Assembly (NCBI RefSeq): GCF_008802355.1
Contig: NZ_VZRA01000001.1
Location: 1,420,525 to 1,484,524, forward strand
Source: Oryzomonas sagensis
GTDB taxonomy: Bacteria > Desulfobacterota > Desulfuromonadia > Geobacterales > Pseudopelobacteraceae
Reading direction: 5' to 3'
Length of the DNA: 64,000 nucleotides
In this document: positions 1 through 64,000 of the stretch, piece after piece
Layout of the letters: each line of letters begins with the position of its first letter
How positions within the stretch are numbered: the stretch's first letter is position 1
Program-made: the position numbers and the translations under genes
The notes under the pieces: model-generated
Seen by the model: the letters and a program-made list of their open reading frames with translations, nothing else
Told to the model about the DNA's origin: nothing
Databases searched by the model: none

Positions 1-980
1 GGGTCGAGGCTGGTGGTCTCCAGGTCGAAGGCGAATTCGCCGGCCTGCTCCAGGGCCGCGGCCAACGCCTCCAACTCCCCGGCCGCGGTGACGGTCCGGT
101 AGCCCTCGCAGGAGAGGGTTGCGTGGCCGGTCAGCTCCTTGATCAGGGTGGTGAAGCCGTACTGTTTGAAAAAGGCGTTCAGGGTCGGGGTGTCCGGTTC
201 CCGGGCGGCCAGTTCGTCCAGGTCGATCTCCAGCGGTACGTTACGCTCGATGGTGGCCAGCTTGCGCGACAGGAGCGCCTGGTCGCGGAATTCCCGAAGT
301 TTTTCGCCGTTCTTTCCCTTGACCTCGCCCGCCCGTTCCAAAAGGGCATCCAGGGTGCCGAACTCCTGAAGCAGTTTGATGGCGGTCTTCTCGCCGATGC
401 CCGGCACGCCGGGGATGTTGTCCGAACTGTCGCCGGCCAGGCCGAGGATATCCGGCACCAGATCAGGCACGACGCCGAAGCGCTCGTTCACCTCGGCCAG
501 GCCTGACCGTTTGTCCTTCATGGTATCCAGCAATGTGACGTTTTCAGTCACAATCTGCATCAGGTCCTTGTCGCCGGTCACCACCACGACCCGGCCGCCA
601 TTGGCGCTGTAACGGGCGGCCAGGGCGCCGATGATGTCGTCCGCCTCGAACCCCTCCAACTCCAGGGCCGGGATGTTGAAAGCGCGTACCACCTCGCGGA
701 TCGGCCCGACCTGCTGGCGCAGGTCATCCGGCATGGCGGCCCGGTTGGCCTTGTATTCCGGGTAGATTTCGGTGCGGAAGGTGATCCTGCCGGCATCGAA
801 GACCACCGCCAGCTGCTTGGGATCATGATCCTTGATCAACTTGAGCAACATCTGAATGAAGCCGTAGATGGCGTTGGTCGGATGGCCGCTGGGAGATGAC
901 AGGTGGCGGATGGCGTAATAAGCCCGGTAGATGTAGGAGGAACCATCGATCAGGTAGAGGGTGTCGTTGGGGCTGTTCAT
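1..980 (-). CDS. polA: DNA polymerase I, N-terminal part (cut by left window edge)
   Basis: DNA polymerase I fills gaps and removes RNA primers in replication and repair. About 326 N-terminal residues are visible; the polymerase domain lies beyond the window. The 5'-3' exonuclease (FEN-type) domain is clear: an early DGSSYIYRAYYA motif, VFDAG, EADDIIGALA, TGDKDLMQI and the helix-hairpin-helix GDSSDNIPGVPGIGEKT. Near the edge FDLETTSLDP begins the 3'-5' exonuclease-like domain, and its acidic D-x-E pair is kept. The ATG at 978-980 overlaps the TGA of the upstream small gene as ATGA, so the two are probably translationally coupled. Identity is secure; only completeness is unknown. Confidence 0.95.
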   Translation of the reverse strand, partial: MNSPNDTLYLIDGSSYIYRAYYAIRHLSSPSGHPTNAIYGFIQMLLKLIKDHDPKQLAVVFDAGRITFRTEIYPEYKANRAAMPDDLRQQVGPIREVVRAFNIPALELEGFEADDIIGALAARYSANGGRVVVVTGDKDLMQIVTENVTLLDTMKDKRSGLAEVNERFGVVPDLVPDILGLAGDSSDNIPGVPGIGEKTAIKLLQEFGTLDALLERAGEVKGKNGEKLREFRDQALLSRKLATIERNVPLEIDLDELAAREPDTPTLNAFFKQYGFTTLIKELTGHATLSCEGYRTVTAAGELEALAAALEQAGEFAFDLETTSLD

Positions 981-1165
981 GGTGAGTTTTTCTCCGCCTG
1001 TTCCCGCGTGAACAGCACAAAGGCCATGCTCGGCCTCCGGCTGGAGTCGCGCATGGCAAACTGCATGCTGTCGAAGCGCCACCCCTTTGCGCTCCATTCG
1101 TTGAGCGTCTCTTCGATGGCCTCTTCGGTAACGGTACCCAGTTCGATCACTTTATAGGTCGGCAT
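977..1165 (-). CDS. small DUF4177-like protein, 62 aa
   Basis: A 62-residue soluble protein that begins MPTYKVIELG and has the pattern L-N-E-W-S-A-K-G-W-R-F. The closest pattern I know is DUF4177, small proteins with a conserved LNexGxxGW core and no assigned function. It has no signal peptide and no cysteine. Its stop overlaps the polA start by four bases (ATGA), so it is probably co-translated with polA. Whether that reflects a repair role or only operon packing cannot be told from sequence. A longer open frame extends upstream, but this ATG starts the recognisable domain. Confidence 0.75.
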   Translation of the reverse strand: MPTYKVIELGTVTEEAIEETLNEWSAKGWRFDSMQFAMRDSSRRPSMAFVLFTREQAEKNSP

Positions 1166-1278
1166 GTTCGTACCTCGGCGTTTTCGGCAATAGTAGCCAA
1201 CGCCGGGCATATCTTCAAGCGGAAACGAAGAAGGCGGCCTGAAAGCCGCCCTCGTTGTGGACTTGATGGTTGGTGTCG

Positions 1279-2058
1279 TTATTGAAAACCGAGCTTGGAG
1301 GATATCTCCTTGGCGGCCTTTGTCACCAGCGGGATGAGTTCCTTTTCCAGGCGTTCGTCCGTGAAGCGCATGGACGGACCGGAGATGCTGACCGCGCCTA
1401 TGATCCGGCGGGTATAGTCGCGGATCGGCGCGCTGACGCACTTGACGCCCACATCCAGTTCCTCGTTGTCGATGGCGTAGCCCTGCTCGGCGATGGTCTT
1501 CAACTGTTTTTTGAGAAGGTCGCGGTCGGTAACGGTATTCTTCGTGTACTGCTTGATCTCTCTGGGCGGGAGGTAGTTTTCCAACTCCTCGTCGCTCATA
1601 TGGGCGATCTGAACCTTGCCCGCGGCGGTGCAGTAGGCCGGCAGCCTTGAGCCGACCCGCGGGACGACGCGGACGGTCATGTCGGTCTCCACCGCATCCA
1701 GGTAGATGATGTTGAAGTCCTTGAGGATCGCCACGTAGGTGGTCTCGTTGCACTCCTTGACCAGGGCTTCCAGAATCGGTTTCGACTGACGCAGAAGGCC
1801 CATTTGGCGGATGAAGGTCTGCCCGAGTTCCAGGGTCTTGAGGCCGAGGCGATAGTTCTCGGTCACACGGTTCTGCTCGATGTAGCCCCGCGCCTCCAGC
1901 GTCGCAAGAAGCCTGAATACGTTGTTTTTATGCAGTTTCAGGCGTTTGCTGAGTTCGGTGACGCCCAACTCGTCCGTTTCGCCGTGGAATTGCTCCAGCA
2001 GGTCAAGGGCGTGGGAGACGGCCTGAATGAGATATTCCGCTTTTTCTTTCTTTGCCAT
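1279..2058 (-). CDS. IclR-family transcriptional regulator
   Basis: A 259-residue IclR-type regulator. Residues about 10-70 form the winged helix-turn-helix (ELSKRLKLHKNNVFRLLATLEARGY). Residues about 85-255 form the IclR effector domain, with the usual ADP... CTAAGK-like segment (AYCTAAGKVQIA) and the CVSAPIRDYTRRIIGAVSISGP block near the end. Full length for the family. It is divergent from the universal stress gene, and the two promoters share their -35 region (2177-2227), so binding there would affect both. The ligand cannot be inferred; no catabolic gene lies beside it. Confidence 0.9.
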   Translation of the reverse strand: MAKKEKAEYLIQAVSHALDLLEQFHGETDELGVTELSKRLKLHKNNVFRLLATLEARGYIEQNRVTENYRLGLKTLELGQTFIRQMGLLRQSKPILEALVKECNETTYVAILKDFNIIYLDAVETDMTVRVVPRVGSRLPAYCTAAGKVQIAHMSDEELENYLPPREIKQYTKNTVTDRDLLKKQLKTIAEQGYAIDNEELDVGVKCVSAPIRDYTRRIIGAVSISGPSMRFTDERLEKELIPLVTKAAKEISSKLGFQ

Positions 2059-2176
2059 GGTCGGTACCCTGTTTCGTTAGAGGTATAATGAAAAAAAGAA
2101 GGAAACAAGATCGTGAAATTTAATGAAAAAATCTAACCTGTTCAAAAAATTGCCAAAAAAACGATGGATCGACATA

Positions 2177-2205
2177 AATGTAGAATAATGTTTTATAATT
2201 GTCAA
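2177..2205 (-). promoter_or_regulatory. sigma70-type promoter for the IclR gene
   Basis: On the minus strand TTGACA (complement of 2200-2205) is followed after 17 bases by TACATT (complement of 2177-2182). This predicts an RNA start near 2170 and a leader of about 110 bases to the IclR ATG. Its -35 box lies on top of the -35 box of the opposite promoter. Confidence 0.6.
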
Positions 2206-2227
2206 GTCCTAAAAATTGCATTATATT
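2199..2227 (+). promoter_or_regulatory. sigma70-type promoter for the universal stress gene
   Basis: TTGTCA at 2199-2204, a 17-base spacer and TATATT at 2222-2227. The expected start near 2234 gives a leader of roughly 58 bases before the ATG at 2292. It overlaps the minus-strand promoter in the -35 region. Confidence 0.65.
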
Positions 2228-2291
2228 CCTAATATGGGGTGAGAAGTCTTCCTCTGACAAAGGGGTATGAATAAAACATGCGGGGTGCGGC

Positions 2292-2747
2292 ATGCTGAAC
2301 CTGAGAAAAAAGATCCTCGTCGCCATCGACGGTTCGCCGCAATCGGATAAGGCGGCCGAAGAAGCGGTCAGACTTGCCGCCGGCAACAAAAGCCAGTTCA
2401 AAAGCCACATCTACGCCATGCTGGTGTTGCCCAACTCCCCGACGTCGACCTACGCCGATTTCGTGCCGTCCGCCCCGGTTACCGAGACGGAACAGTGGGA
2501 CGATCTGCGCCGCCGCATCTTCTACGTCATCGAGAAAAGTGCCTCCGAGCACGATATTCCCCTGGAGATGATCGTCGAGTACGGTGAACCGGCCGAGAAA
2601 CTGATCGAATTTGCCAGGCGCGAGCACATCGATGTGATCGCCATCGGCAGTTCGGGCAAGGGGTTCATCCAGCGCCGCCTCAAGGGGAGCGTTTCCCACC
2701 GCGTGGCAAGCAGCGCCCCCTGCTCCGTGTATATCGTCAGGGGCTGA
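2292..2747 (+). CDS. universal stress protein (UspA family)
   Basis: A 151-residue single-domain Usp protein. It opens with the typical KKILVAIDGSPQSDKA strand-loop. It carries the ATP-binding signature G-x2-G-x9-G-S near residue 117 onward (GSSGKG ... LKGSVSHRV), so it belongs to the nucleotide-binding type. Such proteins are cytoplasmic dimers made under starvation or stress. It is divergent from the IclR gene and has its own promoter. There is only a weak GGGG ahead of the ATG. Its specific role is unknown. Confidence 0.93.
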   Translation: MLNLRKKILVAIDGSPQSDKAAEEAVRLAAGNKSQFKSHIYAMLVLPNSPTSTYADFVPSAPVTETEQWDDLRRRIFYVIEKSASEHDIPLEMIVEYGEPAEKLIEFARREHIDVIAIGSSGKGFIQRRLKGSVSHRVASSAPCSVYIVRG

Positions 2748-2785
2748 TCCCCCCCGGCCGTAAATTATTTTCAGAAAGGTTGTGT

Positions 2786-3583
2786 ATGCTGTTGTTGCGT
2801 TTCGCATGTTGTTTGTTGATCGCCGTTTCTTCCTGGTTTGCCGCCCCTGCCGCTTCCGCCGCCGAAGAGTTCCGCGTTCCGATCCTGCTCTACCACCGCT
2901 TCGGCCCCACGGTTGCCGACGGCATGACCGTCACGACCCCGGTCTTCGCGTCCCATATGAAATACCTGCACGACAACGGTTATACCGTTATTCCGCTCCG
3001 TCGCCTTGTGGACTATTACCGCGGCAAGGCCCCGGCTCCAAAACCGAAATCGGTGGTCATCGTCACGGATGATGCCCATAAATCCGTGTATAGCTACATG
3101 CTGCCCGTTATTCGCACCTATGGCTATCCGGTTACGGTCTTTGCCTACCCTTCCGCCATTTCCAACGCAAAGTACGCCATGACCTGGGAACAGTTGCGGG
3201 AACTGAAGAAGACCGGGCTCTTCGATATCCAGTCCCATACCTACTGGCACCCGAACTTCAAGAAAGAACGGAGAAAGCTCAGCAGCGCGGCCTATGACAA
3301 GTTCGTCACGACACAGCTTGTGAAGTCCAAGGTCAAACTCGAGTCGGAGCTTGGCGCAAAGGTTGACCTGCTCGCCTGGCCTTTCGGCATCTACGACGAT
3401 TACCTGATCAAAAAGGCCGTTGAGGCCGGCTACGTGGCCAGCTTCACCATCGAGCGCCGTCATGCGACGCCCCGCGACCCGATCATGAAACTCCCCCGCT
3501 ACCTGCTGATCAACTCCGACAGCGGCAAGGCGTTCATCCAGCTTATGGAGGGGAATGCCGTCAAACGGAACGTTGTCTACTAG
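2786..3583 (+). CDS. exported polysaccharide deacetylase family protein
   Basis: A protein of about 265 residues with an N-terminal signal peptide ending near PAASA-AEE. It then has a NodB-type fold: VPILLYHRFG, IVTDDAHKS (the metal-binding Asp pair; the usual DDG is DDA here), the zinc motif SHTYWHP, and WPFGIYDD. This pattern is nearest to the PgaB/IcaB branch, which deacetylates N-acetylated sugars at the cell surface; the substrate here is not known. I chose the ATG at 2786 because AAAGG lies six bases upstream; an in-frame TTG at 2780 is less likely. The Gly-to-Ala change in motif 1 could alter activity. Confidence 0.85.
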   Translation: MLLLRFACCLLIAVSSWFAAPAASAAEEFRVPILLYHRFGPTVADGMTVTTPVFASHMKYLHDNGYTVIPLRRLVDYYRGKAPAPKPKSVVIVTDDAHKSVYSYMLPVIRTYGYPVTVFAYPSAISNAKYAMTWEQLRELKKTGLFDIQSHTYWHPNFKKERRKLSSAAYDKFVTTQLVKSKVKLESELGAKVDLLAWPFGIYDDYLIKKAVEAGYVASFTIERRHATPRDPIMKLPRYLLINSDSGKAFIQLMEGNAVKRNVVY

Positions 3584-3589
3584 GCTGCC

Positions 3590-3784
3590 ATGACCGGGGA
3601 AAACGAGAAAAAACATCCCTGTCCCGATTGCACCTGCTGCCAGTGGTGCTCCGACGACCGCTGCCGGCTCTGCCGCAACGGGAGCGCCTGTCGCCGTCGC
3701 AAGCTGTCCCTCGCCGAGCAGATCGCCCTGTATGAATCGCTCAACAAGCCCGCCGGCGGCCCCGGGGCGAACGACAAAGAATGA
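3590..3784 (+). CDS. small cysteine-rich protein, 64 aa
   Basis: A 64-residue protein with eight cysteines packed between residues 11 and 34 (C11, C14, C16, C17, C20, C25, C28, C34). Basic residues and a short helix follow, and the tail is acidic and Gly-rich. The CxxC-like spacing suggests zinc or iron-sulfur binding, but I recognise no family. It starts seven bases after the deacetylase stop and so is probably in the same transcript. Its reading frame is plausible because of the organised cysteine spacing; expression is unproven. Confidence 0.55.
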   Translation: MTGENEKKHPCPDCTCCQWCSDDRCRLCRNGSACRRRKLSLAEQIALYESLNKPAGGPGANDKE

Positions 3785-3953
3785 TACAACCCGTACCGCC
3801 CCTGGTTCCCGGTTGCGGCCGTTGCCGGTATACGGACGTCATCATGTCTGGACGAGGGGCGTCAAGACATTTATAATCAACGCCAGCATGAACGACGACA
3901 TGCCGTGTGGCCTGAACCTCTCTTCCCCGGGCAGGCCGCGCAAAAGGAGCCGT

Positions 3954-4463
3954 ATGCAGCCAACACCCGCTTTGGTCGCGGAAATCATCGACAATCTGCG
4001 GCGCGTATTTCAGGTCGTCAACGAGCAATCCAAGAGGGTTGAACGGGAAACCGGCCTGACGGGCCCGCAGTTGTGGGCAATCAAGGTCATTGCCGAGAAC
4101 GCGCCGATCAAGATATCGGAACTGGCCCGTAGAATGTATCTGCATCCCGCCACGATCGTCGGGATCGTCGACCGGCTTGAAAAGCGGGGGCTCGTTGAGC
4201 GGGAGCGGTGCAGCAAGGACCGGCGGGTGGTGCATGTCGGGCTGACGGACGCTGGCAGGCAGGTTGTGGTGACCTCGCCGGAGGTGGCCCAGGGGCTTCT
4301 CGTCAGGGGGCTGGAAGTCCTGCCCGATGTGGAGTTGCGTACGATTGCGGGTGGTTTCGAGCGGATGGTCAAGATATTGGGTGCTCAGGAGATTCCTCCC
4401 CACCTGCTCCTGTCTCCCGAGGTCAACCTGCCGCGAAACCGGCCGTTGGCCGGTCAGAAATAG
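3954..4463 (+). CDS. MarR-family transcriptional regulator
   Basis: A 169-residue MarR-type winged-helix regulator. Helices around LTGPQLWAIKVI and ISELARRMYLHPATIVGIVDRLEKRGLVER form the DNA-binding core, followed by the wing with KDRRVVHVGLT. The open frame extends about 74 codons upstream, but AAGGAG at 3944-3949 sits four bases from the ATG at 3954, and homologous sequence starts there. The ligand is unknown. A PilZ gene follows 62 bases downstream in the same direction. Confidence 0.88.
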   Translation: MQPTPALVAEIIDNLRRVFQVVNEQSKRVERETGLTGPQLWAIKVIAENAPIKISELARRMYLHPATIVGIVDRLEKRGLVERERCSKDRRVVHVGLTDAGRQVVVTSPEVAQGLLVRGLEVLPDVELRTIAGGFERMVKILGAQEIPPHLLLSPEVNLPRNRPLAGQK

Positions 4464-4525
4464 AGAACGCTTCGAAAGGGGCCGCGGGCATATTTCTTTG
4501 CTGGGACGGCCGTACGGGATGGGGA

Positions 4526-4807
4526 ATGGAGAATACGCGCATCAGCGAACGGATCGAAGCCCCGCTGGATATAAAAGTCACCTGGCCCGCAGCGCAGCAG
4601 GTCAAGCGGGCTGTTACCAGGGACTTCAGCGATAGCGGGGCGTTTGTCCTCGTTGCGTTCGAGCCCCACCCGCCGGTGGATACCGAAATGCACCTGCAAC
4701 TGAACGGATTGGTTCTGGGCAAGGAACCGCCGGTGCTCAAGGCGCGGGTGGTGCGGGTCACGGACGAGGGGGTGGCATTCCGGTTTGTACGGGATGAAGC
4801 GGAGTAA
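4526..4807 (+). CDS. PilZ-domain protein (possible c-di-GMP receptor)
   Basis: A 93-residue single PilZ domain. The N-terminal Arg-containing stretch (ERIEAPLDIKV) and the D-F-S-D-S-G-A-F motif match the (D/N)xSxxG c-di-GMP site. The strand VRVTDEGVAFRFV closes the barrel. The usual RxxxR is only partly kept (one clear Arg), so ligand binding is likely but not certain. It follows the MarR gene and ends at a strong bidirectional hairpin. Geobacter relatives have many PilZ proteins for motility and surface control; a specific target cannot be named. Confidence 0.75.
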   Translation: MENTRISERIEAPLDIKVTWPAAQQVKRAVTRDFSDSGAFVLVAFEPHPPVDTEMHLQLNGLVLGKEPPVLKARVVRVTDEGVAFRFVRDEAE

Positions 4808-4865
4808 GCCTGAAGAGGGCGTTTCGAACGGGAGGGCTGGGGAAACGCCGATAGAGGGAAGACAA

Positions 4866-4901
4866 GCAGAACGGGCGGCTTTCGAGCCGCCCGTTCTGCT
4901 T
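4866..4901. terminator. bidirectional Rho-independent terminator
   Basis: A perfect 15-bp stem (4866-4880 with 4885-4899) closed by a TTCG tetraloop, between the convergent PilZ and proC genes. Short T-rich flanks lie on the plus side. It can serve both genes. Confidence 0.85.
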
Positions 4902-4911
4902 TGCGGAAGGG

Positions 4912-5724
4912 CTATTTTCCCGATAATTCTTTTGAACGTTGGCTGGCGCTGTCCACTGCGTCCATGATAAGACCCCGGAAACGGCCGTTTTCCAAGGTGT
5001 GCAGGCCCGCGATGGTGGTCCCGCCGGGGGATGTCACCTTTTCCCGCAGCAGTGCCGGGTGCTCGCCGGTTTCCGCTGCCATGCGGGCGGAGCCGGCCAC
5101 GGTCTGCACCGCCAACTGGGCGGCCACGTCCCGCGGCAGGCCGTTTTTTACCCCGGCGTCGGCTAAGGCCTCGATGAAGGCAAAGACGTAGCCCGGGCCG
5201 CTGCCGGACAGTCCGGTTACCGCGTCCATCAGCTTTTCCGCGAGGGTGACGACCGTGCCGACCCGGGAGAAAATCTCACGGGCAATCTCCAGATCCTGCT
5301 GCGTGGCTTTTCGGCCGGGGCAGATGGCCGTGGCTGCTGCCTGGATCAGGGCCGGGGTATTGGGCATCACCCGCACGACCCGTGCGCCGTTGTTGAAGCT
5401 TTCCTCGATAAAGCCGGTCGAAATGCCGGCCATGATGGAGATGATCAGTTTGTCCGGCGAGATGACCTGTTCCAGTCCGGCCAGGACACTGGCCGCCACC
5501 TGCGGTTTTACGGCCAGGAGGATGATGTCGGCCCGGCGGGCGATGTCAAGATTTTCTTCGTGGAGTTCCACGCCGTAGGTGCTGGCGAGGAACTCCCTGC
5601 GGAGCGGGGTGGGCTCGGCCACCACGACGGCGGCCGGCGAAAAGCCCCCGGCCAGGAGACCCTTGATGATCGCCTCGGCCATGTTGCCGCCGCCAATGAA
5701 TCCGATAGTCTTTCCGTCAAGCAT
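4912..5724 (-). CDS. proC: pyrroline-5-carboxylate reductase
   Basis: A 270-residue enzyme that reduces 1-pyrroline-5-carboxylate to L-proline with NAD(P)H, the last step of proline synthesis, in the cytoplasm. The N-terminal Rossmann motif is GFIGGGNMAEAI. The family signature VTGLSGSGPGYVFAFIEALADAGVKNGL is in the C-terminal dimerisation domain (split here only by description). It has normal length and a good ribosome site (AAAGGAGAATAACC before ATG). It is the last gene of the leftward hpnJ-hpnK-transporter-proC run, 24 bases after the previous stop, and shares a bidirectional terminator with PilZ. Confidence 0.95.
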   Translation of the reverse strand: MLDGKTIGFIGGGNMAEAIIKGLLAGGFSPAAVVVAEPTPLRREFLASTYGVELHEENLDIARRADIILLAVKPQVAASVLAGLEQVISPDKLIISIMAGISTGFIEESFNNGARVVRVMPNTPALIQAAATAICPGRKATQQDLEIAREIFSRVGTVVTLAEKLMDAVTGLSGSGPGYVFAFIEALADAGVKNGLPRDVAAQLAVQTVAGSARMAAETGEHPALLREKVTSPGGTTIAGLHTLENGRFRGLIMDAVDSASQRSKELSGK

Positions 5725-5748
5725 GGTTATTCTCCTTTGTCGGCGCCA

Positions 5749-6132
5749 CTACTGCGCTCCGCCACTTTTGGTGATCATCATCACCCCGACGCAGACCAGT
5801 GCGGTGCCGGCCCAACGCAGGGGCGTCACGGTTTCATGCAGGAAATACTGGGACAGGAACGCCACCAGCACATAGTTGAGGGCCTGCATGGGGAGCGCCA
5901 CCGACAGGTCCTCCCAGGAAAGCACCGCCAGCCAGAGGAAGAAAAAGATGGCCAGCATGACGGTGCCCATAATGAGCTTGGGGGTGGTCAGCGCCCTGAA
6001 GGCCGCATCCATGATGCCCCGCAGGTTCATGGCCGATATGTCCCCCATCTCCTTCATCCCCTTGGCCAGCAGGATATCGCCCACGGTTCCGGCGCTTACC
6101 GCCATGAACATGATAATCACGGTCTTAAACAT
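5749..6132 (-). CDS. small EamA/SMR-like membrane protein, 127 aa
   Basis: A 127-residue protein with about four hydrophobic helices: an N-terminal helix near VIIMFMAVSAG, LIMGTVMLAIFFFLWLAVL, ALNYVLVAFLSQYFL, and a C-terminal helix with WAGTALVCVGVMMIT. This is the half-size drug/metabolite transporter pattern (EamA or small multidrug resistance type), which works as a dimer in the inner membrane. Its ATG overlaps the hpnK stop by eight bases, so it is co-translated with hopanoid genes. Transport of a hopanoid or lipid precursor is possible but is inference from context only. Confidence 0.7.
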   Translation of the reverse strand: MFKTVIIMFMAVSAGTVGDILLAKGMKEMGDISAMNLRGIMDAAFRALTTPKLIMGTVMLAIFFFLWLAVLSWEDLSVALPMQALNYVLVAFLSQYFLHETVTPLRWAGTALVCVGVMMITKSGGAQ

Positions 6133-6991
6133 ACGGTTTCCTGTCTCCCCGATAATTGGTCAATTCAATTTTTAAAGCAGCAAGTTTCTGTCTGACCTGC
6201 TGGCTGGTGATGGCTGCCAGTTCGTCTTCATGGTGGTAATCCGGCATCCGTCGGGTGATCTCGCTGTCCGGCAGGATGCCGGGATGGAAGTAGATCTCCG
6301 TCAGCCCCCCGTCCAGTCCGTCCAGGATGTTGAGGAGGTACTCCTCGTTCATCCGTCCGGAGTTGAACACCCCCTTGACCTCTCCCGCATGGCGGATACC
6401 CAGCCGTTTCAGCGCCGGCAGGGCCTGGGAGGAGAGTGCCCCGAAAATGATCCGCTCCAGGGCCTTTCCCGCGATGCGCTCACGGTTGAAGGTCAGGTTG
6501 TGCATGAGGCGCTCCCGCGAGAGGCGGAGGCTGGTGATGCCGTAGCGGGGCATCAACTCCCGGAGGAACGCGAATACCGTGGGGTGCAGATGGATATTGA
6601 GGTGGCCGTCGATGTGGGTCACGGGGATGCCGGCATCCTTCACCCGCCCGATTTGGGCCTCGATCTCCCGTCGCAACTGTTTGTACAGCCCCTTGTCGAA
6701 AAAATAGCGCATGCCGGCGGCCACGGGGTTGTCCCTGAAGGCGCCCGCCTCATCCACCAGGCCGGGGATTTCATCGATCGGCAGCACGGCCGAACCCTGG
6801 ACCAGGGTCAGGTGCAGGCCCACCTGCAGGCCGGGATTGCGGTGGGCGATCGCCACCGCTTCGTCGAACGCCGCCCCGCCTGGCATGATCGAGGCGCAGG
6901 TCAGGATGCCGTCGCGCCAGGCCTTCTCCACGGCGGCGTTGACGCCGGGGGAGAGGCCGAAGTCGTCGGAGGTGATGATGAGCTGTTTCAT
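6125..6991 (-). CDS. hpnK: hopanoid biosynthesis deacetylase HpnK (YdjC-like)
   Basis: A 288-residue YdjC/ChbG-type deacetylase. It starts MKQLIITSDDFG, with the metal-binding Asp pair, and has the zinc-site segment HIDGHLNIHLHP in the middle. In known hopanoid pathways HpnK removes the acetyl group from N-acetylglucosaminyl-bacteriohopanetetrol, giving the substrate of HpnJ. The longer frame to 7045 overlaps hpnJ, so the ATG at 6991, 16 bases after the hpnJ stop, is preferred although its ribosome site is weak. Adjacency to hpnJ makes the assignment much firmer than the fold alone. Confidence 0.88.
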   Translation of the reverse strand: MKQLIITSDDFGLSPGVNAAVEKAWRDGILTCASIMPGGAAFDEAVAIAHRNPGLQVGLHLTLVQGSAVLPIDEIPGLVDEAGAFRDNPVAAGMRYFFDKGLYKQLRREIEAQIGRVKDAGIPVTHIDGHLNIHLHPTVFAFLRELMPRYGITSLRLSRERLMHNLTFNRERIAGKALERIIFGALSSQALPALKRLGIRHAGEVKGVFNSGRMNEEYLLNILDGLDGGLTEIYFHPGILPDSEITRRMPDYHHEDELAAITSQQVRQKLAALKIELTNYRGDRKPYV

Positions 6992-7007
6992 GCCGGTGTG
7001 GTCTGCT

Positions 7008-8429
7008 TCAGGATGCCGTCTGTTTGCGCTTGCGCATGTAGTCAAGGTACTGTTTGCCTTCCTTGAGCAGCTTTCTGCGTTCCTCGCCGTTGACGATCAT
7101 CTTGCCGATGCTGCGCAGGATGTATTTCGGCCGGAAGTAGAACTTGTTGTAGAAATCTTCCACCGCCTTGAAGATTTCGGCGTTGGAGAGGTGGGGGTAG
7201 TTGATGACGCACATCTGGTGCCCGGTGTCGTCGATGTAGGCGTCCGAGGCGATCCACCCCTCCCGCTTGCACTGCTCGAAGAACTCGGTGCCGGGGTAGG
7301 GGGAGGCCAGGGACACCTGGATCGACTCCAGGTCCAGCATCTTGGCGTAGGCGATGGTTTCCTGAATGGTCTCCTTCGTTTCGCCCGGCAGCCCCATGAT
7401 AAAGGCGCCATGGATGGTGATCCCCAGTTTTTTGCAATCCTTGACGAACTGGATGGCCTGTTCCTTGGTGACCCCCTTCTTGATGTTCTTGAGGATCTGG
7501 GCGTTGCCGCTCTCGAAACCGACGATGACATGGTGCAGGCCGGCGTCGCGCATGACCTTGAGGGTCTCGTAGTCGCAGTTGGCGCGGGCATTGATCACCC
7601 ATGAGACGCCCAGGGGCTTGATCAGTTCGGCCACTGCGCGGGCGTGTTTCTTGTCCGCCGAGAAGGTGTCGTCGTCAAAGGAGATGTCCCGAACCTCGGG
7701 GAGGTTTTCCTTGATCCATTTGACCTCCTCAAAGACGCTCTGGGGGGAGCGGGTGCGCATCTTCTGGCCGGAATAGGTCTGGGGCCAGAGGCAGAAGGTA
7801 CATTTGGCCGGGCAGCCCCGGCTGGTGTAGATCGCCACGTATGGGCTCTTGAAGTGCGGAATGACGTAGTCATTGATCGGCAGGTCGCGCTTGTAGATCG
7901 GCGCCACGAACGGCAGCGCGTCCAGATCGGTCAGAATCGGCCGATCCGGGGTATTCACCGCCTTGCCGTCGCGCAGGAAGCTGATCCCCTCCACGCTCTC
8001 CCACTCCCGCCCCTCGCACAGCTCCTTGACGGCGTAATCGAACTCGCCGCGGCAGACGATGTCGATGACGCCTGCGCCGGCCTTGAGGGATTCCTCCGGC
8101 AGGATGGTGACGTGCGGGCCGGTCAGGACCGTGACGGTTGCCGGCTTCTGGGCTTTGATGCGGCGTGCGGTCTCGATATCGATCTTCAGGGTCGGCGTGG
8201 AGGTGTACATCACCACCAGGTCGTAATCCTTGGCAATAGCCAGGCACTCCTCGATGGAGAGACGCTGCACCGGTGCGTCGACGACGCGGCTCCCCTCGAT
8301 CATCCCGGCCGGATAACAGAGCCAGGTGGGGTACCAGAATGAGGTCACCTCGCGTGATGCCTGGTAGCGGGCGCCGGCGCCGCCGTCAAAGTCCTCGAAG
8401 GTGGGGGGATTTAAAAAGAGTGGTTTCAT
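7008..8429 (-). CDS. hpnJ: hopanoid biosynthesis B12-type radical SAM protein HpnJ
   Basis: A 473-residue protein. Residues about 60-170 form the cobalamin-binding-like domain. C206, C210 and C213 form the radical SAM CxxxCxxC (RGCPAKCTFC). The N-terminus (FLNPPTFEDFDGG) and the SWVINARANCDYETL segment are typical of HpnJ. In hopanoid producers HpnJ converts bacteriohopanetetrol glucosamine to the cyclitol ether. The start is supported by AAGGAGTTGAAATG. It is the first gene of a four-gene leftward operon. The squalene-hopene cyclase and other hpn genes are not in this window. Confidence 0.9.
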   Translation of the reverse strand: MKPLFLNPPTFEDFDGGAGARYQASREVTSFWYPTWLCYPAGMIEGSRVVDAPVQRLSIEECLAIAKDYDLVVMYTSTPTLKIDIETARRIKAQKPATVTVLTGPHVTILPEESLKAGAGVIDIVCRGEFDYAVKELCEGREWESVEGISFLRDGKAVNTPDRPILTDLDALPFVAPIYKRDLPINDYVIPHFKSPYVAIYTSRGCPAKCTFCLWPQTYSGQKMRTRSPQSVFEEVKWIKENLPEVRDISFDDDTFSADKKHARAVAELIKPLGVSWVINARANCDYETLKVMRDAGLHHVIVGFESGNAQILKNIKKGVTKEQAIQFVKDCKKLGITIHGAFIMGLPGETKETIQETIAYAKMLDLESIQVSLASPYPGTEFFEQCKREGWIASDAYIDDTGHQMCVINYPHLSNAEIFKAVEDFYNKFYFRPKYILRSIGKMIVNGEERRKLLKEGKQYLDYMRKRKQTAS

Positions 8430-8520
8430 TTCAACTCCTTACAGCTATTGTAAAAGTATAAACTTACAGATATTCGCCGATTAAGTCAAGGCATACCATT
8501 GTCGGAGCGGCAAAACGGAA

Positions 8521-8547
8521 GAGGGGCGGCCGCTTTGACCACCCCTC
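8521..8547 (-). terminator. terminator after the helix-hairpin-helix gene
   Basis: Read on the minus strand, GAGGGGTGGTC and GGCCGCCCCTC pair over 11 bases, with two G-U wobbles and an AAAGC loop. The T-rich stretch CTTCCGTTTTG follows. It lies 28 bases after the stop at 8575. Confidence 0.65.
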
Positions 8548-8574
8548 TCCCGGAAACCGAACGGGTGTCGCCCG

Positions 8575-8928
8575 CTATTTTTTCGGCTGTTTGGCGACGA
8601 TGCGGTCCTTGACCTTTTCGTAGACCTGGGCGGGCAGGATATTGCGGGACTTGAGCTGGGTCTTGTTGGCATAGGGGCGGCCGGCGACGATCTTGGCGGC
8701 GTAGGCGTCGCCGATGCCCGGGATCGCCTTCAGTTCCGCCTCCCCGGCGCTGTTGATGTCCACCGGCGCCGTTTTTGCGACCGGCGCGGCCTTGGCGCTG
8801 TCGGTCTTGGCCTTTGCCGACGCGGCGGCAGGCTTGGCAGGGGGCGTGGCGTCGGCGGCAAAGGAGAGGCCGAAGGCCAAGAGCAACGAAACAACGGTCA
8901 TGGCTGTTTTGAACAGGGTTTTCTTCAT
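8575..8928 (-). CDS. exported helix-hairpin-helix (ComEA-like) protein
   Basis: A 117-residue protein with a signal peptide (MKKTLFKTAMTVVSLLLAFG, cleaved near SFA-AD). An Ala/Lys/Pro-rich linker is followed by a tandem helix-hairpin-helix: VDINSAGEAELKAIPGIGDAYAAKI, then a second half with NKTQLKSRNIL (read in pieces). Such domains bind DNA non-specifically outside the cytoplasm, as in ComEA of natural transformation. GGAGG lies seven bases before this ATG; an upstream in-frame ATG at 8952 has no such site. No other competence gene is adjacent, although a comF homologue lies at 28.5 kb. Confidence 0.8.
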   Translation of the reverse strand: MKKTLFKTAMTVVSLLLAFGLSFAADATPPAKPAAASAKAKTDSAKAAPVAKTAPVDINSAGEAELKAIPGIGDAYAAKIVAGRPYANKTQLKSRNILPAQVYEKVKDRIVAKQPKK

Positions 8929-8985
8929 GGGATACCTCCAAAAAATGGTCACATTGACTCCTTCTAACAGTTCTGTCCCGGCCTG

Positions 8986-9837
8986 TCAACCGGTGCCGCC
9001 GGCCAGGAACGCCCGGATCAGGTTGAACGTTCTTTCGGGTCGCTCCTCGTGGGGGTTGTGGCCGCAGTCGGCGATGGTGGTGAGCCGGGAACCGGCTATC
9101 TCCTGATGCAGCTTGTGTCCCTGCCATGGTTTGACGACCCGGTCGTGCTCTCCCCACAGGATCTGGACCGGAATGGCGAGGCCGGCATATCGGTAGGTCA
9201 TCTGTTCCACATCATCCGGTATCATCTGCCGTACGGTTTCCGCCAGGGCATGAGCCGCCGCCAGACCGCCGTACCCGGCGGCGTAGCGTTCGACGAGCCG
9301 TTCCGTAATCCGTTCGTGCCGGTAAAAGACCGATTCAAGCCCCTTGCGGGCGAGCCGGCGGGGGGGCAGGAATGCCATGAACAGCGGGCCGAGAAACGGG
9401 ATGCGCAGGATACGCATGAAACGGGGGAACGCCTGGGGGAAACCGGGAGAATCGATCAGGACCAGGCGGGAGATCTGCGGGCAGTCCAGGGCTGCGGACA
9501 TCCCCACCAGCCCGCCGAAGGAGTGGCCTACCACACTCACGCTGTTCAAGGCGCGGGAACGGATATATGCACAGACGATACGGGCGTTGTGCCGGGTCGA
9601 ATAATCGCCCCGGCACTGTTTCAGCGACCCGCCGTGCCCCTTGAGGTCCAACAGGTGGAGGGTGTACTCGTCGGCCGGGAAAAACGGCACGAGGTCGTCC
9701 CAGGTATGCAGCGAAGCGGCGAAGCCGTGCAGGAACAGGACGTGGCGGCGGCCGTTTCCGGTCACACGGTAATGGATGCCGTCGCCGGAGAAAGGGTGGA
9801 AATATCCCTCCCCGGCCTTTAGTGTCTGGTCAGCCAT
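8986..9837 (-). CDS. alpha/beta hydrolase
   Basis: A 283-residue alpha/beta hydrolase with the nucleophile elbow VVGHSFGGLVG, an acid in WGEHDRVVKPW and the catalytic His in ADCGHNPHEERPE. The oxyanion region is HGFAASLHTWDDL. It has no signal peptide, so it is cytoplasmic. It overlaps the previous gene's end by 19 bases (9819-9837), so the two are coupled. The substrate is unknown; related proteins include esterases and C-C hydrolases. Confidence 0.85.
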   Translation of the reverse strand: MADQTLKAGEGYFHPFSGDGIHYRVTGNGRRHVLFLHGFAASLHTWDDLVPFFPADEYTLHLLDLKGHGGSLKQCRGDYSTRHNARIVCAYIRSRALNSVSVVGHSFGGLVGMSAALDCPQISRLVLIDSPGFPQAFPRFMRILRIPFLGPLFMAFLPPRRLARKGLESVFYRHERITERLVERYAAGYGGLAAAHALAETVRQMIPDDVEQMTYRYAGLAIPVQILWGEHDRVVKPWQGHKLHQEIAGSRLTTIADCGHNPHEERPERTFNLIRAFLAGGTG

Positions 9838-10580
9838 ATTCCCAGATTGGCCGCCAGTTTCCGGTTGTTGTCATCCAGGAACCGGTTCTGGAAGATGGCG
9901 TCGTCCCCGAAGACCGTAAACTCGCCTTTTCCCAGGGGCCCCATGACAACGACCGCGAAGGCGCCCACGGCGTCCCCCCTGGACAGGACCTTGTCGCCGT
10001 TCAGGTCAACCCATGCCTCGGGCGAGGTGCGGGCGATGGCGCTGGATGACGTGCCGGGCCTGATGGCCCAGACGCCATAGGCCGAGAAGCTGTTGACACC
10101 CGAGAAGAGGGGGGTGGGGGAAAGGTCGGTGACGCGGAAGTTCAAATCGCTGTCGATGACGTTTTGGCGCTCGTGCAGGACCGAGTTGGAAGAATCGATT
10201 CCCAGTCGGGCCAGCAGGTTGCCCAGGGGAGGGGCTATGTGCAGCATGACGGCCAATCTCCCCCCGTTCTGCACAAAGCGGGCAACCGCCTCGACCTCCT
10301 CCGGCTGAAGCGGTTTGAAGGCGCCGGATATGACCAGCCCGGCTGCGCCCGTGAGGACCTCGTCGCTCAGGGGGGCTGTGGTCGTCGTGATGGCGGCCCC
10401 GGAGGCCCGCAGGGTGTCAGCCAGCTTTGAGAGTTGGAGTTCCCCCGGATCGCCGGTCGTAAAACGCTGGCCGTGCCCCTGGTCGAAGATGACGGTCGAG
10501 GGCACCGCTGCGGCAAACGATGGTAAAGCGGTCAGAATCAGTGCGAATATGAGGCTGAGTGCGAGTGGCGTTTTGTTCAT
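9819..10580 (-). CDS. exported GATase-like (DUF4350-type) protein
   Basis: A 253-residue protein with a signal peptide (hydrophobic core LALSLIFALILTALPSF, cleaved near SFAAA). The body is an alpha/beta fold with IFDQGHGQRF near the start and VARFVQNGGRLAVMLHI in the middle, the pattern of DUF4350 / glutamine-amidotransferase-like proteins. The segment DLNGDKVLSRGD resembles a calcium-binding EF-hand or dockerin loop. The catalytic Cys of real amidotransferases is not evident, so an enzymatic role is doubtful. It is co-transcribed with the downstream hydrolase. Confidence 0.6.
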   Translation of the reverse strand: MNKTPLALSLIFALILTALPSFAAAVPSTVIFDQGHGQRFTTGDPGELQLSKLADTLRASGAAITTTTAPLSDEVLTGAAGLVISGAFKPLQPEEVEAVARFVQNGGRLAVMLHIAPPLGNLLARLGIDSSNSVLHERQNVIDSDLNFRVTDLSPTPLFSGVNSFSAYGVWAIRPGTSSSAIARTSPEAWVDLNGDKVLSRGDAVGAFAVVVMGPLGKGEFTVFGDDAIFQNRFLDDNNRKLAANLGIWLTRH

Positions 10581-10747
10581 TCAGGGAATTCCTCCTATGA
10601 AACAAGACTTTGTAGGTCTTTTATAGGTCCTGGCCAATATTTTTGCAAGAATTTCTTTTCCTGACTCTGCCGGGTGTGGTAAGTGACATAGGAACGCATT
10701 GTCTGTCGTTCGATCAGGTGACAAATCACATGAAAAGGAGATTATGG

Positions 10748-11122
10748 ATGGACGCCAAGAAACCCGAGATCACCTTCAAGTATATCTTTAACTACGGATA
10801 CAACCCAACCTATGTCAATGGTGCCCAGGGGGGCTTCTCGCCCCGCGGCGAAATGGTGATACACTTCTACCTGGAGCGCCAGCCCCTGCCCGAGTCGATC
10901 AGCCACGAGATTACCCCCGAAGGCGCCATCGGCCGGGAAGTCGCCGTCGAGCCCGAGGGGCTGAGCAACAGCATGGTGCGCTTTATCGATACCGGTGTGG
11001 CGATGAGTTATGAAAATGCGCGCGTCTTCCACGCCTGGCTGGGAGACAAACTGCGGGAGATGGAGGAGTTGCATAAACTGCGCAACGCGTTCGAGAGCAC
11101 TCCCACCGGCGGACAGGCTTAG
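10748..11122 (+). CDS. conserved-type hypothetical protein, 124 aa
   Basis: A 124-residue soluble protein of unknown function. It reads MDAKKPEITFKYIFNYGY and has the segments GEMVIHFYLERQPLPESI and WLGDKLREMEELHKLRNAF. It looks like a beta-rich body followed by a C-terminal helix, loosely like DUF3467. The frame extends upstream, but AAAAGGAG at 10733-10740 lies seven bases from the ATG at 10748. An ATG at 10744 is out of frame. No signal peptide. A DUF3108 gene follows 55 bases later. Confidence 0.6.
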   Translation: MDAKKPEITFKYIFNYGYNPTYVNGAQGGFSPRGEMVIHFYLERQPLPESISHEITPEGAIGREVAVEPEGLSNSMVRFIDTGVAMSYENARVFHAWLGDKLREMEELHKLRNAFESTPTGGQA

Positions 11123-11177
11123 TGCGTCCCGATGCGGCGAACCACGCACAGACTGAAGCCGAAAGTGGGGTCGGGCA

Positions 11178-11945
11178 ATGAGTAAACCGGCGAGTGTCGT
11201 TTTTCTGGCGGTGATGCTGGCGCTCTGCGCAGGGCTGGCGGTGCTGCCTCGCTCTGTATCGGCCTTTCCGATGCCGGAGCGTTTGGAGTTCGAGATTTCC
11301 TACACCGGCATCCCGGCTGGCCGGGCGGTGCAGGAGGTAACCCTCGAAGGCAGCGAGGTGCATATCGTGTCCACCGCCAGGTCCGCCGACTGGCTGAAGG
11401 TCTTTTTCCCGGTGGAAGACCGGATAGAATCGGTGCTGATTTCAGGTTCGCCGCCCCTCTATATCGGGGTGCCCCGGTTGTATCGCGAGCGTATCCGCGA
11501 GGGGTGGACCCGCTTCCAAAAGGATGCGGTCTTCGACCGCCGGAAGCTTGAGGTCCGCACCAAGGACCTGTTGAAGAACAGTGAAACGACCAAGAGCATC
11601 ACGAGGCGGACCTACGACACCCTGTCCAGCTTTTTCTATTTTCGTTCCATCCCGCTCCAGGTGGGCACGTCCTATTATATCGATATATTCGATTGCAAAA
11701 AGCTGTGGAACACTGAAGTGCGGGTTCTGCGTCGGGAAGTGATCGAGACCCCTCTGGGGAGGTTCAAGACGGTGGTGATCAAGCCGCTGCTCAAGTCGGA
11801 GGGAATCTTTGCCCGCACCGGCGACATGTATATCTGGCTGACGGACGATGACCGTCGCATACCGGTACTGATGAAATCCAAGGTCAAGATCGGCAGCATC
11901 ACAGCCACCCTGGTGGGCGGAACCTACTGGCCGAACAAGAAGTAG
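11178..11945 (+). CDS. exported DUF3108-domain protein
   Basis: A 255-residue protein with an N-terminal signal peptide (hydrophobic run, cleavage near VSA-FPMP). It then has the DUF3108 pattern: RLEFEISYTGIPAG, the strand IVSTARSADWLKVFFPVEDRIE, the YYIDIFDCKKLW segment and, near the end, WLTDDDRRIPVLMKSKVKIGSI. DUF3108 proteins are periplasmic or outer-membrane beta-rich proteins of unknown function. Full length and intact. Confidence 0.8.
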   Translation: MSKPASVVFLAVMLALCAGLAVLPRSVSAFPMPERLEFEISYTGIPAGRAVQEVTLEGSEVHIVSTARSADWLKVFFPVEDRIESVLISGSPPLYIGVPRLYRERIREGWTRFQKDAVFDRRKLEVRTKDLLKNSETTKSITRRTYDTLSSFFYFRSIPLQVGTSYYIDIFDCKKLWNTEVRVLRREVIETPLGRFKTVVIKPLLKSEGIFARTGDMYIWLTDDDRRIPVLMKSKVKIGSITATLVGGTYWPNKK

Positions 11946-12020
11946 CTGCGAATAAGATGGCTTTTATTGGTTTTGACGATTTGAATACCAGTAAACATTT
12001 TTCATAAGGAGACAGCAATC

Positions 12021-13142
12021 ATGGGTATATTCGGAGGCGCGAACAAACGGGAGATTGAGGCTAAGGACGCGGAAATCTCCAAACTGGAGCAGATGATGGA
12101 CAATGTGGACAACATCGTCATGCTCTGCGATACGACGACCGATAACAAGATCTTCTACATGAACAGGAAGGCCAAGGAACTGCTCAGCCGGCACCGCAGT
12201 GAACTCAACGCCGGGTTGGGCGGGGCCGATGCGGGCAATGCCTTCGGTAATTCCATCCACCAGTACCACAAGGACCCTTCCCGTATCCGCCGCTTGTTCG
12301 GCAATCCCCGGACGGATTTGCCCCACACCGCCGAGATACCCATCGGCAGCGTCACCCTGCGGACGACGGCCTACCCGGTTTGGGATAGCCTGGATTCCTC
12401 CAAGGTCTTGTGCTATATGGCCTGCTGGAGCGACATTACGGCCGAGAAGGCGGTGGTGGAACATCAGCGCCGGGAGATCGAGCGCAAGAACTACCTGGAG
12501 ACCAGGGTCGAGCAGATCGCCACGGCCATGGAAGAGATGAGCATGACCGTCAACGAGGTGGCCCGCAACACGACCAATGCCTCGGATTCGGCCGCCAACG
12601 TCGCCGCAAATGCCTACGATGGGCAGAAGATCGTCAACCAGGCGGTCAGGGAGATGCAGAAGGTGGCCGAGATCGTCCGCAGTTCGGCCGCCATCGTCGG
12701 CGACCTGGGGGCGAAATCGGAAAAGATCAGCGAGTTTGTCACGGTGATCAATGAAATAGCCGAGCAGACCAACCTGCTGGCCCTCAACGCGGCCATCGAA
12801 GCGGCCCGCGCCGGTGAACAAGGCCGCGGGTTCGCCGTCGTCGCCGACGAGGTCCGCCGCCTGGCGGATCGCACCATGGCATCGACCAAGAAGATCGGCG
12901 CCATGGTCGCGGAGATTCAGACCGGAGCCGCCGAGGCGGTGGAGTCCATCGAAAAGGGGAAGAACGAGGCAGAAGGGAGCGAGCGTCTTTCCAAACATGT
13001 GGAGGAATCCTTGAATGGGATCGTCGTTTCCATCGATCAGATCAAGGACGTGATCTCCCAGATTGCCACCGCATCCGAGGAGCAGGCTGCCACGGCAACG
13101 GTCATTGCCGGCAATCTCGAAGAAATCTCCCACGGGGGGTGA
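12021..13142 (+). CDS. soluble PAS-containing methyl-accepting chemotaxis protein
   Basis: A 373-residue chemoreceptor with no transmembrane segment. A coiled N-terminus (residues 1-30) leads into a PAS-type sensor (about 30-150, [14 protein letters not shown] ... [13 protein letters not shown]). The coiled-coil MCP signalling domain follows, with the hairpin tip [22 protein letters not shown] followed by the [15 protein letters not shown] block (given as two pieces). It probably senses a cytoplasmic signal and controls a CheA/CheW array. AAGGAGACAGCAATC precedes the ATG. The protein ends soon after the second helix with no pentapeptide tether. Confidence 0.9.
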
Positions 13143-13231
13143 TGCCGTTCCCCGGCACCCCGGCGCATCGCGGCCGCTCGGCAGAACGGAGCGCCGTCGT
13201 CTCGTCGGTTGGGAAGTGGCCGCAAATAGGG

Positions 13232-13301
13232 AAGAAGCGCGCAGACGACGTCCCTGGTACAAGAGATACATGTACCAGGGAAGGTCCGAAGGCCGCTTCT
13301 T
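13232..13301 (+). ncRNA. candidate structured RNA (three-stem junction)
   Basis: Between the chemoreceptor and the Rrf2 gene the strand can fold into an outer 7-8 bp stem (13232-13239 with 13294-13301), an inner perfect 9-bp stem CCCTGGTAC/GTACCAGGG (13252-13260, 13272-13280) with an 11-base loop, and a short GGTC-CGAA-GGCC hairpin (13283-13294). A terminator follows at 13312. It could be a small RNA or a structured 3' end of the chemoreceptor transcript. It matches no riboswitch consensus I know. Confidence 0.35.
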
Positions 13302-13311
13302 GTGTTTATGG

Positions 13312-13342
13312 ACTCCTCGGCTAATCCCGGGGAGTTTCTGTT
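13312..13342 (+). terminator. terminator after the chemoreceptor / candidate RNA
   Basis: ACTCCTCGG (13312-13320) pairs with CCGGGGAGT (13327-13335) around a six-base loop, with one G-T wobble, and TTCTGTTT follows. It separates the chemoreceptor from the Rrf2 promoter. Confidence 0.6.
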
Positions 13343-13427
13343 TCAGCGGTGCTGTCAGGGACAGGGCGCTGCGCGTATGGCGCGGGAGGGGGCCCGTTTG
13401 CGTCCTTGGCGGCCATGGAGATAATGC

Positions 13428-13459
13428 TTGCTTTTTTATTCTGTTACTAATATAGTAAC
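13428..13459 (+). promoter_or_regulatory. Rrf2 gene promoter with palindromic operator
   Basis: TTGCTT (13428-13433), a 17-base spacer and TATAGT (13451-13456). A palindrome, GTTACTA-ATA-TAGTAAC (13443-13459), covers the -10 box. The predicted RNA start falls at or next to the ATG at 13463, so the message would be leaderless. The palindrome is a good candidate for autoregulation by the Rrf2 protein. Confidence 0.6.
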
Positions 13460-13462
13460 AAT

Positions 13463-13882
13463 ATGCCGAACAACACGCAATTCTCCATAGCGGTGCATAT
13501 CATGACCGGGCTCGGCTACAAGGACGGTGCGGACATGACCTCCAGCAGCCTGGCGAGGAGTGTTAATACGTGCCCCAGTTTTGTTCGGCGGGTTCTTTCC
13601 AAATTGTCCAAGGCGGGGCTGGTTCATACGACTACCGGCAAGGCGGGGACCTGTACGCTGGCCAAAAAAGCGAGCGAGATATCGTTGTTTGATATTTACG
13701 AGGCGGTGGATGCGCCGAAAGCCTTTTCAATCCATGGCTATGACGTCCAAAAACCATGCCCCGTGAGTTGTAATATCAAGGCTGCCCTGGAGAGGGTCTT
13801 GGAAAAGACGCAACTGTCGGTTGAGGAGAGTCTGAAGAGCATTACGCTTGAAGAGGTCGTTTCAGACGTCAAGAGAGTGTGA
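13463..13882 (+). CDS. Rrf2-family transcriptional regulator
   Basis: A 139-residue Rrf2 regulator. The winged helix spans residues about 10-70 (FSIAVHIMTGLG, SSLARSVNTCPSFVRRVLSKLSKAG), followed by the dimerisation helix region. Cysteines occur at N-T-C-P and later in PCPVSCNIK, but the three-cysteine spacing of IscR is absent, so cluster binding is not predicted. There is no ribosome site before this ATG; the promoter geometry suggests a leaderless message. A later in-frame Met would cut into the conserved first helix, so this start is preferred. Probably autoregulated through the palindrome at 13443-13459. Confidence 0.85.
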   Translation: MPNNTQFSIAVHIMTGLGYKDGADMTSSSLARSVNTCPSFVRRVLSKLSKAGLVHTTTGKAGTCTLAKKASEISLFDIYEAVDAPKAFSIHGYDVQKPCPVSCNIKAALERVLEKTQLSVEESLKSITLEEVVSDVKRV

Positions 13883-13956
13883 TGCTTGGGGGCATGACTT
13901 GTGACGCTGAAGGTAGCGATTTTTGAAGATTCACTATAGCTTGGTTTGCCGCAACG

Positions 13957-14031
13957 AGCTTTCCCCTCTTCGCGGTGGCCAACGGTCACCGGTGAAGGTA
14001 AGCTGGGAATCAAGCCTGCAGGCTTGATTCC
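13957..14031 (+). promoter_or_regulatory. structured leader ahead of the 20-residue peptide
   Basis: Two hairpins precede a strong ribosome site. The first (13957-14004) pairs AGCTT/AAGCT, CTTC/GAAG and an 8-bp CGGTGGCC/GGTCACCG tip with an AAC loop. The second is a perfect 26-base palindrome (14006-14031, 13-bp arms). No T-run follows either, so neither is a terminator. It looks like a structured 5' leader or a riboswitch-like element of unknown type. Confidence 0.45.
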
Positions 14032-14057
14032 AAATCCGAGAGAAAGGAGGAACGGTC

Positions 14058-14120
14058 ATGTTTACCGAACGCTTCAGGATTCGTCCCGTATCGCATTGTA
14101 AAGAAGGTTGCATGCGTTAG
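14058..14120 (+). CDS. 20-residue candidate leader peptide
   Basis: ATG at 14058 lies eight bases after AGAAAGGAGG, one of the best ribosome sites in the window, and TAG ends at 14120. The peptide starts MFTERFRIRPVSHC and ends KEGCMR. It has five arginines, two cysteines and one histidine. It sits between a structured leader and a hairpin pair that ends in a strong terminator, which is the layout of a transcription attenuator. I recognise no family. It may be a regulatory peptide rather than a functional protein. Confidence 0.5.
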   Translation: MFTERFRIRPVSHCKEGCMR

Positions 14121-14184
14121 CCTGCCGCTCTCCGCGGCAGGCGCCTTCCGATCCCCCTGCCGTTCCTGCGGCAGGGGGATTTTT
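14121..14184 (+). terminator. attenuator-like hairpin pair ending in a terminator
   Basis: Hairpin A (14121-14128 with 14134-14141, 8 bp) begins on the base after the peptide stop codon. Hairpin B (14151-14162 with 14169-14180, 12 bp) is followed by TTTT and is a strong terminator. The 3' arm of A (CGGCAGG) can instead pair with the 5' arm of B (CCTGCCG), so A and an antiterminator are mutually exclusive. Confidence 0.65.
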
Positions 14185-14249
14185 CGTCCGGCAACGGGCA
14201 CCACGTTTCAGTGGGAAGGTGCCTCTGAGGAGCACTCTCCTCGTGACGG

Positions 14250-14597
14250 CTACTTCACAATCGGCCTGCCCAACTCCTTGGCCGCGTTCTCCACGGTCCC
14301 CAGGTTGATGATGTCCTCATAGCCCGCCTTTTTCAGCACATCGAAGGCAAGGGCGGTTCTGCGGCCGGTGCGGCAATAGAGATAGATTCTGGTCCTTTTA
14401 TCCCCTGCCACCGTACCGATGCTTTCCCCGATCCGCTCGTGGGGGAGCAGCCGCGCCCCTTCCACATGCCCCGTATTCCATTCCGCTTCGGTCCTGACGT
14501 CGATAACCACGGATTCCCTGCCGGCACCAAAGGCTGTTGCGACGTAAAGCGCCAGCACGAACGTCAGGTACATGAACATGGTTTTTGCCATTTTCAT
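14250..14597 (-). CDS. exported rhodanese-like sulfurtransferase domain protein
   Basis: A 115-residue single rhodanese domain behind a signal peptide (MKMAKTMFMYLTFVLALYVA, cleaved near AFGAG). The active-site loop is YLYCRTGRRTA, with the nucleophilic Cys; VIDVRTEAEWNTGHVEGA is the N-terminal signature. Periplasmic rhodaneses shuttle sulfane sulfur or act in redox maturation; the acceptor is unknown. The ATG at 14597 is chosen because AAGGAGG lies 11 bases upstream. Convergent with, and antisense to readthrough from, the attenuator-like unit at 14058-14184. Confidence 0.88.
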   Translation of the reverse strand: MKMAKTMFMYLTFVLALYVATAFGAGRESVVIDVRTEAEWNTGHVEGARLLPHERIGESIGTVAGDKRTRIYLYCRTGRRTALAFDVLKKAGYEDIINLGTVENAAKELGRPIVK

Positions 14598-14772
14598 TGT
14601 ACGATTCACCTCCTTAATCCGCTCTGATAGTCGTTTGCACCCTGTAAACCACTGTAGCCACAAAAGACCGGATAATTCAAGAGGCTCAGGAAAACGTTAA
14701 ACAGGGGGCTCTATCCAGACGGCAAATGGAGTATACTTTAAGTATGAATGAATGCCGGTGAGGAGTTCAGCC

Positions 14773-15024
14773 ATGACCATCGAAATGAGAAAAGCGCGGG
14801 CAAAGATACTGAAACGGATATTGAATTCCCTGACGGTAGAGATCAGCGAACTCAAGGCGCGGGGAGAATCCGACACCGAGGAGCTTGATCTCGCTCGGAA
14901 CGCCATCACGAAATTCTGCGACAAGCTGTGGCCCCTGTCCCTGGATACGGTCAAGATCAGGCACGCCCACCACGGCGCCAGGGGGCATCGCCACCATGGC
15001 CACCCCATGATGCGCGCGGCATGA
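14773..15024 (+). CDS. hypothetical protein with His-rich tail, 83 aa
   Basis: An 83-residue protein that begins MTIEMRKARAKILKRIL. A helical body carries the charged segment ELKARGESDTEELDLARNA, and the C-terminal tail holds several histidines (HAHHGARGHRHHGH), which could bind metal. No family recognised and no signal peptide. GAGGAG lies seven bases before the ATG at 14773; an upstream ATG at 14752 has no site. ATACTT-T-AAGTAT at 14733-14745 is a small palindrome that overlaps a possible -10 (TATACT). Confidence 0.5.
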   Translation: MTIEMRKARAKILKRILNSLTVEISELKARGESDTEELDLARNAITKFCDKLWPLSLDTVKIRHAHHGARGHRHHGHPMMRAA

Positions 15025-15226
15025 TGGGGGTGACAGGGGGGAAGAAGGTGAACTGCATCTGGTAATCTGCGGAGGCGGATTTTGGACGCCTGGGCCGCCA
15101 CGCCGGCGAGAATGGCGCCGCCGGCGCTGCTCATGGCCGGGAACTGTGCGCCGGGCGGCCGATAAAACCTCCATCGGAGCGCCGGGCGTCCGACTTCTTC
15201 TCTCCGTGCCCCAAATGGATTGCCGC

Positions 15227-15853
15227 CTATTCTTCATACTCCCTGAACGTATCCGCAAAATCGATGACGCACATGCCTCCAAAGCCCGGATGAGGGCCGC
15301 AGGCGACCCCGGCGGTCCTGAAAACCGCGCTGAAGGTGTTCTTGCGATGCCCCCGGTCCGGCACCCCGTCGTCGACGATCAATTGCATGACCATGTTCCG
15401 GGCCTCGCTGGGGCCATAGCCGATATTCTCGGCGATCTGCCGGTTCCATTTCCCGTGCCGGTCGATCCGCTCCCGCATGCCGTGACTCTCCAGTCCGGTG
15501 TGGCCCGTGGCGCCGGAGCGCCCCTGCTCCTCCGCCAGTTCGGCCGCTGCCGCTGCCAGCCCGTCCGACCAGGCAAGGGGCGGCTGGGGTTTCAGGCGGG
15601 AGAGGTAGCGGATGGCCTCATCCACGGCCTTGACCCCTTCACGGGTCTGCATGCGCGTGTCGCTGCCCGGCAGCAGGAAATAGGTGCCCCGGAACCGGTT
15701 GCGGAACTCCCGCAGAAAGGCGGCATAGGTGCGCGGTGCGGTGCGGGCCAGGTTGATCTCTCCCAGGACCTGCGCGGCCAGGGTGTGATCCAGGGCCGCT
15801 GCCGGGGGGGCCAGCGCCAGAAGCAGAACGATGGTGGAACAAAGAAGTCTCAT
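15227..15853 (-). CDS. exported CAP-domain (SCP/PR-1) protein
   Basis: A 208-residue secreted protein with a signal peptide (LLCSTIVLLLALAPPAAA). The CAP fold follows: EINLARTAPRTYA in helix 1, GATGHTGLESHG, RQIAENIGYG, and the bacterial hallmark DDGVPDRGHRKN, ending CVIDFADTF. The His and Glu residues of the CAP cavity are kept. Bacterial CAP proteins are extracellular and mostly of unknown role. It has a strong promoter at 15895-15923. Confidence 0.88.
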   Translation of the reverse strand: MRLLCSTIVLLLALAPPAAALDHTLAAQVLGEINLARTAPRTYAAFLREFRNRFRGTYFLLPGSDTRMQTREGVKAVDEAIRYLSRLKPQPPLAWSDGLAAAAAELAEEQGRSGATGHTGLESHGMRERIDRHGKWNRQIAENIGYGPSEARNMVMQLIVDDGVPDRGHRKNTFSAVFRTAGVACGPHPGFGGMCVIDFADTFREYEE

Positions 15854-16196
15854 GTTTCGAAACCGCCGGTAAATAGCATGGTGCTTTTGTTTGAATTATA
15901 CTTCATTAAAATACAATAAACAAAAAACAATAGAACAGAGGACACGGGTCTTCGTGCCGTTTGTCCCCATATTCGGGAAAATGCAGCAGTTATGGCTGGG
16001 GAGGCTTGCGAACAAGGCGCCGATTCGATTGACATGAACGACAAACGTTGCAGACGTCTGCCGGATGTTTTCAATTACCGTGTGGTGAACGTAGTGCCGG
16101 GCTTTGCTGCGACGGGCTATTTTCAGGTGGAGGTCCTTTGGCGGACCGCCGACCGCGAGGATTCTGGCCGCGGGGAGTTCGGCAAACAGGGGCAAC
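15854..16196. other. intergenic region with no convincing gene
   Basis: 343 bases between the CAP gene and the HNH gene. The left part is AT-rich and holds the CAP promoter. Short frames on both strands lack ribosome sites and domain-like sequence. Nothing else seen. Confidence 0.6.
15895..15923 (-). promoter_or_regulatory. promoter of the CAP-domain gene
   Basis: On the minus strand TTGTTT (15918-15923), a 17-base spacer and a consensus TATAAT (15895-15900). The predicted leader is about 35 bases. Confidence 0.7.
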
Positions 16197-16511
16197 CTAT
16201 TTGCTGAGATAGTCCCCCAGCAGATCCCGGCTGTGCTCGTCCTCGTGGCAGTGGGCGCACAGGTTTTCCCAGTTGCTGCCGTCGGCAGGGTTGTTGTTGT
16301 GGTTGCCGTCCTTGTGGTGGACGGTCAGGAGGTGCAGGTTGGCCTGGTCGAATTCCCGGCCGCATTTGGCGCAGATCGGGCCGTGGATCTTCAAGGACTT
16401 TGTCCGGTAGTTGGCGCTGCCCTCTGTCTGCCGCCGCATGGCCTCTATGCGGGCCGCGGCTTCGGCGGCCGAGGGGAGCTTGACCGTGACCGGTCGTTTT
16501 GGGGGTGCCAT
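16197..16511 (-). CDS. HNH endonuclease-like protein (YajD type)
   Basis: A 104-residue HNH-fold protein with the zinc pair CAKCGREF, the catalytic VHHKDGNHNNNP and the second zinc pair NLCAHCHEDEHS. This is the YajD arrangement. Members are small putative nucleases of unclear biological role. It starts 41 bases after the cobC stop and may be the last gene of the cobalamin operon by readthrough, although no functional link is evident. Confidence 0.85.
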   Translation of the reverse strand: MAPPKRPVTVKLPSAAEAAARIEAMRRQTEGSANYRTKSLKIHGPICAKCGREFDQANLHLLTVHHKDGNHNNNPADGSNWENLCAHCHEDEHSRDLLGDYLSK

Positions 16512-16552
16512 GGTGAAATTCCTTTCTCAAAAAATGTTTCGGCAACGGCCGC

Positions 16553-17155
16553 TCACCCGTTCAGGAGCTTGACCGTGGCCCTGCCGTCGACATAGTAATC
16601 GATGATGTTCAGGCAGCCGTAGTTCTGTTCGATGTTGAACATCCCGGCCAAGGGTGCGCCGATGGCGCTCAAGAGCACGATACGGTTGACCCCGCCGTGC
16701 CCCACCACCAGTATCTCCTGCCCCTTGTGGCGCTCCACGATCTCCCCGATGACCGGCATGACCCGCGCCTCCACATCCAGCAGGTTCTCGCCCCGGGGCA
16801 CCCGGTAGTTGACCAGGTCGTTCAGCCGCGCCTGCCATTCCATGGGCCAGCGCCGGGCGATTTCCTTCCAGGTCAGGCCCTCCCAGACGCCGATGTTCAG
16901 TTCCCGTAACTCCGGCCTCTTCACCGGTTCGATGCCGAACTGGCCGCAGATGATATCCGCGCCGATGGCGCAGCGCGACAGGTCGCTGGTGTAGCAGGCC
17001 GAGAGCGGTTTTCCGGCCAGGCGCTCCTTGAGAACATGGTACTGCTCCAGGCCGACATCGGTCAAGCCCACGTCGGTCTGGCCGTTGTAACGGGGCTGGT
17101 CGTGCCCTTCCACCTGGCCGTGGCGGATGAGGTAGATGCGGGTTGCCGGGGTCAT
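16553..17155 (-). CDS. cobC: histidine phosphatase, probable alpha-ribazole phosphatase
   Basis: A 200-residue branched histidine-phosphatase: LIRHGQVEGHD near the N-terminus (phospho-accepting His), RELNIGVWEGLT, and VVGHGGVNRI (second catalytic His). The fold alone does not fix the substrate. Its place after cobS in a riboswitch-controlled operon points to CobC, which dephosphorylates alpha-ribazole phosphate or the cobamide phosphate in nucleotide-loop assembly. It starts 36 bases after cobS. Confidence 0.83.
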   Translation of the reverse strand: MTPATRIYLIRHGQVEGHDQPRYNGQTDVGLTDVGLEQYHVLKERLAGKPLSACYTSDLSRCAIGADIICGQFGIEPVKRPELRELNIGVWEGLTWKEIARRWPMEWQARLNDLVNYRVPRGENLLDVEARVMPVIGEIVERHKGQEILVVGHGGVNRIVLLSAIGAPLAGMFNIEQNYGCLNIIDYYVDGRATVKLLNG

Positions 17156-17191
17156 GTCTGTATGGTTCCTTTCAAAGGTAGTCCGGGGGGA

Positions 17192-17929
17192 TCAGGAAAA
17201 CCTGATGGAGATGACCACCAGGGCCGCGATTTCGGCCAGTTCGCTGATGCAGCCCAGCACGTCGCCGGTCAGGCCGTCCAGCCGGCGCTGGAAGTAGCAG
17301 CGCAGCGCCACGGTCAACAGGATGACGGCGACGTAGGCGGAGAGGCCGGTAAGGGGCGGCAGCACAAATGCCGCTGCCAGGGTCAGAGCCAGGGCGGCAA
17401 TCAGCCGCGCATTGCCGGTGCCCTGGATGAAGACCGCGCCCAGCCCCTCCTTGCGGGCATGGCGGGCGCCGGTCATGGCGAGGACCTGGGCGCAGCGGGC
17501 CAGGGCCGGAAAGAACAGCAGGGCCTGCATCTTGATGCTGGCCGGCACTGCCAGCAGGGCCTGCCATTTCAGGAGCAGGTCGAGGACGATGCCGACGACG
17601 CCGACTGCGCCGACCCGGGAATCCTTCATGACCTCCAGGAAGCGTTCCCGGCCGCCCCGGGCCGCGATGCCGTCGCATACGTCGGCCAGGCCGTCCAGGT
17701 GCAGGGCGCCGGTCACGGCGGCCAGGGCGGTCACCAGCAGCGCGTCGGCCAGCGGCCGGGCCAGCCAGGGAGTGATCAGCCAGTTGAGCCCGGCCAGCAG
17801 GGCGCCGATGGTCAGCCCCACCAGGGGGAAGACCGCCGTGGAACGCCCCAGGTCCCGGGCCTCGCAATTCACCTTGAAAGGGAGCGGTATGATGGTCAGA
17901 AACTGGAAGGCGACAAGATAGGGCTTCAT
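17192..17929 (-). CDS. cobS: adenosylcobinamide-GDP ribazoletransferase (cobamide synthase)
   Basis: A 245-residue polytopic inner-membrane enzyme that joins adenosylcobinamide-GDP to alpha-ribazole (or its phosphate) in the final step of cobamide assembly. The family signature HLDGLADVCDGIAARGG, followed by the RVGAVGV region, is present, as are about six hydrophobic helices. Normal length. Its ATG overlaps the TGA of the upstream PPC gene as ATGA (17926-17929), so the two are translationally coupled. Confidence 0.95.
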   Translation of the reverse strand: MKPYLVAFQFLTIIPLPFKVNCEARDLGRSTAVFPLVGLTIGALLAGLNWLITPWLARPLADALLVTALAAVTGALHLDGLADVCDGIAARGGRERFLEVMKDSRVGAVGVVGIVLDLLLKWQALLAVPASIKMQALLFFPALARCAQVLAMTGARHARKEGLGAVFIQGTGNARLIAALALTLAAAFVLPPLTGLSAYVAVILLTVALRCYFQRRLDGLTGDVLGCISELAEIAALVVISIRFS

Positions 17930-18348
17930 GGCGTTACTTCGACGGGAGAGGTGATGACCAACTCCGCATAGCCGGTGGCGGTGTCGTGGCGGCGTGAGAA
18001 GCGCACGTCGGGCAGGATCGCCAGAACGATCTCTGCCGTTGTCAGGACGATGCAGCCGTCCAGCAGGTGCCCGCCCAGCACGCGGCCGGTGCTGTCGGCA
18101 AAGGCTATGTGCAGGTGCGGCCCCTGGGGGGAAAGGGTGCCGGAGAGGGAAACGATCTCCAGCGGCCCCTCGATGATGGTGCCGCCGCCTGAGCCGGCCA
18201 GCCGCAGGGCCGCCCGGCTCAGGCAGCCTGCGCAGCTGAGCACGCAGGCTGCCGGCAGTTCCCGATCCTGGAGCAGGCGGGATAAGGAGTTGCGAATGTC
18301 ATCCCCCGGCCGTAGCCTGAGCGACAGCGATGTGATGGAACTGTACAC
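17926..18348 (-). CDS. PPC (DUF296) domain protein inside the cobamide operon
   Basis: A 140-residue protein covering one PPC/DUF296 domain. Core features are AACVLSCAGCLSRAALRL, LSGTLSPQGPHLHIAFAD and VLGGHLLDGCIV. The His residues of the HLH and GGHL segments match the metal-site histidines of prokaryotic PPC proteins. It lacks an AT-hook, so a DNA-binding role as in plants is unlikely. It lies between bzaF and cobS, coupled by ATGA to cobS, which suggests a cobamide-related function not assigned to this family. Confidence 0.75.
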   Translation of the reverse strand: MYSSITSLSLRLRPGDDIRNSLSRLLQDRELPAACVLSCAGCLSRAALRLAGSGGGTIIEGPLEIVSLSGTLSPQGPHLHIAFADSTGRVLGGHLLDGCIVLTTAEIVLAILPDVRFSRRHDTATGYAELVITSPVEVTP

Positions 18349-18376
18349 GGAGTCTCTTTTCCTGCCGATGTGATCG

Positions 18377-19684
18377 TCAGATCTTATCCTGTTTCAGGTC
18401 ATCTGCAAAGAGCTTTCCTGCGCCCCGGGAGGCACAGAAGTTGCCGCACATGGTGCAGGTGGCGCTGTCCTCGGGTATCCTGCTGGCGCGGATGGCCCGG
18501 GCGTCCTCGGGATAGAGGGCCAGTCGGAACTGCTTTTCCCAGTCCAAGTCGCGGCGGGCCTTGGACATCTCCTTGTCCCGTTCCCGCATCCTGTCCGGAT
18601 ATTTGTTCATGTCTCCGATATAGGCAGCGATCTTGGCGGCCTTGACCCCCTGGCGCACGTCATCTTCGTTGGGCAGGGCCAGGTGCTCGGCCGGGGTGAT
18701 GTAGCAGATCAGGTCGGCGCCGAAGCGGGCCGACTGGGCCGCGCCGATGGCCGAGGTGAGGTGGTCGAAGCCGGGTGCCACGTCGGTGGTGATCGGCCCC
18801 AGCATGTAGTAGGGCGCACCGCCGCTCATGCGTTTTTGCAGTTTGATGTTCCCCTCGATCTCGTCCAGGGGGACATGCCCCGGCCCCTCCACCAGCATCT
18901 GGCACCCCATGTCGCGCCCCAGTTCGGCCAGTTCGCAGTTGATGACCAGCTCCTGGATCTGGGCCCGGTCGCTGGAATCATGGATGGCCCCGGCCCGGAG
19001 GCCGTTCCCCAGGGAGAGTACGGTGTCGTATTTTTTCAGGATCGCCACCACCCGGTCGAACTGCTCGTAGAGCGGGTTTTCCCGATTGTTGGCCAGCATC
19101 CAGGCCACCATGGAGACCCCCCCTTTGGAAACCAGGCCGCCGTAACGGTAGCCCTGCTTTCTGAGGCGTTCGATGGTGGAGAGGTTGATGCCGCAGTGCA
19201 CCGCCATAAAGGCCATGCCGTCGGCGCATTGCCGCTCGATCAGGTCGAAAAGCTCTTCGGGGTCGAGCCGGTTCGGGTCGCCGTATTTGCGGGCCGCCTC
19301 GCAGAATGCCTGATAAAGCGGTACGTTGCCCACAGGGAGGTCAACACAGGCGATCACCTCGCGCCGTACCCGGTCCAGGTCGCCCCCTACGGAGAGTTCC
19401 ATCAGGGTATCGGCCCCGCTTTCCAGGGCGGCACGCGCCTTGGCCACCTCGGCCTCGTAGTCGATGATGTCCGAGGAGGTGCCGATGGAGGCGTTGACCT
19501 TGGTGCGCAGGCCAAAGCCGATACCGGTTGCCCTGGGCTTGCGGCCGTGGTTCCAGGGGATGACGATCCGCCCCTCGGCCACCGTATTGCGCACGAACTC
19601 CGGCGCAAGCGCCTCGTCTGCCGCCACTGCCGCCATCTGTGGGGTGATGATGCCCTCGCGGGCCGCTTCTATCTGCGTTTTCAT
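18377..19684 (-). CDS. bzaF: 5-hydroxybenzimidazole synthase (ThiC paralogue)
   Basis: A 435-residue ThiC-superfamily radical SAM enzyme. The C-terminal cluster motif is CTMCGNFC, i.e. Cx2Cx3C, instead of the Cx2Cx4C I associate with genuine ThiC, and the protein lacks the long ThiC N-terminal extension. With cobT directly upstream and a cobalamin riboswitch in control, it is most likely BzaF, which makes 5-hydroxybenzimidazole from aminoimidazole ribotide without oxygen. The open frame runs on into cobT, but MKTQIEAAREG at 19684, 23 bases after the cobT stop, is the natural start. A thiamine role (thiC) is the alternative; context argues against it. Confidence 0.85.
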   Translation of the reverse strand: MKTQIEAAREGIITPQMAAVAADEALAPEFVRNTVAEGRIVIPWNHGRKPRATGIGFGLRTKVNASIGTSSDIIDYEAEVAKARAALESGADTLMELSVGGDLDRVRREVIACVDLPVGNVPLYQAFCEAARKYGDPNRLDPEELFDLIERQCADGMAFMAVHCGINLSTIERLRKQGYRYGGLVSKGGVSMVAWMLANNRENPLYEQFDRVVAILKKYDTVLSLGNGLRAGAIHDSSDRAQIQELVINCELAELGRDMGCQMLVEGPGHVPLDEIEGNIKLQKRMSGGAPYYMLGPITTDVAPGFDHLTSAIGAAQSARFGADLICYITPAEHLALPNEDDVRQGVKAAKIAAYIGDMNKYPDRMRERDKEMSKARRDLDWEKQFRLALYPEDARAIRASRIPEDSATCTMCGNFCASRGAGKLFADDLKQDKI

Positions 19685-19707
19685 GGTGGAATGATCCCCT
19701 TGTCCGG

Positions 19708-20763
19708 TTATAGTTGTTCCGCTACCCCAGCCTGCTCGAAGGTGGCCATCTCTTTCAAAACCTTGACCCCGGCTTCGATCAGGCTCATGGACAAGGCGGC
19801 GCCGGTGCCTTCTCCCAGGCGCATATTCAGGTCCAGGATCGGCGTGGCGCCGATCCGTTCCAGCATGAAACGGTGGCCGATTTCCACCGACGCATGGGCG
19901 GCAAAGATATAGTCGCGCACATTCGGGTGTAATTCCGAGGCGATCAATGCCCCGGCGGTGGAGATGAAGCCGTCCACCACAACCGGGATGGCATTGGCTG
20001 CGCATCCCAGCACCAAGCCGGCAATGGCGGCGATCTCCAGTCCCCCCACCTTGGTCAGTACGTCCAGAGGGTCCTTCGGGTCGGGGCGGTTGAGGGCCAG
20101 CCCCTGTTCGATGACGCGAATCTTGTTCGCCAGGGCGGCGTCGTTGATGCCGGTGCCCCGGTGGGTCAGCTCCTTGACCGAAATGCCGGAGATGGCGGCG
20201 ATGATGGCCGAGGAGGGGGTCGTATTGCCGATGCCCAGTTCCCCCGTTCCCGCCATGGCAACCCCTTCCGCCTTGCACTGGTCGGCCTGGTCGATGCCGA
20301 CCTTCAGGGCTGCCAGAGCTTCGTCGCGGGTCATGGCCGGTCCCTTGGCGAAGTTTTTGGTGCCGCGGGCCACCTTGCGGTCGATCAGGCCAGGGGCGCC
20401 GTTGAAGTCGTAGTCCATCCCCACATCCACCAGCCGTACCTCGACCCCGGCATGGCGGGCAAGCACGTTGACCCCGGCGCCGCCGGCCAGCATGTTAAAG
20501 GCCATCTGGGGCGTGACCTCTTTCGGGAAGGCCGAAACCCCCTCGTCGGTCACGCCATGGTCGCCGGCAAAGGTGAAGATGACCTTCTTCGTGGTGTCGG
20601 GATTCATGGTGCCGCTGATGGCGGCGACACGGCGCCCGAATTCCTCCAGCCTGCCCAGGGAACCCAGGGGTTTGGTCTTGTTGTCCAGTTTTGCCTGGGC
20701 CTGTTGCAGCAGTTCGGCGTTGACCGGTTTGATGCGTTCCAGCGTGGTCTCTAGGATGTTCAT
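19708..20763 (-). CDS. cobT: nicotinate-nucleotide--dimethylbenzimidazole phosphoribosyltransferase
   Basis: A 351-residue enzyme that activates the lower-ligand base to alpha-ribazole phosphate with nicotinate mononucleotide. Family marks include [19 protein letters not shown] at the N-terminus, [32 protein letters not shown] and the catalytic Glu region near [10 protein letters not shown]. Normal length and intact. It follows cobU by 40 bases and precedes bzaF, so base synthesis and activation are encoded together. Confidence 0.96.
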
Positions 20764-20803
20764 CGATAATCTCCTTTTGTGAGCTTGTTTGTTGAATGTG
20801 CGG

Positions 20804-21337
20804 CTATTTCAACCTGAGCGGTATCCCGCTGATGGCCACATACGCCTCGTCCGCCATGGCCGCCAGGAGTTGGTTAGCTTGGCCGGCGATGTCGCGGAAA
20901 CGGCGCGCCAGGCGGTTTTCCGGCACGATCCCCTGGCCCACCTCGTTGGACACCACAATGACCGGGGTCCGCATCTCCCGCAGGGTGGCCGTCAGGCGGC
21001 GCACATCCTCCATGATGCGGGCCTCGGCGTCTTCTTCCCGCTCGTCGTAGTGAAAGAGCAGGTTGGAGAGCCACAGGGTGAGGCAGTCCACCAAAACCGC
21101 CTCGCCGGTGCCGTCGCAACGGGCCAGGGCATGGGACAGATGCAGGGGCTCCTCAATGGTCTGCCAGGCATCGCCCCGGCGCAGACGGTGTCTTTTGACC
21201 CGCTCCGCCATCTCGTCGTCCAGCGCCTGGGCCGTTGCCAGGTAGCAGAGCGGCGCGCCGAATTGTCGGGCCAGTTCCTCGGCGAAACGGCTCTTGCCGC
21301 TTCGCGCCCCGCCGGTAATGAAGATTGTTTTGGCCAT
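20804..21337 (-). CDS. cobU: adenosylcobinamide kinase / guanylyltransferase
   Basis: A 177-residue bifunctional enzyme that phosphorylates adenosylcobinamide and transfers GMP to it. The P-loop is [18 protein letters not shown] at the N-terminus. The [13 protein letters not shown] block and C-terminal region match CobU/CobP. The reading frame continues far upstream through the riboswitch, so the ATG at 21337, directly before the P-loop strand, is the real start. First gene of the riboswitch-regulated operon. Confidence 0.95.
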
Positions 21338-21373
21338 ACGTTCCTCGCGGCAGTTATTTGCGAACAACTCTTG

Positions 21374-21417
21374 ACGAAAAAAGCCCCTGCCAAATGAACT
21401 CATGGGCAGGGGCTCGA
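21374..21417 (-). terminator. Rho-independent terminator of the riboswitch expression platform
   Basis: On the minus strand AGCCCCTGCC pairs with GGCAGGGGCT (21405-21414 with 21382-21391, 10 bp) and a run of T follows. It lies between the cobalamin aptamer and cobU, so ligand-dependent early termination is the likely control. Confidence 0.85.
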
Positions 21418-21483
21418 AAATACCTGGATGAAAGTTGCTATCCGGCTCCGGCCCCTCGTTCCACGGAGGTCCCAAAAGCATCG

Positions 21484-21652
21484 GCATGGCAGGTTTCCTG
21501 GCTTGGGGATCATTCCTCTGCCGCGCCTTCCCAGGTTTCCCCAGTGGCGTTCTGCGGCATCGGTCCCCCCTTACAGTTGCGGGACAGCGAGGGAGTTGCA
21601 CCCTCTTCCCTTTTAACCGCGCTGATCACGAGCGCGGCACCAGACCGGTTGA
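21484..21652 (-). promoter_or_regulatory. cobalamin riboswitch
   Basis: Read on the minus strand, this segment has the conserved B12-aptamer blocks in order: GGTGCC, TTAAAAGGGAA, GGTGCAACTCC, GCTGTCCCGCAACTGTAA, CACTGGG and the B12-box-like AAGCCAGGAAACCTGCC near the 3' end. It lies upstream of cobU with a terminator hairpin between. It is expected to shut off cobU-cobT-bzaF-PPC-cobS-cobC when adenosylcobamide is plentiful. Confidence 0.95.
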
Positions 21653-21667
21653 TAAACAGTTGCGGAT

Positions 21668-21696
21668 TTTGTACCAGACGGCACGGCAATTGTCAA
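21668..21696 (-). promoter_or_regulatory. promoter of the cobamide operon
   Basis: On the minus strand TTGACA (21691-21696), a 17-base spacer and TACAAA (21668-21673). The predicted start, near 21661, is just before the riboswitch. Confidence 0.7.
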
Positions 21697-21878
21697 AACG
21701 GAAAGTAAAGAGCGCAACGCCCTTGTTGCGGTTTTACCGATAGTTGCCCGTATTTATTTGCATATTTAATTTGCCTGCGCCGGGTAGTACTGCGATGCCT
21801 GCCACGCCGGGGTGGGGCGGCGGATGAAGCCTTTTCGGCAAGCATGACGGTCTGTTGGGAAAAAAATTATCACACCCC

Positions 21879-21942
21879 TTGATTTTTACCCCCCTGTTGA
21901 TTATATTCCCCTACGTTAGCACTCGGTCGTTGCGAGTGCTAA
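21879..21942 (+). promoter_or_regulatory. groESL promoter and CIRCE element
   Basis: TTGATT (21879-21884), a 17-base spacer and TATATT (21902-21907) form the promoter. CIRCE follows at 21916-21942: TTAGCACTC, a nine-base spacer and GAGTGCTAA. CIRCE is the HrcA repressor site, so the operon should be induced by heat or unfolded protein. Confidence 0.92.
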
Positions 21943-21992
21943 TCTTGTCTATGATTTTACACCACCAACGGTAATAGAAAGGAGAAGGACAC

Positions 21993-22280
21993 ATGAGTTT
22001 GAGACCACTTCAGGACCGCATCCTCGTCAAGAGGGTCGAAGAAGAAACCAGGACGGCTGGGGGGCTCTTCATCCCTGAAACCGCTAAGGAAAAACCGCAG
22101 CGTGGCGAGATCGTGGCTGCCGGAAACGGCAAGAAGACCGAAGACGGCAAGGTTTTGCCGCTGGACGTGAAGGTGGGGGACAAAGTCCTGTTCGGCAAAT
22201 ATTCGGGCACCGAGATCAAGGTGGACGGTGAAGAGTTCCTGATTATGCGGGAAGAAGACATCCTGGCCATCGTAGAATAG
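21993..22280 (+). CDS. groES: co-chaperonin GroES
   Basis: A 95-residue cytoplasmic co-chaperonin that caps GroEL. It begins [18 protein letters not shown], carries the mobile loop around [18 protein letters not shown] and ends with EDILAIVE. It is intact, preceded by GAAAGGAGAAGG, and controlled by the CIRCE element. A repeat of about 120 bases separates it from groEL. Confidence 0.97.
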
Positions 22281-22281
22281 A

Positions 22282-22402
22282 GCGGCTTCGCCAAAGGTCC
22301 ATCTGCGGCGTTGCTTTCGTCGCGGGACACTCAACGTACCTCCGGTACGCCTCGCGCCCCGCTCCTTGCGCGCCTTGCATCTGGAGTCTTTTGCCGTGCC
22401 GC
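22282..22402. repeat. short palindromic repeat between groES and groEL
   Basis: An imperfect inverted-repeat element. The ends GCGGCTTCGCCAAAGG and, on the other strand, GCGGCACGGCAAAAGAC pair. The centre has GTAC-CTCCG-GTAC. It starts two bases after the groES stop. Its layout resembles the elements at 24112, 39407 and 48888. It may act as a partial transcription barrier or RNA-stability element within the operon. Confidence 0.6.
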
Positions 22403-22443
22403 AATAAGATCACACCATAAAAATTTCATACATGGAGGAATAA

Positions 22444-24093
<1,650 letters not shown>

Positions 24094-24111
24094 TCGGGTA
24101 ACGCCGCTTTT

Positions 24112-24285
24112 ACGCAGCTCGGCGTTGTCTTCGTCAGTCACTCGTGCGGCGTAGCGCCCCTCATCCTATCCTTCTCCCAGGGGGAGAAGGGATACTGTTA
24201 CCCTCTCCCTCTGGGAGAGGGTGGCCAAAGGCCGGGTGAGGGACTCCTCGCTCTTCCTCGGCGCCTTGATCTGACGAAAAATCGA
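24112..24285. repeat. nested palindromic repeats after groEL
   Basis: The inner element (24157-24242) has outer arms CCCCTCATCC / GGGTGAGGG and two internal hairpins (CTTCTCCC/GGGAGAAG and CCCTCTCCC/GGGAGAGGG). It is a widespread type of proteobacterial palindromic repeat. The flanks (24112-24156, with CGTGCGGCGTAGCG, and 24243-24285, with CTCCTCGCTC) look like the two halves of a second repeat related to those at 22282, 39407 and 48888. One element therefore appears inserted in the other. Confidence 0.65.
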
Positions 24286-24312
24286 CGTTCCTGCTACTGG
24301 TATGAAAAAAGG

Positions 24313-24350
24313 AAAAGGCCGGAGACACCATGTCTCCGGCCTTTTGCGTT
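24313..24350. terminator. strong terminator after groEL
   Basis: AAAAGGCCGGAGACA (24313-24327) and TGTCTCCGGCCTTTT (24331-24345) form a perfect 15-bp stem with a three-base loop. The A-rich and T-rich ends make it usable on both strands. Confidence 0.9.
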
Positions 24351-24428
24351 TAAACTATTGCCTGGGGGGAGTTTACATCATATTATGGCGCCGCTGGCAG
24401 ACTCTATTGGCTGAAAGAGGGGGAGAAC

Positions 24429-24746
24429 ATGGAGCTGATCGGAAAAGCCCTGACCATGAGCGACCTGGTTGCCTATCAGGACGGTTCGGTGGTCAGCAAG
24501 ACGTTGATCGACAAGACAATCGGAACGGTGACGCTGTTTTCCTTCGATGCCGGGCAGGGGCTTTCCGAACATACCGCCCCCTACGACGCCTTTGTGCAGG
24601 TGGTGGACGGCGAGGCCGAGGTGACCATCGAGGGGAGCCCCCAGACGGTGGGGGCCGGCCAGATGATCATCATGCCGGCCAACAAACCCCATGCACTCAA
24701 GGCGGTCAAGCCGTTCAAGATGCTGTTGGTGATGATCCGCGCGTAA
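24429..24746 (+). CDS. small cupin-domain protein
   Basis: A 105-residue single cupin. Motif 1 has [15 protein letters not shown] (one His instead of the usual two), and motif 2 has [14 protein letters not shown] with the conserved His. Metal binding is likely, but the site is incomplete relative to classic dioxygenases. Small cupins of this type often bind a ligand or act as sensors. It starts after GAGGGGGAGAAC and stands alone between the groEL terminator and hemH. Confidence 0.85.
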
Positions 24747-24870
24747 CCACATCCGCCACGCCGGTACGCCGGTACGCCGAATACGCAGGGGCGCGCAGAA
24801 GCTTTTTCCGTCGTATGCCGCTGTCCTTGGTGCAGCCTCCGTCGCCGCATGGTGGGAGAGAGAGAACAAA

Positions 24871-25821
24871 ATGTCTGAAAAAACCGCCGTATTGCTGCTC
24901 CAGATGGGCGGCCCGGATTCCCTGGACGCCGTTGAACCGTTTCTCTGCAACCTGTTTTCGGACCGGGACATCATCCGTATCGGCCCGGCCTTTCTGCAGC
25001 CGGTGATTGCGCGGATCATCTCACACCGGCGCGCCAAGACGGTGGTCGAGTATTACCGCCGGATGGGGGGAAAGTCGCCCCTGCGTGAGTTGACCGAGCG
25101 GCAGGGCGCTGAGTTGGAAAAGGTTCTGGGGGAGCGGTATCGCTGCTTCGTGGCCATGCGCTACTGGAAGCCGGACACTACTTCCGCCCTGGCGGCCATC
25201 AAGCGGGAAGGCATCAGCCGGGTCGTGGCGCTGTCGCTCTACCCCCACTACTCCCGGGCTACCACCGGTTCCAGTTTCAACGAGTTGGAACGGGTGCTGG
25301 CCCAGGCAAAGGTGCGCTTCGATCTGAGCGCTATCCGCCAGTTCTACGATCATCCCGGTTATATCGGGGCCCTGGTTGAGAAGGTCGAACAGGGGCTGGC
25401 CGAATTTGCCGACCGAAGCGCCGTGCAACTGGTTTTCTCGGCCCACGGCCTGCCCCGGTCGTTCATCGATTCCGGCGACCCCTACCTGGACCATATCCAG
25501 GCCACGGTGCGGCTGGTGATGGAGCATTTCGGCGGCATCTCGCACCATCTGGCCTTCCAGTCGCGGGCCGGTCCGGTCAAGTGGCTGGAGCCCTCCACCG
25601 AGAGCACGATCGGGGAACTGGCGAAGGCTGGCTGCAGGGATCTGTTGATGGTGCCGCTTTCGTTCGTCTCCGATCACATCGAAACCCTCTACGAAATCGA
25701 TATCCAGTACCGGGAAGAGGCACAGAAACTGGGCATTGCAAACTTTCGGCGCAGCGAGTCCCTCAACAGTTCACCGGCATTTATCCAGTGTCTGGCCGAT
25801 CTGGTGCGTTCGTTGGAGTAG
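24871..25821 (+). CDS. hemH: ferrochelatase
   Basis: A 316-residue enzyme that inserts ferrous iron into a porphyrin in the last stage of haem synthesis (protoporphyrin, or coproporphyrin in some pathways). Motifs: [11 protein letters not shown] at the N-terminus, [25 protein letters not shown] with the catalytic His, [12 protein letters not shown], and [13 protein letters not shown] with the conserved Glu. Normal length. Fits an organism rich in c-type cytochromes. Confidence 0.95.
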
Positions 25822-25903
25822 CACCCGCCTTTCGGAGGCTTTCCCTGTTTGCGGGAGAACGTTGCAAAAAACAGACGGTAACAATTTATAAGGAGGTAGG
25901 TTT

Positions 25904-26323
25904 ATGAAAGCATTCGTTTCAACTCTGACGGTCCTGGTGGTGGCGCTGGCCATCGGGAGTATGGCACTCGCCGACGACCCCATGGGCGGCATGAATGGCG
26001 GCTGCGCCAAGTGCGCCCAGAACGCTGGCCAGTCCGCGCAGTTCAGAAAATTTCAGCAGGACACCCTGGACTTGCGCCAGGAAATGATGAACAGGCGTTT
26101 CGAGTTGCAGCGTGAAAACCTGAAGGGCGTCCCGGATGCCGCCAAAGTGGCGGCTTTGCAGGCCGATATCGCCGCAATCCAGGCCAGGATCGGTGCAATA
26201 CGTGTCCAGAGCGGTCTCCCCACGAACGGAAAACGTGACGGTGAGTGCGTCGCAATGGGCATGGGGTGCGGCAGGGGCATGAATCCAGGCTGCAACGGTA
26301 AGCCGTGTCCGAACTGCCCCTGA
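25904..26323 (+). CDS. periplasmic Spy/ZraP-like small protein
   Basis: A 139-residue exported protein with a signal peptide (hydrophobic segment near TVLVVALAIGSM, cleaved at ALA-DDP). A first Cys pair (CAKC) precedes a helical region rich in Gln, Arg and Leu that resembles the CpxP/Spy/ZraP fold (DLRQEMMNRRFELQREN, AALQADIAAIQARIG). Its C-terminal tail has five cysteines and Met/Gly repeats (CVAMGMGCGRGMNPGC ...). It may bind metal or act as a periplasmic chaperone. AAGGAGG precedes the ATG. Confidence 0.7.
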   Translation: MKAFVSTLTVLVVALAIGSMALADDPMGGMNGGCAKCAQNAGQSAQFRKFQQDTLDLRQEMMNRRFELQRENLKGVPDAAKVAALQADIAAIQARIGAIRVQSGLPTNGKRDGECVAMGMGCGRGMNPGCNGKPCPNCP

Positions 26324-26401
26324 TGATGCCAGGTGGGGCAGCCGGGACCGGGCATATCTCGCGAACAAATTTATCGATCTATTATATGAAGGAGAACCGC
26401 A

Positions 26402-26974
26402 ATGTTGAGAAGATCAATAGTGGCCCTTATGGCTGTTTTCATATTCGCCGGTATAGCTTGTGCCGCCGGCACGGCAAAGAATCCGGTTGTCCTGATGGAG
26501 ACCAGCCAGGGCGCCATCAAGCTGGAACTGTTCGAAAAGGAGGCGCCCATTAGCGTCAAGAATTTCCTCGGGTATGTCAACAAGGGGTTCTATAACGGTA
26601 CGATCTTTCATCGCGTCATCAACGGCTTCATGATCCAGGGGGGCGGCTTTACCACCGACTTCGTCCAGAAACCGACCGTCAGCCCCATCAAGAACGAGGC
26701 GACCAATGGCCTGACAAATGACCGCGGCACCATCGCCATGGCCCGTACCGGCATGCCGGACAGCGCCACTGCGCAATTTTTCATCAATGTGGTGAACAAC
26801 CGCATGTTGAACCGCCCCAGCCCGGACGGCTACGGCTATGCCGTTTTCGGCAAGGTCATTGAGGGGATGGACGTGGTGGACAGGATCAAAGCGGTCAGGA
26901 CCGGATTCCACCACGGCATGGGGGATGTGCCCGAACAGCAGGTGGTGATCAAGTCCGTGAAGGTGCTGAAATAG
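26402..26974 (+). CDS. exported cyclophilin-type peptidyl-prolyl isomerase
   Basis: A 190-residue protein with a signal peptide (cleaved near ACAAG), so periplasmic. The cyclophilin core is intact: GAIKLELFEKEAPISVKNF, FHRVINGFMIQGGGF (catalytic Arg and Gln), MARTGMPDSATAQFFINV and FGKVIEGMDVVD. It speeds cis-trans isomerisation at proline during folding of exported proteins. It follows the Spy-like gene by 78 bases with its own GAAGGAGA site. Either may share its transcript. Confidence 0.93.
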   Translation: MLRRSIVALMAVFIFAGIACAAGTAKNPVVLMETSQGAIKLELFEKEAPISVKNFLGYVNKGFYNGTIFHRVINGFMIQGGGFTTDFVQKPTVSPIKNEATNGLTNDRGTIAMARTGMPDSATAQFFINVVNNRMLNRPSPDGYGYAVFGKVIEGMDVVDRIKAVRTGFHHGMGDVPEQQVVIKSVKVLK

Positions 26975-27029
26975 GCTGCGCGTCGGTACGTTGCGCAGCG
27001 TAACGCCCCAAGGGGCGAGGGGAGGGGAT

Positions 27030-28481
27030 ATGACGGTTCACTGGATTCGCACGATGATGGCGGCAGCGGCACTGGTTGCGGTAATGGCCCATCAGCTGTG
27101 GGGCGCCGGCGGCGAGGCGGCGGTGACCACCTCGACCATTGCCGAACAGACCGGCGTGGCGGTGACCATCTATAATTCCAGCCTCGGCCTGGTCAAGGAC
27201 CTGCGCGTGCTGCACCTGCCCAAGGGGGGCAGCGAACTGCGTTTCATGGATGTGGCCACGGCCATTATGCCGGCCAGCGTCCATATCCGCTCGCTCTCGG
27301 ACGCGGCCAGCCTGAATGTCCTGGAACAGAACTACGAGTACGACCTGCTCAGCCCGCAGAAACTGCTGGACAAGTATGTGGGCAAGGAGGTCAAGCTCTA
27401 CCAGAAAAATCCCTACAGCGAGCGGGAAGAGGTGGTGACCGCCACGCTCCTCGCCAACAACGACGGGCCGGTATTCAGGATCGGCAACGAGATCACCTAC
27501 GGCCATCCGGGGCGGGTGATCTTCCCCCAGGTGCCGGACAGCCTGATCGCCAGCCCAACCCTGGTGTGGCTTCTGGAGAACAGCCGTGAAAAGGCGCACA
27601 CGGTGGAGGCCGCCTACCTGACCAGCGGCATCACGTGGCGCGCCGATTACGTCATGACCCTCAACGAACGGGACGACAAGGCCGATCTGGGCGGGTGGGT
27701 CACCATCACCAACAACAGCGGGGCGACCTATCGCAATGCCGTCGTCAAGCTGGTGGCCGGGGATGTGAACCGGGTTCGCGACGAGGTGCAGCCGCGCTAT
27801 GGGGCCAAGAAGGCCATGAAGATGGAGGTGGCCGCTCCGGCGCCCCAGTTCAGGGAGGAGGGGCTGCTGGAGTACCACATGTACGCACTCCAGCGCCCCT
27901 CCACCATCAAGGACAACCAATCCAAGCAGATCAGCCTGTTTACCGCAGCCGACATACCGGTGCGCAAGGAATTGCTCCTGTCCGGCGCCTCCTATTACTA
28001 TCAGGATGCCTACGGCGGCGATATCGCCAAAAAACAGAAGGTCGGCGTGTATATCGAGCTGGAGAACCGGGAGAAGAACCACCTGGGGATGCCGTTGCCC
28101 AAGGGAACCGTGCGGGTCTACAAAAAGGACGGCGACAAGTCGCTCCAGTTCGTGGGCGAGGATGCCATCGACCACACCCCCCGGGACGAAAAGGTGCGCA
28201 TCAAGCTGGGGGATGCCTTCGACGTGGTGGCCGACAAGAAGCAGACCGACTGGAAGAAACGCGCCAAGGACAGCTACGAGGCGGCCTACGAGATCTCCAT
28301 CCGCAACCACAAGAAAGAGGCCGTCGTGGTGCGGGTGACGGAACCGGTCCCGGGCGACTGGCAGGTGCTGAACTCCACCCATGACTACGTCAGGGCCAAT
28401 TCCGGGACCCTGGAGTACAAAATACCGGTACCGGCGGATGGTGAAACGAAGCTGGCCTATCGGGTGTCAATGCGCTATTAG
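27030..28481 (+). CDS. exported DUF4139-domain protein
   Basis: A 483-residue secreted protein. Signal peptide residues are near MMAAAALVAVMAHQLWGA. The beta-rich body has VAVTIYNSSLGLVKDLR at the start, the segment LTSGITWRADYVMTLNE, and KVGVYIELENREKNHLGMPL, which leads into the DUF4139 core; it ends with ETKLAYRVSMRY. The function of the family is unknown. An open frame begins 13 codons earlier, but GGAGGGG directly precedes the ATG at 27030. Confidence 0.8.
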   Translation: MTVHWIRTMMAAAALVAVMAHQLWGAGGEAAVTTSTIAEQTGVAVTIYNSSLGLVKDLRVLHLPKGGSELRFMDVATAIMPASVHIRSLSDAASLNVLEQNYEYDLLSPQKLLDKYVGKEVKLYQKNPYSEREEVVTATLLANNDGPVFRIGNEITYGHPGRVIFPQVPDSLIASPTLVWLLENSREKAHTVEAAYLTSGITWRADYVMTLNERDDKADLGGWVTITNNSGATYRNAVVKLVAGDVNRVRDEVQPRYGAKKAMKMEVAAPAPQFREEGLLEYHMYALQRPSTIKDNQSKQISLFTAADIPVRKELLLSGASYYYQDAYGGDIAKKQKVGVYIELENREKNHLGMPLPKGTVRVYKKDGDKSLQFVGEDAIDHTPRDEKVRIKLGDAFDVVADKKQTDWKKRAKDSYEAAYEISIRNHKKEAVVVRVTEPVPGDWQVLNSTHDYVRANSGTLEYKIPVPADGETKLAYRVSMRY

Positions 28482-28544
28482 GCGAATGGTTCGCCCCCCG
28501 GTTTTCCTGGAAAGCCGGGGGCTCCCACTCTACGGTGACCTGCC

Positions 28545-29270
28545 GTGAACAAATTTTTCGCAACCTTCCTCGATGTTCTTTTCCCTCCGCTCTGTCACCT
28601 CTGCCGGGCGTTCATCCCCGATGCCGGCCCCGTGCACATCTGTCCGGCGTGCCGGGAACGGATGCCCGCCGTGGCCCATCCGCTCTGCCCGGTGTGCGGC
28701 ATTCCCTTCCTGGGGGTGGGTGACGACCATGTGTGCGGCGCGTGCCGGCAGTCAAAGCCCGATTTTGCAGCTGCCCGGGCGGCATTGATCTACGAGGGGG
28801 AGTGCCGCGAACTGATCCACGCCTACAAATATCGCTATAAAACCCATCTGCGCCGCCCCCTTGCCCTGCTGACGGCCGCCCCTCTGCGGGATTTTGTCGC
28901 CGCATGCGCCCCGGAGCTGATCGTACCGGTGCCGCTGCACGTCCGGCGACTCAGGGAGCGTGGTTTCAATCAGGCTGTGTTGCTGGGCGAAACCTGGTCA
29001 CGGGAATGGGGCATCCCCTTGGAGCGCGGCGCCATGCGGCGCATCCGGTGGACCGAACCGCAGATCACCCTGACCGCGGCGCAACGGCGCGATAATGTCA
29101 AAGGGGCCTTCGACGTCAGGGACGCCGCTGTCGTAAAGGGGCGGCGCGTGTTGCTAGTGGACGATGTCTACACCACCGGCAGCACCGTGAAGGAGTGTGC
29201 CCATGTGCTCACGGCCGCCGGCGCCGGCGAGGTGGTGGTCGTGACGGTCGCCAGGGCCGTGGAAAGTTGA
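28545..29270 (+). CDS. ComF-family phosphoribosyltransferase-like protein
   Basis: A 241-residue protein. Four CxxC-type pairs (CHLC, CPAC, CPVC, CGAC) in the first 70 residues make a double zinc ribbon. The phosphoribosyltransferase domain follows, with VPVPLHVRRLRERGFNQ and the PRPP loop VLLVDDVYTTGSTV. ComF is needed for transformation in naturally competent bacteria; its exact role elsewhere is unknown. Starts with GTG. A GC-rich hairpin (28495-28521) between it and the DUF4139 gene lacks a T-run. Confidence 0.9.
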   Translation: MNKFFATFLDVLFPPLCHLCRAFIPDAGPVHICPACRERMPAVAHPLCPVCGIPFLGVGDDHVCGACRQSKPDFAAARAALIYEGECRELIHAYKYRYKTHLRRPLALLTAAPLRDFVAACAPELIVPVPLHVRRLRERGFNQAVLLGETWSREWGIPLERGAMRRIRWTEPQITLTAAQRRDNVKGAFDVRDAAVVKGRRVLLVDDVYTTGSTVKECAHVLTAAGAGEVVVVTVARAVES

Positions 29271-29346
29271 GCCGAAGCCTGTGGGAACCCTCGTGGAAAC
29301 CATCGTCGCTTTGTGTAGAATTTTGAAAGTATTTTGGTTAGTTTTG

Positions 29347-29375
29347 TTGACGTGTGCGGTGTATTTTTGTTATAG
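29347..29375 (+). promoter_or_regulatory. promoter of the Rrf2-cysK unit
   Basis: TTGACG (29347-29352), a 17-base spacer and TTATAG (29370-29375), 37 bases before the ATG at 29413. A palindromic tendency downstream (GTACGTAAC/GTAAC) may be an operator. Confidence 0.65.
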
Positions 29376-29412
29376 ATGGTGGTACGTAACGATGTAACCT
29401 CCGGGAGGAACT

Positions 29413-29889
29413 ATGCGTCTGTCAACAAAAAGTCGGTACGGCCTGAGGGCTCTTTTCGACATTGCCTATAACTGTGGCAATATGCCGGCCCAGATTCAGG
29501 ACATCTCCCGCCGCCAGCAGATATCACCCCGTTATCTCGAACAGATCTTCCAGAACCTCAAGCGGGCCGGGATACTGAAAAGCAAGCGCGGGCCTCAGGG
29601 GGGATACTGCCTGGCCAAAAAGCCCGAGGAAATCACGGTTCTTGACGTACTGTGCGCCACCGAACTGGACGTGCTCCTGGTGGATTGCACCGGGGCGACG
29701 CCGAAAAAACGCAACCGCAAGACCGACTGCCCCTTTGAGGGACAGTGCGTGACCCAGACTGTCTGGGAAGAGGCCACCACGTTACTCAACACCCTGTTCT
29801 CCGGTATAACCCTCCAGACCCTGTGTCAGCGCGGATTGGATATGGGAATCAAGAAGGAGCAGGACCACCGCTTCATGTACTACATCTAG
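29413..29889 (+). CDS. Rrf2-family regulator, probable cysteine regulon or IscR-like
   Basis: A 158-residue Rrf2 protein that begins MRLSTKSRYGLRALFDIA, with winged helix ISPRYLEQIFQNLKRAGIL and the KRGPQGGYCLAKK wing. It has three cysteines in the region where IscR holds its 2Fe-2S cluster, but at C92, C106 and C112: the first gap is 13 residues instead of 5. The neighbour is cysK, 81 bases downstream. A CymR-like role in cysteine synthesis is therefore plausible, with or without a cluster. The insertion between the first two cysteines is basic (KKRNRKTD). Confidence 0.85.
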   Translation: MRLSTKSRYGLRALFDIAYNCGNMPAQIQDISRRQQISPRYLEQIFQNLKRAGILKSKRGPQGGYCLAKKPEEITVLDVLCATELDVLLVDCTGATPKKRNRKTDCPFEGQCVTQTVWEEATTLLNTLFSGITLQTLCQRGLDMGIKKEQDHRFMYYI

Positions 29890-29970
29890 GGAACGCGGTT
29901 TTCCGCCATGTCCCGCACACCGCGGCCGTGCAGGAACCTGCGCCCGCAGACCTTATGCCAGGATAACAAC

Positions 29971-30894
29971 ATGCCCATTGCCATCAGCACAAATGCCATC
30001 GAACAGATCGGCGCCACGCCACTCGTGAAGCTTTCCGGATTGACGGAGGCGGGGGCGGCCGAAATCTATGCCAAGGTTGAATCCTTTAACCCTGGCGGCA
30101 GTATCAAGGACCGCATCGCCCTGGCGATGATCGAGCGGGCCGAGCAGGACGGCTGCCTCAAGCCGGGGGCGACGATTGTCGAGCCGACCAGCGGCAATAC
30201 CGGCATTGGTCTGGCAATGGTCTGCGCGGTGAAGGGGTACCGGTTGGTGCTGACCATGCCCGAGTCCATGAGCATGGAACGCCGACGCCTCTTGACGGCT
30301 TACCGGGCCGAGCTGGTGCTGACGCCTGCTTCGCAGGGCATGAAGGGGGCGGTGCAAAAGGCCGAAGAACTGGCTGCCGAAAAGCACTGGCTGTTGCCGC
30401 AGCAGTTCAGCAATCCCGCCAACCCGGAGGCCCATCGCCGCACGACGGGCCCCGAGATCATCGCGGCGATGAAGGGGCTGAGCATCGACGGCTTTGTGGC
30501 CGGGGTCGGCACCGGTGGAACCATCACCGGGGTCGGCGAGGTGCTCCGCCACCACAACCCGGCTGTCCACATTGCCGCCGTCGAGCCGGCCGGCTCGCCC
30601 GTCCTGTCCGGCGGCCTGGCGGGGCCCCACAAGATTCAGGGGATCGGTGCCGGTTTCATCCCCGACGTGCTCAATACCTCGATTTATCAGGAGGTAATCG
30701 CCGTACCCGATGCTGAAGCCTACAGCGCTGCCCGCACCCTGGCGGCCAAACAGGGGCTCTTGAGCGGGATATCGAGCGGCGCGGCCCTGGTGGGCGCCGT
30801 GCGGGTGGCGAAAAAGCTGGGGGCCGGCAAGAACGTGGTCGTGATCCTGCCGGATACGGGAGAGCGGTACCTCTCCATGGAAGTCTTCGATTAA
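29971..30894 (+). CDS. cysK: cysteine synthase A (O-acetylserine sulfhydrylase)
   Basis: A 307-residue PLP enzyme that makes L-cysteine from O-acetylserine and sulfide. The PLP lysine is K46 in FNPGGSIKDRIA; TSGNTGIGLA and GTGGTITG bind the substrate and the cofactor phosphate. Full length. The ATG at 29971 follows AGGATAACAAC; the frame continues upstream without a site. It probably belongs to the Rrf2 transcript and is controlled by that regulator. Convergent with hoxY, 30 bases apart. Confidence 0.95.
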   Translation: MPIAISTNAIEQIGATPLVKLSGLTEAGAAEIYAKVESFNPGGSIKDRIALAMIERAEQDGCLKPGATIVEPTSGNTGIGLAMVCAVKGYRLVLTMPESMSMERRRLLTAYRAELVLTPASQGMKGAVQKAEELAAEKHWLLPQQFSNPANPEAHRRTTGPEIIAAMKGLSIDGFVAGVGTGGTITGVGEVLRHHNPAVHIAAVEPAGSPVLSGGLAGPHKIQGIGAGFIPDVLNTSIYQEVIAVPDAEAYSAARTLAAKQGLLSGISSGAALVGAVRVAKKLGAGKNVVVILPDTGERYLSMEVFD

Positions 30895-30924
30895 CCGGTT
30901 GTCGAAAATCTCCTGTGGGGCCGA

Positions 30925-31440
30925 TCAGCCGAAGCTGATCATCTCCGGCGGCAGTTCCGCCGGTTGCCCCCGGAGCAAGCAGGTCAGCAGGCGCCGAATC
31001 CTTTCCGGGGCCGGCGGGCAGCCGGGCAGGAACGCATCCACCCCGATGACCTGATGCAGCGGCACCGCACGGGGCAAAAGGTGCGCCACGCCATGTTCCG
31101 GCGCCGCCTCACCATAGACCCGCCCCAGAGTGGCGGCAAGACCGGACGGGTTGCGCAGGGCGCTCACATTGCCGTTCACGGCGCAGTCCCCCAGGCTTAC
31201 CACACAGGCGCTCCGCTCTCTGATGATCCCCGCCATCTCCCGATTGTCCTCATTCGCCACCGCTCCCTCCACCAGGACGATATCCACCCCGTGAGGATAT
31301 TCCTTGATATCCGCCAGGGGGGAATAGACCAGATCGCACTGTTCCAGCACCCCCAGCAGGTCGCCGTGCAGGTTGAGCAGGCTCATGTGACAGCCTGAAC
31401 AGCCGGAGAGCCAGACGGTGGCAAGCCTGGGGCGCGTCAT
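30925..31440 (-). CDS. hoxY: NAD-linked [NiFe] hydrogenase small subunit HoxY-like
   Basis: A 171-residue subunit with the proximal 4Fe-4S ligands C14 and C17 ([12 protein letters not shown]), a third Cys in SLGDCAVNG and a fourth in [10 protein letters not shown]. It has no Tat signal, so it is the cytoplasmic HoxY type. The end ([10 protein letters not shown]) is normal, so it is complete. Its ATG overlaps the hoxU stop (31437-31440). The large subunit HoxH, which should follow, is not there: cysK comes next on the opposite strand. Confidence 0.88.
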
Positions 31441-32135
31441 TTCCGGCTCCTTCGCCACTCGGATAACCTCTCCATATCTATGGTCGCTTTTTGGGTCGGC
31501 GCGTCCTTTTCGAAGAGCGCTCCGGTGGGGCACGCCTGCACACATTTGCCGCACCCGGTGCAGGTGGTGCTGGTTCCCCACGGTTGCGCCAAATCGCAGA
31601 TGATCCGGCTGGCCGCCCCCCGCCCGTCGACATCCCAGGTATGGGCCCCCTCGATCTCGTCGCAGACCCGGACGCAGCGGCGGCAGAGGATGCACCGGTT
31701 GTGGTCGATCCCGAAACGCGCGTGGCTGATATCAACCCCGGCCTGGGGCGAGATAAAGGCAAAACGCACATGGTCGATGCCGAGGCGCGCCGCCAGGTCT
31801 TGCAATTGGCAGTGCCGGTTCATCACACACACCGCGCAGCTATGGTTGCGTTCCGCCAACAGCAGTTCCACGATCATGCGCCGCGCCGCCGTCAGGCGTT
31901 CCGTGTCGGTCGTCACCACCATGCCCTGCTCGGCGCGCGTGGCGCAGGCCGGGACCGGGCGGGGATACCCCGCCACCTCAACCAGGCAGACCCTGCACGC
32001 ACCGGCCGGGATCAGCCCCCCCAGATTGCAGAGGGTCGGGATGTCGCTACCCGAGCGGCGCGCTGCCGACAGGATGCTCTCGCCCCGCCGGGCGCTTACG
32101 CTGCGATTGTTTATGGTAAGCGTCAGTCGCGGCAT
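31437..32135 (-). CDS. hoxU: diaphorase iron-sulfur subunit HoxU
   Basis: A 232-residue protein like the N-terminal part of NuoG. It has a plant-type 2Fe-2S site ([15 protein letters not shown] and PACAT), a NuoG-like His/Cys site ([15 protein letters not shown]), then two 4Fe-4S motifs ([11 protein letters not shown] and [14 protein letters not shown]). It carries electrons between HoxF and HoxY. It overlaps hoxF by 13 bases and hoxY by four. Confidence 0.93.
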
Positions 32136-33751
32136 GGGACCCCCTCCATGGCACAGACGCCGGTTGGGCAGCGCCGGTCACGGACGTGGCTTTCGTACTC
32201 CTCCCGGAACCAGCGCAGGGTGCTGAGCACCGGCGTGGGGGCCGCCATGCCGAGGCCGCACAGGCTGGTTTCCTGCATAAACCGGCAGAGTTGCTCCAGT
32301 TGAGACATGTCGTCCGAGGTCGCCTCGCCGGCGGCTATTCGGTCGAGCAGGCGTGCCGCCTGCTGGGTGCCTGTCCGGCAGGGGGCGCATTTGCCGCAGC
32401 TTTCGTCCTGACAGAAATGCATGAAAAAACGGGCCACATCCGTCATGCAGCGCTGGTCGTTCATCACGATCAGACCGCCGGAGCCCATGATGGTGCCGAG
32501 CCCCTTGAGCGACTCGTAGTCCACCGGCACATCCATATGGCCGGCCGGGATGCAGCCGCCGCTGGCGCCGCCGGTCTGGGCCGCCTTGAAACTGCCGCCG
32601 CTCACGCCGCCGGCCATGGCCAGCAACTCACGCAGCGGCGTCCCGAGCGGTACCTCCAGCACCCCCTCGGTGGCCACGTCGCCGGAGATGGAAAAGACCT
32701 TGGTGCCGCTGTTACCCGGTGTCCCCATGGCCCTGAACCAGGCCGCGCCGTTGCGGATGATCGGGGCGATACAGCCGAAGGTCTCCACGTTGTTGATCAG
32801 GGTCGAGCCGCCCCACAGGCCGCGTTGGGCCGGGTAGGGGGGGCGGATGACCGGCTGGCCGCGCCGTCCCATGACGGAAGCCATCAAGGCCGTCTCTTCG
32901 CCGCAGACGAAGGCTCCCGCCCCGATGCGCAGGCGGATGCGGAAGGAAAAGCCGCTCCCCAGGATGTTGCGCCCCAGCAGGCCGGCCTTGCCGGCATCGG
33001 CGATCGCCGCCCCCAGGCGTTGGGCGGCCAGGGGGTATTCTCCCCGCACGAAGATGAAGCCGTCGCGGGCCCCCACGGCATATCCGGCGATGACCATGCC
33101 TTCCAGCAGCCGGTGCGGGTCGGACTCCATCAGGGTGCGGTCCATGAAGGCGCCCGGGTCGCCCTCGTCGCCGTTGGCTACCACATATTTCCGCCTGCCA
33201 CTGGCCGCTCGTACCAATTCCCATTTCGTGCCGGTGGGGTAGCCGCCCCCGCCGCGGCCGCGCAGACCGCTGGCGCCGATCTCGCCACAGACCTGCTCGG
33301 GCGTCATCTTCCCGATGGCGTGGGCCAGGGCGCGGTAGCCGCCGGCGGCCCGGGCGCTGTTCAAGTCGTTCGGATCGATCCTGCCGCACTGCTCCAGGAC
33401 GATGCGTGTCTGTCGGGCGATGAAGGGAAAGTCGGGCGCCAGGCGGCCCTGCCCGGGGGGAGCGCCGGCCAGGTGCGCGGCAACCGTCGTGCAGGCGGCT
33501 TGGGGCGTCATGCGTTCGTAATAGGCCGCCGGATGGCCATCCCGCTCGATCCTGATCATGGGGCCGCGGCTGCACGGTCCCATACAGCCGGTGCCGATGA
33601 CGGCAATGGGGGCTTCGCCCCAGGTTTCGCGAAGCGCCCGCAGCACCCCGGCGGCGCCGGAGGCAAGGCAGGGAGAACCGAGGCAGACAGAGATCTTCAG
33701 GCCACCGCCGCGTGCCGTTGCCCCTTTGTCCTTCGGTCCGGGCGTCTTCAC
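32123..33751 (-). CDS. hoxF: NAD(H)-binding diaphorase flavoprotein HoxF
   Basis: A 542-residue NuoF-like subunit. The N-terminal thioredoxin-like domain carries its own 2Fe-2S cysteines ([18 protein letters not shown]). The FMN/NADH site follows ([30 protein letters not shown]). The C-terminal 4Fe-4S site is [11 protein letters not shown] plus a later Cys. It oxidises or reduces NAD(P) for the hydrogenase. The N-terminus is extended relative to NuoF, as in HoxF. Overlaps hoxE by four bases. Confidence 0.93.
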
Positions 33752-34251
33752 GGCGACGTGTCCCCCCCATCCCGGCGGGTCGCCAGACGCTCCACGAGGG
33801 GTTCAAAGGATGCGTGGGGGCAGGCCTCGCCGTCGAGCATGACCAGCGGTGCCAGCCCGCAGGCGCCCAGACAGCGCACGTTTTCCAGTGTCAGGCTGCC
33901 GTCGGGGGTGGCTGCACCGCAGGGGATGCCCAAATGCCGCTCCAACCGTTGCAAAAGCCTGGAGCCGCCTTTGAGGTGGCAGGAGGTACCGGTACAGACC
34001 GTACAGCGGTGCCGGCCGGGCGGTTCGAGTCGAAAGGCGTGATAGAAGCCGGCCACCCCGTAGACGAGGCTGGGAGGAAGCCTGAGCCGCGCAGCTATCA
34101 GGCCCAGCACCTCGCGATCCAGCCAGCCGAACTGCCGCTGGGCGGCGTGCAATATCTCGATGAGGCTGTCCGGGCGTCGGCGCTGCTGCTGCATGACGCG
34201 CTCAAGGGCCCGGTAGCGGTCGTCTTCACGATGTGGTGCATGGATATTCAT
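33748..34251 (-). CDS. hoxE: NuoE-like diaphorase subunit HoxE
   Basis: A 167-residue NuoE-family protein with the thioredoxin-like 2Fe-2S ligands in [14 protein letters not shown] and [14 protein letters not shown]. It is the first gene of hoxE-F-U-Y, all joined by overlaps. Five-subunit HoxEFUYH enzymes use this subunit as an extra electron entry or exit point. A near-perfect 23-base palindrome lies about 45 bases upstream. Confidence 0.92.
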
Positions 34252-34295
34252 CCCGGTTGCCTTTACGCCGAACGAAATACGCTGCCGTTTCCAAT

Positions 34296-34318
34296 AGTAT
34301 CACCGGCCCGGCGATACT
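34296..34318. promoter_or_regulatory. palindrome upstream of hoxE, candidate operator
   Basis: AGTATCACCGG and CCGGCGATACT flank one central base, 11-bp arms with a single mismatch. It lies 45 bases before the hoxE ATG and overlaps a possible promoter (TTGAGT with ACTATT 17 bases on, minus strand). No regulator can be named. Confidence 0.4.
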
Positions 34319-34334
34319 CAATGGGCGGCACCGC

Positions 34335-34373
34335 AAAAAGCAAAGCCCTCTCCGGTGGCGGAAAGGGCTTTGC
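34335..34373 (-). terminator. terminator after the short NAGS gene
   Basis: GCAAAGCCCT (34340-34349) pairs with AGGGCTTTGC (34364-34373), with further pairing of CTCC with GGAA-type bases. On the minus strand CTTTTTG follows. Confidence 0.8.
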
Positions 34374-34399
34374 AGCAAGCAGGCAGGCTAAGAGAGGCC

Positions 34400-34852
34400 T
34401 TAGTTCAGGTCCAGGATCATGGCGTTTTCGTCACAGTCCGGGAACTTGACGCATTTGATGCAGTCGCCCCAGACCTTTTGGGGCAACTCGGACTTGTCCA
34501 CCAGGCGGAAACCGAGGGTGGCGAAAAAGTCGGGCCTGTAGGTCAGGCAGAAAATGCGCCTGAGGCCGATCTGGCGCGCTTCGTCGATGCAGGCCTGCAC
34601 CAGCTGGCTGCCGATGCCCCTGCGGCCGACCTCCTCGGCCACCGCCACGGAGCGCACTTCGGCCAGGTCATCCCAAACGATATGCAGAGCGGCCGCTCCC
34701 AGGAGCTTGCCGTCGTCCACAACGACGTAAAAATCGCGTATCGATTCATACAGTTCCGACAGGGAGCGGGAGAGCATGTCCCCCTGGCCGGCGTACTTCA
34801 TCAACAACTTCTGGATGGCCTTGACGTCGCTAATCTGGGCCTTACGGATCAT
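34400..34852 (-). CDS. short-form N-acetylglutamate synthase (GNAT)
   Basis: A 150-residue GNAT acetyltransferase. The acetyl-CoA loop is RRGIGSQLV, and the C-terminal segment DCIKCVKFPDCDE is typical of the short N-acetylglutamate synthases first described in Mycobacterium (Rv2747 type). These make N-acetylglutamate for arginine synthesis without the amino-acid-kinase domain of ArgA. Its start is ten bases after the ybaK stop, so the two are in one transcript, ended by a hairpin. The exact substrate is inferred from the family. Confidence 0.78.
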   Translation of the reverse strand: MIRKAQISDVKAIQKLLMKYAGQGDMLSRSLSELYESIRDFYVVVDDGKLLGAAALHIVWDDLAEVRSVAVAEEVGRRGIGSQLVQACIDEARQIGLRRIFCLTYRPDFFATLGFRLVDKSELPQKVWGDCIKCVKFPDCDENAMILDLN

Positions 34853-34862
34853 TCCTTTTCTC

Positions 34863-35348
34863 CTAATGTATCCCCACGTGCACCGGCACCGGCTTCAACA
34901 CCCTGACCAGTTCCGCTGGCGCCATTGCTACCAGGTAACCGCGCTTCCCGCCATTGATGTAGATCTTCTCCAGCCCGGCGACGGTTTCTTCCAGATATAC
35001 CGGCATCTGCCTGCGCGTGCCGAAGGGCGAGGTGCCCCCCACCTGATAGCCGCTGTGCTTTTGGGCCGTCTCCGGGGTGCAGGGGGCGATCTGCTTGACA
35101 CCGATGATGCGGGCCAGCTCCTTGGTCGAAACCTGCAAATCGCCGTGCATCAGGATGATGAGCGGCTTTTTTGCTTCATCCTCCATGATCAGGGTCTTGA
35201 TCACGCAGTGTTCGTCGACTCCCAGCTCCCGGGCGGAAACGGCCGTGCCCCCCTTTTCCTCGTAGGCGTAGAGGTGGTCGGTGAATTCGACCTTTTCGGC
35301 CCGCAATTGGCGGACGGCCGGGGTTATGGGCGTCTTTTCCTTTGCCAT
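34863..35348 (-). CDS. ybaK: Cys-tRNA(Pro) deacylase (YbaK/EbsC)
   Basis: A 161-residue YbaK-type editing enzyme that hydrolyses Cys-tRNA(Pro) made in error by prolyl-tRNA synthetase. Marks: VIKTLIMEDE near the start, LQVSTKELARIIG with the catalytic Lys region, and VGGTSPFGTRRQMPVY. Full length. It is followed by the short NAGS gene. Upstream is an inverted-repeat element of about 137 bases that separates it from hypE. Confidence 0.92.
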   Translation of the reverse strand: MAKEKTPITPAVRQLRAEKVEFTDHLYAYEEKGGTAVSARELGVDEHCVIKTLIMEDEAKKPLIILMHGDLQVSTKELARIIGVKQIAPCTPETAQKHSGYQVGGTSPFGTRRQMPVYLEETVAGLEKIYINGGKRGYLVAMAPAELVRVLKPVPVHVGIH

Positions 35349-35363
35349 TTACCTTAAAACCTT

Positions 35364-35500
35364 ACATCTGCCACAGAGGCACGGAGACACAGAGAAAACC
35401 AGGAGAAAGAACAAAACAAAAAATCCTCAGAGTAAAATTGCCCTTTTGGTTTCTCGTCTATCAGCCGTTCTCCGTGTCTCTGTGTCTCTGTGGCAGATGT
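35364..35500. repeat. MITE-like element with about 33-base inverted ends
   Basis: The ends ACATCTGCCACAGAGG-CACGGAGACACAGAGAA (35364-35396) and its near-complement (35468-35500, on the other strand ACATCTGCCACAGAGA...CACGGAGAA) form a long hairpin around an A-rich middle. It matches the GAGACACAGAG type of repeat dispersed in many Geobacter-like genomes. It encodes nothing and lies between hypE and ybaK. Confidence 0.75.
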
Positions 35501-35521
35501 TGAATTTAGTCGGTTCCGAAT

Positions 35522-36535
35522 TCAGCAGATCCTGGGCAACTGCTCCCCGGCCAGCATCTCCACCGCCCTTGTGCCGCCGACGCTGGTCTCCATGCGGACC
35601 CGGCCCGGCTCTCCGTCGACAACCTCGCCGATGATGGCGGCCTGGATGCCGAGGGGGTGCTGTCGCATCGCCGCCACGACCCGTTCCGCGGCCTCGGGAG
35701 CGACAAAGGCGAGCAGCTTCCCTTCGTTGGCGACAAAGAGCGGGTCAAGGCCAAGGATCGAGCAGACGCCGCGCACCGCCTGGTTCACGGGGATCTGCTC
35801 CTCGTGCAGGGCGATGCCCACCTCCGACTGCTGGGCGATCTCCTTGATGGTGGTGGCGATGCCGCCGCGGGTCGGGTCGCGGAGCACGTGCAGCAGATCT
35901 CCCGCCTCGGCGATGATTGCGGCCACCAGGCTGTTGAGGGCGGCCGAGTCGCTTCGGATGTCGGTCCCGACGTTGAGCCCCTCGCGGCCGGCCATGACGG
36001 CAATGCCGTGGTCGCCCACGGTGCCGTTGATGATGATTTTGTCGCCCGGCCGGGCATTGGCGCCGTGGATGGCGATATCATGTTCCACCGAGCCGATCCC
36101 GGCGGTTGTGATGAATATTTTGTCCGCCTTGCCCCGGGGGACGACCTTGGTGTCGCCGGTCACGATCCGTACCCGGGCCTTGTCGGCGGCCTGGCGCATG
36201 TCGTCCAGCACGGTTTTCAGGTCTGCCCGGCTGAACCCCTCTTCGATGATCAGGCCGACGCTCAGATAGAGCGGCTGTGCGCCCATCATGGCCAGGTCGT
36301 TGACCGTGCCGTGGACCGCCAGGCTGCCGATGGTGCCGCCGGGGAAAAAGATCGGATCGACCACGAAGGAGTCGGTGGTGTAGGCGAGTTGGCCGGCAGG
36401 CGGGGGGAGCAGGGCTGCATCGTCTTGCCCGGAAGGGGCGATTCCGCTCAGGGCGGGGATGATCAGTTCGTCCAGAAGTTGATGGGAAAGCCGGCCGCCG
36501 CTGCCGTGGCCGAGAAGGATGAGGTCGCTATTCAC
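35522..36535 (-). CDS. hypE: hydrogenase maturation protein HypE
   Basis: A protein of about 337 residues that dehydrates a thiocarboxamide on its C-terminal cysteine to thiocyanate, the source of CN ligands for [NiFe] sites. Motifs: ILLGHGSGGRLSHQL at the N-terminus, QDDAALLPP, DPTRGGIATTIKEIA and the essential C-terminal PRIC. A GTG at 36535 fits the normal N-terminus; the ATG at 36580 would add 15 residues, and the ribosome site (AGGAG, 13 bases away) does not settle it. It stands alone, 16 kb from hypBFCD. Confidence 0.93.
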   Translation of the reverse strand: MNSDLILLGHGSGGRLSHQLLDELIIPALSGIAPSGQDDAALLPPPAGQLAYTTDSFVVDPIFFPGGTIGSLAVHGTVNDLAMMGAQPLYLSVGLIIEEGFSRADLKTVLDDMRQAADKARVRIVTGDTKVVPRGKADKIFITTAGIGSVEHDIAIHGANARPGDKIIINGTVGDHGIAVMAGREGLNVGTDIRSDSAALNSLVAAIIAEAGDLLHVLRDPTRGGIATTIKEIAQQSEVGIALHEEQIPVNQAVRGVCSILGLDPLFVANEGKLLAFVAPEAAERVVAAMRQHPLGIQAAIIGEVVDGEPGRVRMETSVGGTRAVEMLAGEQLPRIC

Positions 36536-36696
36536 GGTGAGATTGGGTCTCCTGCTGATTGTTTTTACCCACGATAGCACGAAAGCCCCCTCTTGTCACG
36601 GCAGCTTTTTCTGTTCACTTTGCCGGCCGGTTCATGATAAGAGTACCAAGTTTTGAAAAATCTCGCCGCACGGCGGGAACGCAGGCGGAGGATTAT

Positions 36697-38025
36697 ATGA
36701 CTGATTATAGGCCACTGGAAAAATTGCCGGCTACGGCGGGATACAAGCCGGGGGACGTGCTGGTCCTGGTGGGGGAACTTTTCGGCCGCGGGTATGCCAA
36801 CGGCCTGGTGGAGGAGGCCCGACGCGTCGGCATGGACGTGATCGGCACTACCGTGGGGCGGCGCGACAGCGACGGTACCCTGCGGCCGTTGACCGCGGAG
36901 GAACTGGCGGGCGCCGAGGCGCTCCTGGGCGGGAGCATCATCAACGTCCCGCTGGAGGCTGGTTTTGACATGGAACAGGTGGACGGACAACCGTCGGTGG
37001 CCGAGCAACTCAAGAAGGCCAAGCCGGACGAGTGGGCTTCCATCAGTTTCAGTCCCGATTTTATCGAGAAGGCCAGGAGCGCCGGTACGGCCCGGATGCG
37101 CGCCGCGCTGGCGCAGGTGATGCACCAGCTCGCGTCACGTATTCCGTCCGGCGCCAATGTGCTCTTTGCCCATTCCATGGCCGGCGGCATACCCCGTGCG
37201 CGGGTATTCATGCCGCTCCTCAACCGGGTCTTCAAGGGAACCGGCGATAAGTTCCTCGCCTCGGAAGGCTTCTGGAACAGCGACCTGGGCCGCCTGTGCG
37301 ACGCCAGTTTCAACGAGGTCACGGGCGATACCTTCCGCTATCTGATCGAGGAGTCGGCCGCTCTGCGCGGACGCCTCGGCGCAGCAGGCGGGCAGGTGCG
37401 CTACGCCGCCTACGGCTACCACGGCACCGCCGTACTGGTGGGGGGCGAGTACCGCTGGCAGTCCTATACCCCCTATGTTCAGGGGTGGGCCAAGATGCGC
37501 CTCGAAGATATCGCCGCCGAGGCGACCGGGAACGGTGTCGTCGCCACGGTCTTCAATTGCCCCGAGATCCAGACTAACTCCAGCGCCCTTTTCCTGGGAG
37601 TGGAAATCTCGCTGTACCCGCTGCTGTCCGCCATTCGGAATGTGGCGGGCGAACGCGCCGCCGCACCGCTTTTCGAGCGCTGCCAGGCCATGCTCAAGAA
37701 GGGGGAAACGGTCGAACATCTGTTGGAACGGGCCGACGCCTACCTGGCGTCGCCGCTGCTGGCCGGGATGCTTGATTTCGCCAGCTGGCCGCACCACAGC
37801 ACCCGGGAACAGATGGAGTTGATGCTGGCCAGTTCCGCCGAATTGCTGGGGATGCATGCCGACCATAAACAGTTGATCTGCGCCGAGCTCTCCCGCATCG
37901 TTTTTCTCTCCACCGGCCGGTTGATGGTACACGCATCCTGGAATCCCGGGGCTGCCGCCCTCTGGTTGAGCCATGACATCATCGCGCGACTGCTGCACGA
38001 TGAACTCGGAGCGGGAATTATCTGA
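36697..38025 (+). CDS. Rossmann-like protein of uncertain function, possibly FabMG-type enoyl-ACP reductase
   Basis: A 442-residue soluble protein. Its first part has a Rossmann-like strand-turn-helix, DVLVLVGELFGRGYANGLV, followed by GMDVIGTTVGRRD, which resembles a dinucleotide site. The middle has WASISFSPDF and NVLFAHSMAGGIPRARVF. The rest matches nothing I know. I faintly associate this pattern with proteins labelled FabMG (enoyl-ACP reductase), but the assignment is weak. The frame starts earlier, but GCGGAGG six bases upstream supports ATG 36697. Divergent from hypE. Confidence 0.45.
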   Translation: MTDYRPLEKLPATAGYKPGDVLVLVGELFGRGYANGLVEEARRVGMDVIGTTVGRRDSDGTLRPLTAEELAGAEALLGGSIINVPLEAGFDMEQVDGQPSVAEQLKKAKPDEWASISFSPDFIEKARSAGTARMRAALAQVMHQLASRIPSGANVLFAHSMAGGIPRARVFMPLLNRVFKGTGDKFLASEGFWNSDLGRLCDASFNEVTGDTFRYLIEESAALRGRLGAAGGQVRYAAYGYHGTAVLVGGEYRWQSYTPYVQGWAKMRLEDIAAEATGNGVVATVFNCPEIQTNSSALFLGVEISLYPLLSAIRNVAGERAAAPLFERCQAMLKKGETVEHLLERADAYLASPLLAGMLDFASWPHHSTREQMELMLASSAELLGMHADHKQLICAELSRIVFLSTGRLMVHASWNPGAAALWLSHDIIARLLHDELGAGII

Positions 38026-38051
38026 TTGCAGGACACCATGCGAGGAAAACC

Positions 38052-38789
38052 ATGAAGAGCTTACTGAGTGCTATCGCGATCGGCACCCTTGCCGCCTCCC
38101 TGTTGCAGGGGTGCGCGTCGCCGCCGGTGAACACATCGCCCGATGAACTTTACAAGGATGGCGAACAGTCCTTTCACAAGGGCCGGTACGAGAATGCCGT
38201 TGCAAGCTGGAAAAAGGTCAAGGAAAGTTACAAGTCGCCGGAGCTTACGGCCAAGGCGGAGATCGGCATTGCCGATGCCTATTTTCTCAATAGAGACTAT
38301 ATCGAGGCCGCTGCCGCCTACGAGGATTTCCGCAAGCTTCACCCCAGGCATGAACGGGCCGACTATGCCCTTTTCCGGCAGGGGCTGAGCTATTACAATC
38401 AGATAAACCGTATCGACACGGACCAGACGCCGATCAAGAACGCCCTGGCCATTTTGGAATCGTACCTGAAGTTGTATCCCGACGGCGAGCATATCCAGGA
38501 GGCCCGGGAGAGGGTCCGCGACTGCAGGGACAAGCAGTTGCAGTACGAGATCTACGTCGGCCGTTTCTACCTGAGGACCGAGAAATATCCGGCCGCCATC
38601 GCCCGTTTTGAAGAGGCGCTCAAGACGTTCCCCGGGCTTCAGCATAACGACGAACTGCTGTACTACCTCGGGACGGCCTATCAGGAAGCGGGACAGCGCG
38701 AGAAGAGCCGTGAGGCGTTTGACCGGCTGGTGCGCGAGTTTCCCGGCAGCTCCTTTGCGGCCCGTATCCCGAAGGCCGCAGGCAAATGA
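38052..38789 (+). CDS. bamD: outer-membrane assembly lipoprotein BamD
   Basis: A 245-residue lipoprotein with a lipobox (ASLLQGC, lipidated Cys near residue 21). TPR-like repeats follow: ELYKDGEQSFHKGRYENAV, IADAYFLNRDYIEAAAAYEDF, and YLGTAYQEAGQREKSREAF near the end. BamD is part of the machine that inserts beta-barrels in the outer membrane. Length and repeat order are normal. It begins 26 bases after the previous gene. Confidence 0.9.
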   Translation: MKSLLSAIAIGTLAASLLQGCASPPVNTSPDELYKDGEQSFHKGRYENAVASWKKVKESYKSPELTAKAEIGIADAYFLNRDYIEAAAAYEDFRKLHPRHERADYALFRQGLSYYNQINRIDTDQTPIKNALAILESYLKLYPDGEHIQEARERVRDCRDKQLQYEIYVGRFYLRTEKYPAAIARFEEALKTFPGLQHNDELLYYLGTAYQEAGQREKSREAFDRLVREFPGSSFAARIPKAAGK

Positions 38790-38805
38790 TTTCAGGATTT
38801 CGACC

Positions 38806-39405
38806 ATGACAGCACAATTCGACATGATGCTGGCTGCCGCCTGTGCGGCGGCCTACCTTTTGGGGTCGATCCCCACGGGACTCCTTCTGGGCAAGGCCTG
38901 CGGCATTGACGTGCGCCATGAGGGAAGCGGCAATATCGGCGCCACCAACCTGTACCGCACCGCGGGCCGCAAGGTCGGCGTACTGACCCTGATCGGCGAT
39001 TGCCTCAAGGGCCTTGTGCCGGTGCTGGCGGCACACTACTATGCCCCGGCAACGGATCTGGCGGCCTGGGTCGGTCTGGCGGCCTTCTGCGGTCACGTGT
39101 TTTCGGTGTTTCTGCGGTTCAAGGGGGGCAAGGGGGTCGCGACCGCCCTCGGGGTCTTCCTGGCGCTGTCGCCCCTGGCCGTGGCAATCGCCCTCGCGGT
39201 CTTTCTGGTCCTGGTTTTGAAATGGCGCTACGTATCCCTCGGCTCCGTAGCTGCGGCGGCGGTCATGCCGCTCGCCGTGTACGTGCTCCACGGGGAACGC
39301 ACAATGCTGCTGGTGACGGGGATTGTGGCCGCAATCGTGATTGTCCGGCATCGGGCAAACATCAAGCGGCTGGTGAACGGGACGGAGAGCAAGTTCAAGG
39401 CTTAG
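38806..39405 (+). CDS. plsY: glycerol-3-phosphate acyltransferase PlsY
   Basis: A 199-residue inner-membrane enzyme that acylates glycerol-3-phosphate from acyl-phosphate, the first step of phospholipid synthesis. Three conserved cytoplasmic motifs are present: GSIPTGLLLGK, EGSGNIGATNLYR, and RFKGGKGVATALG. About five membrane helices. The frame overlaps bamD upstream; the ATG at 38806 is the natural start. The stop is followed one base later by a palindromic repeat. Confidence 0.95.
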   Translation: MTAQFDMMLAAACAAAYLLGSIPTGLLLGKACGIDVRHEGSGNIGATNLYRTAGRKVGVLTLIGDCLKGLVPVLAAHYYAPATDLAAWVGLAAFCGHVFSVFLRFKGGKGVATALGVFLALSPLAVAIALAVFLVLVLKWRYVSLGSVAAAAVMPLAVYVLHGERTMLLVTGIVAAIVIVRHRANIKRLVNGTESKFKA

Positions 39406-39406
39406 G

Positions 39407-39546
39407 AGGTTGTTGAAAAACAGCCATCTCGCCGCCATCCTCGAACGCCCTTTCGTGCGGCGTAGCGCTGCTACGCCTCCTCAGGGCATTCTGTGGGTGC
39501 GACGATCTGGCTATTTTTGAACAACCTGAGTTTTTTAACAGCCTGT
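39407..39546. repeat. palindromic repeat element, copy 1
   Basis: Outer arms GGTTGTTGAAAAACAGCC and GGCTATTTTTGAACAACC pair. The centre is GGCGTAGCGCTGCTACGCC. It is the inverted copy of the element at 48888-49024, with matched changes on both arms (GAACGCCCT with AGGGCATTC here). It starts two bases after the plsY stop and extends toward the menaquinone methyltransferase gene. Confidence 0.8.
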
Positions 39547-39576
39547 GGGAAGGGATTATCCTCGAATGCTATTTGT

Positions 39577-40287
39577 CTATTCCTTTTCGCCGGCGTAGAT
39601 GGTGGCGATACCGAAGGTCAAGGGGTGGATGTGGATGTTGCGGAAACCTGCGTCGGCAACCATATGGGAAAATTCCTCATGGGAGGGGAATTCCAGTACC
39701 GAGTCCGGCAGGTACTTGTAGGCGTTGTATTTCGAGAAAAAACCGCCGATGACCGGTAGAAGACGGCGGAAGTAGAAGTAGTAAATCTGCTTGAAAAATT
39801 GGGAGCGCGGCGTGGAAAACTCCAGGATGACCACCCGCCCGCCGGGCCGCAGCACCCGCCACATCTCCGCCAGCCCCAGTCTCCTGTCCACCACGTTCCT
39901 GATCCCGAAGGCGATGGTTACCGAATCGAAGGTGTTGTCGGGAAAAGGGAGATCCTCGCACGGAGCCATCTTGAAATCGATCCGTCCGGCATAGGGAGAG
40001 GTCGCCACTTTGGCTTGACCGAATTCCACCATCTCCTGGCAGAAGTCGGCCCCGGTAATCTTTACCGAGGATGGGGTCGATCTGGCTATCTCCAGCGCCA
40101 CGTCGCCGGTGCCGGTCGCCACGTCCAAAATCCGGGAACCCTCCCGGTACTTGATAAGCCGCACAGCCTTTTTGCGCCAGTATCGGTCGATGCCGAAGCT
40201 GAGCAGGCGGTTGAGGAAGTCGTACCGTGGGGCGATACTCCCGAACATCCCCTGGATTTTTTCACCCTTTTCAGACAGTCTGAACAT
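39577..40287 (-). CDS. demethylmenaquinone methyltransferase (MenG/UbiE)
   Basis: A 236-residue SAM methyltransferase that methylates demethylmenaquinone in the last step of menaquinone synthesis (also UbiE in ubiquinone makers). Marks: FGSIAPRYDFLNRLLSFG, SAM motif LDVATGTGDVALEIA, FGIRNVVDR and GGRVVILEFSTP. Full length. An anaerobic Geobacter relative would use menaquinone, so MenG is the likely activity. Divergent from the next gene. Confidence 0.93.
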   Translation of the reverse strand: MFRLSEKGEKIQGMFGSIAPRYDFLNRLLSFGIDRYWRKKAVRLIKYREGSRILDVATGTGDVALEIARSTPSSVKITGADFCQEMVEFGQAKVATSPYAGRIDFKMAPCEDLPFPDNTFDSVTIAFGIRNVVDRRLGLAEMWRVLRPGGRVVILEFSTPRSQFFKQIYYFYFRRLLPVIGGFFSKYNAYKYLPDSVLEFPSHEEFSHMVADAGFRNIHIHPLTFGIATIYAGEKE

Positions 40288-40390
40288 AAGTTTGTACTAC
40301 CTTTTCCGATAATTTACTGCTATAAATTACTATTTGCCTTGTAGCATATTTCCGGGGCATAAACCAGAAAAAACCAACGGAGTGCCGTGA

Positions 40391-41665
40391 GTGAAGAATG
40401 TTGTCGCCCTTGCTGGTCGTGTCGCCCTGATCATCGTCACCTGTTGTGGTCTTGTCTCCTGTCAGAATGAGCAGAAACCCGCCGCGTCCTCCACGGCGGC
40501 CTCCAAGCCGGTTCCCCCGACGCCATCCAAGCGTCGGCAATTGCTGAACATGGAGGTGCGGGCGCTCTATATAACATCCTGGACCGCCGGGATCAATCGC
40601 TTCCAGACCCTGACCGACATGGTGTCCCGCTCCCACTTGAATGCGGTGGTGATCGACATAAAGGACAGCACCGGCAAGGTCGGCTACGACTCCGCGGTGC
40701 CGCTGGTGGCCCAGACGGGCGCCTACGAGAAGCGTATCCGCGATCTGGATGCCGTCCTCAAACAGTGCCGCGACAAAAAGATCTATACCATTGCCCGTAT
40801 CGCGGTTTTTCAGGACCCAAACCTGGCCAAGGCGCGCCCGGACCTGGCGGTGGGCGGCGGCGGCCAGAAGGTCTGGAAGGACCGCAAGGGGCTGGCCTGG
40901 GTTGACCCGGCTTCGAAGACGGTCTGGGACTATAATCTGGCCATTGCCAAGGAAGCGGCCGCCAAGGGCTTTGACGAGATCCAGTTTGATTATGTCCGTT
41001 TCCCCACCGACGGGAAGCTGAAGACCATGACCTATCCGGTTTATAAGCGCGATGTGCCGAAACATGAGATCATCCGCCGTTTTTTCCAGTATGTGGACCA
41101 GCAGATGAAGCCGGTGGACGTGATGACCTCGGCCGACATCTTCGGCCTCACGACCATGGTGGACGACGATATGAACATCGGCCAGCGCATTCAGGACGTG
41201 GCCGACTATGTGGATTTTGTCTGCCCCATGATCTACCCGTCCCATTATCCCACTGGCCACCTGGGGCTGAAGAACCCGGCCGAACACCCCTATCGCGTCA
41301 TTTACGACGCCTGCCTGCGGGGGATGAAGCGGCTTGAAGGGAAGCGGGCCAAGATGCGCCCCTGGCTGCAGGACTTCAAGCTGGGGGCTGTCTACGACAA
41401 GAAGATGATCATTGATCAGATTCAGGCCGCCCGGGACGCCAAGGTATTCGGTTTCAGCATGTGGAACGCCCGCAACGTCTATACCGACGCAGCCTATCTG
41501 GAAAAACTGCCCGAGCCGAACCCGGCGCCGCCCCTCAGGGACCAGGTGCTGGAGGATATCCGCAGGCATGATGCGGCCCGGCTTGCCATGCAGAATCGCT
41601 CCACAGCGATCAGGCAGGAAAAACCGTCCATCCACAAACCCCGTAGAAAAGCAAAAGGGAATTGA
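40391..41665 (+). CDS. putative glycoside hydrolase lipoprotein (DUF4015)
   Basis: A 424-residue lipoprotein (lipobox LVSC near residue 23). The body is a TIM-barrel of the DUF4015 type: RALYITSWTAGI, NAVVIDIKDSTGKVGY, FDEIQFDYVRFPTDG (likely acidic catalytic region), VDFVCPMIYPSHY and FGFSMWNARNVY. The tail is basic and Pro-rich. Proteins of this type act on polysaccharides, though the substrate is unknown. Starts with GTG, and a diadenylate cyclase gene follows one base after its stop. Confidence 0.82.
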   Translation: MKNVVALAGRVALIIVTCCGLVSCQNEQKPAASSTAASKPVPPTPSKRRQLLNMEVRALYITSWTAGINRFQTLTDMVSRSHLNAVVIDIKDSTGKVGYDSAVPLVAQTGAYEKRIRDLDAVLKQCRDKKIYTIARIAVFQDPNLAKARPDLAVGGGGQKVWKDRKGLAWVDPASKTVWDYNLAIAKEAAAKGFDEIQFDYVRFPTDGKLKTMTYPVYKRDVPKHEIIRRFFQYVDQQMKPVDVMTSADIFGLTTMVDDDMNIGQRIQDVADYVDFVCPMIYPSHYPTGHLGLKNPAEHPYRVIYDACLRGMKRLEGKRAKMRPWLQDFKLGAVYDKKMIIDQIQAARDAKVFGFSMWNARNVYTDAAYLEKLPEPNPAPPLRDQVLEDIRRHDAARLAMQNRSTAIRQEKPSIHKPRRKAKGN

Positions 41666-41666
41666 C

Positions 41667-43088
41667 GTGCCCTCTTTTTTGAGAATACAGGATATCGCCG
41701 ATATCCTGATCATGACCTTGCTGCTCTATCAACTCTACTCCTGGTTCCGCAGGACCCGCGCCATGCAGGTGCTGCTGGGGTTGGGGGTGGTGACCGTCAT
41801 CTACTTCGTCACCCGTTTTCTCGGCCTCTATATGACCAGCTGGATTCTACAGGAACTGGGCACGGTGCTGATCGTCCTGATCATCGTGGTGTTTCAGGCC
41901 GAGATCCGGCAGGCGCTGTACCGTTTCAGCCTTATGCGGCATTTTTTCGGCAGCCGCCAGGAAACGCAGCAGCTGAGCCGGTTTCAGGAAGTCGTCGATA
42001 CGCTGTTCGGTCTGGCGAAGAAGAGGACCGGGGCGATTGTCGTCTTTCAGCGGAGCGAATCCCTGGTGGACCAGATGCTGAACGGCGTGAGCCTGAACTG
42101 CGAGATTACCCCCCAGATACTGGAGGCCATCTTTTACGACGGTGCGCCGCTGCATGACGGCGCCGCCCTGATCAGGGAAGGAAAAATCGCCCTGGCGTCG
42201 TGCCACCTGCCGCTGTCCCAGAACCCGGAACTCCCCCAATTTTACGGTACCCGCCACCGCGCCGCCCTCGGGCTCTCGGAACGCACCGACGCTGTCGTGG
42301 CGGTGGTTTCGGAAGAGCGGGGCGAGGTATCGCTGGCCGTGGGGGGGGAGTTGCACCGCCTTTCCTCCGCCGGCGAGTTGGTGGCGCTCCTTGAAAAGTT
42401 GCTTTTGCCTGAAAAGGAAAAGCCTCGCGAGAGCTTTCGGCAGCGATTTTTTTCCAATTTGCTGCCTAAAACGGCGGTTCTGCTTATTGTCATAGCATTC
42501 TGGGCCTTGATTACCTCCCGCCAGGGGGCGATCGCCACGGTGACGGCCCCCGTCCGGCTGCACGGCATACCGCAGGGGCTGGTGCTGCTGCGGAGTTCTC
42601 CCGAAGAGGTCGAGGTCCAGGTAAAGTCCTTTTCCAGTCTGACGCCCACGCCGGCAAAACTCGATATTGCCGCCGACATCGATTTGTCGGAGGTGCGGGA
42701 GGGGGCGGCAATCGTCAGGATCAGGAACTCGGACTTCAAGCTCCCCTCCGGCATGGTGGTCGGCAGCGTCAATCCCTCGTCCATACGCATCGTAACGGAG
42801 AAAAAAGTGCGTAAAACCGTGCCGGTCAGGGTCGCTTTGCGCGGCAGGCTGCCGCGGGGGCTGGGGGCATATCGGGTGGTGGCGTCGCCCGACACGGTCG
42901 AGGTGGAAGGGCCGTCCGGCCAGATCTCGAAGCTTGAGGCGGTGGCGACGGAAGAGGTTGATGCCAGCAAGCTCGTCAAGGGAAAGGAATATCAAAAAAA
43001 TCTGCTGCCGCCGTACAAAAATGTCACCATCCTGCGGGATGAGCCCTTGGTCTTAAAACTTGTTTCCCGTCGTGCGGTTCATCAATAA
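41667..43088 (+). CDS. diadenylate cyclase CdaA fused to YbbR/CdaR domains
   Basis: A 473-residue protein. Three N-terminal membrane helices (residues about 12-80) lead into the DAC domain, with the catalytic DGA at 164-166 and RHR at 196-198. A further helix (about 275-290, TAVLLIVIAFWALIT) is followed by two YbbR-type repeats in the periplasm. It makes c-di-AMP from ATP. In most bacteria CdaA and its regulator CdaR (YbbR) are separate proteins; here they form one chain. GTG start, with AAAAGGGA seven bases upstream. Confidence 0.88.
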   Translation: MPSFLRIQDIADILIMTLLLYQLYSWFRRTRAMQVLLGLGVVTVIYFVTRFLGLYMTSWILQELGTVLIVLIIVVFQAEIRQALYRFSLMRHFFGSRQETQQLSRFQEVVDTLFGLAKKRTGAIVVFQRSESLVDQMLNGVSLNCEITPQILEAIFYDGAPLHDGAALIREGKIALASCHLPLSQNPELPQFYGTRHRAALGLSERTDAVVAVVSEERGEVSLAVGGELHRLSSAGELVALLEKLLLPEKEKPRESFRQRFFSNLLPKTAVLLIVIAFWALITSRQGAIATVTAPVRLHGIPQGLVLLRSSPEEVEVQVKSFSSLTPTPAKLDIAADIDLSEVREGAAIVRIRNSDFKLPSGMVVGSVNPSSIRIVTEKKVRKTVPVRVALRGRLPRGLGAYRVVASPDTVEVEGPSGQISKLEAVATEEVDASKLVKGKEYQKNLLPPYKNVTILRDEPLVLKLVSRRAVHQ

Positions 43089-43147
43089 TATTGTTGAACT
43101 GGCATGTGGGTTGCAGAGTGACGGGGGCGGCGATGGGCAGTAAAGGA

Positions 43148-43176
43148 TTGACAAACGGGGCAGTTTGTTATATAAA
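43148..43176 (+). promoter_or_regulatory. promoter of the NlpC/P60 gene
   Basis: TTGACA (43148-43153), a 17-base spacer and TATAAA (43171-43176). The leader is about 33 bases. No riboswitch fits in the space available. Confidence 0.85.
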
Positions 43177-43215
43177 GCCCAAACCGTCGCACTAAAACTA
43201 GAACGAGGAGGGGTA

Positions 43216-44259
43216 ATGACACATATCCGAACTCTTGCCGCGATCTGTCTCATCCTGCTTTCCTTCCCGCAACTGGTTTTGGCCTCCAAAACCCACGTCG
43301 CGCGCAGAAGTGAATCGCTTCATTCCATAGCACGCAAATATCATGTATCCGTCGAAGAACTTAAATCTGTCAACAACCTGAGCAGCACCCGCATCGAACA
43401 GGGAAGCCGCATCATTATTCCCGCCCGTGCCGAGCAGAAAACGGCAAAGGCGGCAAAGGCCGCGTCGTCGTACAAGGTCGTCAAGGGGGATACCCTCCCC
43501 AGGATCGCCAAGAAGACCGGTCTCAGGATGTCGGAACTGCGCCGGCTGAACGGCCTGAAAGGCAACAGGATCAAGACGGGGCAAGTTCTGGCCCTGAATG
43601 AACCCGCACCGGCAGTCGAGGAAAAGGCCCCCGTTGCCGTCGCGTCCAACAGGTCGCAATTGGTTAGTAAAGAACTTTTGAACGAACAGGAAATCTCGTC
43701 AACTTTGGCTGAATTGAGCGACATTGACGCCGACCGGCCGGTTGACCTTGCCAAGAATATCGAAGAGACCAATCAGGGGATCAGCGGCCTGAAAAAAACC
43801 GCGTACGGTTTCCTGGGGGCTCATTACCGTTTCGGCGGCAACAGCCGCGGCTCGCTCGATTGTTCCAGTTTCGTGCAGCAGGTGTTCCGTGAGCAGAAGA
43901 TCAACCTGCCCCGTACCGCACGCGAACAGTTTAACGTCGGCAACGAGGTTGTGCGCGGCGACCTGCGCAAGGGTGATCTGGTATTCTTTCAAACCTATGC
44001 CCGCTTCCCGTCCCATGTCGGCATCTACCTCGGCAATCGCAAGATGATCCATGCTTCCTCCCGCGACCGCCGGGTGGTGATCTCCTCCATGGATACCCCC
44101 TACTATCTTTCGCGCTACCTGGGCGCCCGGCGGGTCGGTTCCGTCGCCAGCAGCGGCGGGGCGATCAATTTCAACGAACTACTGCAAGGGGTTGAGGAAG
44201 AGCAGGATAATGACGCTCCGGCTAACGACACCATGGGCATTAGTCTTAACCTGAATTAG
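43216..44259 (+). CDS. LysM-LysM-NlpC/P60 cell-wall endopeptidase
   Basis: A 347-residue exported protein. After the signal peptide (cleaved near VLA-SKT) come two LysM repeats (residues about 22-70 and 85-130, both with the HSIARKYHVS or LPRIAKKTGL pattern) and an NlpC/P60 domain (about 190-300). The catalytic Cys is in LDCSSFVQQVF and His in FPSHVGIYLG. It cuts peptide cross-links in murein. Upstream lies the c-di-AMP synthase, a messenger often tied to wall turnover. ATG 43216 follows GAGGAGGGG. Confidence 0.92.
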   Translation: MTHIRTLAAICLILLSFPQLVLASKTHVARRSESLHSIARKYHVSVEELKSVNNLSSTRIEQGSRIIIPARAEQKTAKAAKAASSYKVVKGDTLPRIAKKTGLRMSELRRLNGLKGNRIKTGQVLALNEPAPAVEEKAPVAVASNRSQLVSKELLNEQEISSTLAELSDIDADRPVDLAKNIEETNQGISGLKKTAYGFLGAHYRFGGNSRGSLDCSSFVQQVFREQKINLPRTAREQFNVGNEVVRGDLRKGDLVFFQTYARFPSHVGIYLGNRKMIHASSRDRRVVISSMDTPYYLSRYLGARRVGSVASSGGAINFNELLQGVEEEQDNDAPANDTMGISLNLN

Positions 44260-44284
44260 TGCCGCCGCCGATCTATGGCAAATA

Positions 44285-44320
44285 AAAAATCCGGGCTCTT
44301 TGTGCCCGGATTTTTTTGTT
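44285..44320. terminator. terminator after the NlpC/P60 gene
   Basis: AAAAATCCGGGC pairs with GCCCGGATTTTT (about 44285-44297 with 44304-44316), and more T follow. It ends only six bases before the ATG of the next gene at 44326. Confidence 0.85.
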
Positions 44321-44325
44321 CGACT

Positions 44326-45882
44326 ATGAAAATTATTTTAGCGTACATATCCGGGGAAGCCGATCGCAGCGATCCTTATATCAGTTTGCTGCCCAGTGGA
44401 CTCTGTTATCTGCATGCCGTGCTGCGTGAAGCCGGCTACGATTCCCTTCTGGCCAACCTTTCCGGGTGGTCCCTCCCCGTAATCAAGGAACAGCTCTCCT
44501 CCCTGCAAGCCGACATCATCGGCATTTCCCAATGGACCCACAACCGCCATGCCTCTCTTGAGGTGGCGCGCCTGGCGCGCCAGCTGAATCCGGACAGCGT
44601 CATCATTCTGGGAGGAGGGCACGCCACCTTCCGCTACCATGAGATGCTTGCCGACGATTCGCCGGTCGATATCGTCGTGGTGGGAGAGGGAGAAGAAACG
44701 TTACGGGAGTTGACCGAGAGGATCGCGCAAGGGGGGGGCTGGCGGGATGTGCCCGGCATCGCATTCCGCGACGGAGCCCGGGTCGTGCTCACGGAACAGC
44801 GCATGCCGCAGAGGACGCTCGACACGCTTCCGTTTCCCGCCCGCTATCTGGATCACTCCATCGGCGTCGATCTGGAACTGCAAGCCGAATTCGTCCTGAC
44901 CGCCCGTGGCTGCCCCTCTGCGTGCAGCTTCTGCAGTTCGCCGGGATTCTGGGGGCGTCGGGTGCGGTTCCGCTCCCCGGCAGACATCGTTGATGAAATC
45001 CTGTACATTCGCGACCGGTTTGGCCTGATCTACTTCTCGTTGCGGGACGATACCTTTACCGCCGATCGCACCAGGGCCATCGAATTCTGTCGTCTCATGA
45101 TCACGCGGCGGGCTGCCGTGCTCTGGAACTGCCAATCCCGCGTCACCACCCTGGACGAGGAGGTGCTGACGTGGATGAAACGGGCCGGCTGCGAGTGTGT
45201 CCAGATCGGGATCGAGTCGGGCTCGCCGCGCATCCTGGCCCAGCTCGACAAGTCGATCCAGCCGTGGCAGGTGGAACAAACGGCCGCCCTGGTGCGAAAG
45301 GTCGGCATCAGTCTCTCCGTATATCTGATCTCCGATGTGCCCGGGGAGACTGAAGACGATATCCGCATGACCGTCGAGCTGGTCCGGCGCATCAAGCCGG
45401 ACGATGGTTATGTCTCGCCGCTGGTCTACTATCCAGGCACCCGGCTGTTCGAACAGGCGGTCGCAAACGGCCAGGTTCGCCCCGACATTTTCGAGGAGAC
45501 CCCGGATACGGCCCTCTATGCTGCAGGTAAGCCCGGGCGGGCGGCCCACCGTATCATGGGGGCGTTTACGGCCGGGGCGGGAGGAGCGAGCGAGCGCCGC
45601 TTTCGGCAACAGAAGGCGCTTTTGGGGTATTGCGCCACCACCAACGTTCTGGCGGGAGAGTGGTACCGGCAGTCGGGCGCCATCGATGCGGCCGAGCGGG
45701 AGTTCAGGGAGATAACCGAGCGCGAACCGCATAACCCCTGGGGCTGGCTGCTGGCGGGAGAGTTACATGCCGCACGGGGCGAAAAACGGAAGGCCGCCGA
45801 ATGTTACCGCCGGGTCCTGGCTCTGGTGCCGAACCACGGAGCGGCGCTGCGGGCGTTGGACACAAAAAAAGCGGGGCCGTGA
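44326..45882 (+). CDS. B12-binding radical SAM protein with TPR tail
   Basis: A 518-residue protein. Residues about 1-130 are a cobalamin-binding-like domain (MKIILAYISGE, ADIIGISQWTHNRH). C196, C200 and C203 form the radical SAM CxxxCxxC. The C-terminal 80 residues look like TPR repeats (AIDAAEREFREITEREPHNP, RKAAECYRRVLALVPNH). The substrate is unknown. The start is odd: the ATG lies six bases after a terminator, with no ribosome site. A longer frame from 44275 would translate through the hairpin. The stop codon lies in the loop of the next terminator. Confidence 0.85.
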   Translation: MKIILAYISGEADRSDPYISLLPSGLCYLHAVLREAGYDSLLANLSGWSLPVIKEQLSSLQADIIGISQWTHNRHASLEVARLARQLNPDSVIILGGGHATFRYHEMLADDSPVDIVVVGEGEETLRELTERIAQGGGWRDVPGIAFRDGARVVLTEQRMPQRTLDTLPFPARYLDHSIGVDLELQAEFVLTARGCPSACSFCSSPGFWGRRVRFRSPADIVDEILYIRDRFGLIYFSLRDDTFTADRTRAIEFCRLMITRRAAVLWNCQSRVTTLDEEVLTWMKRAGCECVQIGIESGSPRILAQLDKSIQPWQVEQTAALVRKVGISLSVYLISDVPGETEDDIRMTVELVRRIKPDDGYVSPLVYYPGTRLFEQAVANGQVRPDIFEETPDTALYAAGKPGRAAHRIMGAFTAGAGGASERRFRQQKALLGYCATTNVLAGEWYRQSGAIDAAEREFREITEREPHNPWGWLLAGELHAARGEKRKAAECYRRVLALVPNHGAALRALDTKKAGP

Positions 45883-45896
45883 GGCCCCGCTTTTTT
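45864..45896. terminator. bidirectional terminator that contains the stop codon of the radical SAM gene
   Basis: AAAAAAAGCGGGGCC (45864-45878) pairs with GGCCCCGC-TTTTTT (45883-45896) around a GTGA loop. The TGA at 45880-45882 is the stop codon. The last residues KKAGP are therefore encoded by the stem. It also serves the convergent lipoprotein gene. Confidence 0.92.
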
Positions 45897-45914
45897 ACTG
45901 ATCGGTGGGAATCG

Positions 45915-46340
45915 TTATTTCACGATCCTGATACCCGGAATGAACATGATCTTGTCGAAGGTCTTGTTCAAGGTCTTGCTCTGGAAGTTCACCATCGGCG
46001 GAGCAACGGGGAATTCGATGGTGTCGCCGACTTTAACCTTGAACTCGGGCAGCGCCATCCAAACCTTCTCACCTTTGTCGTTGGCCGCTTCCACGTAGGT
46101 GTAGCCGCCGGAATTCATGGTCTGGGTTACCTTCCCTTTTTGGCCTGCGCCGGCGGGGATCTCCTGCGCCTTCATGCCGGCGTGGGGGTCAGCGCCCGGA
46201 GTGCCGGGGTGTCCAGGAGGCATTTGGCCTTGTGCAGGCATACCAGCGGGCTGTTGAGGAGCTTCGGTTTTGGGTTTCTCTTTGCACCCGGCAAAAGCAA
46301 GTGCAGCGATAACAAGAAGGGATAATACTATTTTTTTCAC
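45915..46340 (-). CDS. small lipoprotein, NrfJ-like
   Basis: A 141-residue lipoprotein (ALAFAGC lipobox). A Pro/Gly/Met-rich linker is followed by a compact domain with the pattern GGYTYVEAANDKGEKVWMALP, KVGDTIEF, and NFQSKTLNKTFDKIMF (given in pieces). This order resembles NrfJ-related proteins found with cytochrome c nitrite reductases, though no nrfA is nearby. GTG start at 46340 with AGGAGG six bases upstream. Confidence 0.65.
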   Translation of the reverse strand: MKKIVLSLLVIAALAFAGCKEKPKTEAPQQPAGMPAQGQMPPGHPGTPGADPHAGMKAQEIPAGAGQKGKVTQTMNSGGYTYVEAANDKGEKVWMALPEFKVKVGDTIEFPVAPPMVNFQSKTLNKTFDKIMFIPGIRIVK

Positions 46341-46447
46341 CTGCAACCTCCTGATTTTTAGTAACAACTGTTTCTACCACATTTTAATCTCATGTTCCAA
46401 TAAAAAAGTTGAGAACATGCTGGCTGCACCGCCCTCCCTCTATTTTT

Positions 46448-46509
46448 TGCGCTATAGTTAGTGCATCAGAGTTTTTTTGAAGCGGTGCTTTTCTGTGCTA
46501 TAGTTTGTG
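46448..46509 (+). promoter_or_regulatory. promoter and 16-base direct repeats before the ABC transporter
   Basis: TTGAAG (46477-46482), a 16-base spacer and TATAGT (46499-46504) form the likely promoter. A 16-base unit (TGTGCTATAGTTTGTG at 46494-46509) is repeated with two changes at 46448-46463. One copy covers the -10 box. An inverted repeat CATGTTC/GAACATG lies at 46391-46419. Confidence 0.5.
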
Positions 46510-46554
46510 ATATGTCGCCAGTGATATCCGCAGACAAAAGGGGGGAGCCGGAAT

Positions 46555-47367
46555 ATGACGATTACACCCATCCATCGCACTGTCGCGTGCTTCATGCTGG
46601 CGGCGGCGCTCCTTGCCCTGGCCGCGTGCGTGAGCAAGCAGGAACCGGCCGCCAAGAACACCCTGGTCGTGGGGATGGAGTTGGCCTATCCTCCCTTTGA
46701 GATGACCGATGAAAAGGGGGCGCCCAAGGGCATCAGCGTCGATCTGGCCAACGCGTTGGGCACGGCGCTCGGCAAGAAGGTCGTCATCCAGAACACCGCC
46801 TTTGACGGTCTGATCCCGGCGCTCAAGACCGGGAAGATCGACCTGATCATCTCCTCCATGACCATCACCGACGAGCGTCGGCAGTCGGTGGATTTTTCCG
46901 ACCCCTATCTTGCCACCGGTCTCTGCCTGCTGGTGGGTAAAACGTCGCCGATCAAATCAATCGATGACCTGGACAAACCGGGTGTCACCGTAGCCGTCAA
47001 AAAGGGGACGACCGGTCACACCTACGCAACCGGGAACCTCAAGAATGCCAAGGTCCTGGTCCTTGACAAGGAGGCCGCCGCCGTGCTCGAAGTCGTCCAG
47101 GGGAAGGCGGACGCCTTTATCTACGACCAGATGTCCACCTATACCAACTGGAAGAAGAACCGGGAGACCACCCGCGCCCTGTTGCATCCCTTCCAGCAGG
47201 AAAAATGGGGCATTGCCCTGCGCAAAGGCGATACGCAGCTCAAGGAGCAGATCAACCGGTTCCTGGGGACGTTCCGTGCCCAGGGCGGCTTCGAACGGCT
47301 GGGCGACACTTGGTTGCGCGAGCAAAAAGCGACCTTCAAGGAGCTGAACTATCCTTTCTTCTTTTAA
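46555..47367 (+). CDS. polar amino-acid ABC transporter substrate-binding lipoprotein
   Basis: A 270-residue lipoprotein (lipobox ALAAC near residue 25) with the family-3 solute-binding fold: NTLVVGMELAYPPFEM at the start, KIDLIISSMTITDERRQSVDFSDPYL in the middle (in pieces) and VVQGKADAFIYD. It captures a polar amino acid in the periplasm for the permease and ATPase encoded next. The specific amino acid cannot be read from sequence. Confidence 0.93.
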   Translation: MTITPIHRTVACFMLAAALLALAACVSKQEPAAKNTLVVGMELAYPPFEMTDEKGAPKGISVDLANALGTALGKKVVIQNTAFDGLIPALKTGKIDLIISSMTITDERRQSVDFSDPYLATGLCLLVGKTSPIKSIDDLDKPGVTVAVKKGTTGHTYATGNLKNAKVLVLDKEAAAVLEVVQGKADAFIYDQMSTYTNWKKNRETTRALLHPFQQEKWGIALRKGDTQLKEQINRFLGTFRAQGGFERLGDTWLREQKATFKELNYPFFF

Positions 47368-47377
47368 CCGGACCACG

Positions 47378-48166
47378 GTGCGACGCTACTTCTTCACGAC
47401 CCCCGGCAGCCGCGGGGACAGGATTCCGGCCGCTGCCGTCGCGGCCAGTTGGCTGGCGGTGTTCCTGCTCCTCTCCCTGCTGTTCTGGTTTGCCTTCAGT
47501 CAGGTCAAATTCGCCTGGGGCTGGGATGCTGTCTACGCCTATCGCTACAAATTCCTGAAAGGGTGGCTGACAACGGTGGCCGTCTCCTCGGCCGCCATGG
47601 CTTTAAGCCTGGTGGCCGGCCTGGCCACGGCCCTGGCCCAGCGGGCTCCGTTCCTGCCGCTGCGCTATCTGGCGCAGGTCTATGTGGAGATCATCCGCGG
47701 CACCCCGCTTTTGGTGCAGATTCTGATCTTTTTTTACGTGGTGGCCGACGCCTTCGGGATCAACAACCGCTACCTGGTGGGGGGCGTCATCCTCGCCATG
47801 TTCGCCGGGGCCTATATCTCCGAAATCATCCGGGCCGGGATCGAAAGTGTCGGCGAGACCCAGTTGGAGTCGGCGCGGGCCATCGGTTTCACCCGCGCCC
47901 AGATCTACCGCTACGTCATCTTCCCCCAGGTGACCCGCCAGGTCCTGCCCCCCATGGCCGGGCAATTCGCCTCGCTCATCAAGGACTCGTCGCTCCTGTC
48001 CATCATCTCGGTCAACGAGTTCACCCTCAACGCCCAGGAGGTGAACGCCTTCACCTTCAGCACCCTAGAGAGCTACCTGCCGCTGGCGGTCGGTTACCTG
48101 ATCCTGACCCTGCCGATCTCCCTCTGGACCAAGCGCCTGGAAAAGAGATTCCGTTATGCGACTTGA
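47378..48166 (+). CDS. polar amino-acid ABC transporter permease
   Basis: A 262-residue inner-membrane permease with about five helices. The HisM-type signature is present: VEIIRGTPLLVQIL and the EAA loop ARAIGFTRAQIYRYVIFPQ. It has a longer cytosolic N-terminus than usual. Starts with GTG 11 bases after the binding-protein gene. Overlaps the ATPase gene by 11 bases. Confidence 0.94.
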   Translation: MRRYFFTTPGSRGDRIPAAAVAASWLAVFLLLSLLFWFAFSQVKFAWGWDAVYAYRYKFLKGWLTTVAVSSAAMALSLVAGLATALAQRAPFLPLRYLAQVYVEIIRGTPLLVQILIFFYVVADAFGINNRYLVGGVILAMFAGAYISEIIRAGIESVGETQLESARAIGFTRAQIYRYVIFPQVTRQVLPPMAGQFASLIKDSSLLSIISVNEFTLNAQEVNAFTFSTLESYLPLAVGYLILTLPISLWTKRLEKRFRYAT

Positions 48167-48887
48167 GGCCAACGCTATCGTCAAATCCTATGGCGACCAT
48201 GTTGCCCTGAACGGGGTGAATCTGACCATCCCCCACATCCGCACCGTCGCCATCCTGGGGCCGTCCGGCGGCGGGAAATCCACCCTGCTGCGCATACTGG
48301 CGGGCCTGGAAACCCCGGATGCGGGCGCTATCGCCCTGGACGGCGATCCGATACAATTCAACGAGGCATACCTGCTGCGACACCGCAGGGGGATCGGGAC
48401 GGTGTTCCAGTCGTTCAACCTGTTTCCGCACCTGACCGCCCTGGACAACATCGCGCTCCCCCTGGAGAAGGTGCATGGCTACGAGGCCTCTGAGGCGGCA
48501 ACCTATGCCCTGCAACTGCTGGCCCGGTTCCATCTGGCCGGGCACGCCCTCAAAACCCCGGCCCAGCTTTCGGGGGGGCAGAAACAGCGGGTGGCCATAG
48601 CCCGCGCCGTGGCCATAAAACCGCGCCTGCTGCTGTTCGACGAGCCGACCTCGGCCCTTGACCCGGAGATGACCGTGGAGGTGCTGGACCTGATCGCCGA
48701 ACTGCGCCAGGAGGGGCGGCCGCTCGTGCTGGTGACCCACGAGATCGGTTTTGCCCGCCAGGTGGCCGATCAGGTGGTCTTTCTCCACGAAGGGCGGGTA
48801 CTGGAGTGGGGGGACGCCGCAGAGCTGTTTGAACAGCCGGCCACCCCGGAGATGCGGGGCTTTCTGGACAAGGTGTTGAGATACTAA
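48156..48887 (+). CDS. polar amino-acid ABC transporter ATPase
   Basis: A 243-residue ATP-binding subunit: Walker [15 protein letters not shown], signature [14 protein letters not shown], Walker [16 protein letters not shown], and the H-loop LVTHEIGFA. It drives the permease encoded just upstream. The stop codon is directly followed by the palindromic repeat copy 2. Confidence 0.95.
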
Positions 48888-49024
48888 CAGGCTGTTGAAA
48901 AACTCAGGTTGTTCAAAAATAGCCAGATCGTCGCACCCGCAGAAAGTCACGCGGAGGCGTAGCAGCGCTACGCCGCACAAGGAGACTTTCGAGGACGGCG
49001 GCGAGATGGCTGTTTTTCAACAAC
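48888..49024. repeat. palindromic repeat element, copy 2 (inverted relative to copy 1)
   Basis: It matches the reverse complement of 39407-39546 along its length; most differences lie in the inner arms. Where copy 1 has GAACGCCCT/AGGGCATTC, this copy has GAAAGTC/GACTTTC, so pairing is kept. It starts on the base after the ATPase stop codon and ends 19 bases before the next gene. Confidence 0.8.
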
Positions 49025-49043
49025 ATGCTAAAGGAGGAGAACC

Positions 49044-50531
49044 ATGTTCGAGTCCGCCGAATTGGGGCACACGATCAGCAAAACCGTCTGGAAGAAGGAG
49101 CTTCCCGAACTGCGCGGAGCCCTGTTGGACGCCCAGCTCGACCTGCTCCAGTCGAAGAAATTCCCGGTCATCATTTTGGTGGCCGGCGTGGACTGCGCCG
49201 GCAAGGGGGAAACGGTCAATCGCCTCAACGAATGGATGGACCCGCGCCACATCGAGACCCACGCCCTGCGCGATCTGACCGACGAAGAACAGGAACGGCC
49301 CCAGATGTATCGCTACTGGCGGGTGCTCCCCCCCAAGGGGAAGATCGGCATCTTCATCGGCACCTGGTATTCAGCGCCCCTGCTGGAAAACGTCTACGGC
49401 ACCATCAAGAATGCCGAACTGGACCAGCGGCTGGAGCGGATCGTCCACTTCGAGCGGATGCTCTGCGACGAAGGGGCGCTGGTCCTCAAGTTCTGGCTGC
49501 ACCTGTCGCGTGATGAGCAGAAAAAGCGCCTGAAGAGCCTGGAGAAAGACCCCAAAACCCGCTGGCGGGTCACCGATACCGACTGGCAGCATTACAAACT
49601 CTACGACAAATTCCGCCAGGTCTCGGAACGGATGCTGCGCACCACCAGCACCGCTGAATCCCCCTGGACCATCGTGGAGGGGAGTAATCCCAACTACCGC
49701 TACCTGACCATCGGCAAAGCCCTGCTCGCCGCCCTGCGCCAACGTCTGGACGCAGTGGAACCGCCGCAACACGACGAGCCGATCCCCCCCATCATGCCCA
49801 CCATCGACAATCTGCTGATCTTAAGGACCCTGGACCTGTCGAAACAATTGAAGAAATCCGACTACGAGGATGAGTTGGAGAAGTACCAGGGCAGGCTCAA
49901 TCTGCTGACCCGCCATGCCGGTTTCCGCAAGCTCTCCGTGGTGACGGTCTTCGAAGGGAACGACGCCGCCGGCAAGGGAGGGAGCATCCGTCGCGTCACC
50001 CAGGCCCTGGACGCCCGTCTCTATCGCATCGTCCCGGTGGCGGCCCCCACCGACGAGGAGTTAGCCCAGCCCTATATGTGGCGCTTCTGGCGCAACATCC
50101 CCCGCAAGGGGCGTTTTGCCATCTTCGACCGTTCCTGGTACGGCAGGGTGCTGGTGGAGCGGGTGGAGGGGCTGTGCGGCAGGGGGGACTGGATGCGGGC
50201 CTACGGTGAGATCAACGACTTCGAGGAACAACTCGTCCGCAATCATACGGTGGTGGTCAAGTTCTGGCTCTCCATCAGCCGGGAGGAGCAGCTCAGGCGC
50301 TTCAAGGAACGGGAGAAGATCGGCTTCAAGCGTTTCAAGATCACCGACGAGGATTGGCGCAACCGGGAGAAGTGGGGCGAGTACGAGGTGGCGGTTTGCG
50401 ACATGATCGACCGCACCAGCACCGACATTGCGCCCTGGACCCTGGTGGAGGCCAACGACAAGTACTATGCCCGCATCAGGATACTGAAGACCCTCTGCGA
50501 GCGGATCGAGGCGGCGCTGGGGAAGGTGTGA
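49044..50531 (+). CDS. pap: two-domain polyphosphate:AMP phosphotransferase (PPK2 class)
   Basis: A 495-residue protein with two tandem PPK2 domains. In each, a P-loop (VDCAGKGETVNRL near residue 50; GNDAAGKGGSIRRV near 305) is followed by a lid (ERPQMYRYWRVLPPKG; QPYMWRFWRNIPRKG) and a Walker-B-like strand. Class II PPK2 enzymes phosphorylate AMP to ADP with polyphosphate; the Pap name fits the two-domain type. Both P-loops are intact here. It starts after AAAGGAGGAGAACC-like spacing (49030s). Convergent with the HAD gene. Confidence 0.93.
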   Translation: MFESAELGHTISKTVWKKELPELRGALLDAQLDLLQSKKFPVIILVAGVDCAGKGETVNRLNEWMDPRHIETHALRDLTDEEQERPQMYRYWRVLPPKGKIGIFIGTWYSAPLLENVYGTIKNAELDQRLERIVHFERMLCDEGALVLKFWLHLSRDEQKKRLKSLEKDPKTRWRVTDTDWQHYKLYDKFRQVSERMLRTTSTAESPWTIVEGSNPNYRYLTIGKALLAALRQRLDAVEPPQHDEPIPPIMPTIDNLLILRTLDLSKQLKKSDYEDELEKYQGRLNLLTRHAGFRKLSVVTVFEGNDAAGKGGSIRRVTQALDARLYRIVPVAAPTDEELAQPYMWRFWRNIPRKGRFAIFDRSWYGRVLVERVEGLCGRGDWMRAYGEINDFEEQLVRNHTVVVKFWLSISREEQLRRFKEREKIGFKRFKITDEDWRNREKWGEYEVAVCDMIDRTSTDIAPWTLVEANDKYYARIRILKTLCERIEAALGKV

Positions 50532-50555
50532 CGAACCGTTTCACAAACAGGCCGC

Positions 50556-51128
50556 TTATTTGAATAGGACCCGCTCCCCGGCCCGGAGCAGCAGGAAGAA
50601 GAGCTCGGCCAGAGGGCGGTGCCGGAAGGAACGGTAGGGACGGCGGATGTAGAGGGTGCGGGCGCCTGCGTTGAGGGCCGCCAGGCAGCCGGTCAGCAAG
50701 CGGTCGTCCACCATGAGGACGGCGGACAGGGGCACGCGGGCCAATTCGCCCACCCTCTGGAGACCGTCGGGATAGGGCTTCTTGCGGACGCCGGAGATGA
50801 AGCGGATTCCGGGGAAATGGTCCCTGAACCAGATTCTGCGGGCCTCGGTCGGCTTGTTGGAGAGGACGAAGATCCTGTCCGCGCCGAAAACCGCGCAGCA
50901 CCGGGCCAGCCATTCGCGGGCCTCGGGAAGCGGCTCGGGAAAACCGTGGGGGGCCAGGACCCCGTCGAAATCCAGGGCCAGGGCCGCGATGCCCCCGGCG
51001 GCGAGCTGCTCCGGGTCCTGGTTTGTGATTGTCGAGTCGGATGGCGTTTCCCGCAGAATCCGGCCGAGTTCCTTCCGAAAGGTGAAACCGAGGGTGAATC
51101 CGGCCAGAACGTGCGCAAACGGGGGCAT
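50556..51128 (-). CDS. HAD-superfamily (YqeG-type) phosphatase
   Basis: A 190-residue HAD protein with motif I LALDFDGVLAPHG (nucleophile Asp and acid Asp), motif II in FVLSNKP, the motif III Lys in VRKKPYPDG and motif IV VLMVDDRLLTG. It resembles YqeG, which acts on phosphatidylglycerophosphate or has an unknown substrate. It begins three bases after the globin gene and ends the hyp-globin operon. Confidence 0.85.
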   Translation of the reverse strand: MPPFAHVLAGFTLGFTFRKELGRILRETPSDSTITNQDPEQLAAGGIAALALDFDGVLAPHGFPEPLPEAREWLARCCAVFGADRIFVLSNKPTEARRIWFRDHFPGIRFISGVRKKPYPDGLQRVGELARVPLSAVLMVDDRLLTGCLAALNAGARTLYIRRPYRSFRHRPLAELFFLLLRAGERVLFK

Positions 51129-51131
51129 GGG

Positions 51132-52031
51132 TTATGCCTTGTCCAGGTCTTTCTGAGCCCGGGAGACCAGGTAGTAGAGGATTCCCAGGATCAGCAGGGT
51201 GCCGGCCAGGAAGGCCTGGGTGGCCAGATCGTCGTGGCGCAGGGTGGAGATCAGGATCTCGCGGATCATGGCCACGATGATGACGCCGATGAAGACCAGG
51301 ATGTTGAATTTGCCGCCCTTCAGGTTCTTGATCTCGTTGTCCATCAGCTCGATCATCATCCAGAGGATCAGCAACTCGCCCAGGGCGCTGAGTATGCCTT
51401 TCTCCACATCCCCGCGAAAGATATTGATGAGATCCCAGCCGAACAGCAGGGCGACCGAGATGGAAACCCCTGCCAGGGCCAGCACCAGCACCAGGTTGAG
51501 GCCGTAGGTGAAGCGTTCGGCCAGCCGGATGAGGTGGGATTCCAGTTTGCGCGAGACAAAGACCTTCTTCAACTCCTCTTCGCGGTAGGAGGCGCTCATG
51601 ACGTCCAGATTCATGTCGAGGATCTTTTCGGTCGCCTCGCGCAGGGCGCGCCGCTCGTCACGGTCCGGGTAGTTCTCGTCGATCAGGTTGAGCAGGAAAT
51701 GGCGGACCCGGTTCATGGCGACATTGACGAAATGGACGTTCAGGCCGACCTTGACATGGGCGTGGCCGATGCGGGTCAGGTGGTTCAGGTAGTTGTTATC
51801 GTAGGCGCCGCCGAAGAGCGACATGAACCAGTTGCTGTGCATCTCAAGAAGACGCTGGCGGTTGCTGGTATTGAGGATGGCGGTGGTTTCGGGCAACCCG
51901 TAAAGATAGTTGTGGAATTCGCCGGAGAAACGCTCCTTGTGTTGGGCCGCCAGGGGCTGAAAGGCTTTGAGCAATTCCTCGTCGTCGTCGGTGAAGCCGT
52001 AGTGGTCTTTAAGGTCCTGCATCGAGGTCAT
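51132..52031 (-). CDS. protoglobin domain fused to PsiE membrane domain
   Basis: A 299-residue protein. Residues about 1-165 are a protoglobin or globin-sensor fold: H92 in RIGHAHVKVGL is the likely proximal haem ligand. Residues about 170-295 hold four membrane helices of the PsiE family (phosphate-starvation-inducible E), including IREILISTLRHDD. A haem gas sensor is thus joined to a membrane domain of unknown function. It starts 21 bases after hypD and probably shares its transcript. A role in oxygen sensing for hydrogenase maturation is inference. Confidence 0.83.
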   Translation of the reverse strand: MTSMQDLKDHYGFTDDDEELLKAFQPLAAQHKERFSGEFHNYLYGLPETTAILNTSNRQRLLEMHSNWFMSLFGGAYDNNYLNHLTRIGHAHVKVGLNVHFVNVAMNRVRHFLLNLIDENYPDRDERRALREATEKILDMNLDVMSASYREEELKKVFVSRKLESHLIRLAERFTYGLNLVLVLALAGVSISVALLFGWDLINIFRGDVEKGILSALGELLILWMMIELMDNEIKNLKGGKFNILVFIGVIIVAMIREILISTLRHDDLATQAFLAGTLLILGILYYLVSRAQKDLDKA

Positions 52032-52052
52032 AATTGCACCTTTTATCCGTAG

Positions 52053-53144
52053 TTATCTTCCGTATTTGTATGCCGCCGCGCAGGTCCCCTCGCTGGAAAC
52101 CATGCAGGCGCCCACCGGAGATTCCGGCGTGCAGGCCGTGGCAAAGAGCGGACAGTCGAAGGGGGACAGCTTTCCTTTGAGCACCTCGCCGCAGCGGCAG
52201 GCGGGATTTTCCTGTTCTTCCCCCGGATCGATCGCCAACGCCCTCTCCGCATCAAAGCGTGCAAGTTCGGGCTTGATGGCCAGGCCGCTGCCGGGGAGCA
52301 GCCCCAGGCCGCGCCACGAGGCGTCGCACGGCACAAAGACCCGCTCCATGATGGTCTGGGCCTTGGGGTTGCCTTCCCAGCTCACGGCGCGGCTGTACTG
52401 TATTTCCACCCGGCTTTCCCCTGCCAGGACCTGGGCCAGCAGCATCTCGATGCCCTGCATGACGTCGGCCGGTTCGAAGCCGGTCACCACGCAGGGAATG
52501 CGGTATTTCTCCGCGAGCGGCTTGTAGGCGTTGGCGCCGATGACCGTGCTGACGTGGGCCGGACAGAGGTAGCCGGAAAGGGCCAGGTCCGGGTCGGCGG
52601 TGAGGATCTCCATCGGCACCGGCATGGTCTTGTGGGAGGCCAGGACGTAGTAGTTCGAAAGCCCGAGTTTGGTCGCCTCCAGGATGCTGGCGGCGATGGT
52701 CGGGGCGGTGGTCTCGAAGCCGATCCCCAGGAAGATCACCCGGCGTTCGGGGTTGGCATTTGCCAGGGCGACCGCATCCAGGGGGGAGTAGACGATGCGC
52801 ACGTCGGCGCCCTTGGCCCGTTCCTCCATGAGGGAGGAGCGGCTGCCGGGAACGCGCAGCATGTCGCCGAAGGTGGCCACGATATTGCGGGCATCGGCCG
52901 TGCAGGCCACGGCCCTGTCCACGTAGCCCACCGGGGTCACGCAGACCGGGCAGCCGGGGCCGGAGATGAGCCGCACGTTCTCCGGGAGCAGGGAGCGGAT
53001 GCCGAACTGGTAGATGGCCATGGTATGGGTGCCGCAGACCTCCATGAAGTTGACCGGTTTTGTCAGCCGCTCCGCCATGCGCCGGATGTTGGCGGCCATG
53101 TTTTTCACCAGTTCGCGGTCGCGGAATTCGTCCTGGAATTTCAT
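52053..53144 (-). CDS. hypD: hydrogenase maturation protein HypD
   Basis: A 363-residue iron-sulfur protein that, with HypC and HypE, builds the Fe(CN)2CO group of [NiFe] hydrogenases. Motifs: NFMEVCGTHTMAIYQFGIRS, GPGCPVCVTP (the central Cys pair) and the C-terminal CRCGEVLKG-type cluster Cys. ATG at 53144 follows GGAGGAG. The frame continues upstream for 20 codons with no site. Follows hypC by 37 bases. Confidence 0.95.
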   Translation of the reverse strand: MKFQDEFRDRELVKNMAANIRRMAERLTKPVNFMEVCGTHTMAIYQFGIRSLLPENVRLISGPGCPVCVTPVGYVDRAVACTADARNIVATFGDMLRVPGSRSSLMEERAKGADVRIVYSPLDAVALANANPERRVIFLGIGFETTAPTIAASILEATKLGLSNYYVLASHKTMPVPMEILTADPDLALSGYLCPAHVSTVIGANAYKPLAEKYRIPCVVTGFEPADVMQGIEMLLAQVLAGESRVEIQYSRAVSWEGNPKAQTIMERVFVPCDASWRGLGLLPGSGLAIKPELARFDAERALAIDPGEEQENPACRCGEVLKGKLSPFDCPLFATACTPESPVGACMVSSEGTCAAAYKYGR

Positions 53145-53181
53145 GCTTTCTCCTCCGCGGCAGAGCCGCATGCCCGCCCGT

Positions 53182-53412
53182 TCATCGCATATCCTCCGGG
53201 GCAAAGACCTCTTTCATCATGCGCAGGGTCTCCTGGGCATATTCCTCATCCAGGCGCGAGATGGCGAACCCGGCATGAACGATGACATAGTCGCCTATCC
53301 CGACCTCCTCGCCCAGCAGCATGACGCTGGCCTCCTTCTGCACGCCGTCCACCTCGGCCACAATGGTGTCGCCGTCCCTGCTGAGAATCTTCATGGGTAC
53401 ACCAAGACACAT
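53182..53412 (-). CDS. hypC: hydrogenase maturation chaperone HypC
   Basis: A 76-residue chaperone that carries the iron ligand group and binds the large subunit. It begins MCLGVPMKI, with the essential C2, and has the VGDYVIVHAGFAISRL-type core (GIGDYVIVHAGFAI). AAGGAGATAAACAGAT precedes the ATG. An inverted-repeat element lies immediately upstream, between it and hypF. Confidence 0.96.
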   Translation of the reverse strand: MCLGVPMKILSRDGDTIVAEVDGVQKEASVMLLGEEVGIGDYVIVHAGFAISRLDEEYAQETLRMMKEVFAPEDMR

Positions 53413-53428
53413 ATCTGTTTATCTCCTT

Positions 53429-53602
53429 CCTGAATCCGTGACGTCTTCACGGCTCCTCTCGCTTAGCATGCCTCAGTCCCGGCTTTGCAGGACGTTTCTC
53501 CACCATGGCGGAGTACCGGCGGCACCTTCGGTATGGTATTTCCCGGCGGCGATTGACCCCGGCATGTCACTCGCTCCGCCGTGAAGGCATCACGGATTCA
53601 GG
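53429..53602. repeat. MITE-like element between hypF and hypC
   Basis: The ends CCTGAATCCGTGA...TTCACGGC and, on the opposite strand, CCTGAATCCGTGA...TTCACGGC form imperfect terminal inverted repeats of about 24 bases. Length 174 bases; no coding content. The right end carries the hypF stop codon. It shares the terminal CCTGAATCCG with the element at 56754-56935. Confidence 0.65.
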
Positions 53603-55901
53603 TCCTTCCCCGCCATCCGGCTACCACCGCCTGCCCGAGGGCGATGCCGCCGTCGTTGGGGGGGACCAGCCGGTGGGTGAATATCTGCAGTCCCCGATCG
53701 AGCAGACCAGTATATACCATTTCGCTCAAAAGGCGATTCTGAAAAACACCGCCGGAGAGCACCACCCGGTCGAGCCCGGTTTGCCCCGCTATGCGGCACG
53801 CCGCCTCCACGGCGGCGCGGGCCACGGTGGCGTGAAAACGGTAGGCCATGGCCGCCGCCCCCGTGCCGACGGCCGCATCGGCCAGGAGGTCCTGGAAAAG
53901 CGGGGTGAAATCGATGACCAGCCGCTCGTTGTCGGTAATCCCGAAGGAGTAGGTCCCCGTGACCTCCGCGGTCTCAGCCAGGGCCTCCAGTTCAATGGCC
54001 GCCTGGCCATCGTAGGATACGGTCTGGCGCACGTTCAGCAGGGCCGCCGCGGCATCGAACAGCCGGCCGCAACTGGAGGTGAGCGGCGCGTTGATGCCCC
54101 GTTCCAGCATGGCGGCAAAGATGCCTTTCCGGGTATCGTCCAGATGCCGTGCAACCGGGTGGTCCAGGTTGAAGGCTCCTTCGCCCAGGGACCGGTACAG
54201 CCACGCCAGGGCCATGCGCCAGGGCTCCCGTACCGCCGTGTCTCCCCCGGCCAGGGGCACGGGCAGAAAGGTGCCGGCCCGCCGGAACCCTTCGTAGCCG
54301 CCGACCAGAAACTCGCCGCCCCAGATGGTGCCGTCCGTGCCGAAGCCGGTACCGTCGAAGACGATGCCGACCACCTCGCCCTCCAGGCCGTTTTCCGCCA
54401 TGCAGGCCGCCATGTGGGCGTGGTGGTGCTGGACCGTTACGAGCGGCAGCCCCGATTCCGTCGCGTGGAGCGAGGAGATGTAATCGGGGTGCAGATCGCA
54501 GGCGACCAGTTGCGGCGCTATTTCGAGAATGCCCGCAAGGTGTTCGATGGTGTGGCGGAACGAGTCGGCGGTCGAGCTGTTCTGCAGGTCGCCGATGTGC
54601 TGGCTCAGGAATGCCTGATCCCCCTGGGCCAGGCAAACGGCCCCTTTCAGTTCTGCCCCCACGGCCAAAAGCGGCGGCGTCGCGAAGGGAAGTCGCACGG
54701 CCCGCGGCGCATACCCCCTGGCCCGGCGGTAAAAGAGCGGTTTGCCCTGGAAGAGACGCAGGACCGAATCGTCGCTGCGCACATGGATCGGCCGGTTGTG
54801 AACGAGAAAGAAATCGGCGATGCCGTTCAGGCGCCGGAGGGCATCGCTGTCTTCAAAGGCGACCGGTTCGTCGGACACGTTGCCGCTGGTCATCACCAGG
54901 GCCGCGAAGTGATCGCGCAGCAGGAGATGGTGGACCGGCGCGTAGGGGAGCATCAGGCCGAGCCAGCCGTTGGCTGGGGCCACCAGGGGCGCGACCGGGC
55001 AATCCGGGGTCTTGCGGGCGATGACGATCGGGCTCTCCGGGCCGGTCAGCAGCCGTTCCTCCTGGCCATCCAGCACCACCAGCCTGCGGGCGGCCGCCAG
55101 GTCGGCGGCCATGACGGCAAAGGGCTTTTCATCCCGCTTCTTCCGTGCGCGCAGCCGTTCGACCGCCGCCGGGTTGCCGGCATCCACCGCCAGGTGATAT
55201 CCGCCGATGCCCTTGACCGCCAGGATCTTGCCCGCGCGCAGGAGTTCGATAGCCTGGGCGAGGGCGTCGTCCCGCTCCGCAACCGGGACGGCATCGGCAT
55301 CAAGCAGGCGCAGCTGCGGACCGCAGGCCGGGCAGGCGATGGGTTGGGCATGGAAACGCCGGTCCGCCGGGTCGTCATACTCCCGGCGGCAGTCGGGGCA
55401 GAGCGGAAATGCGGCCATGGTGGTCCGGGGCCGGTCGTAGGGGATCGCGGTGATGATGCTGTAGCGGGGGCCGCAGTTGGTACAGGTGATGAACGGGTAA
55501 CGATAGCGCCGGTCGGCCGGATCGAACAGCTCCCGCAGGCAGTCGTCGCAGATGGCTGAGTCGGGCGCCACCTGGATATTCTTCGCTCCATCCCCGCTGG
55601 GGAGGATGGTGAAGCCGCGCTCCGGGACCGGGGGGATATCCTCCACGAAACTGGACGTGACAGCGGCCAGGGGCGGGAGGTCGTGGACCAAGGCGCGTTG
55701 GAAGGTGTCCAAGGTTTCAACCGGCCCCTGGACCTCGATCTCGACCCCGGCGGGGATGTTGCGCACCCAGCCGCTCAGGCCGAGTTCGCCGGCCAAGCGG
55801 AACACGAAGGGCCGGAACCCGACGCCCTGGACGATGCCGTTGATGAGGAAACGCTTGCGGACTATGGCTTTGCCGCCCCCGTTGCCAGCCATTGGTACCA
55901 T
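53598..55901 (-). CDS. hypF: carbamoyltransferase HypF
   Basis: A protein of about 767 residues that makes carbamoyl-AMP from carbamoyl phosphate and loads HypE. Domains in order: acylphosphatase (GIVQGVGFRPFVFRL), two zinc fingers (ICDDCLREL...CTNCGPR and CPDCRREYD...CPACGP), YrdC-like, and the carbamoyltransferase part (HHHAHMAACM, VFDGTGFGTDGTIWGGEF). ATG 55901 has GAGGGG eight bases upstream; an alternative ATG lies at 55892. It overlaps hypB by 40 bases. The stop codon lies in the end of a MITE-like element. Confidence 0.95.
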   Translation of the reverse strand: MVPMAGNGGGKAIVRKRFLINGIVQGVGFRPFVFRLAGELGLSGWVRNIPAGVEIEVQGPVETLDTFQRALVHDLPPLAAVTSSFVEDIPPVPERGFTILPSGDGAKNIQVAPDSAICDDCLRELFDPADRRYRYPFITCTNCGPRYSIITAIPYDRPRTTMAAFPLCPDCRREYDDPADRRFHAQPIACPACGPQLRLLDADAVPVAERDDALAQAIELLRAGKILAVKGIGGYHLAVDAGNPAAVERLRARKKRDEKPFAVMAADLAAARRLVVLDGQEERLLTGPESPIVIARKTPDCPVAPLVAPANGWLGLMLPYAPVHHLLLRDHFAALVMTSGNVSDEPVAFEDSDALRRLNGIADFFLVHNRPIHVRSDDSVLRLFQGKPLFYRRARGYAPRAVRLPFATPPLLAVGAELKGAVCLAQGDQAFLSQHIGDLQNSSTADSFRHTIEHLAGILEIAPQLVACDLHPDYISSLHATESGLPLVTVQHHHAHMAACMAENGLEGEVVGIVFDGTGFGTDGTIWGGEFLVGGYEGFRRAGTFLPVPLAGGDTAVREPWRMALAWLYRSLGEGAFNLDHPVARHLDDTRKGIFAAMLERGINAPLTSSCGRLFDAAAALLNVRQTVSYDGQAAIELEALAETAEVTGTYSFGITDNERLVIDFTPLFQDLLADAAVGTGAAAMAYRFHATVARAAVEAACRIAGQTGLDRVVLSGGVFQNRLLSEMVYTGLLDRGLQIFTHRLVPPNDGGIALGQAVVAGWRGRT

Positions 55902-56686
55902 CCGTCCATCCCCTCGCCGGTGCGCGCCGACACCTCGAAGATGATGATGCCGGGGCTTACCCTGCGGGCGTATTCCTTGCATTTTTCCACATCGAAGTCC
56001 AGGTGGGGGAGCAGGTCGGTCTTGTTGAGCAGCATGACCGTGGAGTTGTGAAACATCTGGGGGTACTTGAGCGGCTTGTCCTCGCCCTCGGTCACCGAGA
56101 GGACCGCCACCTTGTGGTGCTCGCCCAGGTCGAAGGAGGCCGGGCAGACCAGGTTGCCCACGTTTTCTATGAGGAGCACATCCAGGTTGTCCAGATCAAA
56201 CCCATCGGTGCCGTGCATGACCATGTGGGCATCCAGGTGGCAGCCGGCGCCGGTGTTGATCTGGCGGACCGCTACGCCGGTGGCGGCGATGCGCTGGGCG
56301 TCATTGTCGGTCTGCTGATCCCCCTCGATCACCGCAAAACGGAACCGGTCCCCCAAGTCCCGCAGGGTACGCTCCAAAAGGGTGGTCTTGCCCGACCCGG
56401 GAGAGCTTACCAGGTTGAGGACGAAGATGCCCTTGTCCTTGAACAGGGCGCGGTTGAAGGAGGCCAGGCGGTTGTTCTTGGCCAGGATGTCCTCTTCGAT
56501 GCTGATCACGGTCCGTTTCCGGTCGCCGTGGTCGTGGTCGTGACGATCGTGGGCTTCATGCTCATGGTCATGGTGCTCGTGATCATGGTCGTGATCGTGG
56601 CTATGGCTGTGACTGTGGTGATGGTCGCCGTGCTGGTGGTCATGGTCGTGCGTATCGGTCGGGCCGCAGCCGCAAGTGGTGCACAT
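55862..56686 (-). CDS. hypB: hydrogenase nickel-insertion GTPase HypB
   Basis: A 274-residue GTPase that helps insert nickel into the large subunit. The N-terminal CTTCGCG metal site is followed by a long His/Asp-rich stretch (about residues 10-60) that can store nickel. The G domain has SSPGSGKTTLLERTL (P-loop), GAGCHLDAHMV (metal Cys/His) and NKTDLLPH. ATG at 56686 follows GGAGGAACCC. First gene of hypB-F-C-D; hypA is not in the window. Confidence 0.95.
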   Translation of the reverse strand: MCTTCGCGPTDTHDHDHQHGDHHHSHSHSHDHDHDHEHHDHEHEAHDRHDHDHGDRKRTVISIEEDILAKNNRLASFNRALFKDKGIFVLNLVSSPGSGKTTLLERTLRDLGDRFRFAVIEGDQQTDNDAQRIAATGVAVRQINTGAGCHLDAHMVMHGTDGFDLDNLDVLLIENVGNLVCPASFDLGEHHKVAVLSVTEGEDKPLKYPQMFHNSTVMLLNKTDLLPHLDFDVEKCKEYARRVSPGIIIFEVSARTGEGMDGWYQWLATGAAKP

Positions 56687-56753
56687 GGGTTCCTCCGAAA
56701 ATGGGTCCTTATGATGGTGTAACCGTAGCAGTTTCCGCGTTGTTATGCAACAA

Positions 56754-56935
56754 TCCTGAATCCGACGTGACGCCTCCATACCTCCTGTCCGGAAGGCCTC
56801 TGCCTCTACGTTCGAGGAGATAACCGGCCGTCCGGCGGAGGACCGGCGGGGTGACTGTTTGGTGCGACACGGGCGGCGTGCTGGCCCCGGCTCTTCCGGC
56901 CACTACGGCATTCCGGCGTCACGTCGGATTCAGGA
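56754..56935. repeat. MITE-like element upstream of hypB
   Basis: Perfect 21-base terminal inverted repeats (56754-56774 and 56915-56935, start TCCTGAATCCGACG, end CGTCGGATTCAGGA). Total 182 bases with a GC-rich, non-coding middle. It lies between the hypB start and the stop of the ABC exporter. Confidence 0.8.
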
Positions 56936-56948
56936 CAATGCCCCTGGT

Positions 56949-58757
56949 TCACAGGCCGCCAAACTGCAGCTGGTGCAGCCGGTAGTAGAGCCCCTTGGCC
57001 TCCATGAGCTCCTGGTGCGTCCCTTCCTCCGCCTTGCGGCCCCGGTGCACCACCACGATCCGGTCGGCGTCCTGGATGGTGGAGAGCCGGTGGGCGATGA
57101 CCAGGGAGGTGCGCCCCTGCATCAACCCCCTGATCCCTTCCTGAATCATCTGCTCCGAGGCGGAGTCCACGCTGGCGGTCGCCTCGTCCAGCACCAGCAC
57201 CTCGGGGTCGAAGGCCACGGCCCGGGCAAAGGAGATGAGCTGTTTTTCCCCTACGGACAGGTTGTTGCCCCGCTCCCGGACCTCTTCCCCGTACCCTTGG
57301 GGCAGGCGCTCGATGAAACGGTCGGCCCCGACCGCGGCTGCCGCCGTCCGGACCCGTGACCGCGCCTCCTCGTCCCCCAGGCAGATGTTGAACTCGATAC
57401 TGCCGGCAAACAGGCAGGGGTCCTGGAGGACGATGCCGATGCGCCGGCGCAGGTCGCTTCCCCGCATGGTGCGCACATCTCTACCGTCGATGAGGAGGCT
57501 GCCCCGGTCGATCTCGTAGAGCCGGGTCAAGAGCCTGGTGATGGTGGTCTTGCCGCCGCCGCTTTCCCCCACCAGCGCGATCCGCTCGCCGCGCCGGACG
57601 ACCAGGCTGAACTCCTCCAGGGCGTTATCCCCCTCGCGGTAGGCAAAGGAGACGTCACGGAATTCGATCAGGGGGGGCGTCCGCCCGAAAGTCTCTCCGG
57701 AGGGACGCCCCATTTCGGCAAAGGCCGGTACGGGGGCCTGGTGGGCCGGTTTGTCCGCCGGCGTGTCCAGCAGGGCAAAGATCCGTTCCAGGGCCGCCAT
57801 GGCGCCCTGCATGACCGAATACTTGGCCGACAGGTCGCGGATGGGGGTGAAGAATTTTTCGATATACTGGATGAAGGCTACCAAAACCCCGAAGGTCAGG
57901 GCGCCCCGGACGATCTCGCCGCCGCCGTACCAGATGATCAGGGCAACGGCGACGGACGACAGGGCCTCCACGATGGCGTACAGCGACGCATCCCAGAAGA
58001 TGACCGGCATGTTGGCGTCCCGGTAGGATGCGTTCAGGTCGCTGAAGCGCCGCTCTTCGTCCCGCTCGCGGTTGAACGCCTGGATGATGCTGATGCCGCC
58101 GATGGACTCGGCCAGAAAGGCGTTGAGGCGCCCCAGGCGCGCCCGCACCTCGCGGAACGATTGGCGCATCCTGCGGCGAAAGGCCCAGGCGACGTACAAA
58201 AGCAGCGGGAGGACGCTGAAGGTCACCAACGACAGTTTCAGGTTCATCCAGAGCATGACCGAGATGATGCCCGCCAGGAGCATGACGTCGCCCACGATGG
58301 TGATGATCCCCGAGGCGAACATCTCGCCCAGGACCTCCACGTCGCTGGTCAGGCGGGTAACGGCGCTGCCCGTGGGGACCCGGTCGAACCAGGAAACCGG
58401 CAGGCGCATGACATGGCGGTAGAGTTCGTTGCGCATGTCGGCCATGACCCGCTGTCCGACGGACTGGAGCAGATAGATCTGCAGGAAGGCGAGGAGCGAT
58501 TCGGACAGCAGGACCGCCAGGAAGGCCAGGGCGATCCCTTCCAGCCCGGCCAATCTGCCGGTGGTGATGTGGCCGTCGATGGCCAGCTTGATGATCCAGG
58601 GCTGGGCCAGGCGGCAGGCGGCGACGAGCGGTATGGTGACCAGCACCGCGGCGATCGCCGTGCGGTAGGGGGCGACATAGCGGGCAAAGCGGGTCAAAAG
58701 GCGGGTATCGTAGGCCTTGCCCGCTATTTCCTCTGCATAGATGCCGCCGTGGTACAT
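56949..58757 (-). CDS. ABC exporter, fused membrane and ATPase domains
   Basis: A 602-residue half-transporter. Six membrane helices (residues about 30-310, with SESLLAFLQIYLLQSVGQRV) are followed by the ATPase domain: Walker A GESGGGKTTITRLL, signature LSVGEKQLISFARA, Walker B VLVLDEATASVD and the H-loop VIAHRLSTI. It works as a homodimer or heterodimer in the inner membrane, MsbA/LmrA-like. The substrate is unknown; a lipid or drug is usual. Confidence 0.92.
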   Translation of the reverse strand: MYHGGIYAEEIAGKAYDTRLLTRFARYVAPYRTAIAAVLVTIPLVAACRLAQPWIIKLAIDGHITTGRLAGLEGIALAFLAVLLSESLLAFLQIYLLQSVGQRVMADMRNELYRHVMRLPVSWFDRVPTGSAVTRLTSDVEVLGEMFASGIITIVGDVMLLAGIISVMLWMNLKLSLVTFSVLPLLLYVAWAFRRRMRQSFREVRARLGRLNAFLAESIGGISIIQAFNRERDEERRFSDLNASYRDANMPVIFWDASLYAIVEALSSVAVALIIWYGGGEIVRGALTFGVLVAFIQYIEKFFTPIRDLSAKYSVMQGAMAALERIFALLDTPADKPAHQAPVPAFAEMGRPSGETFGRTPPLIEFRDVSFAYREGDNALEEFSLVVRRGERIALVGESGGGKTTITRLLTRLYEIDRGSLLIDGRDVRTMRGSDLRRRIGIVLQDPCLFAGSIEFNICLGDEEARSRVRTAAAAVGADRFIERLPQGYGEEVRERGNNLSVGEKQLISFARAVAFDPEVLVLDEATASVDSASEQMIQEGIRGLMQGRTSLVIAHRLSTIQDADRIVVVHRGRKAEEGTHQELMEAKGLYYRLHQLQFGGL

Positions 58758-58854
58758 TCCGACTCCGCAAGATGGTTGTGCACTAGTTTCAGGATACCAG
58801 AATCGGCGGCAGAAGGGAAATGATGTCTTTCGGCGGGTCGGGGAACGGGGCAGC

Positions 58855-60390
58855 TTACGGGGGCGCCGTTTCGTGCGGAGCTTGCAGTTCCTCCGCCAGG
58901 GCCGGCAGGTAGATGTGGAAGGTCGCCCCTTTGCCGGGTGTGGATTCGGCGGTGATGGCGCCCTTGTGTTTGCGGACGATGGAGTGGCAGAGCGCCAGGC
59001 TGAGCCCCATGCCCTTCTGGCTGCCCATCTCCTTGGTGGTGAAGTAGGGGTCGAAGATCCTGGGCAGGTTCTCGGGGGGGATGCCGGTGCCGGTATCGTG
59101 GAACGCCAGGTGAACGTACTCCCCCGCCGGGAGGGACAGGGGGTCCTGTTCGCCGATGGTCACGTTCTCCCCTGTTATCCGCAGGGTCCCGCCCTGGGCC
59201 ATGGCCTCGACGGCATTGACCGCCAGGTTGGCAAAGGTCTGCTCCATCTGGGAGTCGTCCATCCTTACCCGGTGCAGACCGGGTGCGATAGTGACTTCGC
59301 TCGCTATGGCCGGTTTGCCCCTGAGTACGGCAGCGATGGCCGATGTGATCAGGGGAGCAAGGGGCGCGGGATGCACAAAGGAGTCCCCACCTTTGGAAAA
59401 TGCCAGCAGGCGCAGGCTCAACTCCTTGGCGCGCAGAGAGGTCTGCTCCGCAATCTCGAGCATCTCGACGATGGTCTGGGGGGAGTTGACATGCAGCTTG
59501 GCCAGGGAGATGTAGCCGAGGATCACCTGCAGCAGATTGTTGAAATCGTGGGCCATGCCGCCGGCCAGGATACCGATGGCTTCCATCTTCCTGGATCGCA
59601 GGCTCTCCGCTTCGAGCTTTCTCTGCCGGGTGACATCCTCCCCGTTCTTGATGAACTTGAGCAATGAGCCGTCAGGGGCTTTGAGGGGGGATATGCTCAC
59701 GTTTTCCCAGAAGAGGTCGCCGTTTTTCTTCCGGTTCCGCATGCTGCCGTGCCATTCGCTGCCCTGGAGAATCGTGGACCACAAATCCTGGTAGACTTCG
59801 GGGGAGGTCTCGCCCGACTTGAGGATGCGCGGTGTCCGGCCGACCGCTTCGTCGGAGTCAAAGCCGGTTATCTCGCAGAATTTGCGGTTCACGTATTCGA
59901 TGGCGCCGGTGGTATCGGTGATGATCGCCATGCTGGGGCTTTGCTCGAGGGCACTGGAAAGCAGGCGGATGTGGTCGTTTTGCCGGCGGAGTTGTCGCTG
60001 CATCGTCACAACGTCGATGCTCCGTTCGATGGCCTCGTAAAGCTTCTGGAAAGCGACCGGTTTGAGGACGAACTGGTTGATGCCGATATCGATGGCCTGG
60101 AGCAGATAGTCGATATCGTTGAAGGCCGTCATGACGATAATCTGGGCATCGCGGGTCATGCCGCGGATCTCCCGGGCCATGTCCAGCCCGCTCATGAACG
60201 GCATCATGATATCGGTCAGTACGATGTCGGGGGTATGCGTCCGGTAGAGTTCCAGGCCCTCCCGGCCGTTTTCGGCCACGATCAGCCGGTAGCCGCGCAG
60301 CCCGAGCATGCGTTTGATCTGCTCCCGCGCGGTGGCTTCATCCTCCACGTACAGGATGGTGAGGTCGTCCGGGGAGGGGGGGGACGTCAT
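58855..60390 (-). CDS. response regulator - PAS - histidine kinase hybrid
   Basis: A 511-residue cytoplasmic signalling protein. Receiver domain (residues about 8-125) with the phospho-acceptor Asp in DIVLTDIMMP and the VLKPV Lys; PAS domain (about 145-265, AIITDTTGAIEYVNRKF); then a kinase with phospho-His in GGMAHDFNNLLQVILGY, N box NLAVNAVEAM and G boxes DTGTGIPPEN and GMGLSLALC. A receiver placed before the kinase suggests that input comes from another kinase. ATG 60390 has GAGG seven bases upstream. Confidence 0.9.
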   Translation of the reverse strand: MTSPPSPDDLTILYVEDEATAREQIKRMLGLRGYRLIVAENGREGLELYRTHTPDIVLTDIMMPFMSGLDMAREIRGMTRDAQIIVMTAFNDIDYLLQAIDIGINQFVLKPVAFQKLYEAIERSIDVVTMQRQLRRQNDHIRLLSSALEQSPSMAIITDTTGAIEYVNRKFCEITGFDSDEAVGRTPRILKSGETSPEVYQDLWSTILQGSEWHGSMRNRKKNGDLFWENVSISPLKAPDGSLLKFIKNGEDVTRQRKLEAESLRSRKMEAIGILAGGMAHDFNNLLQVILGYISLAKLHVNSPQTIVEMLEIAEQTSLRAKELSLRLLAFSKGGDSFVHPAPLAPLITSAIAAVLRGKPAIASEVTIAPGLHRVRMDDSQMEQTFANLAVNAVEAMAQGGTLRITGENVTIGEQDPLSLPAGEYVHLAFHDTGTGIPPENLPRIFDPYFTTKEMGSQKGMGLSLALCHSIVRKHKGAITAESTPGKGATFHIYLPALAEELQAPHETAPP

Positions 60391-60700
60391 TGCCATGCCT
60401 CGGAGCGACGTCCCGCCCCGTCGGCGGCCCGTGCGTCTCCTGCAAAACGATGAGCAGCGGCAGGGGGGACGGAATGTTTCCCCGGCGGGGCGGCAATCAT
60501 GGCGGTTACCGGGCGGCGGAACAAGGACTTTTGGAGCTGGGGTGGGAGCAGGCTGGGCGGGACATGAGCGTTCACGATGTTCCCCAAACGAGAAAGAGGT
60601 CGTACGGACAACGCCGGGATGGCGCGTCCGTATCGGCAACTATTTTATCAGAGATTCGACCGATGACAAGCCGTTGTGACGGATTTCGCGGAGAAGGGCG
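60391..60700. other. intergenic region with no convincing gene
   Basis: 310 bases between the hybrid kinase and the permease gene. Short frames exist on both strands but show no domain and no good ribosome site. It must hold the kinase promoter (minus strand); I see no strong consensus. Confidence 0.6.
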
Positions 60701-61399
60701 TCAAATAGCCTTGCGCCAGGCCAACCGCTGTTCCAGCCAGCGGGAAAGGGAGGTGAAAGCGTAGCAGACGATAAAATAGATCAGGGCGATGAAAACGAAG
60801 ATTTCCGTCGGATAGGCCATGGTCCGGTTATTGATCTGGGTTCCCACATGGGTCAGTTCGGATACGCCGACGATGAAGGCCAGGGAGGTGTCCTTGATCA
60901 GGGAGACGAACTGGTTGACGAAGGAGGGGATCATGTTGCGCAACCCTTGGGGAAGCACGATATAGAGCATGGCCTGCCACGGCTTGAGGCCGGTGGAGAT
61001 GGCCGCCTCGGTCTGCCCCTTGGGGATGCCCTCGATGCCGGCCACCACGATGCGGGACATGTAGGCCGAGGTGAACAGGGTCAGCGCCATGATGACGGTC
61101 TGGCTTTCGGCCACCTTGCCGAACAGGGCCGGCAAGAGGAAGTACATCCAGAAGATGACCATCAGGAGCGGCATGCCGCGCACCAGGTTGATGAAGGCGA
61201 CGGCGGGGTAGCGCACGGCCGGAAAGCGGGAGATGCTGAGCAGTCCCAGAATCAGGCCGCCGAAAAAGGAGAGGACGCAGGAAACCGACGCCAGGTACAG
61301 GGTCAGGCCCAGGCCGCCCAGAGGGCCGTTGGGAAAACGGCCGATCATGAAGTAGGTGAAGTTGTCGGCAATCACCGATACATTGAAAAATTGATCCAT
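60701..61399 (-). CDS. polar amino-acid ABC transporter permease (second)
   Basis: A 232-residue HisM/GltK-type inner-membrane permease with about five helices. It has FINLVRGMPLLMVIFWMYF and the EAA loop ISTGLKPWQAMLYIVLPQ. The last gene of an ATPase-binding protein-permease-permease operon, starting one base after the previous stop (61401-61403). It forms a heterodimer with the next protein. Confidence 0.94.
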   Translation of the reverse strand: MDQFFNVSVIADNFTYFMIGRFPNGPLGGLGLTLYLASVSCVLSFFGGLILGLLSISRFPAVRYPAVAFINLVRGMPLLMVIFWMYFLLPALFGKVAESQTVIMALTLFTSAYMSRIVVAGIEGIPKGQTEAAISTGLKPWQAMLYIVLPQGLRNMIPSFVNQFVSLIKDTSLAFIVGVSELTHVGTQINNRTMAYPTEIFVFIALIYFIVCYAFTSLSRWLEQRLAWRKAI

Positions 61400-61400
61400 A

Positions 61401-62108
61401 TCAGGCCGCCTTGTGAATGTTGAGGACTTTCTCGTTGTAGATGTTCACCAGGGCGGTGATAACAAGCGAAATAGCCACATAGACCACGGTTGCTGCGGTG
61501 AATGCCTCGAAACCCTTGAAGGTGTAGCTCTCCACCTGGCGGGCCTGGTAGGTCAGCTCCATGACGCCGATCGTCATGGCCAGGGACGAGTTCTTGGCCA
61601 GGTTGAGAAACTGGTTCACCAGCGGCGGCACCGTGAGACGGACCGCCTGGGGCAGGATGATGTACTGCATGGAGCGCAGGTAGGAAAAACCGGCGCTGCG
61701 GGCCGCCTCCATCTGTTCCTTGGGGATGGAGAGCACGCCGGAGCGGATGTCCTCGGCGATGAAAGCCGAGGTGTAGATGGTCAGGGCGATCACGGCGGCG
61801 GCGAACTCGAAGTTAGTACTGTTCAGCCAGTCGTTCACGGCGGTCGGAAGGATCTTGTAGGAGCCGAAGTACCAGAAGAATATCTGCACCAGAAGCGGGG
61901 TGTTGCGGAAAAATTCCAGGTAGGCATGGGCAATCCAGCGGACCGGCCTGTTGTTGCTCATGCGCATGACGGCGATCAACAGACCCAGGATGAAGGCCAG
62001 CACGATGGAGAGTGCCGAGAGCTGCAGGGTGACTTTGACTCCCGAGGCCAGCCATTCGAAATACTTGCCCGAGGTTACGGTCGACCAGTCGAATTGATAA
62101 TTAAGCAC
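61401..62108 (-). CDS. polar amino-acid ABC transporter permease (first)
   Basis: A 235-residue GltJ-type permease. Marks: YLEFFRNTPLLVQIFFWYF and ARSAGFSYLRSMQYIILPQAV. About five helices. It follows the binding-protein gene after an 82-base gap that contains a GC-rich hairpin. Together with the previous gene it resembles the glutamate/aspartate GltJ/GltK pair. Confidence 0.94.
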   Translation of the reverse strand: MLNYQFDWSTVTSGKYFEWLASGVKVTLQLSALSIVLAFILGLLIAVMRMSNNRPVRWIAHAYLEFFRNTPLLVQIFFWYFGSYKILPTAVNDWLNSTNFEFAAAVIALTIYTSAFIAEDIRSGVLSIPKEQMEAARSAGFSYLRSMQYIILPQAVRLTVPPLVNQFLNLAKNSSLAMTIGVMELTYQARQVESYTFKGFEAFTAATVVYVAISLVITALVNIYNEKVLNIHKAA

Positions 62109-62132
62109 GTGAAACCCTCATGAAAGAGCGGG

Positions 62133-62165
62133 GCGGGGGGCAGGAGCCTTCCCTGTACCCCCCGC
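62133..62165 (-). other. intercistronic hairpin after the binding-protein gene
   Basis: GCGGGGGG and CCCCCCGC pair (62133-62140 with 62158-62165) on either strand. There is no T-run on the minus strand. Such hairpins often protect the upstream message and give more binding protein than permease. Confidence 0.5.
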
Positions 62166-62190
62166 CTGCTGGACGTTACAAGCTCTTGTA

Positions 62191-63006
62191 TTACTTGCCG
62201 GCCGTAATCTTGAAGTTGCGGTGCAGATGGAACTGGGTCGTGGGGCCGAACCACTTGTTGAAGATCCGGGCGGCTTCGCCTGACTTCTCCATATCCAGGA
62301 TGGTCTTGTTGACGAAATCCACGAAGTGCTTGTCGCCCTTGCGCATGCCGAGGCCGTAGGGCTCGTCGGAGATCTGGACACGGGGGATTTCGAAGCGGGC
62401 CTTGTTGGGAGCCTTGGCCAGGATGCCGGCCAGGATGGCCTCGTCGGTCGTCACGGCGAATACCTTGCCCTGCTCCAGGGCGAGCAGCGCCTGGGGATAG
62501 TCGTCAAAGGAGAGCACGGTGGCGGTAGGCAGGGCCTTCTTCACGTTCTGCTCCGAGGTGGAGCCCTTGGCGGTGCCGATCTTTTTGCCTTCCAGGTCCT
62601 TCAGGCTCTTGACGGTCCCTTTCTTGGCGATGAACTTCTGGCCGGTGAAGAAGTAGGTGTGGCTGAAGTCGACCTGTTTGGCCCGCTCGGGGTTTTTGGT
62701 CATGGTGGCGGCGATGATGTCGATATGCCCTTCCTGCAGCTGGGGCATACGGCTGGCCGAGGTGACCGGCTTGAGCTCTACCCTGACGCCCAGCTTTTTG
62801 GCGATGGCGTTGATGAAGTCGATGTCGTACCCGACGATGGTGCGGGTTTTCTCGTCCACATAGCCGAAGGGGGGGAGGGAGTCCTTGACCCCGGCCACCA
62901 GCACTCCTTTTTTCTTCACATCAGCCAGCGTATCAGCGGCCAGCACCGTTTTGGCGGCCATCGAGGCCAGCACCGTGACCATGAATAATGTTACCAGTTT
63001 CTTCAT
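62191..63006 (-). CDS. amino-acid ABC transporter periplasmic binding protein
   Basis: A 271-residue family-3 solute-binding protein with a cleavable signal peptide (MKKLVTLFMVTVLASMAA, cleaved near VLA-ADT) and no lipobox. Marks: KGVLVAGVKDSLPPFGYVDE, IDIIAATMTKNPERAKQVDFS and a late YGLGMRKGDKHFVDFVN. It is the soluble receptor of the transporter encoded here, acting with two permeases. AGGAGGAATTCGAC precedes ATG 63006. Glutamate/aspartate is a reasonable but unproven substrate. Confidence 0.93.
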   Translation of the reverse strand: MKKLVTLFMVTVLASMAAKTVLAADTLADVKKKGVLVAGVKDSLPPFGYVDEKTRTIVGYDIDFINAIAKKLGVRVELKPVTSASRMPQLQEGHIDIIAATMTKNPERAKQVDFSHTYFFTGQKFIAKKGTVKSLKDLEGKKIGTAKGSTSEQNVKKALPTATVLSFDDYPQALLALEQGKVFAVTTDEAILAGILAKAPNKARFEIPRVQISDEPYGLGMRKGDKHFVDFVNKTILDMEKSGEAARIFNKWFGPTTQFHLHRNFKITAGK

Positions 63007-63054
63007 GTCGAATTCCTCCTTCAAGAGTGGTAGTACAGACCGGAAAGACCGGTT

Positions 63055-63801
63055 CTAAGGACATTCGCAGTGCATCGGCGTCAGAAGCTGGCGCAGGAAC
63101 TGCTGGGCGCGCTCGTGCTTCGGCCTGCTGAAAAACTCATCGGGCGTAGCCTCCTCCAGAACGGTGCCGGCATCCATGAAGGCCACCCGATGGGCAACCT
63201 CGCGGGCAAATCCCATCTCGTGGGTGACCACCACCATGGTCATGCCGCTTACGGCCAAATCCTTCATGACCGCCAGAACCTCGCCGATCATCTCCGGGTC
63301 AAGGGCCGAGGTGGGCTCGTCGAAGAGCATGATCCTCGGTTTCATCGCCAGGGCGCGGGCGATGGCCACGCGTTGCTGCTGGCCGCCGGAAAGCTGTGAC
63401 GGGTAGGCATTGCGTTTCTCGGCCAGCCCGACCCGCTCCAACAGCGCCATGGCCTGCTCTTCGGCATCCCTCTTGGCGGTCTTGCGAATCTTGGTGGGGG
63501 CCAGGATGATGTTGTTCAGGACGGAAAGGTGGGGGTACAGATTGAACTGCTGGAAGACGAAGCCGACTTCGGCCCGCAGTTTGTTGATATCGGTCTTTTT
63601 GTCCAGCAGGTCCATGCCGTCGACCGTCAGCGTCCCCTTGTCGATCGGTTCGAGCTGATTGATGGTACGGATCAGGGTGGACTTCCCGGAGCCGGACGGC
63701 CCGCAGACGACCAGCACTTCGCCGGAGGTTACGTGCAGATTGATATCGTTGAGTACGTGCAGGCTCTTGAACCACTTGTGCACGCCTTGAAAGGTAATCA
63801 T
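63055..63801 (-). CDS. amino-acid ABC transporter ATPase (GlnQ/GltL type)
   Basis: A 248-residue ATPase: Walker [15 protein letters not shown], signature [14 protein letters not shown], Walker [16 protein letters not shown] and H-loop VVTHEMGFA. First gene of the operon, with a promoter at 63853-63881. It drives the two permeases encoded downstream. Confidence 0.95.
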
Positions 63802-63852
63802 GGAACACTCCTGTCAAATTGAGGTGAAACGTTGTGCAAAAGCAGTGGATTT

Positions 63853-63881
63853 GTATAACACAAAGCACCACGGCTGGGCAA
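63853..63881 (-). promoter_or_regulatory. promoter of the second amino-acid transporter operon
   Basis: On the minus strand TTGCCC (63876-63881), a 17-base spacer and TTATAC (63853-63858). The leader is about 45 bases before the ATPase ATG. Confidence 0.6.
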
Positions 63882-63919
63882 AGAAAAATTGGCCACCAAA
63901 TGAGACAACAATAATCTGA

Positions 63920-63947
63920 TTGACGGGCAACAAGGCGGGCATATAAT
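63920..63947 (+). promoter_or_regulatory. plus-strand promoter at the right edge
   Basis: TTGACG (63920-63925), a 16-base spacer and consensus TATAAT (63942-63947). It points out of the window to the right, divergent from the transporter promoter. Confidence 0.6.
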
Positions 63948-63965
63948 TAAAAACAAAGGGTTAAA

Positions 63966-64000
63966 ATGATCGGCCCTCCTCGTATACGTTGCGGGCGAAA
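63966..64000 (+). CDS. possible gene start cut by the right window edge
   Basis: An ATG at 63966 follows AAAGGG by five bases and lies about 12 bases after the RNA start predicted from the promoter at 63920-63947. Only eleven codons are visible (starting MIGPPRIRCGR), too few to recognise. The frame is open to the edge. Confidence 0.3.
   Translation, partial: MIGPPRIRCGR

Follow-up and report, generated by a model that had tools for sequence, protein, structure and literature searches.

Leader-peptide attenuators of the trp and erm types share an order of parts: a Shine-Dalgarno (SD) site, a short open reading frame (ORF), a hairpin, and a terminator. CruR (Bp2923, DUF2946), a copper-responsive upstream ORF, is presented in the available part of its description as a protein of 145 residues, predicted to be exported, that contains CXXC and RAPP motifs, is encoded by the first gene of its operon and is linked to Rho; its action is modeled as an arrest in which the nascent chain matters (PMC9426467).

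The unit described here lies in a window of 64,000 nucleotides from Oryzomonas sagensis. With moderate confidence, and from sequence comparison, we read it as belonging to a dispersed mini-gene family in which the peptide, or a ribosome paused by peptide and RNA structure, would act in trans, the window copy being a genus-specific and Rrf2-linked representative.

Organization and fold of the window unit

Table 1. Features of the unit and its immediate surroundings, numbered along the window.
Feature	Position	Strand	Basis or remark
Inverted repeat TGTTACTA-ATA-TAGTAACA, just 5′ of the Rrf2 start codon	13442..13460	+	Read from sequence
Rrf2-family regulator gene, 5′ of the unit	13463..13882	+	PF02082, E 4.7e-31
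5′ hairpin, 48 bases	13957..14004	+	Folding; helices 1 to 4
Perfect palindrome/hairpin, 26 bases, ahead of the SD	14006..14031	+	Helix 5
SD AAAGGAGG	14043..14050	+	Read from sequence
ORF, 20 codons, MFTERFRIRPVSHCKEGCMR	14058..14120, stop TAG 14118-14120	+	Conserved core
Post-ORF hairpin GCCTGCCGC/GCGGCAGGC	14120..14142	+	First base is the final stop-codon base
Intrinsic terminator	stem 14151-14180, T's to 14184	+	Folding; genus-copy alignment
Rhodanese gene	14250-14597	-	PF00581

Every part listed in the first-pass annotation (hairpin, palindrome, SD, ORF, hairpin, and terminator) is present in the sequence and its predicted fold, with corrections of detail. The peptide contains four Arg and one Lys instead of the five Arg reported, and the post-ORF hairpin, said to start on the base after the stop codon, already includes the final G of the TAG. 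The predicted fold of the 234-nt region has -109.6 kcal/mol; 200 dinucleotide-shuffled sequences average -80.8 ± 4.5 kcal/mol (z -6.39), and none matches its stability.

The named structure was scored on an alignment of four genus copies (the window, L018, L019, and L020), in which 95.6% of cells are paired and 7 of the 51 pairs have changed on both sides; neither the paired fraction nor the double-change count is attained by any of 500 shuffles. The 48-base hairpin accounts for four double-sided changes, with helix 1 paired in just 75% of cells, while the 26-base palindrome is paired in 100% of cells and carries two such changes. The SD is identical across the four copies, and relatives carry GAAAGGAG-type sites. 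The post-ORF hairpin is invariant within the genus, so the evidence for its covariation comes from the wider set of relatives.

A dispersed peptide family

By sequence similarity, the window peptide is a member of a dispersed family with the core RFRIRPVSHCKEGC, and its copy belongs to the form termed type A below. A DNA search of 39 relatives matched 14 genomes, and the first 10 distinct peptides recovered share an identical core. At the protein level, 132 of 141 genomes and all 29 genera of the order are matched, with one to four matches per genome, at a cut-off of E ≤ 1 per genome that includes some genomes matched by a diverged 65–70% form only. The comparison across Geobacterales that the first-pass annotation had called for finds the peptide and the stems strongly conserved. 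Class-wide, matches at E ≤ 0.01 were obtained in 102 of 195 genomes, eight of them outside the order, and across the phylum the type A query matches 23 of 297 genomes at E ≤ 0.05, chance matches included. A scan of one-per-species genomes returned 92 stretches, 80 of which were kept, mostly from Geobacter, Geobacteraceae, Desulfuromonadales/-aceae, and Deltaproteobacteria. Another copy lies elsewhere in the window genome, at C1:535486 (L052/L227). A paralogous form, MWTNFYMIRPVTHCKEGC / MWTTIYMLRPVTRCKEGC, occurs at separate loci in the same order (L229, L232, L234, and L236).

Related peptides are also carried by three Patescibacteria contigs from the same one-per-species scan (Parcubacteria or Moraniibacteriota; L100, L136, and L138), where SD, ORF, hairpin, and terminator are all present and the hairpin sequences differ. 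All three have a pseudouridine synthase gene (PF00849) approximately 125–172 nt behind the first Cys codon, for which the nearest NCBIfam model in L136 is RluF, below its cut-off. This shared neighbor argues against misbinning.

The comparisons that follow use 91 type A copies, including the three from Patescibacteria, and 29 type B copies, leaving out one false match (L228), one locus at a contig edge (L108), and duplicates. Across 64 distinct 14-codon type A cores, pS is 0.653, pN is 0.071, and pN/pS is 0.108; the corresponding type B value of 0.312 derives from a set with mis-anchored rows and is set aside. The low type A ratio indicates that the peptide itself is what is kept and that, as judged from codon substitutions, purifying selection on it is strong. 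All 64 cores use TGC for the last Cys, whereas 17 have TGT for the other Cys; the uniform TGC hints at an additional constraint at the RNA level.

Type B and phage forms

A second form, type B, combines the peptide MKRFMVPRVAHCSEGCP with a conserved RNA motif and is found in other Desulfobacterota; MKRFMVPRVAHCSEGCPSRSWA and its relatives, recovered from the phylum search, exemplify it. The type B query matches 52 of 395 genomes of the phylum at E ≤ 0.1, the weakest matches probably arising by chance. The motif, GUCCYGGGCANGACNNNAAACUGCCC, lies 3′ of the peptide. Its S2 stem covaries (paired fraction 0.945 versus 0.878; 0 of 2000 shuffles as high). The crossing GUC:GAC stem, S1, is nearly invariant (0.966 versus 0.944; 6 of 2000 shuffles as high) and has one compensated pair (L223). 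Because S1 is almost invariant, the type B pseudoknot is put forward as a proposal only.

Exact matches to the motif number 16, spread over 13 of 247 genomes of the phylum, and the reversed control gives none among the matches listed. The peptide is encoded at the same spacing at 13 of the 16 places. The other three (L321, L322, and L323, in three genomes of one genus) have an SD without the conserved peptide and are possibly RNA-only or decayed type B copies. Promoter matches precede 9 of 28 type B copies (null 2.5%; one of the 29 rows, without an assigned start, is omitted), and a strong terminator follows 9 of 29. By these counts, type B looks less autonomous than type A.

Forms of 16 residues, such as MKRFMIPRTAHCGNGC and MKRYMIPRVANCCRGS, occur at 29 places in IMG/VR contigs. 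When IMG/VR was scanned with the type A alignment, no viral contig matched, and tblastn against plasmids and annotated phages returned no match, a weak negative given queries of 20–22 residues. A PHROGs comparison covered fifteen genes neighboring the phage loci, 12 of them downstream and 3 upstream. Seven downstream genes on seven contigs match head/packaging families: the terminase large subunit in L263, L275, L239, and L241, and the head maturation protease in L265, L269, and L254. The neighbor in L248 matches a family of unknown function, plus a weaker endolysin match, and seven of the 15 genes have no PHROGs match. Terminase or head-protease genes therefore make up 7 of the 8 nameable neighbors, at distances of 54–785 nt.

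Some viral contigs carry a structured RNA 3′ of the ORF. In L298, L299, and L262, a branched RNA with a long stem and inner hairpins is predicted after the ORF, its main helix starting at +12 (counted as defined below); L298, L299, and L290, which shares its contig with L262, have no Rfam match at the gathering threshold. In the phage forms L267, L271, and L281, an in-frame TGA directly follows the conserved Cys and is itself followed by Lys, Gly, or Ala codons; these phages may decode TGA as a residue.

Position of the stem relative to the last Cys codon

With +1 set at the start of the final conserved Cys/His codon (14109 in the window), the post-ORF hairpin of the window begins at +12. The best stem of the type A copies starts at +12 in 79 of 91 and at +11 in six; those of the three Patescibacteria copies start at +10, +12, and +12. 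The stop codon, by comparison, begins at +10 (67 copies), +22 (18), +25 (2), +4 (2), or +61 or none found (2). The arms of the type A stem pair at 0.953 versus 0.822 when arms are swapped among loci, with a maximum of 0.865 in 2000 swaps, over 52 distinct arm pairs. In type B, the first G of the motif falls at +12 and a C at +14 in 29 of 29 copies. The best simple stem called by the same finder starts at +16/+17 in 23 of 29, with only the conserved GUCC at +12; a shared offset is accordingly clear in type A but no more than suggestive in type B.

An offset of +12 would place the structure at the mRNA entry of a ribosome that has the last conserved Cys codon in its P site. Since the stem stays at +12 despite a moving stop codon, its position suggests ribosome pausing in type A. 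The constant spacing may partly reflect inheritance with few indels, and that possibility bears on a plainer account, in which the locus is an ordinary micro-protein gene whose released peptide functions and whose hairpin merely protects the RNA 3′ end without any pause. Strong selection on the peptide, promoter and terminator matches, and neighbors that vary among the loci listed all agree with such a gene; the type A stem, fixed while the stop moves, is left unexplained by it, although few indels could account for this. We judge the plainer account unlikely, while granting it a real share of the probability.

Transcription signals and the MacA-like neighbor

A sigma-70-like promoter precedes 81 of the 91 type A copies versus 4.1% of mononucleotide shuffles, a call requiring a score of at least 9 of 12 and a -10 element that begins 42–73 nt ahead of the ATG, most commonly 57. 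Fifty copies show TTGAC[ATG]-N16-TAnnnT, usually TTGACA-N16-TAAGAT. The match is missing in the remaining 10, including all window-type copies (0 of 4). A terminator-like site is present in 91 of 91 type A relatives versus 31 of 455 dinucleotide shuffles. For the window, the strong terminator of the first-pass annotation is borne out by its stem and T's and by these relatives, but not by the site scan of 13380-14700, which returned two terminator-like sites versus 1.7 ± 1.2 in shuffles and places the terminator alone at chance level. These signals suggest that type A relatives are mostly autonomous transcription units.

Of 133 stretches, duplicates counted, 61 have a gene for an HlyD/MacA-like protein behind the unit on the same strand, as do 52 of 80 one-per-species loci; loci at contig ends are included in both counts. 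In L227, Pfam assigns HlyD domains and an ABC ATPase to the first two genes behind the unit, and the closest NCBIfam models for this operon are MacA and MacB, both below cut-offs. A promoter of its own, behind or overlapping the terminator, is found for the MacA-like gene in 36 of 54 loci versus 1.8% of shuffles (score ≥ 9; 7 of the 61 loci left out); a TGn ahead of the -10 adds one point to this score, and certain of the best-scoring sites differ from the conserved TATGAT. The string TGnTAnnnT lies ahead of the gene in 43 of 55 loci (6 of 61 left out), a count made with no control. In L091, L103, L161, and L164, the MacA-like start lies only a short way behind the terminator and the TTGACA of the apparent promoter overlaps it, suggesting a near-leaderless MacA-like mRNA.

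This arrangement bears on attenuation, which the first-pass annotation had raised for the window: a ribosome on the leader ORF would pick terminator or antiterminator and so control an antisense RNA in the window or, in the relatives, a MacAB-like pump. The frequent same-strand MacA-like neighbor fits such a role, as does the short ORF with SD before a terminator, its translation being predicted. The first-pass annotation had assigned complementarity with the 5′ arm of the terminator to the 48-base hairpin; the complementarity is confirmed for the post-ORF hairpin, whose 3′ arm is predicted to pair there at -15.3 to -15.9 kcal/mol in the window-type copies (-15.3 kcal/mol in the window). Over the 91 type A loci, however, the same pairing is no better between a locus's own arms than between swapped ones (-8.87 versus -8.85 kcal/mol, P 0.45), so no locus-specific antiterminator appears among them. 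This comparison and the MacA-like gene's own promoter make attenuation unlikely, and directly behind the window unit there is, as the first-pass annotation had stated, no plus-strand gene that could depend on it. The model also draws on the type A string RFRIR, which recalls R-X-R, a motif that stalls ribosomes carrying a macrolide; none of the type B or phage peptides examined contains R-X-R. Altogether, we regard attenuation as improbable.

Two sensing roles were considered as well. Macrolide sensing through R-X-R, suggested by RFRIR beside MacA/MacB-like genes, was rejected because the phage and type B peptides examined lack that motif. Metal sensing through HCxxGC is weakened by relatives that have His, Ser, or Ala in place of the final Cys.

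Genomic setting of the window copy

The Rrf2 gene lies directly upstream in all four genus copies, the protein being 91–98% identical in the three others. The inverted repeat ahead of it is the same in L018 and has one change each in L019 and L020; from its position, it is likely the Rrf2 operator/promoter region. A promoter scan of 13380-14700 found none for the window unit and none for the Rrf2 gene either, which makes the silence weak. In the simplest reading, the window copy is probably a duplicate that now ends the Rrf2 transcript as its final cistron. Between the Rrf2 gene and the unit, however, the site scan found a weak terminator-like site (13905-13918), which speaks against such co-transcription in the window strain. 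The two 5′ hairpins possibly set a processed 5′ end of the window transcript.

A duplicate without its own promoter match might be a functionless relic, particularly as the second copy in the same genome (L227) retains promoter and MacA-like neighbor. Against decay, peptide, SD, stems, and terminator are intact in four genus members and the 5′ hairpins have acquired compensatory changes, leaving a relic very unlikely.

The minus-strand rhodanese gene of the first-pass annotation is present, and its convergent layout, found in the window and at two further genus copies, would suit a cis-antisense regulator with peptide translation as the switch, as the first-pass annotation had proposed. The terminator precedes the rhodanese gene, and alignment identity among the genus copies declines beyond the terminator. 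The gene is missing at the fourth genus copy, and within 133 stretches (±5 kb), where L088 is the same place as L018, neither the Rrf2 nor the rhodanese protein was found beyond the genus copies. This distribution argues against antisense control, which we consider extremely unlikely. Farther along, an ORF at 14752/14773 has a homologue in two of the three other genus stretches and no family above cut-off in a profile library search.

The suggested link to cysteine or sulfur does not generalize. L025, a type A locus near a TusA-domain gene and a gene for an AIR-synthase C-terminal domain, which we take to be SelD-like, is the sole hint of sulfur/selenium chemistry among the loci listed.

A proposed mechanism

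The mini-gene reading favored at the outset builds on the features that comparative analysis establishes: purifying selection, covarying stems, stem position, terminator, and promoter matches in the relatives and at the MacA-like neighbor. Each mini-gene would comprise a short transcript with a strong SD, an ORF of 16–25 codons, and an RNA structure near the last conserved Cys codon, which in type A would be the stem at +12 followed by an intrinsic terminator and in type B the conserved motif at +12. The window would hold a second, genus-specific copy without a recognized promoter, transcribed probably as the last cistron of a perhaps self-regulated Rrf2 gene and ending at the terminator. The peptide would be made and would be the selected product. 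A ribosome whose P site has reached the last conserved Cys codon would run into the structure and be slowed or arrested by it. Finally, because neighbors differ between the loci listed, the peptide, or the paused ribosome-RNA complex, would act in trans.

A broader extension is tentative, and we think it rather doubtful: that these loci form a class of mini-mRNAs in which a nascent peptide of 16–25 residues and an RNA structure at about +12 jointly hold the ribosome, put to use in trans by Desulfobacterota, Patescibacteria, and phages. What is unusual is a peptide of this length that is strongly conserved order-wide and recurs in other lineages and phage contigs, its main form having an RNA stem at fixed distance. 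If the ribosome pauses, the family offers a compact natural system for joint action of nascent peptide and mRNA structure; if the peptide is an effector, it adds a widespread micro-protein.

Comparison with known families and systems

Profile searches of the peptides against Pfam, NCBIfam, and PHROGs gave no significant match, one phage peptide reaching E 0.085 in PHROGs, and the peptide strings have no match in the literature text searched. At the gathering threshold, Rfam identifies only a cobalamin riboswitch in the whole window, located elsewhere at 21471-21659 (-) with 131 bits. Only three sub-threshold matches appear for 13900-14250 at E ≤ 5, likewise three for 20 relatives at E ≤ 1, and only two tRNAs for 14 viral-contig loci.

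The unit resembles trp and erm attenuators in its order of SD, short ORF, hairpin, and terminator; it differs in that no dependent downstream gene, locus-specific antiterminator, or single-codon run is seen. With CruR, so far as the available part of its description goes (PMC9426467), it shares a Cys-containing ORF, which in CruR is regulatory; the ORF here has 16–25 residues, and most type A copies have their own promoter match and an intrinsic terminator. Membership in DUF2946 is not indicated, as the peptides have no Pfam match and RAPP is absent from the sequences examined. RAPP-type arrest peptides, in the accessible portion of their description (PMC10951233), similarly have conserved residues near the nascent-chain end, a likeness from which we infer a possible pause. 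SecM shares this trait. The peptides examined here lack RAPP and are far too short for a secretion domain.

The dual-function small RNA envisaged in the first-pass annotation finds partial support: a selected short ORF lies inside a structured, short, terminated RNA, with an own promoter match in the type A relatives (81 of 91) and in none of the four window-type copies. SgrS/SgrT and VcdRP/VcdP, as represented in the excerpts at hand, are likewise short terminated transcripts with a small ORF, and action in trans may be common to them and the present family. Relative to both, the peptide here is shorter and conserved over families and phyla, and the type A stem is tied to a codon.
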